Source of the DNA: a virus
Virus record (IMG/VR): IMGVR_UViG_3300027833_000133
Coordinates: 1 to 33,919 of that record
Length of the DNA: 33,919 bases
Strand: one strand, 5' to 3'
In this document: positions 1-33,919 of the stretch, piece after piece
Layout: each line of letters begins with the position of its first letter
Position numbering within the stretch: the stretch's first letter is position 1
The notes under the pieces: generated by a model
What the model was told of the DNA's origin: nothing
Databases searched by the model: none
The model's input: only the letters and a program-made list of their open reading frames with translations
Made by a program: the position numbers and the translations under genes

Positions 1-4
1 AATA

Positions 5-1465
5 GTGCCGACAATTGAATACTGCATGGGGCCGCAAGGACAAGTCCTACAAAATTACGCTGACTGCCGCTCTCAGAACTCCTTTATTATGGGGCCACTG
101 GGTTCAGGCAAGACTGTCCAAACCATCCTCAAGCTATTCGACTTGATGACCGAACAAAAGCCAGTAATGACCCCTGGGCATAAGAACTATGGTGTCCGAC
201 TGTCCCGCATCATTGCCTGCCGAAACACCTATTCCGAATTGTTCTCCACCACCATTAAGGATTGGCTGGAGATACACGAAGACCTTGGCCCATTCCGTCA
301 GGGTAACAAAGAACCACCTACCCATTACATCAACTTCCGATTAGAAGATGGCACCTCAGTTAAGTCAGAGGTCATATTCATCGCTTTTGACCGCCCTGAG
401 CACGTTAAGAAGGCTAGGGGTATCCAGTGTACATGGGTATGGCTAAACGAGACGAAAGAGCATTCTAAGGCCGTTCTCGATATGCTTGATCTACGTCATG
501 GTCGCTATCCTTCCCCCAAGGAGGGAATCAAACCTACGCATCACGGTGTGCTGGGTGACAGTAACGCCCCTGATGAAGACCACTGGTACTACAAGCTGGC
601 CGAGATTGAGCGTCCTGAAGGCTGGGCATTCCATAGACAACCAGGTGGTGTGTTCAAAGATGGGGAAACTTGGAAGGTAAACGATAGGGCCGAGAACCTG
701 CCTAACCTCCCTGCTAACTATTACAAACGCGGACTATCAGGTAAAACACATGATTGGATTAAAGTTAATCTTGCTAATGAGTACGGCTTTGTCTCTAACG
801 GTAAGCCGGTTCACCCAATGTATACGGATAGTGTTCACGCATCGCATATGGACTTCACACCGTGCAAGGACACTCCTATCATTCTGGGTTTTGACTTTGG
901 TCGTACACCTGCTTGTGCCTTTCTTCAGCGTACTGCTATCGGGCGTTGGGTCTGCTTTGATGAAATGGTGCTCACTGATTCCGGTGCAGTAGACTTTGCG
1001 CCTACCCTAAAACGCTATATTGAAGAAACTTACCCTGGCTGCAGCTTCAAGGGGTGGGGTGATCCCTCTGGTTCCAATAAGAATCAGTCCAACAGTGAGA
1101 CTCCATTCCAGATCATGCGAGCCGCTGGCATACCCTGCAACCCAACAGACTCTAATGACCCTCTCAAGCGTAGAGCCGCTTTAGAAGTACCTATGAAAGA
1201 GATGTGCATGGATGGCAAGCCTCGCTTTATTGTCCTGCCCAAAGCCTCTATGATTCGTAAAGGTCTACAGGGTGGCTTCTGTTATCGTCGTGTGCAAACG
1301 TCAGGCGAACGCTACAGTGATCAGCCAGATAAGAATGAATACTCTCACCCAGTAGAGGCGCTAGAGTATGCCCTGCAAGGTGAAGGTGAAGGTCGCTCTG
1401 CTCTCCGTCGAGATCAAGGCTTTGCAAAACCACACACAGCAAAGGTGAACTTTAGTGTCTTCTAG
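5..1465 (+). CDS. terL: Terminase large subunit (TerL)
   Basis: Packaging motor: an ATPase that drives DNA into the prohead through the portal, and a nuclease that cuts the concatemer. Visible motifs are a Walker A at residues 30-37 (GPLGSGKT), a Walker B-like hydrophobic strand ending in acid at 144-149 (WVWLNE) and the RNase H-like nuclease start at 295-300 (GFDFGR), followed by WGDPSG near 357. At 486 residues the length is normal. The start is GTG, and its G is the last base of the TAG stop of the small gene that precedes it when the map is closed (33616-33792). The next gene overlaps its 3' end. The first 128 bases of the gene occur again at the window end. Confidence 0.95.
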   Translation: MPTIEYCMGPQGQVLQNYADCRSQNSFIMGPLGSGKTVQTILKLFDLMTEQKPVMTPGHKNYGVRLSRIIACRNTYSELFSTTIKDWLEIHEDLGPFRQGNKEPPTHYINFRLEDGTSVKSEVIFIAFDRPEHVKKARGIQCTWVWLNETKEHSKAVLDMLDLRHGRYPSPKEGIKPTHHGVLGDSNAPDEDHWYYKLAEIERPEGWAFHRQPGGVFKDGETWKVNDRAENLPNLPANYYKRGLSGKTHDWIKVNLANEYGFVSNGKPVHPMYTDSVHASHMDFTPCKDTPIILGFDFGRTPACAFLQRTAIGRWVCFDEMVLTDSGAVDFAPTLKRYIEETYPGCSFKGWGDPSGSNKNQSNSETPFQIMRAAGIPCNPTDSNDPLKRRAALEVPMKEMCMDGKPRFIVLPKASMIRKGLQGGFCYRRVQTSGERYSDQPDKNEYSHPVEALEYALQGEGEGRSALRRDQGFAKPHTAKVNFSVF

Positions 1466-1811
1466 TCGTCAAAGCGATATATTCGTTGTATTCAAGCAGG
1501 AAAACGGTCACTGGCTGTCACGATTTCTGCACCCTACAATTCAACACTGCTTAGTGATTAAGCCCTCCCTTGGCAAATACATTGTCCATGAAAAAACCAA
1601 AGGTAAGTTGCGGGTATATAATGTAGAGAGCATAAATGATATAATTGGGCCAACAGATATAACTGTGGGTTATATGCAAAAGGAAGCCAGTAATTCGTTG
1701 TTTATGCTCAACACTTGCGTTGGTCATACCAAAAAGATGCTAGGCATTGATAAGCCTTTTGTATGGACTCCATATCAACTATTTAAGCTAATACAGCACA
1801 AGAGGCGATAA
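1455..1811 (+). CDS. Conserved hypothetical protein between terL and portal
   Basis: 118 residues, GTG start, overlapping the end of terL by 11 bases, which suggests translational coupling. I do not recognise an assigned function. The C-terminal part (TCVGHTKKMLGIDKPF, then VWTPYQLFKLI) looks like a conserved pattern I associate with short proteins between terminase and portal in marine podoviruses. The Cys-Val-Gly start of a helix faintly recalls permuted NlpC/P60-like folds, but that is a guess. There is no signal peptide or membrane segment. The position points to a packaging or head-assembly role. Confidence 0.7.
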   Translation: MSSSRQSDIFVVFKQENGHWLSRFLHPTIQHCLVIKPSLGKYIVHEKTKGKLRVYNVESINDIIGPTDITVGYMQKEASNSLFMLNTCVGHTKKMLGIDKPFVWTPYQLFKLIQHKRR

Positions 1812-1812
1812 C

Positions 1813-2262
1813 ATGGGATTTACAACAGGAGGCGGTGAAATAGAAAAAACCGCAGAACAAAAAGCTATAGAACGAAGACAGCGTATGGCTTTAGATAAAG
1901 AAACAGCCCAAAGCGAACGCAGGTTGAAAGCTGTTGCTCGCGGTAAACTAGGCAAAGCCTCTTTGCTTGGCACTCCCGAAGAAGAAGATGCTTTTGCTGG
2001 ACGCAAGCCTAAAACTATTTTTGATGTAGCTGGTGGAGATGATAAGCCACTAGAGGCATATCGAGGCAAAGGTGAGGCAATTACCCAAGGATATGGAATA
2101 ACCACAACAGGAGAGTTTGCTAAACGAACTGAACCAGGCCCAGGCAGTAGAGGCAAAATGCACGCAGATCAAGCAGATCGCGAAAAATTCGGCAGTAACA
2201 ACACTAATTCTGATTCTGGCAAAGGCACTAGAGGCAGAAGCAAGAAAGGTAAAAAAGTATAA
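1813..2262 (+). CDS. Charged hypothetical protein upstream of portal
   Basis: 149 residues, rich in Lys, Arg, Glu and Gly. The first third is probably helical (EKTAEQKAIERRQRMALDKE), the middle carries a GKLGKASLLGTPEE segment, and the tail is low-complexity and basic (GKGTRGRSKKGKKV). An AAGAGG ribosome site precedes the ATG, one base after the previous stop. The terminal A of its TAA is the A of the portal ATG. Function unknown; a minor head or DNA-contact protein would fit the location and the basic tail, as inference only. Confidence 0.7.
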   Translation: MGFTTGGGEIEKTAEQKAIERRQRMALDKETAQSERRLKAVARGKLGKASLLGTPEEEDAFAGRKPKTIFDVAGGDDKPLEAYRGKGEAITQGYGITTTGEFAKRTEPGPGSRGKMHADQADREKFGSNNTNSDSGKGTRGRSKKGKKV

Positions 2263-3845
2263 TGAAATTACCTAAAGAGCTTGGTTCACTGACGGACTTA
2301 AAACGCAGAGAAACTGACGCATTTAAACGTGCTTCCATGTGGCACGATCAACTGGACGATGCCTATGAATACTTTCTGCCAAACCGTAACTTGTTTGAGG
2401 ACTACGCTCCAGGCCAGAAAAAGATGGATCGTATCTTTGACTCCACTGCACTTGAAGCTATCCAGCAGGGCGCTAGTAAGCTGCAAGAAAACATTGCTCC
2501 TATCTGGTCACGCTGGGCTACCTTTGAGCCATCTGATCAGGTTGTTAAGCAGCTTGAAGAAGGTGACTTTGATGTTAGCCTACAAGACATACAGGGCAAC
2601 TTGCATATTCAGGCAGAGGTTATCTTTGATTACATTAACCGATCTAACTTTGCTACTCAGTTCTATGAGCACGCCCTTGATCTCCTTATTGGTACAGGCA
2701 CACTCCGTATTGATGAAGACGAAAGTGACGAGATGCCCATCATCTTTAACGCCATTCCGCAGAAGGGAATAGCATTTGAGGAAGGCCCACAGGGTAATAT
2801 CGAAACGCACTGGCGACGATTTAAAGTAAAGGCTCGTAACCTAGAGCGTTACTGGAAAGGCTTTGAGCCATCAGAAGTAATGAAGGACGTAATTGAAAAG
2901 AAGCCAGACACTGATGTCGATGTGCGCGAGGGTGTTGTCTATATACCCAAGACCAAGACCTACTATGGTTGCGTGTGGGTTGATAAGGAAGATCGTATTA
3001 GCTGGATGCAGGACTATGCAGACTCTAGCCCTTGGGTTACAGGTCGCTATAGTAAGGTAGCTGGTGAGATTAGGGGTCGAGGCCCAGCACTACAGGCACT
3101 CCCTGATGTGCGCTCACTCAACAAGGCCAAAGAGTTTGTACTCCAGAAGGCCGCTATTGACCTAGCAGGTATGTACACAGCAACCGACGATGGCGTAACT
3201 AACCCCTACAATTTGAATATAAGCCCAGGCATTGTTATTCCAGTTGGTTCTAACAACAGCAGCAACCCTTCTATTCAACGCCTAGATACAGGCTCTAACT
3301 TACAATTGGCACAGTTTGAAATCAATGAGCTACAGATGTCAATCAAGAAAGCCCTATTCAACGATCTTCGTGATCCTACTGGTGCTGTTCGATCCGCCAC
3401 TGAGGTTGCCATCGAGTCGCGTGAACTTGCTAAACGCATCGGCTCTGCCTTCGGCAGATTACAGACCGAAGTATTGATTCCTATCATTAAGCGCGTAGCT
3501 GCTATACTGACTCGTCGTGGTATCATTAAACCTATTGAGCTAGATGGTCGTCAGGTCGCTATTAAGTTTATGTCACCATTGGCTAAGGCGCAGGACGGTG
3601 AAGACATCTTGACTGTTCAGCAAGCTATTAGTTTTGTAATGAACACTGCTGGCCCAGATCAGGTTGGTATTGGCTTTAAAGTTGAAGACTTTGCGGCTTG
3701 GGTTGGTGAAAAGACTGGAATGCCAGCCCAGTTAATAAGAAGCCCAGCAGAAAAGAAAGAGATCATGGAAGCTGGAATTGCTGCACAACAACAAGGTATG
3801 GAAGGCAGTGAGCCTCCACCTCCACAAGGACAAACTGCTTTATGA
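2262..3845 (+). CDS. Portal / head-tail connector protein (T7 gp8-like)
   Basis: Forms the dodecameric ring at the capsid vertex through which DNA is packaged and ejected. The N-terminal region (KRASMWHDQLDDAYEYFLPN, then KKMDRIFDSTALEAIQQGAS and WSRWATFEP) is characteristic of the T7-type head-to-tail connector family. The 527-residue length matches T7 gp8 (536). The C-terminus is Gln/Pro-rich and probably disordered. The ATG overlaps the preceding stop as TAATG and the gene ends in an ATGA overlap with the next, so it sits in a tightly coupled late operon. Confidence 0.93.
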   Translation: MKLPKELGSLTDLKRRETDAFKRASMWHDQLDDAYEYFLPNRNLFEDYAPGQKKMDRIFDSTALEAIQQGASKLQENIAPIWSRWATFEPSDQVVKQLEEGDFDVSLQDIQGNLHIQAEVIFDYINRSNFATQFYEHALDLLIGTGTLRIDEDESDEMPIIFNAIPQKGIAFEEGPQGNIETHWRRFKVKARNLERYWKGFEPSEVMKDVIEKKPDTDVDVREGVVYIPKTKTYYGCVWVDKEDRISWMQDYADSSPWVTGRYSKVAGEIRGRGPALQALPDVRSLNKAKEFVLQKAAIDLAGMYTATDDGVTNPYNLNISPGIVIPVGSNNSSNPSIQRLDTGSNLQLAQFEINELQMSIKKALFNDLRDPTGAVRSATEVAIESRELAKRIGSAFGRLQTEVLIPIIKRVAAILTRRGIIKPIELDGRQVAIKFMSPLAKAQDGEDILTVQQAISFVMNTAGPDQVGIGFKVEDFAAWVGEKTGMPAQLIRSPAEKKEIMEAGIAAQQQGMEGSEPPPPQGQTAL

Positions 3846-4123
3846 GTTGGGATACAATTAATACATATGCCGATGCAGAAGGTGCAAAGGCAGCTAACGC
3901 AGAAAAAAGACAGGCCGCTGCTGAATTGGCTCAAGCGTACAATAAGTGCTTCTCAGGTGACATCGGGAAGCGCGTACTTGACGACATGACGCGGAGGTTT
4001 ATCTTCAATAACGACACCCCCTTTGGTGCCTCCAATGTTGATTACGAGGCTGCTTACCATAACGGTGAGTCGGGAGTTGTTAAATTTATTATCAACCAAA
4101 TGCAACAAGCTAAAATACTGTAA
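3842..4123 (+). CDS. Bbp19-like small protein
   Basis: 93 residues, starting inside the last codon of the portal gene (ATGA overlap). The core (CFSGDIGKRVLDDMTRRFIF, an acidic/aromatic stretch, then YHNGESGVVKFIINQM) matches the pattern of the small Bbp19-like phage family, usually found between portal and scaffold genes: Phe-x-(7-8)-Gly-x-x-Val-Leu-x-x-Leu/Met, later Glu-Gly/Ser-x-x-x-Val-x-x-Ile. Its molecular role is not established. The assignment is from memory of the family pattern. Confidence 0.75.
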   Translation: MSWDTINTYADAEGAKAANAEKRQAAAELAQAYNKCFSGDIGKRVLDDMTRRFIFNNDTPFGASNVDYEAAYHNGESGVVKFIINQMQQAKIL

Positions 4124-4132
4124 GGAATAATT

Positions 4133-4873
4133 ATGAGTGAAGAACAGGCCGCACTAGAAGAAACAACAAGCGAAACCCTGTTGGATGCAAGCACACCCGA
4201 ACTAGGTGAAGGTGAGTATTTTCTATCCGATGGTATCAAGGGTACAGGTGACACACCCGAATGGTACAAAGGCGACAAGTATAAGTCTGTCGCTGAACAA
4301 GCCAAAGCCTATACTGAACTAGAAAAGAAGTTCGGTGGTTTTACTGGCGCACCTAAAGATGGCTATGCTGGCCCAGAAGGAATTGAGTCTAACGATGCCC
4401 TACTGCAAGAGCTAACTGAGTTTGCTGAGAAGACAGGTATGAGCCAAGAAGCCTTTGGTGATGCGTGGGAATTGTTGTCAGCGCAGGGTGGAGCAGCAGA
4501 AGCTGTAACGCAGGAGCAAGAGATTGCACGGTTAGGTGACAATGCTGGAGAGCGTATTAAGAATGTTGAGGGTTATCTAAAGAACAACTTAGATGCTGCT
4601 GACTACGATGTGGTTCGTGATCTCGTTACTGATGCCAAGTCTATTGAGTTGGTAGAGTATTTGGTTCGTGCTACTGCACCTACTAAGCTACCTATTGATG
4701 GTGGACAGCATCCTACCGGCATGACCTGGAGCGATATTGAAACCCAGATGTTTATGAAGAACGAGAATGGGCAGCTACTTCGTAGTACTGATGCCTCTCA
4801 CGAAGCCAAAATCCAGAAGATGATGCAGGAATTTGGTGGCGACAAGGCTCATACCCGAACCTTCGGCGGTTGA
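4133..4873 (+). CDS. Scaffolding / capsid assembly protein
   Basis: 246 residues, acidic and helix-rich, placed directly before the capsid gene as scaffolds normally are. Family-typical stretches include EWYKGDKYKSVAEQAKAYTE followed by LEKKFGGFTGAPKDGY, then a central helical region and a C-terminal segment (AKIQKMMQEFGGDKAHTRTF) resembling the capsid-binding end of T7 gp9-type scaffolds. The ribosome site AAGGAATAATT lies just before ATG. The -35 box of the capsid promoter overlaps the stop codon of this gene. Confidence 0.87.
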   Translation: MSEEQAALEETTSETLLDASTPELGEGEYFLSDGIKGTGDTPEWYKGDKYKSVAEQAKAYTELEKKFGGFTGAPKDGYAGPEGIESNDALLQELTEFAEKTGMSQEAFGDAWELLSAQGGAAEAVTQEQEIARLGDNAGERIKNVEGYLKNNLDAADYDVVRDLVTDAKSIELVEYLVRATAPTKLPIDGGQHPTGMTWSDIETQMFMKNENGQLLRSTDASHEAKIQKMMQEFGGDKAHTRTFGG

Positions 4874-4898
4874 GTTTATGGGGTGAAAGGTGTATAAT
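4870..4898 (+). promoter_or_regulatory. Sigma70-type promoter for the capsid gene
   Basis: TTGAGT (4870-4875), a 17-base spacer, then a perfect TATAAT (4893-4898). Transcription would start near 4905, giving a leader of about 125 bases before the capsid ATG at 5031. This could supply extra capsid mRNA in addition to read-through from the operon. The sequence match is strong; promoter activity is inferred. Confidence 0.65.
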
Positions 4899-4928
4899 CG
4901 GCACACTGGACACCCCTTTCTATTAAGG

Positions 4929-4969
4929 CCCAGTAAATTTAGGTTGAATGCTGACCAAGTTTACTCGGG
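4929..4969 (+). other. Long stem-loop in the capsid mRNA leader
   Basis: Arms 4929-4945 and 4953-4969 pair over about 16 base pairs (CCC with GGG, AGTAAA with TTTACT, then a run with two G-U pairs) with single-base bulges and a 7-base loop (GAATGCT). No T-tract follows, so it is not a terminator. It lies about 60 bases before the capsid start codon. It could be an mRNA-stabilising or processing structure, or a protein-binding site. Confidence 0.6.
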
Positions 4970-5030
4970 TACTCAGCTAAAACCTTGAAAAACTTTTTAT
5001 TATTTATTACTCTTTTTCGAGGAAATCACT

Positions 5031-5876
5031 ATGAGTAAAGTATTATCATCCGTAGCGGTAACGGAGTTTGACAGCATGGTCAAGCACGCATACCAAAACG
5101 CTGGCCTTTTGAAAGGCGCTGTAACTGTACGAAACAACGTAGTAGGTGACACCTACAAATTCCGTAACATGGGTAAGGGTCTAGCTAACCAGAAGTCTAC
5201 TTCTGATCTAGTAACTCCTATGGACATCTCTCACGGCTTCGCAACTGCAACTCTGCAAAACTGGAATGCTCCAGAATACACAGATATGTTTGATGCAGCC
5301 ACTGTAAACTTTGACGAAAAGCAGGAACTTGCAAGCACTATCGCACAGTCTCTTGGTCGTCGTTGTGACCAGCTTATCGTTGATGCAATGGACGCAGAAA
5401 CTACTTATGCTGACACTGTTGGTAAAGACACTGGCGGAACTGCTTCTAACCTGAACATTGAGAAGATTGTTGCTGCTCAAGTTGCACTTCGCTCTAAAGG
5501 TGTTCCTAACTCTAACTTGTTTGCTGCTATTGAAGCAAAAGGTTTGGGCGGTATGCTTAACGAAGAGAAGATCAGCTCTGTTGATTACAACAATGTTAAA
5601 GCTCTGGTCAACGGTGACGTTGATACTTTCGGTGGCTTTAAGTTTGTAATTATCGAAGATCGTGCTGAAGGTGGTCTGACTGAAGCAGCTAACGTAGTTG
5701 ATTCATACTTCTTCTCTCAAGACGCTGTTGGTCTTGCAATCGGTATCGACATTAAGACTGACGTTGATTGGATTGCTGATCGTACTTCTTGGTTGTGTAA
5801 CGGTATGTTGAAGGCTGGCGCTGTATCACGCGATGGTCTTGGTATCGTTAAAGTTCAATACAACAAAACTGCATAA
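5031..5876 (+). CDS. Major capsid protein
   Basis: 281 residues, short for a HK97-fold capsid protein but typical of the small podovirus-type group (the SU10-like Phage_capsid_2 pattern). The start shows the family pattern: TEFDSMVKHAYQNAGLLKGA, then TVRNNVVGDTYKFRNMG. A GAGG ribosome site lies 8 bases before ATG. It is flanked by scaffold (upstream) and a small head-associated protein (downstream), then a terminator. A dedicated promoter and leader hairpin suggest high expression. The codons look more uniform than those of the internal virion genes (by eye). Confidence 0.92.
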   Translation: MSKVLSSVAVTEFDSMVKHAYQNAGLLKGAVTVRNNVVGDTYKFRNMGKGLANQKSTSDLVTPMDISHGFATATLQNWNAPEYTDMFDAATVNFDEKQELASTIAQSLGRRCDQLIVDAMDAETTYADTVGKDTGGTASNLNIEKIVAAQVALRSKGVPNSNLFAAIEAKGLGGMLNEEKISSVDYNNVKALVNGDVDTFGGFKFVIIEDRAEGGLTEAANVVDSYFFSQDAVGLAIGIDIKTDVDWIADRTSWLCNGMLKAGAVSRDGLGIVKVQYNKTA

Positions 5877-5887
5877 GGAATATTATC

Positions 5888-6151
5888 ATGGCTTTTTCAA
5901 GAGACGGCTTATGCCGAATTGGTGGTTCTGGTGTTGGTGGAGCTACTTGGCAGTATTCTACTGCTGATGCTACTTCTGCTGTTACAGCTGACACTAACTA
6001 CTTTGCTTCTGCTAAGGACGAGCTAGATGCTGGCGATGTACTTATCATTGTCGGTACTACTGGTGGAACTCCTACTGGACGTATTTCATACGTTGAGTCA
6101 AATGACGGTACTACTGTTGTTTGTGGTGCTGGCGTAGTAATCACTGCGTAA
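5888..6151 (+). CDS. Small structural protein after capsid, probably head decoration
   Basis: 87 residues, Gly/Thr/Ala-rich and beta-prone, with no Lys-rich or membrane segment (starts MAFSRDGLCRIGGSGVGG). Ribosome site AAGGAATATTATC-ATG, 11 bases after the capsid stop, and the terminator at 6167 follows directly, so it is co-expressed with capsid. Small genes in this place often encode decoration or head-fibre-base proteins. I cannot name the family, so the role is inferred from context. Confidence 0.75.
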   Translation: MAFSRDGLCRIGGSGVGGATWQYSTADATSAVTADTNYFASAKDELDAGDVLIIVGTTGGTPTGRISYVESNDGTTVVCGAGVVITA

Positions 6152-6166
6152 GTAGTAAAACTGAAT

Positions 6167-6193
6167 GGGGCTGCTCCGGTGGCCCCTTTCTTT
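6167..6193 (+). terminator. Rho-independent terminator after the capsid pair
   Basis: GGGGC (6167-6171) pairs with GCCCC (6182-6186). Wobble pairs continue the stem to a closing C-G around TCCG, and TTTCTTT follows. It would uncouple the abundant capsid transcript from the tail genes, which then depend on read-through. Confidence 0.8.
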
Positions 6194-6210
6194 ACATCTA
6201 AAGGTTTTTT

Positions 6211-6807
6211 ATGGCAAACAGTAAGCTATCGTTAATTAATAATGCTCTTATTCTTATTGGCGATGTGCCACTGACATCCCTGACTAGCGGTACTCGCGCT
6301 CAGGTTGTAGCCACTAGCCTGTATGACAATATCATTGAGAACGAACTCAGCAAGCATCGCTGGGGTTTTGCTCGAAAAATAGTTCAACTTTCTTTAGATG
6401 CCGCTGTACCAGTTGGAAATGAGTGGCAAGCTAAATACACCCTTCCTGCGGATCTTCTTGCTTTAATTAAGTTAGACCCTAGCATTAACTACCAGATTAT
6501 TGAAAACAAAGTTTATTGCAACATGGGGATTCAGCCAACTGTGGCAATTCCTGAGCCTAGCAATCCAGCTTTGTTTTGCGATTACATTAACAAGCCCTCC
6601 GAGGCCGATTGGCCTGCATACTTTGCCAAGATGATTGAGTATGCCTTGGCTATGGATTTCGCACCTTCTATTCGTGACAGTGCTTCTTCTATGCAAACAC
6701 TAGCTAACCAATATCTAAACGCTAGTCGCATGGCTCGTTACACTGACTCACAGCAACACCCGCAAGTAGCTATCCAGGATCGACCATTTATTAACGTGAG
6801 GTACTAA
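6211..6807 (+). CDS. Tail tubular protein A (T7 gp11-like)
   Basis: 198 residues. Forms the ring joining the portal to the nozzle of the short tail. The N-terminus (KLSLINNALILIGDVPLTSL, then ATSLYDNIIENELSKHRWGF) and the later YTLPADLLALIKLD and CDYINKPSEADWPAYFAKMI segments are the recognisable pattern of the gp11 family. AAAGG lies 6 bases before ATG. The final A of its TAA is shared with the ATG of the tail tubular protein B gene. Confidence 0.9.
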   Translation: MANSKLSLINNALILIGDVPLTSLTSGTRAQVVATSLYDNIIENELSKHRWGFARKIVQLSLDAAVPVGNEWQAKYTLPADLLALIKLDPSINYQIIENKVYCNMGIQPTVAIPEPSNPALFCDYINKPSEADWPAYFAKMIEYALAMDFAPSIRDSASSMQTLANQYLNASRMARYTDSQQHPQVAIQDRPFINVRY

Positions 6808-9605
6808 TGCCTAAGTCACAATTTCAGCAAACCAGCTTTGCCAGTGGTGAGTTGTCACCATTACTACTAGGCCGTACCGATCTTGAGCAATACTACAAAG
6901 GCGCACAGGATGCTGATAATGTAGTCATTGTGCCGCAAGGTGGTATTAAGCGCAGACCTGGAACTAAGTTTATAGATTCTATTCCAGGTACAATTGTAAG
7001 GCAAATAGCCTATACGCCTACAGTTGGAGCTAATGGCGGAAGTCCTTCAAATCTTAATGACGGCAATGACAATACTTATTCAATAGCTAATGCAAATGCT
7101 AGTGCCACACCTAAATGGTTATTGGCACAATATGATGTAGGTGCAACTCCGTTAGAGTATGAGTTCATTGATGTTAGAGCCTCTACAATATTATTGAATT
7201 TGAATACAGATAATATTGCTGCTAACATTTTTATTGAGTGGTCAACAGACAATACTAACTGGACTGAAGTTGGCAGTTTTCGCATTAATGACACTTCTGA
7301 ACGAAGTCACAGAGTTAAAATTAATGGGCTACAAAAACGATACTGGCGCATCATAACAGACCTTGTAGTTGCACAAGGCTATTCACTTCGTATTGGCGAG
7401 TTTAATTTAAAGTCAGTAATTGCAAGTGGTAGTGGTAATATTAAAACATTTGGTTGGGAGTATGCTGCTGATCAAAATTATCTTTGCGTCCTAACTAATA
7501 GTAACTTACGTTTCTATCGTACTCCGCATAATGGCAGTTTAGAAACAGTTTATGTAGCTGATGTTATTGTTCCATTTTCAGGGTCAGATATTAAAGATGT
7601 TAAAGTCGCTCAAACAGAAGGCGTAATGCTAATGTTTCATGGTGACTACCCAAGCCAGAGAGTTATATTTGATGGCACTGACAACCCTGATGGTTTTACT
7701 TCAGGTGAGGTTCCGTTTGCCAATGTGCCTGAGTGGGATTATGACGACAAGTATAGCCCTGTTCCTGTTACTTGCATTCAAGATATTTTATTTAGTAACT
7801 TTGATAATGGCGAAACATATCAAATAGATGTGCAAGGCGTGTTAAGTAAAAACATTACTTATGCTGGCGATGGCAATAGTGCCCCAAACGAAAACTCTGC
7901 TACAGCATTTAATTTGCAGAAAGGTCTGCAAGATATGCCTGTCTTTAATGACACAGGAGTTACAGTAACAAGAACTGGCGTTAATACATATCGCATTGAA
8001 ATAGCTAACGAGTCTGCGGATAGATTTGAATTGTTTTCTGGATTCCCTACTTCTTCAAATGCAGGTAATACAGATACTATAGGCTTTTCTCTTATTCAAC
8101 AAGGCTCTCCAAGACATGAGCCTGTATGGAGTGTTAAGCCTGACGGCTGGACAGCATCTCAAGCTTACATTGTTGGCAATAAAGTATTGACTGTTGCAGG
8201 TAACTGGTATTCTTGCATTGTTGCTGGAACATCAGCAGCGGCAGGTCTTGGCCCAACAGGAACTGGAGATTCAATTTCAGATGGAACTGTTACTTGGAAA
8301 TATGTTATTGAAAGAGGATACCCTAAGCAGGGTGTTTTTTTTGAGGGCCGACTATGGATAGGTGGTGTAAAACCAAGACAGCAAAGTTTGTTTGCTTCAA
8401 GAGCTGGATCACTTTTAGATTTTTACAGCATTGAAGGTGACGATGACAATGGTATATTTATTACAATTGATTCTCGTGAGCTAACTAATATTGTAGATGT
8501 GAACCCTGATCGTGGACTGCAAGTATTTTGTGCAGGAGCAGAGTTTACTGTTACTGGTTTAACGCCAGCAACTATTGAAGTAGAAGCACAAACTCAGCAT
8601 GGTTCATTTAATTTGGAAGCTAAATCTATTGATGGTGCAACTTTATTTGTAGACAAAAACGGTAATACGCTTCGCCAGTATCTTTATAGCTTTAATGAAG
8701 ATGCCTACACTTCCAATGATTTGTCGGTACTGTCTTCTCAGTTAATTAACAGACCAAAAGATATGGCTATTTTGTCCGGCACTACAACCGAAGATGCAAA
8801 CTGGGTATTTCTTATTAATGACGATGGTCATGGCTGTGTTCTTAATACAATGCGTAACCAAGACATTAATGGTTTTACTCGGTGGTCTGGAATAAATCAA
8901 GGCGATACTGATGGTAGCGGAGTAATTAAAAAGAACGTCTTGCATTCTTGTTCTGCTATTGGCGATGAAATGTATGTAATACAAAGTAGAACTAATGACA
9001 CATCTACTGGTTCTTTTGATATTGAAAAGTGGGACTTTGATCACTTAATGGATTCAAGCTACAAAGTTACCGTTACAGCCGCTAGTCCAAATGCAGATGT
9101 ATTTGTTCCTATTTCAGAAGGTACAAGACTTCGAGGTTATACTATAAGTGTTAATGCAGACGGTGACGTATTAGCTGACAGACCCCTGACACTTAGCGGT
9201 GGCAATTACGGTGTAACAATTACTGCCGCAGAGCTTAATGGCTTTGCTACAAGAGACTTAGAAATTGGCTTAAATTTTCCTGTAAAGGTTAAGACTATGC
9301 CACTTAATACTAATCCTGGAACTCGTGGTGGACAGAATGCCATGAAGCGCAAGAAGATTACTAACATTAACTTGCGTGTGTATAAGAGTGCAGGCATCTA
9401 TATTGATGGCAATGCTGTACCTATTAGGCAGTTTGGCGATGCTCAGGACACTCCACTGAATACCCCATTTATTCCCAGGACTGGTATTATAGAAGACGAG
9501 AATGGTGGCAATGGTTGGCTAACAGAAGTGGTTCCAGAGATCACAGTACCTGATGCTACACCGTTTCACTTACAATCCATACAATATGAAGTAGAATCAT
9601 CATAA
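6807..9605 (+). CDS. Tail tubular protein B (T7 gp12-like) with inserted domains
   Basis: 932 residues, longer than T7 gp12 (794). Forms the tail nozzle. The start (FASGELSPLLLGRTDLEQYY, then VVIVPQGGIKRRPGTKFID) is diagnostic. Residues about 73-205 look like an inserted galactose-binding (discoidin-type) beta sandwich: dNTYSIA, then IEWSTDNTNWTEVGSFRIND, then YWRIITDLV. Residues 448-500 (GWTASQAYIVGNKV to TVTWKYV) form a short carbohydrate-binding-like module that recurs in the tailspike at 18310-22365. The nozzle core resumes with RGYPKQGVFFEGRLWIGG. The insertions suggest that the nozzle itself may touch cell-surface glycans; this is inference. Confidence 0.9.
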   Translation: MPKSQFQQTSFASGELSPLLLGRTDLEQYYKGAQDADNVVIVPQGGIKRRPGTKFIDSIPGTIVRQIAYTPTVGANGGSPSNLNDGNDNTYSIANANASATPKWLLAQYDVGATPLEYEFIDVRASTILLNLNTDNIAANIFIEWSTDNTNWTEVGSFRINDTSERSHRVKINGLQKRYWRIITDLVVAQGYSLRIGEFNLKSVIASGSGNIKTFGWEYAADQNYLCVLTNSNLRFYRTPHNGSLETVYVADVIVPFSGSDIKDVKVAQTEGVMLMFHGDYPSQRVIFDGTDNPDGFTSGEVPFANVPEWDYDDKYSPVPVTCIQDILFSNFDNGETYQIDVQGVLSKNITYAGDGNSAPNENSATAFNLQKGLQDMPVFNDTGVTVTRTGVNTYRIEIANESADRFELFSGFPTSSNAGNTDTIGFSLIQQGSPRHEPVWSVKPDGWTASQAYIVGNKVLTVAGNWYSCIVAGTSAAAGLGPTGTGDSISDGTVTWKYVIERGYPKQGVFFEGRLWIGGVKPRQQSLFASRAGSLLDFYSIEGDDDNGIFITIDSRELTNIVDVNPDRGLQVFCAGAEFTVTGLTPATIEVEAQTQHGSFNLEAKSIDGATLFVDKNGNTLRQYLYSFNEDAYTSNDLSVLSSQLINRPKDMAILSGTTTEDANWVFLINDDGHGCVLNTMRNQDINGFTRWSGINQGDTDGSGVIKKNVLHSCSAIGDEMYVIQSRTNDTSTGSFDIEKWDFDHLMDSSYKVTVTAASPNADVFVPISEGTRLRGYTISVNADGDVLADRPLTLSGGNYGVTITAAELNGFATRDLEIGLNFPVKVKTMPLNTNPGTRGGQNAMKRKKITNINLRVYKSAGIYIDGNAVPIRQFGDAQDTPLNTPFIPRTGIIEDENGGNGWLTEVVPEITVPDATPFHLQSIQYEVESS

Positions 9606-9615
9606 GAGGTTAAGC

Positions 9616-10029
9616 ATGGCATTTCCATTAGTAGCGGCTATTATAGGAAGTACAATGATCCAAGTAGTTGGTGGCCTGTCAGCGGCTCAGGCCCAAGCAG
9701 AAGAACTTGAACGTCAAGCAGAGCAAGAAAAATTTGCGGCAGAAGGTCGTGAATTACAGCGCCAACAACAGCTTAATGCTGCTCTTGCTGCTAATGCCGT
9801 AGGAATTGCGGCTAGTGGTATTAAAACAGAAGGCTCAGTTTCTAGTCTTGCGTTAGAAAGTGGAAAACAATCTAGTTTAACTGGAGGTGTTACTGGGCTA
9901 TCTGATAGACTTGCTTTTGCTCAAAGAAAAAGGCAGGCATCTAATGTTCTTTCCGCTGCCCCATACGAAGCCGCAAGCACTTTGTTGTCTGGTGCCGCAA
10001 GTGCTTACCAAGCATCAGTTGAATACTAA
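9616..10029 (+). CDS. Internal virion protein, gp14-like
   Basis: 137 residues. A hydrophobic N-terminus (FPLVAAIIGSTMIQVVGGLS) is followed by a long Ala/Gln/Glu helix (QAQAEELERQAEQEKFAAEG) and an Ala/Ser/Gly-rich C-terminus. Size, composition and position (directly after the nozzle gene, before the large ejection proteins) match T7 gp14-type proteins, which are ejected and form a pore in the outer membrane. The ribosome site AAGAGG precedes ATG. Assignment is by analogy. Confidence 0.75.
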   Translation: MAFPLVAAIIGSTMIQVVGGLSAAQAQAEELERQAEQEKFAAEGRELQRQQQLNAALAANAVGIAASGIKTEGSVSSLALESGKQSSLTGGVTGLSDRLAFAQRKRQASNVLSAAPYEAASTLLSGAASAYQASVEY

Positions 10030-10044
10030 ATATTAGGAATTATA

Positions 10045-12711
10045 ATGGCTAGACAACCTAGACAAACAAGAATTGGCTTTACTGGAAAGTTTACTCCTAC
10101 TGGTGTGGATCAAACTGCTGGCGCTAAAATGCGAGCATTGGCTGGTTTAGGCCAAACTATAGGCGATACCGCTATGGCTATAGGTAAACCCATGATTGAA
10201 GCTGAAGCTGCTGAGAAAGGCGCACAGGCCGTTAAGGATGGCGCTGGTAAGATAGACCCCCAAACTGGTGAGGTTTTAGAATCTCCTACAATAAATGCTG
10301 CTAAGTTTGGTGCTAGTCAGTACAACCAAGCTGCTCAACAAGCTCTTGCTGTAAAAGGCAAAAAAGCCGCTAATGCTTATCTGTCTAATCTTAATACTGA
10401 AATTATTAATACAGTAGAAACGGCTGCTATTACTTATGCAGAAGACCCTGTTGAATTTCAAAGAGTAATGGGCGTTTATCAAAAATCAACTACTGACGCA
10501 ATTGCAGACCCAGAGATTAATGCAAGAGTAAATGGGGTTATTGCTGGAAGAGTGCTTAGTCATCAATTAAAAATTAACAAGGCATACGATATAGCAGAAA
10601 CAGCTAGCCAAACTGAAACTCACAAGGCTGGACTATTTGCTAGTGGGCAATCAATTGTACAAATGATTGATGCTGGCGTTCCGCAAGAAGTTATTGACCA
10701 AGAACGTGATGTTGCTATTGGAGAAATACGCGCACTTAAAGGTGTTCTGGGCGATGACTATGATGATGTTGCTGCTGTTAAAGCCTTAAATATAGTTATT
10801 AATGACCAAATAACTTCTACTGAAATAATGAATTTGGCTACTAGCTTAGAAGCTATGCCTGCTGCATACGCAAGGTTAGACGAAATTTCAAGAGATGTTC
10901 CTTCTGATAGAACTCCAGATGAATGGAATAAGTTTATAAACAAAAAGCAACAAGACTTAAATACAGTGCGCAATAGATTTGTTAATGCCAAAGTTGTTAA
11001 AACTGAAGAGCAAGTTAAATTAGTGGAAGGCGTTGTTGCTCGCGTAAATTTAGGTAAGCAAGTTTCAGATGAAGACTTATTAGCAGCAGAGCAGGCAGCC
11101 AAAGGAAACCCGCAGCTTGAAACATCATTTGAAAAAGCTCAAGAGGTTGCTGTCTTTTCTTCCAGTAGTTATGAAACAAGACAAAGTGCTATTAATGATG
11201 CCTGTAATGGTGGCGCAAAAACAGGGGAAACTTGTCAGCTATTGTTAGGTACTGACAGGGCTGTTCAAAATGCATTTGCAAAAGACCCTATGGGACTTGC
11301 TATAGATCAAGGCTACGCTAATCCAGTTGCTATTGATTTACTTAGCCCTACCGAAGAACAGCTTGCACAAAGAAAAACACAGGCAAATGAGGCATCTATT
11401 CATTATTCTGGAAGAGCAGGTAATGTTCCAATAATAACTGACGCAGAAGCAAATGCTTTAGTAGAGGCTGTGCCTGAATTAACAGTTGACGAGCAAGTTG
11501 AGTTGTTTAATAAGTATGGTGCCGACTCTTATATATATGGTTTGTTTTCAGATAAACAAGCAGGAGTTTATGCTCAGGCTGCTGGCAATCCTAATGCTTT
11601 AGTTTCAAAAGGAATCTTTAAAGGAAAGGCAATACAAGTTGAGGGGCTTTTTTCTTTTGACGCTGACTCTGAGCCACAAAATACTTTTGCGGAATATGTT
11701 GGTCAAGATACTTTTGATCCTCAAGACTTTAGAGATATTCTTGATGCGTCTATAGCTCACTATGTATCAACGGCTGGGCCAGAGCAAAAACATCAAATAG
11801 ATGTAAATGATTTTGAAAAGTCTATTGTGGCTGTGACAGGTGGCATTGATGAGCTGAGAGGTTATAATACTGTTTTACCAACTGATGTGTCTGGTAGTGA
11901 GCTTGATTCTTACTTTACCAATATGTCTATTGAAGAGTTAGATCGTGTTGTTCCAGGGTTGTCTGCCGATATGGTTGCTACAGTTTTACCTGCAATAAGA
12001 GATGATATGCGAATTAAAAAAGTAAAAGGTCAAAACTTATATATAGCTCAATATGTGCAGGGTGATGGCAATCTAGCTACTTTATTTCAAGCTGACAATA
12101 TAACTCCTGCGTATTTTACTGTTACTCCAGAAGTTATTAATAATGCTATTCTTGAAAATGGATCAACTAGATCGCAAGAAGCTGAAGCTCAATATCAGCT
12201 AGAGGTAGAAAAACACGCTCTTAGAGTCCAAGAAATAGAGGAAGCAGGCTTTGAGTTTCCTAGTGTTACTCAACCTGGCAGAATGATAAGGTCAGGAGGT
12301 GAAGGGCCAGTAATCCCAGAAGGGTTTGAGCCTACAAAACCTGCTCCTGAAATTATAGATCAAAGTATAGATCAAGGAATGACTCGCCCAGATGGAACTA
12401 CAAAATCTGAAGAGGGATATTTGGGGCCAGTAATACGAGATGATGGTTCAACAATGACTGAAAACTCAACTAATGTTGATGATTTAAATGATGCTTTTGG
12501 TGACAGCAAGTTTGCTTACACCGACAAGAGAGGCGTAAAGGTTGTTGATTTTCCTACACTGGTTCCTACTCTGACCAAAGCAGAGGTTGAGACTTTAAGA
12601 ACATTACCCGAAGGACAGTCAATTCCAAAAGCAATACTTATTAAGGCAGCTGATCATGCTAGGTTGTTATTGCAGCAAGGCAAAAGTCCATTCTATCAAG
12701 ATGGTGAATAA
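10045..12711 (+). CDS. Internal virion protein, gp15-like, with a C-terminal GYLGP-type domain
   Basis: 888 residues, mostly helical, Ala/Glu/Gln-rich, no signal peptide. Being second among the ejection genes and of this size, it fits T7 gp15. The last ~90 residues (GYLGPVIRDDGSTMTE, then VVDFPTLVPTLTKAEVETL, then KAADHARLLLQQGKSPFY) form a compact C-terminal domain I recall at the ends of many phage internal virion proteins; its function is not known to me. The ribosome site AGGAATTATA precedes ATG. Cysteine-poor, with C-x(8)-C near residue 390. Confidence 0.75.
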   Translation: MARQPRQTRIGFTGKFTPTGVDQTAGAKMRALAGLGQTIGDTAMAIGKPMIEAEAAEKGAQAVKDGAGKIDPQTGEVLESPTINAAKFGASQYNQAAQQALAVKGKKAANAYLSNLNTEIINTVETAAITYAEDPVEFQRVMGVYQKSTTDAIADPEINARVNGVIAGRVLSHQLKINKAYDIAETASQTETHKAGLFASGQSIVQMIDAGVPQEVIDQERDVAIGEIRALKGVLGDDYDDVAAVKALNIVINDQITSTEIMNLATSLEAMPAAYARLDEISRDVPSDRTPDEWNKFINKKQQDLNTVRNRFVNAKVVKTEEQVKLVEGVVARVNLGKQVSDEDLLAAEQAAKGNPQLETSFEKAQEVAVFSSSSYETRQSAINDACNGGAKTGETCQLLLGTDRAVQNAFAKDPMGLAIDQGYANPVAIDLLSPTEEQLAQRKTQANEASIHYSGRAGNVPIITDAEANALVEAVPELTVDEQVELFNKYGADSYIYGLFSDKQAGVYAQAAGNPNALVSKGIFKGKAIQVEGLFSFDADSEPQNTFAEYVGQDTFDPQDFRDILDASIAHYVSTAGPEQKHQIDVNDFEKSIVAVTGGIDELRGYNTVLPTDVSGSELDSYFTNMSIEELDRVVPGLSADMVATVLPAIRDDMRIKKVKGQNLYIAQYVQGDGNLATLFQADNITPAYFTVTPEVINNAILENGSTRSQEAEAQYQLEVEKHALRVQEIEEAGFEFPSVTQPGRMIRSGGEGPVIPEGFEPTKPAPEIIDQSIDQGMTRPDGTTKSEEGYLGPVIRDDGSTMTENSTNVDDLNDAFGDSKFAYTDKRGVKVVDFPTLVPTLTKAEVETLRTLPEGQSIPKAILIKAADHARLLLQQGKSPFYQDGE

Positions 12712-12714
12712 TTA

Positions 12715-14586
12715 ATGACAATACTTTCAGACAAAGGCAATCGGAGTTTAATACAAAATCTTACTCCTTTTAAACCTGAGCTAGTAAACCCTACTGGCGC
12801 TGAAACTCGATCTGCTGCCTATGAGTTTGTTCAAGATGAAGAGAGGTCTTCGTCTTGGTCGTATAACAACCAGATGTATCAGGATCGTTTTGACACTGTT
12901 CGTGGATTTGTAGAGGAAGGAATAGATTTAAGAAATTATCAGGGAACTAATGGGGTATTTAACTATAATCGCTTTGCTGAAGAAACTGGTTTAGTTAAAA
13001 CTGATAGGGAACTTGCGCAAGAAAAATCAGATTTACTTTCAATTCGCAGGCAAGAAAATCAAGACATCATGGCTCGTGGTGGCGGTGGATCAAAGTTTTT
13101 AGGGATGGCTGGCTCTTATATGACAGACCCTCTTAACTTTAATCAATTGCTAGTTCCTGTTGGTAGCGCGAGTGTTGCTGTGCAAAGTATGTCTACTTTG
13201 GCTAAGTCTTTATATTATGGTCGAAATGCAATGGGCGTTGCTCTTGTAGCTGAAACAGGCATACAAAGATCAGTTTACCAGCACAAGCAAAATATTGAAT
13301 CTCCATATACTAAGATGGATGCTATTAAGATGGTTGGCATTACCACTCTTTCGGCAGGAATTTTAACAGGCGGTTTAACTGCTGGCATTAGTAGTGTTGG
13401 CTCTTATTTTGCAAAGTCTTCTAACGCTATAGCTAATCAGCCACAGCTTTTTCCTCGCGCTCCTATGGCGTATAAATCGCCTTTGGCTGTTGATGGAAAA
13501 CCAATAGGGCTTCCAACGTTAGAGAATATAGGAAAGCTGGAAACAAAGTTGCTTCAAGATGCAAGAGCAGATTTGCTTACTAAAGCTGGGGCAACTATTA
13601 CTCGCGGAGAGCGTAAAAGTTTAGTAGCTCAGTTAAAGGTACTAGCTAAACAACTTAATGATGCAGATTTACCTGAAATTAAATATGGTAAAGACGGCAA
13701 GCCTTTAGCGCCAAAACCTGTCAGCAAAAGTAAAACAAAAAAAGCTCAGAAGTTAGAGAAGAATCGGCAGGCAGCAATAAAAGCAGAGAAGGCTTTAATT
13801 CAAGGAAACATAGATCGCATTAATAAGGTTCTTGCAAAAGATCGTGCTTCGGCTTTAGCAGAGCAGGCTTTAGTTCGCATTGAGAGTGGCAAGACATTAC
13901 CAGCAAAACAACAAAAGCAGCTTGATGATTATATAACTGCTAACACTACTCCAGAAACAGAAGCTGTATTTGCCTTGTCTCGATGGGGTGATGCTATGCG
14001 AACAGTTAAAGGGCCAAATGTACTTGATGACATTCTTGGAGGTTACGGCCTAGGAAAAGAAGCCGGTTTAAATGCTGAAAGTAATAAAGCCGCATTATTA
14101 AAATCACTAGAAGATAAAATTGTAAAGGCTAATAAAAACACAACAACTGTTGATGGTGTTGTTCAAAAAAATAAAACAGCACAGCAGTTAGAAAAACTTA
14201 GAGATTTAATTGCTAAAACATCTGACGATGATCTTGAAGGCTTAATGACAGACTTGTTTAGAAAGAATGTTGCTGAAGATTTAAGGTTAATGCAAGCCAG
14301 AGAAGATGCTTTTAATTTGCTACAAAATACTACTTTAAAGCCAGAAGATTTTGTTGGGCCGCCAACTGCTCCATCTTCCAAGGCTCCTGCTACTTCTTTA
14401 GAGCGACAAGCATTAGAAGAAGCGGGTCTTGGTAGTGCATTTGACGCTGAAGTTGCTAGATATAATTCTTTGCAATCTAAGCTAACAATAGATGGTGATG
14501 ATTTACTTGACGCACAAGCTGTAATAAAAACTTTAGATGAAGAGCTTGACCAATTAGAAAACATTTTGAGGTGTACCCGTGGCTAG
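12715..14586 (+). CDS. Internal virion / ejection protein (first half of a gp16-like pair)
   Basis: 623 residues. The N-terminal ~130 are globular. Residues about 125-240 are rich in Gly and hydrophobic residues (MAGSYMTDPLNFNQLLVPVG, then VGITTLSAGILTGGLTAGIS) and could insert into a membrane. The rest is Lys/Ala/Leu-rich helix. I see no transglycosylase motif of the T7 gp16 N-terminus. It overlaps the next gene by 8 bases. Together the two are about 1,400 residues, close to T7 gp16 (1318), so they may be a split equivalent. Confidence 0.7.
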   Translation: MTILSDKGNRSLIQNLTPFKPELVNPTGAETRSAAYEFVQDEERSSSWSYNNQMYQDRFDTVRGFVEEGIDLRNYQGTNGVFNYNRFAEETGLVKTDRELAQEKSDLLSIRRQENQDIMARGGGGSKFLGMAGSYMTDPLNFNQLLVPVGSASVAVQSMSTLAKSLYYGRNAMGVALVAETGIQRSVYQHKQNIESPYTKMDAIKMVGITTLSAGILTGGLTAGISSVGSYFAKSSNAIANQPQLFPRAPMAYKSPLAVDGKPIGLPTLENIGKLETKLLQDARADLLTKAGATITRGERKSLVAQLKVLAKQLNDADLPEIKYGKDGKPLAPKPVSKSKTKKAQKLEKNRQAAIKAEKALIQGNIDRINKVLAKDRASALAEQALVRIESGKTLPAKQQKQLDDYITANTTPETEAVFALSRWGDAMRTVKGPNVLDDILGGYGLGKEAGLNAESNKAALLKSLEDKIVKANKNTTTVDGVVQKNKTAQQLEKLRDLIAKTSDDDLEGLMTDLFRKNVAEDLRLMQAREDAFNLLQNTTLKPEDFVGPPTAPSSKAPATSLERQALEEAGLGSAFDAEVARYNSLQSKLTIDGDDLLDAQAVIKTLDEELDQLENILRCTRG

Positions 14587-16936
14587 TTTACAGTATTGCA
14601 TTAACTTAGCAGCACAAGATAAAAAAATTAACAAGGGCATTAAAGAAGCTCTGGAGTTTAACCTTAATAATAATTTGGGAGCTACTAACCCAGAAGATAT
14701 TATTCGAGCATCGGTTAGAGAGTTAAGCCAAAAAAAGCGTGACGTTATGGTTGATGCTATTAGGGTGTCTGACGCTATTGCTCACATGGAATCTCACCCT
14801 GGTGGACTTGGACTAGGCTTAGTTTCTTTACTAGGAAAAGACTTAACCAAAAAAGCTAAGTATGGAAATATTGATTACCTTCAAAAAACCTATAGAAATA
14901 GATATGATGCCCAGGCTACTGAAGTTATAGAAAAATTTAAAACAAGATTTTTTGGATTCATGCAAGGTGACAAAGAAGGTTTAGGTTTATTTATTCGCGC
15001 TATGCACGGAGAAGATATTGGCGACCCTAAAATTATGAAGCTGGCAGATGACTTTAAGCAGATGACAGAAAATATGCGGGTGCATTTTAATGAAGCTGGA
15101 GGTAGCATTTCTAAACTAGATTCTTACGTTTTGCCTCAAGGCCATGATAGAGCCAGAATTAAAAATGTTTCAAAAGAAGAGTATGTTAAGTTTGTCAAAG
15201 CTCGCATAGACCCAGACAAAATGGTTGATGATGCAGGAAAAGTGTTGTCAGAAAAAGACTTGATGAAATCTCTTGAGTTTGTATATGACACTTTTAGAAC
15301 TGACGGAATGAATAAAGCTCAAGGCATATTTGGGCCTACTAAAGTATCGGTTAAACTTTCTAAGAAAGGGTCTGAAAAAAGATTTTTGCATTTTAAAGAT
15401 GGTCAATCATGGATGGATTATCAAGCCAAGTTTGGTAAGGGCGACATCTTTACTACAATGACCGATATGATTGACAACAATGCTGCTGATATTGCTTTGA
15501 TTGAAGTTCTAGGAAGTAATCCTGCCAATATGTATCAGGCTTTAAGAAAGTACGCAGAAGTGCAAAGCATTAAAAGAGGAAAAGAAATACCTCAATACAA
15601 GCTGGCACATTATGATGCTGTGTATAAAGTTGTTAGCGGTGAAATTAACGGTGGCCATTTAACTACTGCTGCCGATCTTAATCAGGCTTGGAGTAATTTA
15701 GAAATTGCCGGAAAATTAGGTGCGGCTTTTGTTGCATCTTTTACTGACCAAGTAACTATTGCTTTAGCGGCTCATACTAATAAAATGTCTTATGTAAAAA
15801 CTTTAAGACGAAGTTTAGGCAACTTTGCAAAAATGGCTGCTGGTGGCGGTAAGGCAGAAAGAGAATTGTTATCATCTATGGGGCTTGTAATAGATACTGT
15901 CCTCGGAAGGGCGCACTCCTTAAATAGATTTTCAGATACTTATGGTACTGGCATTACAGCAAAGTTAGCTGAAGGCGTGTTAAGAATTAGTTCGCTAGAG
16001 GTATGGACTCAAGCCAACCAGAAAGGTTTTGCTATGGAGTTTAGTTCTATGCTTGCGCGTAATTTCAATAAAAAATTTGACGATTTAGATTTTGTTGAAG
16101 TGCTAACAAGCAATGGCATTACTAGAGAAATGTGGGACGAGTTTAGAAAAACAACTCCCTTAACATTAAGAAAATCAAAATTTGCAGACTTAACAAAAGA
16201 TAAAAGCACCATGTTTCATCAGATGGTGTTAAAAGAAATGGAGTATGCAGTTCCTACTTCGGATGCAAGAACTCAAGCAATGACTACTTTTGGCCTTAAA
16301 AGAATGACAGGCGCAGGGCAGGTTGCTAGATCGGCTATGATGTTAAAAAACTTTCCTATTACAGTTGCAAATAACCAGTGGACGATGGCAATGACTAAGC
16401 AAACTACTGGAGGTAAAGCTGCTTATCTAGGAACATTTGCTATAGGAATGACTGTAATGGGATCAGCTTCACTAATGGTTGCTGATGTTTTAAGGGGCAG
16501 AGAGCCAAGAGAAATGAATGGAAAGATGTGGTTTGATTCTTTTATTCGAGGAGGTGCAGGTTCATTAGCTGCTGATCTTGGTATGGCAGACCCCACTAAG
16601 TATGGGCGATCTTGGGTAGATACTGCTATTGGGCCTAAAGCTGGCACAATAAATGATTTTGTTAAACTTACGGCTGGAAATGTTTGGCAGGCAGTTAGAG
16701 GTGATGAAACAAATTTACTAAGAGAAGGCATTGAGTTTGCCGAGGATTTAACTCCAGGAGCATGGCAAGCACAGCTTCTTATAGACTCTATGTTTGATAG
16801 CGTAAAACTTATGACAGACCCAAAATACAAAAGAAATTTAAGGCGAGAAGAGAAAAGAGCCAAAGAAGATTATGGTGCTAGTTACTGGTGGAAGCCAGGT
16901 GCCACACCTTTAGAAGTTTTAGAAGACTTACAATAG
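14579..16936 (+). CDS. Internal virion / ejection protein (second half of a gp16-like pair)
   Basis: 785 residues, GTG start. A strong ribosome site, GAGGTGT, sits 5 bases before it inside the preceding gene, so this is a real separate start rather than a frameshift remnant. The protein is helical and Lys-rich, with one clear hydrophobic segment near residues 620-645 (AYLGTFAIGMTVMGSASLMV). The C-terminus (REEKRAKEDYGASYWWKPG) is basic and aromatic. It is the last gene of the ejection group and a weak promoter follows. Function by context: part of the channel or motor that moves DNA into the cell. Confidence 0.72.
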   Translation: MASLQYCINLAAQDKKINKGIKEALEFNLNNNLGATNPEDIIRASVRELSQKKRDVMVDAIRVSDAIAHMESHPGGLGLGLVSLLGKDLTKKAKYGNIDYLQKTYRNRYDAQATEVIEKFKTRFFGFMQGDKEGLGLFIRAMHGEDIGDPKIMKLADDFKQMTENMRVHFNEAGGSISKLDSYVLPQGHDRARIKNVSKEEYVKFVKARIDPDKMVDDAGKVLSEKDLMKSLEFVYDTFRTDGMNKAQGIFGPTKVSVKLSKKGSEKRFLHFKDGQSWMDYQAKFGKGDIFTTMTDMIDNNAADIALIEVLGSNPANMYQALRKYAEVQSIKRGKEIPQYKLAHYDAVYKVVSGEINGGHLTTAADLNQAWSNLEIAGKLGAAFVASFTDQVTIALAAHTNKMSYVKTLRRSLGNFAKMAAGGGKAERELLSSMGLVIDTVLGRAHSLNRFSDTYGTGITAKLAEGVLRISSLEVWTQANQKGFAMEFSSMLARNFNKKFDDLDFVEVLTSNGITREMWDEFRKTTPLTLRKSKFADLTKDKSTMFHQMVLKEMEYAVPTSDARTQAMTTFGLKRMTGAGQVARSAMMLKNFPITVANNQWTMAMTKQTTGGKAAYLGTFAIGMTVMGSASLMVADVLRGREPREMNGKMWFDSFIRGGAGSLAADLGMADPTKYGRSWVDTAIGPKAGTINDFVKLTAGNVWQAVRGDETNLLREGIEFAEDLTPGAWQAQLLIDSMFDSVKLMTDPKYKRNLRREEKRAKEDYGASYWWKPGATPLEVLEDLQ

Positions 16937-16962
16937 CTGTATATTTTTTAACCAATTTTTAG

Positions 16963-16968
16963 TATAAT
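16963..16968 (+). promoter_or_regulatory. Possible promoter -10 before the tailspike gene group
   Basis: Perfect TATAAT in an AT-rich 58-base gap between the last ejection gene and the gene at 16995. No good -35 hexamer is present at 16-18 bases (the region is T-rich), so this is weaker evidence than the capsid promoter. A ribosome site AGGAAATTATT-ATG follows. Confidence 0.4.
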
Positions 16969-16994
16969 CAACCCAATTCAAACAGGAAATTATT

Positions 16995-17267
16995 ATGTCA
17001 AACAATCCATTTAAAGGTGTAGGTAACAACCTTACAGGCGCAGTATTAGATATGCTGCCTATTACTCCACACGATACCAATCTGTTTTCAAATGATGTCG
17101 TAGCTATTGGCCTGTACATCACTGTTGGTGGTGCTGTTAAGTTTACCACTGCTCAGGGTAATGCTCGAACCGTTACTGTTCCAGACAACTTTTACTTGAT
17201 TTGCTCTGCAAAACGAGTGTTTGCTACTGGCACTACTGCAACAGGCATACACGCACTGGTGTCTTAA
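16995..17267 (+). CDS. Small beta-rich virion-associated protein
   Basis: 90 residues. Pattern: DVVAIGLYITVGGAVKFTTA, then RTVTVPDNFYLICSAKRVFA, then TGTTATGIHAL. It resembles a family of small phage proteins of alternating beta strands ending in a Gly-Thr-Thr-Ala turn, which I recall beside tail or fibre genes but cannot name. AGGAAATTATT precedes ATG. The next gene begins at the base after its stop codon, so translation is coupled. Confidence 0.75.
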   Translation: MSNNPFKGVGNNLTGAVLDMLPITPHDTNLFSNDVVAIGLYITVGGAVKFTTAQGNARTVTVPDNFYLICSAKRVFATGTTATGIHALVS

Positions 17268-18053
17268 ATGATTGGCATTGGCGCTACATTATTTAAAAGA
17301 GCAGTCATGGGGAGTCGGGGATTTAGTCCTTCGGCTCTGTTTGCTAATGGGGAAGAGGGTGGCTGGTATGATCCCTCCGATCTGACTACCTTGTTTGAGG
17401 AAGATGGAACTACACCTGCTTCTGTAGATGGCCCAGTTGGGAAGATGCTTGATAAATCTGGAAACGGAAATCACCTGATTCAGACAACAGAAACCAAGTG
17501 TCCCACTCTGAAACTTGCTGGTGGACTTTACTACTTAGAGTTTGATGGCATAGATGACGGATTGCAATCAGCAGCTATTGACTTTACTGGCACTGATAAT
17601 ATGTCTGTTTTTGTAGGCGCTAGGAAAGAGGCTGATGAAGTTGCTGTTATTGCCGAGCTATCAGCAAACCTAGGTAATAATGACGGTGCATTTAGAATGG
17701 CCGCTATTGGGGGTGACACTTGGAGATGGTCATCTAAGGGTACTTCCGTAGTTAATGCTAACTCTAACCAGTATGCGCCTCCAGTAACAAGCGTATTGAC
17801 AGGACTAAGTGATATTAGTGATGACGTTAATACACTTCGAGTTGACGGTGTTGAAAAAAGCTCGCCTACTGCTAACCAAGGAACTGGCAACTATGGAAAC
17901 CACGCTCTTAATGTAGGTGCTAGAGATGACGGTGGCAGTTTAGAACTAGACGGAAGAGTCTACAACCTTATCATAAGAGGCGTTATGTCTAATGCTGATG
18001 AGATTGCATCTGCCGAAAAGTACATTGGAGCTAAAACAGGGGTGTCTATCTAA
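17268..18053 (+). CDS. Concanavalin/LamG-like lectin-fold virion protein
   Basis: 261 residues. The N-terminus FSPSALFANGEEGGWYDPSD, then MLDKSGNGNHLIQTTE, then YYLEFDGIDDGLQSAAIDFT, is the usual opening of phage LamG/concanavalin-A-like jelly-roll proteins. The later SLELDGRVYNLIIRGVMS and ADEIASAEKYIGAKTGV is the typical closing strand and helix. Such proteins are usually adhesins or fibre accessories. It lies directly between a small beta protein and the tailspike group, which supports a receptor-binding accessory role. Confidence 0.8.
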   Translation: MIGIGATLFKRAVMGSRGFSPSALFANGEEGGWYDPSDLTTLFEEDGTTPASVDGPVGKMLDKSGNGNHLIQTTETKCPTLKLAGGLYYLEFDGIDDGLQSAAIDFTGTDNMSVFVGARKEADEVAVIAELSANLGNNDGAFRMAAIGGDTWRWSSKGTSVVNANSNQYAPPVTSVLTGLSDISDDVNTLRVDGVEKSSPTANQGTGNYGNHALNVGARDDGGSLELDGRVYNLIIRGVMSNADEIASAEKYIGAKTGVSI

Positions 18054-18307
18054 TGAGTGTATTTGCAACAATTGTTGTAGCCAACAAAAACCAAGCTGCA
18101 GCCCAGGAATTAACATCTCCAGATATGTTTACTAGCCAGTTTAAAAAGGGGCTTAGGAAATATTGGGTAAGCTCTGGCAATTTTCCTCAAGATTACTTTA
18201 ATGCCCTTAGTGTGAGTGGGCTAATATTTGCTATGGAAACAAATCAAGATGTAAAACCTACTGCGGCAATTGCTGCACTGGGAATGATTAAAGTTATTGA
18301 GGAATAG
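18053..18307 (+). CDS. Small hypothetical protein before the tailspike
   Basis: 84 residues, with mixed helix and strand and no membrane segment (starts MSVFATIVVANKNQAAAQEL). The ATG shares its A with the stop of the lectin-fold gene, and its own stop is 2 bases before the tailspike ATG, so it is locked into this operon. A tail-fibre chaperone or a small virion protein would both fit. No family recognised. Confidence 0.7.
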   Translation: MSVFATIVVANKNQAAAQELTSPDMFTSQFKKGLRKYWVSSGNFPQDYFNALSVSGLIFAMETNQDVKPTAAIAALGMIKVIEE

Positions 18308-18309
18308 CA

Positions 18310-21300
18310 ATGTCCGTTACTGGCGCTACTACCAGAAATGATTATGTTTCATCTTCTGGGCAAACTGTATTTCCCTACACATTCCAGACTCTTCTTGCCT
18401 CAGACATAAAGGTATTAAAGAATGGAGTGGCGCTGACGCTTAACAACGATTACAGCGTGTCTAACGCAGGTGTAGCTGGGGGTGGTAGTATCACCCTCGT
18501 TACTGGAGCATCGGCTGGAGATAGCCTTAGCGTCTTCTTAGCAATGCCTATTGATCGCACTACACAGTATCAAAATGCAGGTGACTTCTTAGCATCCGAT
18601 GTTAATGGCGACTTTGACAAGGGCTACATAGCCATGAATCAGTTGCAGACTGACATTAAAAGATCAATCGGTTTGGATGATGCTGACCCTACCGTTAATA
18701 TGACCCTTCCTTTAAAGTCTGTTAGGGCCAATAAGTATTTGAAGTTTAACGCACTTGGGGCTGTAACTGTATCTGATACAGCCGCAGGCTCCGACACTTC
18801 AGTTGATCTTGGGTTGGCCAATGTAATGGACTATGGCGCTGTTGGTGATGGTGTTGCTGATGATACTCTTGCTGCACGAAACTGTATAGCTTACGCTGTA
18901 GCAAACAGCTTGATTGCATACTTCCCTCCTGGCGATTACAAAATCACAGGCAACATTCTGAACTATCTCAAGCTAGTTGATGGTGGACAATCACCGAAGA
19001 TCGTAGGAGCTGGCAGAGGATTAACGAAGTTTACTGTAGTTGGAGCGCAAACAAACTATTTGTTTATTGCGTATGGTGATACTACTAGCTACGGAAATAC
19101 CTCTCATCCATCAGGGCTTTTGTTGCAGGGCTTTAGTGTTATAGGCGACTACGCAAATACTCAAAACATATTTGACTTAGCAATGCTGAGTTACTTTAGC
19201 TTCGTTGACGTTAATACCTTTCAGTGCAAGGGAACCAGCCTAAGAATGCGTGAGTGCTGGGAAGGAGACGTTTCTGGGTTAAGAGTTGTGCGCAGTGGTG
19301 ATGCCAATGTGTACGCTGTAATTTGTGATTATTACTTTTCTGACAGGAAGGCTGACAGTGCCTGCAACAACATCAACTTTGGTAAGGACTTTCAGTGCGA
19401 GGCATCTGCATGGTCTGCTATGTACTGGGGCCGCAATACTCGTAAGTGTTTGTTCCAAGGAAAGATACACCCCCTCCTAAGCACTACATACACTGTCCCC
19501 GCTTTCGTAATGGATGGATCAACAAACTGTACTGTTATTGGCGCGAACATATCTTGGAAAAATGTTAAGTCACTTCGACTGACCAATGTTAGCGGCTACA
19601 TCCCTAGTGAAAACATTATAACCAACAGCACTATTTCTGGCGGCATTGAGGTAGTAGGCTCTTGTCGTCGAAATACAATCGTGTACAACACTGGCGGTAT
19701 CTCTAAGCAGCAAGATGCGTACATAGCAACATCTGGTCAAACCGTATTTGCATATACTTTCTTGGCTGCCGCTGAGAAGAATATTCTTGTAACAAAGAAT
19801 GGCGAAGAGCTTGTACTTACAACCGATCCTGGAGACCCTAAAGACTACACCTTGTCCGGCATTGGTAATGCAAATGGCGGCAATGTAACTCTTACTGTTG
19901 GCGCAACTACTAGCGACGATGTAGTTGTGAGTCCAGTGGAAGACGAGTTTATAACAATTGCTGGCGGCACTGACAATGTAGTCTTTGGCAACAACCCATC
20001 TGGCGCGGGAATAGAGGTTTCAGCAGCAGCAGGCTTTAACTTTTTACCTGCTAAGTTTTATGGTAGAAGCACTGTAGGAACATTTGAGTCTGTGGATACA
20101 AATGCTAGGGTAGAGTTTAAAGACCCTAACGGTTCCTCGCGTGTTGGGACTCGCTCTAGCAAGTTAATACTAGAGGCAGCTCATACAGGTGATCCTTCAA
20201 ATGCAAAGATTAGCTTTGAAATTGCTGGGTCTGAAGTTGCTAAGATAGACAATAACGGCAACATTACAGCAAACAATCTGCCAGTCAACGTAAAAACTTT
20301 TGGCGCTGTAGGTGATGGGTCAACCAGTGACACTGTTGCAATTACTGCTGCTATAAACTCAGGTGAGTCTTTATACGTCCCTGATGGAACTTTTTATATT
20401 CCAAACTGGAGTACCATCACTCGCTCTACACCACTCAAAATGCAGGGTACTGGAACAATCAAAGGGCTGAACAAGGCCGATACTTTTGTTAATTGTCTAA
20501 GTGACGTAACAATTACTGGCGTTAGGTTTGAGAAGTTTGCTTTTCTTTTCTTTAATGCATTTGGAGAATCAGGCACTGTTGATAGGTTTTCGTTAGATAA
20601 CGTAACTGTTAAAGACTGTGGAGGCGGTATTTCTCTTGAGCGCCCTGTAAACTCTTTCAGCATACAGAACTGTGTGTTCGATACTATTACAGCCAACAAG
20701 CCTGTTCGTGTAGGTAAGAACGATTTAAGCGCACAAGACACTTGGAAAAACTTTACAATTACAGGCAACACATTTAGAAACATCAGCACTGTTTCAGGTA
20801 CTGACTGTAACGTACTTCTTATCTATGGCAGGAACGCTGCTATTTCTAACAATACGTTTGAAACCATAGGTGCGGAAGGTACTTTTGAGTTTTTCAATGG
20901 TGACGGTAGTGACAAGACATTTACTGTAACAGAGAGCGGCCTTAATGAAGGGCAGTGTACCTTGTACCTTATCATTGGTGGCGTAGATGTTGAGCAGATA
21001 AATACTGACGATGCTACGCTTTGGACTCTTGATGGAACTACCCTAACGTTCACTACTGCTCCTGCTTCTGGCACTAACAATATTAAGTTTTATTACGCAG
21101 GGGAATCAGCGGCTATCTACACTAAGGCTCGCTTTGCTACAATCACAGGCAACACAATTTCGGGTATGGGTAAACTTCCCAATGGCAGCACTACACTAAA
21201 TATAAACCAAATCTATGGCATTAACGTCAAGGGTAGAGGCCGTGGCGATGTAGAAAGAGTGAACGGATTTAACGTAACTGTTACTGGTAATATATTAGAA

Positions 21301-22365
21301 GGTGTAAATGGTGCAGGTTCAGGCATTCGTATACAGAATGATTGCGTTAATGTAACTGGCAACAACATTGAAAGATTCCGTTTCGGTATTAACGGCAATA
21401 CAGCAATACATGACGATAGCAACATTACTAGCAACAACATATATCACTGTCAGCAGTATGGCATTAACGTCATTCAGAGTGGTGTGAACTGCATTATACA
21501 AAGCAACAGTATCGCAGGCGTAGACGTAGGCAGTGGAGTGTATGAGCCTCTTGCGGCTATCAGAGTACGAGCGCATTATGATACTAAGAACTACAACATC
21601 TCCAACAACGCTATATCTGGCTGCAAAAAGGGCATTCAGTTAAGCAGTACCGCTGAATCTCGAACTGATTGGACTGCCAGTACCGCTTTTGCTGTAGGAG
21701 CTAAGGTTGTAAACAACAGCATCAATTATAAGTGTACAACAGCAGGAACGTCTGCCTCTAGTGGCGGCCCTACTGGAACAGGAAGTGCAATTACAGACGG
21801 CTCAGTTGTTTGGCAGTATATAATCAGTGCGGCTGAGTTAAGCAATGTATTAATTTCAAACAATGTTTTAGATACCGTTACTAACAATGGCATTGAGTTC
21901 GCATCTTGCAATACTATTACATTGGATAACAACCAGTATGTAGGCGAGGTTGCTAATACTTTTATTCGACCTGTCAATCCTAACCAGAATGTTACAATAA
22001 GAGATAGTCGTACAAAGTCTTTCAACACTGGAACATTGCAAACAATTCAAACTTGGAACACAAGTATTGTTGACCAAGTTGCTAGGATAACAGCTTCCGT
22101 TACAGGCAAGCAAGGTGACGCTGAGTTTGCGGCTTATAAGATTACAGGTTTGTTTAAGGTAGTCAGTGGTACACTCACGCAAGTAGGCAGCACAGTAACT
22201 GAGTACGCTATTACAAGCAGTGGAGCTGCGTCTTGGGATGTGCCAAGTTTTACTTTAAGTGCTGACGATGTGTATCTCAGGGTAAGAGGAACGCAGGTTA
22301 CAGATACCCCTACGCAGTGGTCAGCTAAAACAGAATATGTGTCTACTACAGACGCATTACTTTAA
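18310..22365 (+). CDS. Tailspike with two tandem pectate-lyase-like beta-helix domains
   Basis: 1351 residues, the largest gene. Residues 8-90 are a T7-type fibre attachment module (SSSGQTVFPYTF, then KNGVALTLNNDYSV). A beta-helix opens at 171 with MDYGAVGDGVADDT, the classic pectate_lyase_3 start. A second attachment-like module lies at 469-540 (TSGQTVFAYTF, KNGEELVL). A second beta-helix opens at 660 (VKTFGAVGDGSTSDT). A third related beta module is at about 858-935. A carbohydrate-binding-like repeat at 1121-1171 is shared with the tail tubular protein B. The last ~115 residues look like a trimerising beta domain. Role: receptor binding and probably polysaccharide depolymerisation; catalytic residues cannot be assigned by eye. 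GAGGAATAGCA precedes ATG. Confidence 0.88.
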   Translation: MSVTGATTRNDYVSSSGQTVFPYTFQTLLASDIKVLKNGVALTLNNDYSVSNAGVAGGGSITLVTGASAGDSLSVFLAMPIDRTTQYQNAGDFLASDVNGDFDKGYIAMNQLQTDIKRSIGLDDADPTVNMTLPLKSVRANKYLKFNALGAVTVSDTAAGSDTSVDLGLANVMDYGAVGDGVADDTLAARNCIAYAVANSLIAYFPPGDYKITGNILNYLKLVDGGQSPKIVGAGRGLTKFTVVGAQTNYLFIAYGDTTSYGNTSHPSGLLLQGFSVIGDYANTQNIFDLAMLSYFSFVDVNTFQCKGTSLRMRECWEGDVSGLRVVRSGDANVYAVICDYYFSDRKADSACNNINFGKDFQCEASAWSAMYWGRNTRKCLFQGKIHPLLSTTYTVPAFVMDGSTNCTVIGANISWKNVKSLRLTNVSGYIPSENIITNSTISGGIEVVGSCRRNTIVYNTGGISKQQDAYIATSGQTVFAYTFLAAAEKNILVTKNGEELVLTTDPGDPKDYTLSGIGNANGGNVTLTVGATTSDDVVVSPVEDEFITIAGGTDNVVFGNNPSGAGIEVSAAAGFNFLPAKFYGRSTVGTFESVDTNARVEFKDPNGSSRVGTRSSKLILEAAHTGDPSNAKISFEIAGSEVAKIDNNGNITANNLPVNVKTFGAVGDGSTSDTVAITAAINSGESLYVPDGTFYIPNWSTITRSTPLKMQGTGTIKGLNKADTFVNCLSDVTITGVRFEKFAFLFFNAFGESGTVDRFSLDNVTVKDCGGGISLERPVNSFSIQNCVFDTITANKPVRVGKNDLSAQDTWKNFTITGNTFRNISTVSGTDCNVLLIYGRNAAISNNTFETIGAEGTFEFFNGDGSDKTFTVTESGLNEGQCTLYLIIGGVDVEQINTDDATLWTLDGTTLTFTTAPASGTNNIKFYYAGESAAIYTKARFATITGNTISGMGKLPNGSTTLNINQIYGINVKGRGRGDVERVNGFNVTVTGNILEGVNGAGSGIRIQNDCVNVTGNNIERFRFGINGNTAIHDDSNITSNNIYHCQQYGINVIQSGVNCIIQSNSIAGVDVGSGVYEPLAAIRVRAHYDTKNYNISNNAISGCKKGIQLSSTAESRTDWTASTAFAVGAKVVNNSINYKCTTAGTSASSGGPTGTGSAITDGSVVWQYIISAAELSNVLISNNVLDTVTNNGIEFASCNTITLDNNQYVGEVANTFIRPVNPNQNVTIRDSRTKSFNTGTLQTIQTWNTSIVDQVARITASVTGKQGDAEFAAYKITGLFKVVSGTLTQVGSTVTEYAITSSGAASWDVPSFTLSADDVYLRVRGTQVTDTPTQWSAKTEYVSTTDALL

Positions 22366-22387
22366 TAACTAATCAACGAGAACTATC

Positions 22388-22570
22388 ATGGCAACGGTAA
22401 AAGAAGCACTACTTAAATTAGAAGGACATGAGAGAGAATGCTTAATCAGGTACGTTAATATTGAGCGTAGACTGGATGAAGGCCAGGTTAAATTTAGATC
22501 ACTCCAAACTGCTTTGTGGGGTATCTATCCGTTGATCATTACACTCTTTGTTGTGGGGAAATTCTTTTGA
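22388..22570 (+). CDS. Small XhlA-like lysis-associated membrane protein
   Basis: 60 residues: an N-terminal charged amphipathic helix (EALLKLEGHERECLIRYVNI) and one C-terminal membrane segment (ALWGIYPLIITLFVVGKFF). This layout, directly before the holin, resembles the haemolysin XhlA-like small proteins of phage lysis cassettes. The last bases overlap the TTG start of the holin gene, indicating coupling. It may act as a holin partner or regulator. Confidence 0.8.
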   Translation: MATVKEALLKLEGHERECLIRYVNIERRLDEGQVKFRSLQTALWGIYPLIITLFVVGKFF

Positions 22571-22935
22571 TTGATCTGCTTATAAAGCCTGTTACTAAAC
22601 TCTTAGACAAATGGATACCAGATGCGGACACCAAGCAGAAGATCGCCCATGAGATTGCAACAATGTCTGAACGCCACGCGCAGGAAATCGCACTGGCTCA
22701 GATCGCAGTCAACAAAACAGAAGCAGGAGGCAACTGGTTCCAAGCAGGATGGCGACCAGCTACAGGTTGGGTGTGTGTTGCAGGGTTCGCAGTAAACTTC
22801 CTGATCTCTCCCCTCGCAGCAGCCTTCGGTGTTACAATACCTCAAGCAGATACAGCGGTTATGCTGCCTGTACTGATGGGTATGCTAGGGCTAGGTACAA
22901 TGAGAACTGTTGAAAGGATGAAGAAAGATGGGTGA
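22567..22935 (+). CDS. Holin (three-transmembrane type)
   Basis: 122 residues from the TTG at 22567, chosen because it overlaps the stop of the previous gene and follows a GGGGAAA ribosome site. An upstream ATG at 22516 would add 17 unsupported residues. The N-terminal part is helical and charged. The C-terminal half (FQAGWRPATGWVCVAGFAVN, then FLISPLAAAFG, then AVMLPVLMGMLGLGTMRTVE) has the GWRP motif and hydrophobic segments of the Holin_3TM family. It permeabilises the inner membrane to trigger lysis. Confidence 0.87.
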   Translation: MIDLLIKPVTKLLDKWIPDADTKQKIAHEIATMSERHAQEIALAQIAVNKTEAGGNWFQAGWRPATGWVCVAGFAVNFLISPLAAAFGVTIPQADTAVMLPVLMGMLGLGTMRTVERMKKDG

Positions 22936-23125
22936 TGTAGTTAAGCTAAGGCCAGACCTTGCAGCACTGTGTGAAGAGTATGAGACTCTTATAGTTATAG
23001 GTGTGAACGACGAACAGATACAGATCGTATCTAACTTGGAAGACCCTGACATTCTGTACAGTATGGAAGTTGCTAAGGCAGAGCTAATCAATGCCTACTT
23101 TACTCCTGACTATGAGGTTCACTGA
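22928..23125 (+). CDS. Small hypothetical protein in the lysis cassette
   Basis: 65 residues, acidic and soluble (starts MGDVVKLRPDLAALCEEYET). It overlaps the holin gene by 8 bases, and its stop shares a base with the ATG of the endolysin gene. It has no membrane segment or lipobox, so it does not look like a spanin. Unknown function; a lysis-timing or tail-associated role is only suggested by position. Confidence 0.7.
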   Translation: MGDVVKLRPDLAALCEEYETLIVIGVNDEQIQIVSNLEDPDILYSMEVAKAELINAYFTPDYEVH

Positions 23126-23472
23126 TGCAGATGCAATACTTCGACATCAAAGAGTTTGATTGCCAAGAGACTGGCACTAACGAAATGAGTCCCTTCTTCC
23201 TAGAGAAGCTAGACTACCTGCGTCACCAGTGTGGATTCCCCTTCAAGATTACCAGTGGTTATCGTGATCCATCTCACTCCATCGAGGCTCGTAAGACCAG
23301 ACCTGGCACTCATGCTAGGGGTATTGCTGCTGACATTCAGATCAACAGTGGATCAGAAGGTTATGTGATTGTGCGTGAGGCTATGAAGATGGGGCTAGGC
23401 GGGATAGGTATTGCCAAGAACTTTATCCATGTAGATATGCGTGACACCGTACAGGTTATCTGGACATATTAG
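23125..23472 (+). CDS. Endolysin-type M15 peptidase
   Basis: 115 residues. Zn-peptidase pattern of the M15_3 family: SGYRDP (44-49), H63 in the THARGIAADIQI motif with D70, and FIHVDMR with H102 and D104. It would cut peptide bonds in peptidoglycan stem peptides. There is no signal peptide, so export would need the holin. The gene starts as TGATG with the previous stop, and ends the rightward late operon. Confidence 0.88.
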   Translation: MQMQYFDIKEFDCQETGTNEMSPFFLEKLDYLRHQCGFPFKITSGYRDPSHSIEARKTRPGTHARGIAADIQINSGSEGYVIVREAMKMGLGGIGIAKNFIHVDMRDTVQVIWTY

Positions 23473-23516
23473 TTTACATTTGGCCGGATATAAGGCGCTA
23501 GACTACCCAAATTCTT

Positions 23517-23561
23517 AGCTTAGTAAACCATCTCGTTAAGATACACGGTATGGTATTAGCT
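23517..23561. other. Imperfect inverted repeat between converging operons
   Basis: AGCTTAGTAAACCAT (23517-23531) and ATGGTATTAGCT (23550-23561) can pair with a few unpaired bases. It lies between the end of the lysis operon and the end of the leftward operon, where a bidirectional terminator is expected, but has no good T-tract on either side. The rest of 23473-23563 holds nothing else I can name. Confidence 0.3.
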
Positions 23562-23563
23562 CA

Positions 23564-23908
23564 TCATTGTATTAGACTCTTTTGTTTTTTCTTTTTCTTT
23601 TCTTGCGGTATAGCCTCAATCAAAGATGATCCATGTTCTGATTTAACTTCGCCAGTTCCTAGACCTTCTTTTTCTAGCTCATCTGCAATGTCTTGACCGA
23701 GAGTTTTGCTTTCACCTTTTAGTGAAGCGCCATAAATAACTGCATCATTAAAAAGTTTGATTTGATCTTTGTCGTAACTCATAGCTTTTGCGTCACTAGC
23801 AGAAATCTTTTCTGAAAATGCAACATGGTATTTAAAGTAAGGGTTGTCTTGATAGTCAGTATGAAATTTTTTGATCTCTTTGCTAACTTCTTTTTTCTTG
23901 TCTGGCAT
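23564..23908 (-). CDS. Lys/Glu-rich hypothetical protein with its own promoter
   Basis: 114 residues, very rich in Lys at both ends (PDKKKEVSKEIKKFHTDYQD at the start, EKKKKKQKSLIQ at the end), no Cys, no membrane segment. Family unknown. It is preceded by an extended -10 promoter (23957-23965), and 68 bases separate it from the next upstream gene, unlike the tightly packed operon behind it. The composition differs from its neighbours by eye. It could be a separately acquired cargo gene. Confidence 0.65.
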   Translation of the reverse strand: MPDKKKEVSKEIKKFHTDYQDNPYFKYHVAFSEKISASDAKAMSYDKDQIKLFNDAVIYGASLKGESKTLGQDIADELEKEGLGTGEVKSEHGSSLIEAIPQEKKKKKQKSLIQ

Positions 23909-23956
23909 TAGTCTAATAAACTCTTTCTAGTTTTCTTGGATTCTTTGAATGCCCCG

Positions 23957-23965
23957 ATTATAGCA
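23957..23965 (-). promoter_or_regulatory. Extended -10 promoter for the 114-residue gene
   Basis: Read on the minus strand: TGCTATAAT, a perfect extended -10. The -35 region at 17 bases is poor, as is common for extended -10 promoters. Transcription would start near 23950, about 42 bases before the ATG at 23908. Confidence 0.5.
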
Positions 23966-23976
23966 TATTCAGGTAT

Positions 23977-24186
23977 TTATTTCTCGTTGTATTCCAGCTC
24001 TAACAGCAGCTCACAGTAGTGTATGACCTTCCGTATATCCTCAGCACCATTCTTTTCGCGATGGCGTGTGATGTACTTGATGACGTTACCCTCAATAAAG
24101 CCCAGCTTATTCTTGTAGGTGTACTCGATTGGCTGTATCTCCTGCATATAGTGGCTGCCACCTTCCTGCTTATTTAGGTAGCTCAT
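23977..24186 (-). CDS. DUF3310 family protein (T7 gp1.7-related)
   Basis: 69 residues from the ATG at 24186. The core GGSHYMQEIQPIEYTYKNKL, GFIEGNVIKYITRHREKNGA, EDIRKVIHYCELLLELEY is the typical DUF3310 (SaV-like) domain, almost the whole protein. T7 gp1.7, which carries this domain, is a nucleotide kinase, but this version is only the domain and its activity is unproven. The start was chosen because its A overlaps the stop of the small gene upstream (TAATG) and AGGA lies 9 bases before it. A longer reading from 24234 would overlap that gene. Confidence 0.88.
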   Translation of the reverse strand: MSYLNKQEGGSHYMQEIQPIEYTYKNKLGFIEGNVIKYITRHREKNGAEDIRKVIHYCELLLELEYNEK

Positions 24187-24350
24187 TATGTTAAATCCTG
24201 AAAGGTTAGTGCTTGCCATATCTGTCTGTAGCATCCTACAATTTCATCTCTTTCCTCCCAGCATATTCTAACTGGGATATAAATTGGTGAAACAATCAGG
24301 AGTGCAATTGCCAGACAAAAGAATTTAATTTTTTTATTATTTAGTTTCAT
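24186..24350 (-). CDS. Small membrane protein, 54 residues
   Basis: Reads MKLNNKKIKF followed by a membrane segment (FCLAIALLIVSPIYIPV) and a charged C-terminal tail with Cys30 and Cys40. A strong ribosome site, GAGGA, lies 6 bases before ATG inside the end of the phosphoesterase gene (14-base overlap), and the stop overlaps the DUF3310 start. Tight packing on both sides supports a real gene. Positive charge before the segment suggests N-in topology or a signal anchor. No lipobox. Function unknown. Confidence 0.72.
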   Translation of the reverse strand: MKLNNKKIKFFCLAIALLIVSPIYIPVRICWEERDEIVGCYRQIWQALTFQDLT

Positions 24351-25104
24351 ACTTCTTCCTCAAATAGTTAAGTGACACAGGCATCTCATCACACTGCCCA
24401 TCGTTGACTTCATGTAACATCCACACACCACGCCAGCTACTATTGGTCTGCGCTGTCAGGTAGTCCTCATCGTGTTGGTAGAAGATACCTGCGAACAATC
24501 CAATCATAGGCTTCATGTCTGCTCTGTTGGCAAAGGCTATATCTCTATCTTGAACGTGACCCATCACACAACTCATGTGCTTCTTGGTTAGCATCAGCTT
24601 GGCACTGCTGACTGGCCTACCCATGATACCACTGGTGAAGTAATGCGAGTAAGCTATACCGTCAATCACTACGACATCCAGGAATCCATGTACTTCCCAG
24701 CCCATCTCTTCTAGCATAAGATCATCATAGCCTATGAGACCTTCTAGTTTAGCGTCTGACTCGATTGCTCTGCCAATGCGCTGCTCATGGTTGCCCAATG
24801 TGAAGACAAGTCTAGGGTTCCATCTTTTGTCCTTATTGCGTATCAGTCTTTGCTGCTCTTCGCGGATAGGATCAAGGAACGCTCTCATTCCGTTAATGCC
24901 TGACTCAATATCAGATACATATCGACGACCCTCAAAGGACTTCTTACCTACATCCCAGCTCGAAAGGCTAGGCATATCCCAGTGATCACCGATGTGGATG
25001 ATAACGTCTGGCTTCTTCTCTACTGCATACTGCCCTGCCCACCTCAGATGTGAGTGGTCACTGCCAGGTTTTACCTGCGTGTCAGGGATAATCATGTGCT
25101 TCAT
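24337..25104 (-). CDS. Calcineurin-like metallophosphoesterase
   Basis: 255 residues with the metal-binding series of the superfamily in order: D8 in PDTQ (Gln at position 10 where His is usual), GDHWD (39-43), GNHE (104-107), H154 in YSHYF, and GH at 182-183. Family members hydrolyse phosphodiesters or phosphomonoesters, and in phages occur with nucleotide and DNA metabolism genes. The substrate cannot be read. TGGAG precedes ATG. The gene lies directly downstream of an intrinsic terminator (25118-25140), so its expression may be conditional on read-through. Confidence 0.9.
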   Translation of the reverse strand: MKHMIIPDTQVKPGSDHSHLRWAGQYAVEKKPDVIIHIGDHWDMPSLSSWDVGKKSFEGRRYVSDIESGINGMRAFLDPIREEQQRLIRNKDKRWNPRLVFTLGNHEQRIGRAIESDAKLEGLIGYDDLMLEEMGWEVHGFLDVVVIDGIAYSHYFTSGIMGRPVSSAKLMLTKKHMSCVMGHVQDRDIAFANRADMKPMIGLFAGIFYQHDEDYLTAQTNSSWRGVWMLHEVNDGQCDEMPVSLNYLRKKYETK

Positions 25105-25117
25105 AATCTACTCCATT

Positions 25118-25140
25118 AAAAAAGCCCCCATCAGGAGGCT
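25118..25140 (-). terminator. Rho-independent terminator before the phosphoesterase gene
   Basis: On the minus strand, AGCCTCC pairs with GGGGGCT (one G-U pair) around TGAT, followed by a run of six T. It stands within the leftward operon, 14 bases before the phosphoesterase ATG, so it can act as an internal attenuator. The TGA in the loop is the stop codon of the tiny ORF 25131-25199. Confidence 0.82.
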
Positions 25141-25199
25141 ATGTCTTGGTATGCAATTGCAGCTAGGCCACAGATTACGATGATGATTGCGATGGTCAC
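25131..25199 (-). CDS. Possible 22-residue hydrophobic leader peptide
   Basis: GTG start, peptide M(V)TIAIIIVICGLAAIAYQDIAS, essentially one membrane segment. A GGGGG run precedes the GTG at 7 bases as a possible ribosome site. Its last codons form the left arm of the terminator and its stop lies in the loop, so a ribosome finishing this peptide would cover the hairpin. It could be a true micro-protein, a leader controlling the phosphoesterase, or chance; I rate coding as uncertain. Confidence 0.35.
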   Translation of the reverse strand: MTIAIIIVICGLAAIAYQDIAS

Positions 25200-25230
25200 G
25201 ATGGAACCCCCAGTAGTAGAAGAGGGGCGG

Positions 25231-25236
25231 ATTATA
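25231..25236 (-). promoter_or_regulatory. Possible leftward promoter -10
   Basis: Perfect TATAAT on the minus strand, with only an AT-rich, non-consensus -35 about 17-18 bases upstream. If active, transcription from about 25224 to the terminator would give a short RNA of roughly 105 bases that contains the tiny hydrophobic ORF. Confidence 0.4.
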
Positions 25237-25279
25237 CTCGCTATCGTTGATGATATATAATGATACATATTCATGGATT

Positions 25280-25465
25280 CTATATCAGTAATGGTATATC
25301 AAACTCAAAGTATTCAGAGAGTGCTAACATTATTTCTCGCTCAACTTCAGCGTGTATCTGCTCTCTGGTGGGTTTATCTGTATGCTTGAACGCTCTGTTC
25401 AATCCAAACCCTATGCCTTGGTCAACAGCCATCTCAACTATCTTGTAGCTTTTAGGCTTCATCAT
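25280..25465 (-). CDS. Small conserved hypothetical protein
   Basis: 61 residues (MMKPKSYKIVEMAVDQGIGF, then GLNRAFKHTDKPTREQIHAE, ending YFEFDIPLLI). The pattern "GxxRAxKHxDxPTxExI... I/VMxxLxExFxF" is one I recall among small early proteins of marine phages, with no known function. The ATG lies inside the end of the 43-residue gene upstream (14-base overlap). The second ATG, one codon on, is an equally good start. Confidence 0.72.
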   Translation of the reverse strand: MMKPKSYKIVEMAVDQGIGFGLNRAFKHTDKPTREQIHAEVEREIMLALSEYFEFDIPLLI

Positions 25466-25583
25466 CTTGCTCTCTCAACTTACGGTTCTTCCATTGCTTA
25501 TGCTCATCCATGGTCAGCAATATCATTCCTGTGAGAATACCGCCAGCTCCGATTATGAAGATGGCGGCACCAAGGGCTTCCAC
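25452..25583 (-). CDS. Small membrane protein, 43 residues
   Basis: GTG start overlapping the SSB stop by one base (TAGTG). The sequence is one membrane segment (ALGAAIFIIGAGGILTGMIL) followed by a charged tail (MDEHKQWKNRKLREQDDEA). The end overlaps the next gene by 14 bases. The perfect nesting between two coding genes supports it. Function unknown; the topology resembles small holin-like or membrane-anchor micro-proteins. Confidence 0.68.
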   Translation of the reverse strand: MEALGAAIFIIGAGGILTGMILLTMDEHKQWKNRKLREQDDEA

Positions 25584-25870
25584 TAGAATGGAATGTCTTC
25601 ATCGACAGGGGCTGCAGCCTTAGACTTAGCTGGAGCAGCATCACCATCAGTGAAAAACACCTTTACGTTACCGAGGATAGGGGTCTTAACACCTTGCTCA
25701 CGCTCCTCAGCGGATGTTGACTGAGATACAAAGCCATTGTTCTCGTACTGGTCTTGCTCGGCAGTATCAATGAAGGTAGTCAGGTCTAGGTAAGTACCTT
25801 TAGCACCCTCAAACAGTCGCTCTTTGTCGATCTTTGTTACGTCTAACTTAATGCTTAATCCAACTTTCAT
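25583..25870 (-). CDS. Single-stranded DNA-binding protein (SSB-like)
   Basis: 95 residues. It ends in an acidic tip DEDIPF, the classic SSB C-terminal tail that docks partner proteins, after an Ala/Lys-rich linker (APAKSKAAAPV). The body (GLSIKLDVTKIDKERLFEGA, then YLDLTTFIDTAEQDQYENNG, then LGNVKVFF) is a beta-rich OB-fold-like stretch. ATG overlaps the exonuclease stop (ATGA), with GGAGAGATTAGT before it. It probably works with the exonuclease and annealing protein upstream. The body is not close to E. coli SSB, so the family assignment rests on tail and context. Confidence 0.78.
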   Translation of the reverse strand: MKVGLSIKLDVTKIDKERLFEGAKGTYLDLTTFIDTAEQDQYENNGFVSQSTSAEEREQGVKTPILGNVKVFFTDGDAAPAKSKAAAPVDEDIPF

Positions 25871-26463
25871 ACTAATCTCTCCGTTTCTTCTACTATGGTT
25901 TTGACGGCCTTCTCAACTTGCTCTGCCATCGCTTTAATATACTTCTCGTTACGGTGCGCTCTCACTAATAGGTGTGGCATCTCTGGATGGTAGCTCATAA
26001 AGTCCCACCACTCTCTGCCAGTAATCCATAAGCAACCCTGCACCTGCTGGTAATACTTTGCTGGCACCTTACCTGCTCTCAGGTAGCTAACGTGTACCGA
26101 ATCAGATGGACATTTTATCTCTAAACCACCTTGTTCTGCAACTAAGCCATCGGGACTACACCCAAACTCTTCGCTGTCATGCAAGATAAACCCTGTCTCG
26201 ACAACCTCAAAGTCAGTGATAAACTCATAGGCTTCCCTAGCTTCTGGCTCCAGGGCAGTGCCCCTTTCCATATGCTCATTAGTGTAGAAAGGTTTGCTTC
26301 TACCAGTCAATCTCTCAGCTATCATCTCATTGATGTAGGACTCGGCTGAACTGCTAGGCTTACCACTACCTGTTACCAGTCTCCCAAAGTTAGAGGCTGA
26401 TGGCCTGCCCAGTCTTGAGGCAAGCCACTCAGGGGAACCCTGCTCATCGGTTAGGATGATCAT
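25867..26463 (-). CDS. YqaJ / lambda-exonuclease-like recombinase
   Basis: 198 residues. PD-(D/E)xK nuclease of the YqaJ family: an N-terminal SPEWLASRLGRPSASNFGRL motif, ERGTALEPEAREAYE, catalytic D105 (SPDGLV), E115 and K117 (GLEIKCP), and YYQQVQGCLWITGREWWDF. It resects double-stranded ends 5' to 3' to give single strands for the annealing protein. Coupled by ATGA overlaps to both neighbours, the annealing protein upstream and the SSB downstream. Confidence 0.93.
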   Translation of the reverse strand: MIILTDEQGSPEWLASRLGRPSASNFGRLVTGSGKPSSSAESYINEMIAERLTGRSKPFYTNEHMERGTALEPEAREAYEFITDFEVVETGFILHDSEEFGCSPDGLVAEQGGLEIKCPSDSVHVSYLRAGKVPAKYYQQVQGCLWITGREWWDFMSYHPEMPHLLVRAHRNEKYIKAMAEQVEKAVKTIVEETERLV

Positions 26464-27008
26464 TTTACTTTTGCCTGTAGTGCGGCAATAGCTCTGGTGT
26501 GGTGGACAGCCAGCATATTATCTACAGAGTCTGCCTTAAAGTATTTCAGGAACTGCTTAACGTCTGCACCTGTCAACTCAAGTAGTGCTTTGATCTCTGA
26601 TGACTGATCTGCACTGACCACCTCAGTCTTGGTGGACTCCGGCAAGTCTTCACCTGCATAGATGTAGATGCCCAGACCGAACATGGCAATACACTTTACT
26701 AGGCACCGCATACGAGCATCACTGATGTCGCGAGTGGTAGGATTTACGATAGACTTGTTTCGGTTGTCCATCACTGGCAGCCACATAGAGTGCGTTACAC
26801 CCTGCACTGTTACATTTACATTGACCTCTGCTGTGTCATTCTCCAAGCGGCTACCACAGTCATAATCATAGGTAGAGTCGGGATAATGTTCCATCAGGGT
26901 TTGCCATGCCCATGCCCATGATAGGTAGGTTAGCTTGCCTTTCTGTTCTACTTTAGCTGAACAGTCGATTGCGGACAATGTTGCCCATACGGATTTTTTA
27001 TTAGTCAT
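26460..27008 (-). CDS. Single-strand annealing protein (DUF1071/Sak-like)
   Basis: 182 residues. The segment KLTYLSWAWAWQTLMEHYPD, the GVTHSMWLPVMDNRNKSI strand pair and the DARMRCLVKCIAMFGLGIYI helix, followed by YAGEDLPE, are the signature of DUF1071-type annealing proteins. The C-terminal helices (AALLELTGADVKQFLKYFKA-like) are a typical add-on. It anneals homologous single strands and pairs with the YqaJ nuclease. AGGAGAAGCAGTCTA precedes ATG, and the ATG overlaps the previous TAA. Confidence 0.9.
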   Translation of the reverse strand: MTNKKSVWATLSAIDCSAKVEQKGKLTYLSWAWAWQTLMEHYPDSTYDYDCGSRLENDTAEVNVNVTVQGVTHSMWLPVMDNRNKSIVNPTTRDISDARMRCLVKCIAMFGLGIYIYAGEDLPESTKTEVVSADQSSEIKALLELTGADVKQFLKYFKADSVDNMLAVHHTRAIAALQAKVK

Positions 27009-27196
27009 TAGACTGCTTCTCCTGTTGTAATTAGTGAGGTTACTGCGTCTCTTGCTTCCATAATTCCTTTAAGTTTATGGCGCAAATATTTAGCTTCGAG
27101 GTTATCGTATCTTTTTGTAGCTTCACTCAAAGATTTTTCTGTAAGGATAAACAATTTATCAATTGCCAGTAAAGAGTTAGTGTATTCTGTTTTCAT
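27008..27196 (-). CDS. Small helical hypothetical protein
   Basis: 62 residues, mostly helical, with heptad-like Leu/Ile spacing (LAIDKLFILTEKSLSEATKR, then DNLEAKYLRHKLKGIMEARD), so a short coiled coil is likely. AGGAGAATTTAACTA precedes ATG. The gene abuts both neighbours (TAATG with the next). Unknown function in the early operon. Confidence 0.75.
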   Translation of the reverse strand: MKTEYTNSLLAIDKLFILTEKSLSEATKRYDNLEAKYLRHKLKGIMEARDAVTSLITTGEAV

Positions 27197-27399
27197 TAGT
27201 TAAATTCTCCTGCTGATTTCATTTGCTCAAAGACATAGCGGCTGCCATATCCAATGTCATAGGCGTTTGACTGCCCTTCTTTGTGTGGAAGACCCTGGCG
27301 GCAATCATTGTCACCGCGATCAAGGTCTGTTAGGTGAAGCTCTTGCTCGAAAGTAAGAAGAAATTCAGATCGAGTTAGGTATCGCTCAGTGCTTATCAT
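27196..27399 (-). CDS. Small hypothetical early protein
   Basis: 67 residues from the ATG at 27399, which has AGGAGAATAAG immediately before it; a longer reading would overlap the upstream gene without a ribosome site. Sequence starts MISTERYLTRSEFLLTFEQE and ends GYGSRYVFEQMKSAGEFN, with a central Asp-rich turn and HKEGQSNAYDIGYG. No family recognised. Confidence 0.7.
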   Translation of the reverse strand: MISTERYLTRSEFLLTFEQELHLTDLDRGDNDCRQGLPHKEGQSNAYDIGYGSRYVFEQMKSAGEFN

Positions 27400-27400
27400 C

Positions 27401-27613
27401 TTATTCTCCTGCCAAGTAGTATTCACAAACGCTACACTCTTCACCGAAGCGATTCTCTACGTCGATTCTTCTGGACTGTATTGGGTAGCCCTGTTGCTTT
27501 AGCTCAAAGATTCTTGTCGCCAGTTGGGTGATGCCCAGTTTATCATATGCTTCAAGTGAGGTGACTGTATTGCCACCCTCGAAGTGTTCGCGGATTCTCT
27601 CACGTTGTCCCAT
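27401..27613 (-). CDS. Helix-turn-helix domain protein
   Basis: 70 residues from the ATG at 27613, with AGGAGAATAAC just before it. Residues about 15-45 (TVTSLEAYDKLGITQLATRI, then FELKQQGYPI) match the small phage winged helix-turn-helix pattern (HTH_39-like), followed by a basic strand and a Cys pair (C63, C66). Likely DNA-binding, possibly an early regulator or a recombination accessory. A longer reading from 27634 adds residues with no ribosome site. Confidence 0.75.
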   Translation of the reverse strand: MGQRERIREHFEGGNTVTSLEAYDKLGITQLATRIFELKQQGYPIQSRRIDVENRFGEECSVCEYYLAGE

Positions 27614-27614
27614 G

Positions 27615-27899
27615 TTATTCTCCTTTAATCCCATGTTGCTTGTACATCATATCACGTTGCTCACTGCTTCGGGCATAGCGATCTATCTGTGCTTTCATAA
27701 AGTAATTAACCTGCTTGTCGTGCTCTGCTTTACGGAGGGCTTCTTGTTCCTTCTCATACTGGCTTGGCTCTGGATCAATAGGACGCTTCTCGTAGCCCTC
27801 TAGGTTATCTGATCTACCGCCAGTAATGTTACTCATAAAGCTATTGAAGCAATCGTCTGGGCTGTTAGTTCTTGCGGGGTCTTCATCTCTGTAATCCAT
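27615..27899 (-). CDS. First gene of the leftward early operon, hypothetical
   Basis: 94 residues, highly charged, starting MDYRDEDPARTNSPDDCFNS, with a long helix near residues 45-75 (PSQYEKEQEALRKAEHDKQV). AGGAGAGCAAC precedes ATG. The leftward promoter (27925-27953) starts transcription about 18 bases upstream, so this is the promoter-proximal gene. No family recognised. Confidence 0.75.
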   Translation of the reverse strand: MDYRDEDPARTNSPDDCFNSFMSNITGGRSDNLEGYEKRPIDPEPSQYEKEQEALRKAEHDKQVNYFMKAQIDRYARSSEQRDMMYKQHGIKGE

Positions 27900-27924
27900 G
27901 TTGCTCTCCTGTGATTGAAGTGTT

Positions 27925-27953
27925 AATTTACATCAGGCAAATTATTATGTCAA
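27925..27953 (-). promoter_or_regulatory. Leftward early promoter
   Basis: Minus strand: perfect -35 TTGACA (27953-27948), 17-base spacer, -10 TAAATT (27930-27925; 4 of 6). Predicted start near 27918. Copies of the two motifs (TGTAAATTAA and TGACATAATA) recur closer together at 27967-27992, so the promoter overlaps probable operator half-sites. Confidence 0.68.
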
Positions 27954-27959
27954 CACCTA

Positions 27960-27988
27960 TTGCAAATTAATTTACAGATTGCTATTAT
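27960..27988 (+). promoter_or_regulatory. Rightward early promoter
   Basis: TTGCAA (27960-27965), a 17-base spacer, TATTAT (27983-27988). Predicted start near 27995, about 22 bases before the regulator ATG at 28017. The -35 box lies in the palindrome at 27961-27976, so binding there would block it, as in Cro-type autoregulation. Confidence 0.55.
27961..27976. promoter_or_regulatory. Palindromic operator in the divergent control region
   Basis: TGCAAATTAATTTACA is a 16-base near-perfect palindrome (only the third and fourteenth bases break symmetry). The half TTAATTTACA occurs again at 27923-27932 on the -10 of the leftward promoter, and TATTATGTCA occurs at 27943-27952 and 27983-27992. The likely ligand is the helix-turn-helix protein encoded at 28017. 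Confidence 0.58.
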
Positions 27989-28016
27989 GTCACCTCACTT
28001 AACAAAGGAACAAAGC

Positions 28017-28217
28017 ATGAACATTATTAAAGCGTTATCTTTCTATATGGAACAGCAGGGCTGGACTAAAGCAGAGCTTAACCGCCAGTCTGGTGTGAAC
28101 CTGGCAACCATTAGCCTAGTAATGAACGGTCATCGAGGCGCATCATTAACTACTATGAAGATGTGGTCAGACAGCTTCGGTATTAAGTTGAGCGAGTTTG
28201 TGGCAGCAGGAGAATAG
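28017..28217 (+). CDS. Cro/CI-like small helix-turn-helix regulator
   Basis: 66 residues from the ATG at 28017, preceded by AAAGGA at 7 bases. A TTG 19 codons upstream lies inside the operator and has no ribosome site. The fold is visible: FYMEQQGWTKAELNRQSGVN, then LATISLVMNGHRGASLTTMK, i.e. helix-turn-helix followed by the usual C-terminal helices. No dimerisation or peptidase domain, so it is Cro-sized. It probably controls the divergent promoters directly upstream. Confidence 0.88.
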   Translation: MNIIKALSFYMEQQGWTKAELNRQSGVNLATISLVMNGHRGASLTTMKMWSDSFGIKLSEFVAAGE

Positions 28218-28218
28218 T

Positions 28219-28932
28219 ATGGAGAAGAAAGGGTACTTCGCAATCATCCCTGCATCTGTCAGATACGATAAGCGGTTACCTGCTAATGCCAAGCTGCTCT
28301 ATGGTGAGCTAACTGCTCTGTCCAATGAGAAGGGATACTGCTGGGCTGGCAATAATTACTTCGCTGGTTTGTATGAAGTTAGCAAGACATCGGTGAGCAA
28401 GTGGGTAAGCGCATTGAAGGATGCAGGCTACATTGAAATCCAACTTGAGTATGCAGACAGCACTAAACAAATCTTACATAGGTATATAAGAATAGTTAAT
28501 GACCCTATTGAAGAAAAGTTACATACCTCTATAACAAAAGTTAATGACCCTATTGAAGAAAAGTTAATAGATAATAGTACATCTAATAATACATCTAATA
28601 ATACAATGAATAAGGGGGTTATCACCCCAGAAAAAAAGGTAAAGAAGTCGTTCGTTAAACCAACTCTTACCGAAGTCATTGATTACTGTAATGCAAGTCA
28701 GGCTAACATAGACCCACAGGGGTTCCTTGATTTCTATGATAGTAAGAACTGGATGATTGGCAAGAATAAGATGAAGGACTGGAAAGCTGCAGTAAGGACT
28801 TGGAAGCGGAAGGAAGCTGAGAAGAATAGGGAACGCCATGAAATGATCAAGGCCAAGCAGGTCAAGCAGAACGAGCAGCTTAGAAACAGAACCATTGAAC
28901 ACCAGCTAACTGATACAAGCTGGGCAGATTAA
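28219..28932 (+). CDS. Replication initiator / helicase-loader-like protein (lambda O-like architecture)
   Basis: 237 residues from the ATG at 28219, with AGGAGA before it. Residues 1-75 are a winged-helix domain (GYFAIIPASVRYDKRLPANA, then GELTALSNEKGYCWAGNNYF, then SKWVSALKDAGYIEI), as in phage initiators. Residues 92-135 are a repetitive linker: VNDPIEEKL twice, then TSNNTSNNTMN. The C-terminus (FVKPTLTEVIDYCNASQANI, then WMIGKNKMKDWKAAVRTWKR) is the common DnaD/DnaT-type end of phage replication proteins. It would bind the origin and recruit the host helicase. The DNA of the linker carries direct repeats and may itself be an origin. Confidence 0.85.
   Translation: MEKKGYFAIIPASVRYDKRLPANAKLLYGELTALSNEKGYCWAGNNYFAGLYEVSKTSVSKWVSALKDAGYIEIQLEYADSTKQILHRYIRIVNDPIEEKLHTSITKVNDPIEEKLIDNSTSNNTSNNTMNKGVITPEKKVKKSFVKPTLTEVIDYCNASQANIDPQGFLDFYDSKNWMIGKNKMKDWKAAVRTWKRKEAEKNRERHEMIKAKQVKQNEQLRNRTIEHQLTDTSWAD
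28494..28602. repeat. Iteron-like direct repeats inside the initiator gene, candidate origin
   Basis: A 28-base perfect direct repeat lies at 28494-28521 and 28539-28566 (period 45 bases, in frame, 15 codons). An AT-rich stretch follows with the 12-mer ACATCTAATAAT twice in tandem (28579-28602). Repeats plus AT-rich DNA within the initiator gene is the arrangement of the lambda origin in gene O. Alternatively it is a recent coding duplication. Confidence 0.55.
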
Positions 28933-28958
28933 AGAAGATTAAATAACAGGAGAGAACC

Positions 28959-29288
28959 ATGAGAGCAAGAAAATACGAGATGAAAGAAACCCCAATGGGC
29001 GCAGGCCGTGACCATCCCAACACGAAGTTTATCAAGTGGATTGGTGATCGCACTGATCTGGGTCTGGTGAAAGGCGAGTCATACACCCTGCATGAACTGG
29101 GAGCAGCAGTAGGAATTGTTGCCAGTAGCATGAGAGGCCGTATCAGGGGAGCAAATGAAGTAAGTGACTGCCATATGTGGGCAAACGGTGAGCGAAAACC
29201 CAAGGAAGAGTGGGGTATCACTACCATTGTCAGATGCGAGAGCAAGGCAGATAAAATCTCACAGAAATACTTGAGGATGAAGATATGA
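28959..29288 (+). CDS. Hypothetical protein with possible helix-turn-helix
   Basis: 109 residues. The segment SYTLHELGAAVGIVASSMRG followed by RIRG resembles a helix-turn-helix. The rest is unassigned (starts MRARKYEMKETPMGAGRDHP; ends KADKISQKYLRMKI). AGGAGAGAACC precedes ATG, and it overlaps the next gene by 4 bases (ATGA). It is co-transcribed with the initiator and Nin-like genes; a DNA-binding accessory role is likely but unproven. Confidence 0.7.
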   Translation: MRARKYEMKETPMGAGRDHPNTKFIKWIGDRTDLGLVKGESYTLHELGAAVGIVASSMRGRIRGANEVSDCHMWANGERKPKEEWGITTIVRCESKADKISQKYLRMKI

Positions 29289-29848
29289 CCCAAGGTGATT
29301 ACGTCAAGATCAGCTCGACCACTGAGGTTGATGCAAAAATACGACACTTAGAGGCCAGGATTAGGGGGTGGAATTACCAGTCTCCCTTGACTGTGAAACT
29401 AGCACCCTTCACTGACCCCACTAGCCTAAGTCAGGATGCCCTGTTTAACATATGGTGCAGAGAGATTGCCGACCAGATGAAGAAGAAAGCACCTGATGCA
29501 GACGCTGAAGCATGGAAGTTGTGGTTGAAGCATAAATTCCTTGGTACATACGCTGTAAAGGTGGGCAGGGAGTCGATAGAGGGTCAGGTCTATGCTACCC
29601 CCAAGGGTAAGGCTAAGATGGCTACATTTATGCACAGCGTGCTTGTATATGCAGATGATAAGTTGCGTGTTAGACTCAGCGTACCTAGAAACTCAGAGTA
29701 TGTGAGAGTCCGACAAAATGAGCTTGAAAAAGAATCCAAACAGAAAGCCAAGGAAGAAGCCAACGATACCACAGGAAGTGGAAAAGGCAGCAGTCCTACT
29801 GCAAAAACTGGTTCGCCTAAAAGCGAGCAGCAACTTGGGCTTCTGTGA
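29285..29848 (+). CDS. NinB-like recombination mediator (tentative)
   Basis: 187 residues. The central part (LSQDALFNIWCREIADQMKK, then AWKLWLKHKFLGTYAVKVGR, then ATPKGKAKMATFMHSVLVYA) resembles the NinB/Orf family: Asp/Gln near an N-terminal helix, then WK, and a final helix starting at a Met-x-x-x-Met. Lambda NinB binds single strands and assists strand exchange. The last ~45 residues are Lys/Ser/Gly-rich, and their DNA also encodes the start of the NinG-like protein in another frame. AGGATGAAGAT precedes ATG. Placement next to NinG supports the call. Confidence 0.55.
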   Translation: MTQGDYVKISSTTEVDAKIRHLEARIRGWNYQSPLTVKLAPFTDPTSLSQDALFNIWCREIADQMKKKAPDADAEAWKLWLKHKFLGTYAVKVGRESIEGQVYATPKGKAKMATFMHSVLVYADDKLRVRLSVPRNSEYVRVRQNELEKESKQKAKEEANDTTGSGKGSSPTAKTGSPKSEQQLGLL

Positions 29849-30173
29849 GTGTGTCACCTGTGGATCAATCAAACATTATAAAGAGATGCAAGGCGGCCAC
29901 TACTACGGTCGCAAAGAAGTGTTGCGCTTCAAGCTGTACGAGGAAAATATCCACCCTCAATGTGCCTACTGTAACTGGAAGGGTATGCTCACCACCAAAA
30001 TCAGGGAGCGTTATCGAATGTGGATGGAAGATATGTATGGAGTCAGGCGAGTAAAGGCCATGAACAGATTGGCATTCAGAAAGCCGCCCAAGTTTAAGAT
30101 GGATGAAGTGTTGGAGTTCAAAAAGTATTTACGCGAACAGATCAAAATTCAATTGAAGAGGTTAGGCGAATGA
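29718..30173 (+). CDS. NinG/Rap-like recombination endonuclease
   Basis: 151 residues. Zn-finger HNH-like core: C45-x2-C48 (CVTC), H61 in QGGHYYGR, C82-x2-C85 (CAYCN), then RERYRMWMEDMYGVRRVKAM, which fits the NinG/Rap family acting on branched DNA. The N-terminal ~35 residues are very basic. The gene starts 131 bases inside the preceding gene. A GAGAG sits about 9 bases before the ATG. A later in-frame GTG at 29778 is a poorer start because AGGAA is only one base away. The end couples to the next gene by ATGA. Confidence 0.85.
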   Translation: MSLKKNPNRKPRKKPTIPQEVEKAAVLLQKLVRLKASSNLGFCECVTCGSIKHYKEMQGGHYYGRKEVLRFKLYEENIHPQCAYCNWKGMLTTKIRERYRMWMEDMYGVRRVKAMNRLAFRKPPKFKMDEVLEFKKYLREQIKIQLKRLGE

Positions 30174-30409
30174 TTCAGGAACAAACCCCATTTATTCAGA
30201 TAGTGTTTGAAGAGCTTGAAGAGTATGGACTGTACGACCAGAAGCTAAAGCTGTATAACTTTTTAGAGGCCGCCATGTACGGTCAGGCAGGCAAAGCCAG
30301 AAAGGAGATCGACGCGCTGTGGCTGGAGATTCAGGACTACAAGGAACAGTTGGCTATTCCGCCAGATGAAGAAGATTTAATATTGCACCACCCCACAATG
30401 TCTGTATAA
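30170..30409 (+). CDS. Small hypothetical protein at the end of the rightward early operon
   Basis: 79 residues, acidic and helical (starts MIQEQTPFIQIVFEELEEYG, with KLKLYNFLEAAMYGQAGKAR in the middle). AGAGGTTAGGCGA precedes ATG, which overlaps the NinG-like stop. About 90 bases follow before the terminator. No family recognised. In other phages this slot often holds antitermination or Holliday-junction resolvase genes, but the sequence gives no such motif. Confidence 0.7.
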   Translation: MIQEQTPFIQIVFEELEEYGLYDQKLKLYNFLEAAMYGQAGKARKEIDALWLEIQDYKEQLAIPPDEEDLILHHPTMSV

Positions 30410-30501
30410 TAAAACCCATCGCAGCGTTTTCACTTAGGTTTTCTCTGCGTATACAGTGGTATGTATGTAGTATGTTTTGTCTAGTAGTGTAGTACCCTTT
30501 A

Positions 30502-30536
30502 CCCCGCCTTGTTCTCCTGCTTGGCGGGGTTTTTTT
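30502..30536 (+). terminator. Strong terminator of the rightward early operon
   Basis: CCCCGCC (30502-30508) pairs perfectly with GGCGGGG (30523-30529) around a 14-base loop, followed by seven T. The gap 30410-30501 before it carries no ORF or other structure I can name. Confidence 0.9.
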
Positions 30537-30542
30537 GGACGT

Positions 30543-30565
30543 AAAAAAAGGGACTCGAAAGCCCC
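30543..30565 (-). terminator. Terminator of the leftward micro-gene operon
   Basis: Minus strand: GGGGCT, TTCG tetraloop, AGTCCC (one G-U pair), then seven T. It faces the rightward terminator six bases away, isolating two converging operons. Confidence 0.85.
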
Positions 30566-30590
30566 CTGATTTCCTGGGATTTGGCTGGAT

Positions 30591-30716
30591 TCAGATCCGC
30601 CAGATCATGTAGATTATAAGGCCAAAAATAACATAGCCCATGGTTACACCTGCCACCATTGCAGCAAGTGCTAGTGCGTAGTCTTTAACTTTTTGCATTT
30701 TCAATGATATTTTCAT
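30591..30716 (-). CDS. Small membrane protein, 41 residues
   Basis: ATG at 30716 with AAGG about 10 bases before it. Reads MKISLKMQKVKDY then a long membrane segment (ALALAAMVAGVTMGYVIFGL, IIYMIWRI). A second ATG at residue 7 lacks a ribosome site. A longer in-frame reading from 30830 would run through the 30730-30855 gene and is rejected. Last gene of the operon, about 25 bases before its terminator. Function unknown. Confidence 0.68.
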   Translation of the reverse strand: MKISLKMQKVKDYALALAAMVAGVTMGYVIFGLIIYMIWRI

Positions 30717-30729
30717 TCTACTTTTACCC

Positions 30730-30855
30730 TTAGTAGTATGTTCGCATAAAATATGCGGTGTGCATGAAATGCTTTCCAAGATAAATATCTTTTTTCCAAA
30801 GCATTGGATTCGACGCGCCACCAAGGGCACAGTATCCTTTATACGTTATCTGCAT
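30730..30855 (-). CDS. Micro-protein, 41 residues
   Basis: ATG at 30855, with a strong GGGAGGG ribosome site 8 bases before it and only 3 bases after the upstream stop. Reads MQITYKGYCALGGASNPMLW then KKDIYLGKHFMHTAYFMRTY. It is aromatic-rich and basic with no membrane segment. The excellent ribosome site and spacing support coding. No family recognised. Confidence 0.65.
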   Translation of the reverse strand: MQITYKGYCALGGASNPMLWKKDIYLGKHFMHTAYFMRTYY

Positions 30856-30858
30856 TGT

Positions 30859-31074
30859 CTAACCCTCCCAGTCTATTAGGCCGTGGTCGTGTAGTATGCA
30901 TTCGACCACATCGAAATAACCGTTGAACCTATCCTGCGTATCCTCGGCATAGTGCTGATTGTCGTATTTATCCGTGATAGTTTCCACCTCGTAACAGTCG
31001 GCTTCAAGCATTGCCTCTGCAATATCTAAGCATATGGCTATGCGGTCGTGATCGTTTAAGTGTTTATTTTTCAT
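30859..31074 (-). CDS. Small acidic hypothetical protein
   Basis: 71 residues, strongly acidic (starts MKNKHLNDHDRIAICLDIAE; ends YFDVVECILHDHGLIDWEG), with two helices and a DKYDNQHYAEDTQDRFNGY middle. AGGAGC lies before ATG inside the end of the upstream gene, 3 bases between the genes. Its acidity would suit a DNA-mimic or inhibitor, but nothing beyond composition supports that. Confidence 0.7.
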   Translation of the reverse strand: MKNKHLNDHDRIAICLDIAEAMLEADCYEVETITDKYDNQHYAEDTQDRFNGYFDVVECILHDHGLIDWEG

Positions 31075-31077
31075 TGT

Positions 31078-31242
31078 TTAAGCTCCTATTGATAAAAAAG
31101 TGAATGTTACAGTGTAGAATAAAGCGGCACCAATAAAGGCTCCCGCTATTGTCACAGTCCAACCGATCACGCTCGCGGCAATATCCAATCTACGCTCGCG
31201 CTTGCGTTCTGCCAGGATTTGATTGCGTAGTGCGCTATTCAC
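31078..31242 (-). CDS. Small membrane protein, 54 residues
   Basis: GTG at 31242 overlapping the upstream stop as GTGA, with AAGAGGTG 4 bases before it. Reads a basic amphipathic head (NSALRNQILAERKRERRLDI) then a hydrophobic run (AASVIGWTVTIAGAFIGAAL, FYTVTFTFLSIGA) that could be one or two membrane passes. Basic head inside and hydrophobic tail is typical of phage membrane micro-proteins. Function unknown. Confidence 0.72.
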   Translation of the reverse strand: MNSALRNQILAERKRERRLDIAASVIGWTVTIAGAFIGAALFYTVTFTFLSIGA

Positions 31243-31460
31243 TTCACACCTCTTACAGTTGGCCAGCCATTGACTGTCATTAGTTTGTCATAGGTGGCAC
31301 TAGTTAGGTTATAGACTATAGACCAATAACCGTATTCTTGCATTTGACCCCATAGCGCGCATTTTTCCTGTATATGATTGTGACCACGACCGGCCACGTT
31401 ATATTCTGCCAGCACTGGCCCATATACACTTTTTCGAAACTCTACTATTGCTTGCATCAT
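31239..31460 (-). CDS. Small hypothetical protein
   Basis: 73 residues (MMQAIVEFRKSVYGPVLAEY, later CALWGQMQEYGYWSIVYNLT, ending VNGWPTVRGVK); aromatic-rich and soluble. The start overlaps the end of the cysteine-cluster gene (ATGA). GAGGTG precedes it, and the second ATG (31457) has the better spacing to that site, so the protein may be 72 residues. No family recognised. Confidence 0.7.
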   Translation of the reverse strand: MMQAIVEFRKSVYGPVLAEYNVAGRGHNHIQEKCALWGQMQEYGYWSIVYNLTSATYDKLMTVNGWPTVRGVK

Positions 31461-32215
31461 GCCACCTCAATTGTTTGGATTAGATTGGATTTAAAGTTAT
31501 TTTTGCGTTGACCGTGTACCACGATAGCGATATTTTTTGACTGGCCGTCACATAGGCCACAATCAATACACTGTATACCCTTGCTATCTGATAGGCACTC
31601 GATCTCATTATCGAATAGCGAATCGTCTGGCAGTGCTACACGAAAAGTCTTAGCGCCTAGTGATTGATATTTTAAGGCCTGTTTTGGCGTATCTGCTGAG
31701 ACCTGACAAAGTAACAGGTATCGACGATCAAAGTTTTTATGGGCTATCTGGTGAGTGTATCCAGTGTGGACGCTTGAAAGCCTCACTAGTGGCTCGAATA
31801 CTTCAAAGGGTACAGCAGCGGGATCACCATAGGCACCAAGTCTAAGTGCGCGACCCTGTAATATGTGGGCATGATCGTCAGCGTTATATGTTGGATAGAG
31901 TCCTTTTTTATAGCTACGGAACACGCTTAATGGTGCTTGGTGCGTCATTACATAACAGGAGCCGTTCGAGTGATGCCGCTGTGGGCAATTTCCACAAACG
32001 CTTTTATCCTCACCTGTTTTGATTGCTTGGTGTGGCTCTATATCACTGCGCAAAATCCACGTTTGAACCATTGCACCTGTTTTAGCGTTACTGGTCTCTA
32101 GTGTGGCTATTACTACAATGGGCTGTCCATCTAATACGCTGGCACCATCATATAGAATAAAGCCTTTTTGTTTTGGTTTTGCTATTGGCTTTTTTGATTG
32201 GCTAAACTTTCGCAT
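31457..32215 (-). CDS. Conserved uncharacterised phage/plasmid protein with two cysteine clusters
   Basis: 252 residues from the ATG at 32215 (AGGTG 6-7 bases before); a GTG three codons upstream is possible. Visible motifs: a basic N-terminus, CGNCPQR followed by CYV (cluster 1), RALRLGAYGDPAAVPFEVFE, VHTGYTHQIAHKNF, LLCQVSADTPKQALKYQSLG with AKTFRV, then CIDCGLCDG (cluster 2) and IVVHG. I recall this motif series in a widespread phage and plasmid family of unknown function (I believe DUF7227; not checked). The clusters could bind zinc or iron-sulfur. It neighbours an origin-like region, so a replication or maintenance role is possible. Confidence 0.82.
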   Translation of the reverse strand: MRKFSQSKKPIAKPKQKGFILYDGASVLDGQPIVVIATLETSNAKTGAMVQTWILRSDIEPHQAIKTGEDKSVCGNCPQRHHSNGSCYVMTHQAPLSVFRSYKKGLYPTYNADDHAHILQGRALRLGAYGDPAAVPFEVFEPLVRLSSVHTGYTHQIAHKNFDRRYLLLCQVSADTPKQALKYQSLGAKTFRVALPDDSLFDNEIECLSDSKGIQCIDCGLCDGQSKNIAIVVHGQRKNNFKSNLIQTIEVA

Positions 32216-32252
32216 CTGTTTCACCTGTTGTTGTAGTCAAATAATTTTAATA

Positions 32253-32276
32253 AGTACCACTCCGAAAAGTGGCACT
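32253..32276 (-). other. Hairpin between the first two genes of the leftward operon
   Basis: Minus-strand RNA would pair AGTGCCACT with AGTGGTACT over 9 base pairs (one G-U) with a 6-base loop. Outer arms ATAAGTA (32250-32256) and TACTTAT (32285-32291) can also pair. The following sequence is AT-rich but not a T-run, so it may be a weak terminator or a processing site that sets the ratio of the first gene to the rest. Confidence 0.5.
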
Positions 32277-32287
32277 GATAAAGTTAC

Positions 32288-32518
32288 TTATCTCAAGCTA
32301 TGTTGTTGCTTGGTTAAAACTCTTATATCTGTACAAACATCCCGGATTGCGTCCCGGTGCTCAGGATATAATGAGAATGCTAAATCTCTGATAGCAAAAC
32401 CTTCTGATTGTTTTATTTCAGACCACTCTTTATCACCCATCTCGTTAAAACAACATTGTGCCATTTGGATTGATTTATATTGCTTTATGAAAGTTATTAA
32501 AAATTCTGAATAAGCCAT
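32288..32518 (-). CDS. First gene of the leftward micro-gene operon, hypothetical
   Basis: 76 residues from the ATG at 32518, chosen for its AGGA ribosome site 8-9 bases upstream; the longer reading to 32596 would run into the -10 of the promoter. Sequence starts MAYSEFLITFIKQYKSIQMA; the middle is acidic and Trp-containing; the end is basic (DIRVLTKQQHSLR). Cys at 22, 23 and 64 region. It is promoter-proximal and could be the operon's regulator, but I see no clear DNA-binding motif. Confidence 0.7.
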   Translation of the reverse strand: MAYSEFLITFIKQYKSIQMAQCCFNEMGDKEWSEIKQSEGFAIRDLAFSLYPEHRDAIRDVCTDIRVLTKQQHSLR

Positions 32519-32575
32519 TTTGTTTTTCCTATATATGTAGTAAGTAAAATTCTGTTTTCGTTGTTGTTGGGTCGC

Positions 32576-32603
32576 ATTATATAGAGGCATTACCATATGT
32601 AAA
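32576..32603 (-). promoter_or_regulatory. Promoter of the leftward micro-gene operon
   Basis: Minus strand: TTTACA (32603-32598), a 16-base spacer, perfect TATAAT (32581-32576). Predicted start near 32569, about 50 bases before the ATG at 32518. Paired direct repeats lie directly upstream (32621-32652). Confidence 0.7.
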
Positions 32604-32620
32604 GGATGTTTTGTTTTTTT

Positions 32621-32652
32621 GAGTTGAATGGGGCCAAATGAGAGTTGAATGG
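32621..32652. repeat. Two GAGTTGAATGG repeats 21 bases apart
   Basis: GAGTTGAATGG is exact at 32621-32631 and 32642-32652, start to start 21 bases, i.e. two helical turns on one face. They end about 18 bases upstream of the -35 box of the leftward promoter, a usual place for activator or initiator-protein binding. Confidence 0.6.
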
Positions 32653-32664
32653 TATTAATTGATC

Positions 32665-32716
32665 ATTTTTTGTACAATTAGATGGACTAAGTTGGTTATT
32701 TTTTATACAATCGGAT
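32665..32716. repeat. AT-rich 19-base direct repeats, origin-like
   Basis: ATTTTTTGTACAATTAGAT at 32665-32683 and ATTTTTTATACAATCGGAT at 32698-32716 agree at 16 of 19 positions and start 33 bases apart (three helical turns). The first overlaps GATCATTTTTTGT, which resembles the 13-mers of the bacterial DNA unwinding element. It could be the melting region or iterons of the origin at 32882. Confidence 0.5.
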
Positions 32717-32846
32717 CAAAGGGTTGTAAATAAAGTGATGGGTGAATATAGGTTTTACCACTATATAGAGCTAAGAATCTGACAGAATGGGATAGTTGCG
32801 CCTTGTAAATGTATAAGCTGTTATTATCCTGTACATATACAGTAGG

Positions 32847-32966
32847 ATATACAGTACTGGATGGATAAACAGTGCCAGGTATTGTCCACAGGTTATCCAC
32901 AGGGTATCAACATAGTTATCCAAGAGGTTATCCACAGGTTATCCACAGGGAAAAAGTACTGTCTAT
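32847..32966. repeat. Inverted repeat enclosing the DnaA-box array
   Basis: ATATACAGTACT (32847-32858) and AGTACTGTCTAT (32955-32966) are inverted copies matching at 11 of 12 bases. They stand symmetrically outside the DnaA boxes. The left arm overlaps the second of two tandem ATATACAGTA units (32835-32844 and 32847-32856). Confidence 0.5.
32882..32947 (+). other. DnaA-box array, probable replication origin
   Basis: Three exact consensus boxes TTATCCACA begin at 32893, 32928 and 32939. Three degenerate ones begin at 32882 (TTGTCCACA), 32904 (GTATCAACA) and 32916 (TTATCCAAG). Successive starts are 11, 11, 12, 12 and 11 bases apart, one helical turn each, all in the same orientation. The surrounding 400 bases (32650-33047) hold no convincing gene. 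This fits loading of host DnaA at a phage or plasmid-type origin. Confidence 0.72.
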
Positions 32967-33047
32967 TTATACAGGTACCCCCCTCCCGAAGTGTCGCGTT
33001 GTGTGTATATAGAGGTCTCTCGCAAAAAAAAATTACTGAGAAATAAG

Positions 33048-33221
33048 ATGATTAAAATAGTAACAGATGAAGAAGTACATGAGATGGATATTGAGTTGAT
33101 TGAACTATTTGCAGTGTATCTATTCGACAAAGATGTAGTTGGTATGACTGATTTAATCTATGTTGTAGAAGATAGAATGGCAGTTAGTGGAGAAAATGAC
33201 TACCTTGAAACTCAAAAATAA
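33048..33221 (+). CDS. Small acidic hypothetical protein upstream of terS
   Basis: 57 residues from the ATG at 33048 (a weak GAG site 9 bases before). A longer reading from 32991 adds a basic stretch with no ribosome site. Sequence starts MIKIVTDEEVHEMDIELIEL and is Asp/Glu-rich. First gene of the rightward packaging operon after the origin-like region; no clear promoter found for it. Function unknown. Confidence 0.65.
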   Translation: MIKIVTDEEVHEMDIELIELFAVYLFDKDVVGMTDLIYVVEDRMAVSGENDYLETQK

Positions 33222-33250
33222 AACAACATTTACTTATGCAAAGGTAATAT

Positions 33251-33616
33251 ATGTCTAGGATAGGAATCCCCAACAAGAATAAGAAGTTCTTACTGGCTCG
33301 CCTACAGGATATGTATGGTGAACAGTTCCACCCTATCTTGAAGATGGCAGAAGCTGCTAGTAAGCTGGACTACATTGCTGAGGAAGAAGGTGATGTCACC
33401 GCCCTTAATGCTGCTGTTAATGCCTGGAGTAAGGTTGCTGAGTACACTGAGCCTAAGCTGAAGGCTGTAGAGATAAGAGCTGACGAGGGCGCTGTAGTAG
33501 CAATCCAACGTAAACGCTTTGATGGTACTGCTATTGAGGCAGAAGTCGTAGAAGTAGACCCAGTGGTAGAGGCAATCGTCAATGCTGCTGTAGATGATGA
33601 TGAGGATGAAGAGTAA
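33251..33616 (+). CDS. terS: Probable small terminase subunit (TerS)
   Basis: 121 residues, two genes before terL, the place of the small subunit. N-terminal half: NKNKKFLLARLQDMYGEQFH, then ILKMAEAASKLDYIAEEEGD, a helical bundle with the look of a DNA-recognition/oligomerisation region. C-terminus: beta-prone (VVAIQRKRF) and a strongly acidic tip (VDDDEDEE). AAAGGTAATAT precedes ATG. TerS proteins vary greatly in sequence, so this rests on size, order and architecture. Confidence 0.68.
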   Translation: MSRIGIPNKNKKFLLARLQDMYGEQFHPILKMAEAASKLDYIAEEEGDVTALNAAVNAWSKVAEYTEPKLKAVEIRADEGAVVAIQRKRFDGTAIEAEVVEVDPVVEAIVNAAVDDDEDEE

Positions 33617-33792
33617 TGGCTAAAGGTAAGAGTCTGGTACATAAGCTAGACAAAGAAACACAGAAAGAACACTTCCCCAACCACCATGCCAAACTAAACG
33701 GTGGTAAGGGTAGCGGTAATCGCAAATCAACTCCTGAGACTCGCGAGAAGTTTAAAAGTGGCTATGATGGAATCGACTGGAGCAAGAAATAG
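33616..33792 (+). CDS. Small basic protein between terS and terL
   Basis: 58 residues: basic start MAKGKSLVHKLDKETQKEHF, then PNHHAKLNGGKGSGNRKSTP, and an aromatic end KSGYDGIDWSKK. Begins by overlapping the terS stop (TAATG) and its TAG overlaps the terL GTG, so the three are translationally coupled. The order suggests a packaging accessory, and the composition suggests nucleic-acid contact. No family recognised. Confidence 0.7.
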   Translation: MAKGKSLVHKLDKETQKEHFPNHHAKLNGGKGSGNRKSTPETREKFKSGYDGIDWSKK

Positions 33793-33919
33793 TGCCGACC
33801 ATAGAATACTGCATGGGGCCGCAAGGACAAGTCCTACAAAATTACGCTGACTGCCGCTCTCAGAACTCCTTTATTATGGGGCCACTGGGTTCAGGCAAGA
33901 CTGTCCAAACCATCCTCAA
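33788..33919. repeat. 132-base direct repeat of the window start (map closure)
   Basis: Bases 33788-33919 equal bases 1-132 except at two positions (13/33800, A to C; 16/33803, T to A). This marks a circularly closing or terminally redundant contig. A unit genome of 33,787 bases follows from it. Confidence 0.92.
33792..33919 (+). CDS. terL: Second copy of the terL 5' end (window-end duplicate)
   Basis: GTG start at 33792; encodes the first 42 residues of TerL identically to 5-132, including the Walker A. It is cut by the window end. It differs from the first copy by two synonymous changes (codons 3 and 4). On the closed map this is the same gene as the entry at 5-1465. Confidence 0.9.
   Translation, partial: MPTIEYCMGPQGQVLQNYADCRSQNSFIMGPLGSGKTVQTIL

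Follow-up and report, generated by a model that had tools for sequence, protein, structure and literature searches.

The genome of an uncultured marine phage carries, directly ahead of its putative packaging genes, a helically phased array of six head-to-tail DnaA boxes that is far beyond chance expectation. As the best explanation, to which we give slightly less than even chances, we propose that this array is an exchangeable docking platform for host DnaA that heads the packaging and late region and acts via sequestration of DnaA and/or a local effect, with replication proceeding mainly from a candidate origin within a lambda-O-like gene. The window (that is, the whole stretch analysed, 33,919 nucleotides of virus record IMGVR_UViG_3300027833_000133) has overlapping ends, position 33792 onward repeating the start of the record, which gives a circular map on which the array lies just before the terminase genes (terS and terL). 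The array consists of the following elements:

32882–32947, + strand: array of six head-to-tail DnaA boxes, located by sequence scan and also found at the matching site in relatives
32882, + strand: box 1, TTGTCCACA
32893, + strand: box 2, TTATCCACA (exact)
32904, + strand: box 3, GTATCAACA
32916, + strand: box 4, TTATCCAAG
32928, + strand: box 5, TTATCCACA (exact)
32939, + strand: box 6, TTATCCACA (exact)

The boxes follow one another at steps of 11, 11, 12, 12 and 11 bp over 66 bp, and three of the six are exact. Scored as a phased chain (units with at most two mismatches at 11- or 12-bp steps), the array reaches 13, whereas the highest value among 150 Markov-simulated genomes of equal length was 4, and TTATNCACA occurs six times in the window against 2.0 expected, with three of these occurrences inside the 66-bp array. 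The surrounding segment (32597–33047) contains no recognisable gene, only short mechanical open reading frames, and is flanked by a leftward gene (32288–32596) and a rightward gene that starts at 33048. The 9-mers fit TTATNCACA, lie on the same strand and are separated by 2–3 bp, and a 2-bp gap is also that of the Escherichia coli oriC arrays, in which it puts DnaA on one helix face (PMC4451416). The earlier note, which had described three exact and three degenerate, helically phased boxes at 11–12-base steps in a gene-free segment, was thus accurate in its account of the array itself.

Both the composition and the spacing of the boxes point to DnaA. Among 109 distinct units from relatives, conservation is lowest at box position 5, which is the N of TTATNCACA (0.66 bit), and highest at positions 2 and 6–9; as this pattern of degeneracy matches the specificity of DnaA, the boxes are DnaA boxes by composition. 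Helical phasing is also general, given that pairs of TTATCCACA in IMG/VR viral contigs peak at steps of 11–13 bp (73 pairs), 20–22 bp (40) and 32–34 bp (24) and are scarce in between (6 at 14–19 bp and 3 at 25–28 bp), whereas a reversed control pattern showed only 3-bp periodicity. From these features we infer that DnaA binds the array.

Between the array and the terminase genes lies a conserved block, followed by a small gene:

32959–32974, + strand: CTGTCTATTTATACAG, which fits the LexA/SOS-box core CTGT-N8-ACAG without mismatch and is located between the array and the C-tract
32978–32990, + strand: conserved C-tract CCCCCCTCCCGAA, 30 bp past the last box, retained in relatives whether or not they have the array
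33005–33035, + strand: conserved TATATA...GTCTCTCGCAAAAAAAAATTA block, a candidate promoter −10 region or bend/packaging element
33048–33221, + strand: g57, a small conserved protein and first gene past the block, with a homologue in locus L211
33251–33616, + strand: putative terminase small subunit (terS), assigned by its position before terL, with no strong family match
5–1465, + strand: terminase large subunit (terL), which comes after terS in the circular map

The distance from C-tract to A-tract is 52–56 bp in relatives, and their arrays are likewise phased and are anchored 13–37 bp from the C-tract. Other features were noted nearby. A one-mismatch LexA/SOS-box-like sequence, CTGGATGGATAAACAG (32857–32872), brackets the array together with CTGTCTATTTATACAG; two imperfect 33-bp repeats with TTTTTT-TACAAT occupy 32649–32714, and a similar sequence, TTGATCATTTTTTGTACAATCGG, adjoins the C-tract in L144 and L147. 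The gene at 31457–32224 (− strand) encodes a 255-amino-acid phrog_2554 protein, relatives of which occur in 148 isolate phage records (Mycobacterium, Klebsiella, Gordonia and others); the protein is also found near DnaA arrays in L029, L061, L090 and L104.

Comparison of close relatives shows that the array is exchangeable and dispensable and that it works, if at all, in either direction. The gene at 33251–33616 has relatives at 53 loci in IMG/VR, many of which have DnaA boxes at an equal distance upstream. Array state in 35 relatives (window included) was forward in 8, reverse in 12 and none in 15, so that the expectation of an array at the same place in related phages holds for 20 of the 35 and fails for the remainder. 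The terS tree requires at least 12 changes among the three states and at least 8 for presence and absence, several of them forced by well-supported branches. Relative to the fixed AT-rich block, both orientations occur at one site; inversion of the whole segment was rejected as the source of the flipped arrays, given that the left flank CCAGGTATT points the same way in both types. Array-less relatives have other sequence at the array site, for example 21-bp repeats in L146. Upstream of terS in L133, L141 and L146, GTCAAGATCAAGACAAAAG-like sequence replaces the array (with a 21-bp period in L146); RctB iterons were considered for these three loci (CAAGATCAAGA; TTGATCATTT in the window) and dismissed as a mere resemblance, the match to the published motif (PMC7174414) being loose. 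In L211 (TerL 83% identical; contig binned as a Piscirickettsiaceae metagenome-assembled genome), gene order is changed and array, C-tract and A-tract form a single unit that is placed between terS and the next genes, which indicates that the array unit is not simply the terS promoter. Together with two other matches to metagenome-assembled genomes, L211 suggests gammaproteobacterial hosts, the binning of phage contigs not being firm. Among named isolates, six TerL relatives and the examined stretches of five further isolate records had no array. A BLAST query made of synthetic boxes likewise matched no isolate phage or plasmid, a result that probably reflects the low-complexity filter.

The earlier note had read the array as an origin on the ground that this T7-like phage is without a DNA polymerase. 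Neither a family-A DNA polymerase nor a DnaB-type helicase was found in this genome, in agreement with the first part of that argument; the largest gene products are assigned to terminase, virion or tail functions or, where unassigned, lie within the virion block. The label ‘T7-like’ fits loosely, the closest isolate by TerL being Burkholderia phage BcepC6B at 50% identity and all other isolates falling below 45%. Podoviruses without a polymerase are known, among them the MPP-C cyanopodoviruses, the replication of which has been called unexplained (PMC9860041). The present genome has a lambda-like set, comprising an HTH_36 initiator, a Sak annealing protein, a YqaJ/RecE-like exonuclease, NinB and NinG. 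For phages with such a replication set, absence of a polymerase is normal. The region that bears on replication is as follows:

27960–28217: Cro/C1-like regulator
28225–28932, + strand: lambda-O/DnaD-like replication initiator (HTH_36; phrog_19658, E = 1.8e-28)
28487–28567, + strand: four iteron-like sites within the initiator gene, 22–23 bp apart (starts 28487, 28510, 28532 and 28555)
28565–28614, + strand: AT-rich run (82% AT) after the iterons, a candidate unwinding element of a lambda-type origin

With its iterons and AT run, the O-like gene looks like a lambda-type origin, and it is a better candidate for the main origin than the array, which is 4.3 kb away. Across relatives, iteron copy number in this gene differs (region 28466–28615) and the 82% AT run is nearly invariant even where the protein differs. 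The gene is conserved at 75–96% both in relatives with the array (L437, L440, L443 and L446) and in one without it (L447, 75%), and a tie between array type and O gene was rejected on the basis of this conservation across array states. GC skew tracks gene direction and was uninformative as an origin marker.

Strong arrays are not confined to this family: a scan of IMG/VR recovered them in some 50 contig clusters that are unrelated and differ in their genes, and terminase genes are the commonest families among the proteins that flank them. Where a terminase was identified (30 records), the array lies within 3.2 kb upstream of it in 22, with 10.1 expected, and within 3.2 kb downstream in 2; against a null of random noncoding positions this gives P of about 5e-8, a value that is somewhat flattering, as are the P-values generally, because the 3.2-kb limit was chosen after the distances had been seen, and that null does not fully part proximity to terminase from location in the largest gap. 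The bias is weaker when the set is restricted to contigs of at least 20 kb (8 of 16 versus 3.0 expected, P = 0.003). Arrays often occupy the largest intergenic gap, which is also the place for an origin, and some unrelated arrays are far from terminase. G/C tracts occur near 54 of 120 arrays, compared with 12% of background stretches; the isolates Ss1 and VA-RY-3, neither of which has an array, also have such tracts upstream of terS. A G5-N-G5-like tract precedes terS in several phages that are only distantly related, whether or not they have DnaA boxes; positions of G/C tracts include 32978–32990 in the window, about 1248 in L210 and about 5687 in L206. A family-A polymerase is encoded in 6 of 33 array-bearing records and a DnaB-type helicase in 8–9 of 33, and the existence of array phages with their own polymerase and helicase means that arrays are not a mark of polymerase-less phages.

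These observations bear on whether the array could be a main or auxiliary origin after all, at which a host DnaA filament would open the adjacent AT-rich block and load host DnaB, as at oriC or at DnaA-assisted plasmid origins. The boxes match the DnaA consensus exactly, with oriC-like gaps of 2–3 bp, the array is intergenic with AT-rich flanks (52–74% AT), it recurs at one site in relatives, neither a helicase nor a polymerase of the phage's own was detected in the genome, and in L015 the array is approximately 0.5 kb from an O-like gene. However, a lambda-type origin candidate exists within the O-like gene, 15 of the 35 relatives lack an array, the direction of the array flips with respect to the fixed AT-rich block rather than keeping a constant direction towards an unwinding element, arrays occur in phages that have their own polymerase and helicase, and the longest DnaA-trio run at the array is at most 3. 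We regard an origin, main or auxiliary, as the chief rival to the platform, possible if on balance unlikely. The DnaA-box match, the phasing and the recurrence in relatives uphold the DnaA part of the earlier reading, and it is the step from a missing polymerase to an origin that is not supported; for part of the family, array-less relatives share the same initiator gene, and related genomes that lack the boxes are what the earlier note had itself named as counting against it.

Three further explanations have less in their favour. If the array were part of a cos or pac site, the C-tract block would be where terminase recognises or cleaves the DNA, and the array would tune packaging, for example by acting as a roadblock of DnaA or as a bend, in keeping with the position of arrays upstream of terS and terL across unrelated phages, the G/C tract near terS in Ss1 and VA-RY-3, both without an array, and the joint movement of array unit and C-tract in L211. 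We consider this quite unlikely, as TerS proteins 93–98% identical to that of the window occur in relatives with and without boxes (TerS was rejected as a reader of the boxes on the same evidence) and contig ends upstream of terS, as judged from locus starts, appear to be dispersed and not to pile up at a single base. Operator iterons for a phage-encoded regulator, with a site that resembles a DnaA box by accident, would suit the Cro/C1-like regulator gene and the location of the array between divergent operons, yet identical sequence and phasing recur in the roughly 50 unrelated clusters and the degeneracy of the units follows DnaA, making this very improbable. Slippage can yield tandem 11-mers and the region turns over fast; nonetheless, a functionless chance or low-complexity repeat expansion is very unlikely, given that degenerate units stay in phase, the information profile resembles that of DnaA sites and unrelated phages have arrays as well.

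The docking platform that we favour draws on sequence, phasing, conservation pattern, position bias and the O-gene candidate: the DnaA-like specificity of the units with phasing that is general in viral contigs, the joint travel of array, C-tract and A-tract, an array that is dispensable and orientation-free, an O-like gene, with four iterons and an AT run, that is conserved with and without arrays, and the occurrence of arrays near terminase and in phages with their own replication enzymes. The weaker bias on long contigs, the frequent location in the largest gap, the arrays far from terminase and an 11-bp spacing identical to that of oriC argue against it. Under this model, host DnaA would assemble on the array as a cooperative same-face oligomer. 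The array itself is an accessory cassette that occupies a fixed position immediately before the C-tract/TATA/A-tract block. The genome would probably be replicated mainly from the lambda-type origin in the O-like gene with the host replisome. As phage copies increase, the arrays may soak up host DnaA such that new host initiations stop, and the DnaA oligomer may act on the neighbouring late and packaging block; the array may also aid helicase loading as an auxiliary origin. A more specific version, to which we give a slender chance, is a copy-number sensor: unrelated phages would repeatedly have placed phased arrays where the packaging and late region begins, DnaA would act at the block while genomes are few, and rising copies would titrate DnaA, an effect that would switch the block and at once shut down initiation in the host.

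Should DnaA bind the arrays, a docking site for the host initiator would lie beside the packaging genes of many environmental phages, whatever replication enzymes they encode, and would tie the control of host replication to the copy number of the phage and to its packaging or late expression. This would correct the view that such arrays simply mark a phage origin and would bear on origin prediction in viral genomes. A literature search on DnaA boxes, terminase and phage, incomplete in its coverage, yielded papers that, judged by title, concern bacterial genomes, and one report of a Pseudomonas phage for which software had predicted an origin with DnaA boxes.

DnaA arrays as such are already known, and the phage array can be set against several systems. 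With the E. coli oriC arrays (R5M-tau2-I1-I2 and C3-C2-I3-C1; PMC4451416) it shares head-to-tail DnaA sites that are 2 bp apart on one helix face; however, its sites are near-consensus and strong, whereas those of oriC arrays are weak, and the phage has a single array, the direction of which varies between relatives, with an unwinding element that is only a candidate. With four iterons inside it and AT-rich DNA after them, the O-like gene resembles the lambda-type origin, which sits in the O gene, although here the origin candidate is 4.3 kb from the DnaA array and a separate P-like loader was not recognised in the genome. P1 oriR, RK2 oriV and pSC101 are DnaA-assisted iteron plasmid origins with boxes beside the Rep iterons; clustered DnaA boxes and a replicon-encoded initiator are common to these and the phage, but the phage has its boxes, which are dispensable, kilobases away from its iterons. 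Loci of the datA type are box clusters that titrate DnaA and are not origins, and the phage array, if it titrates DnaA, would likewise be a non-origin cluster, differing in being phage-borne and in adjoining the terminase genes.
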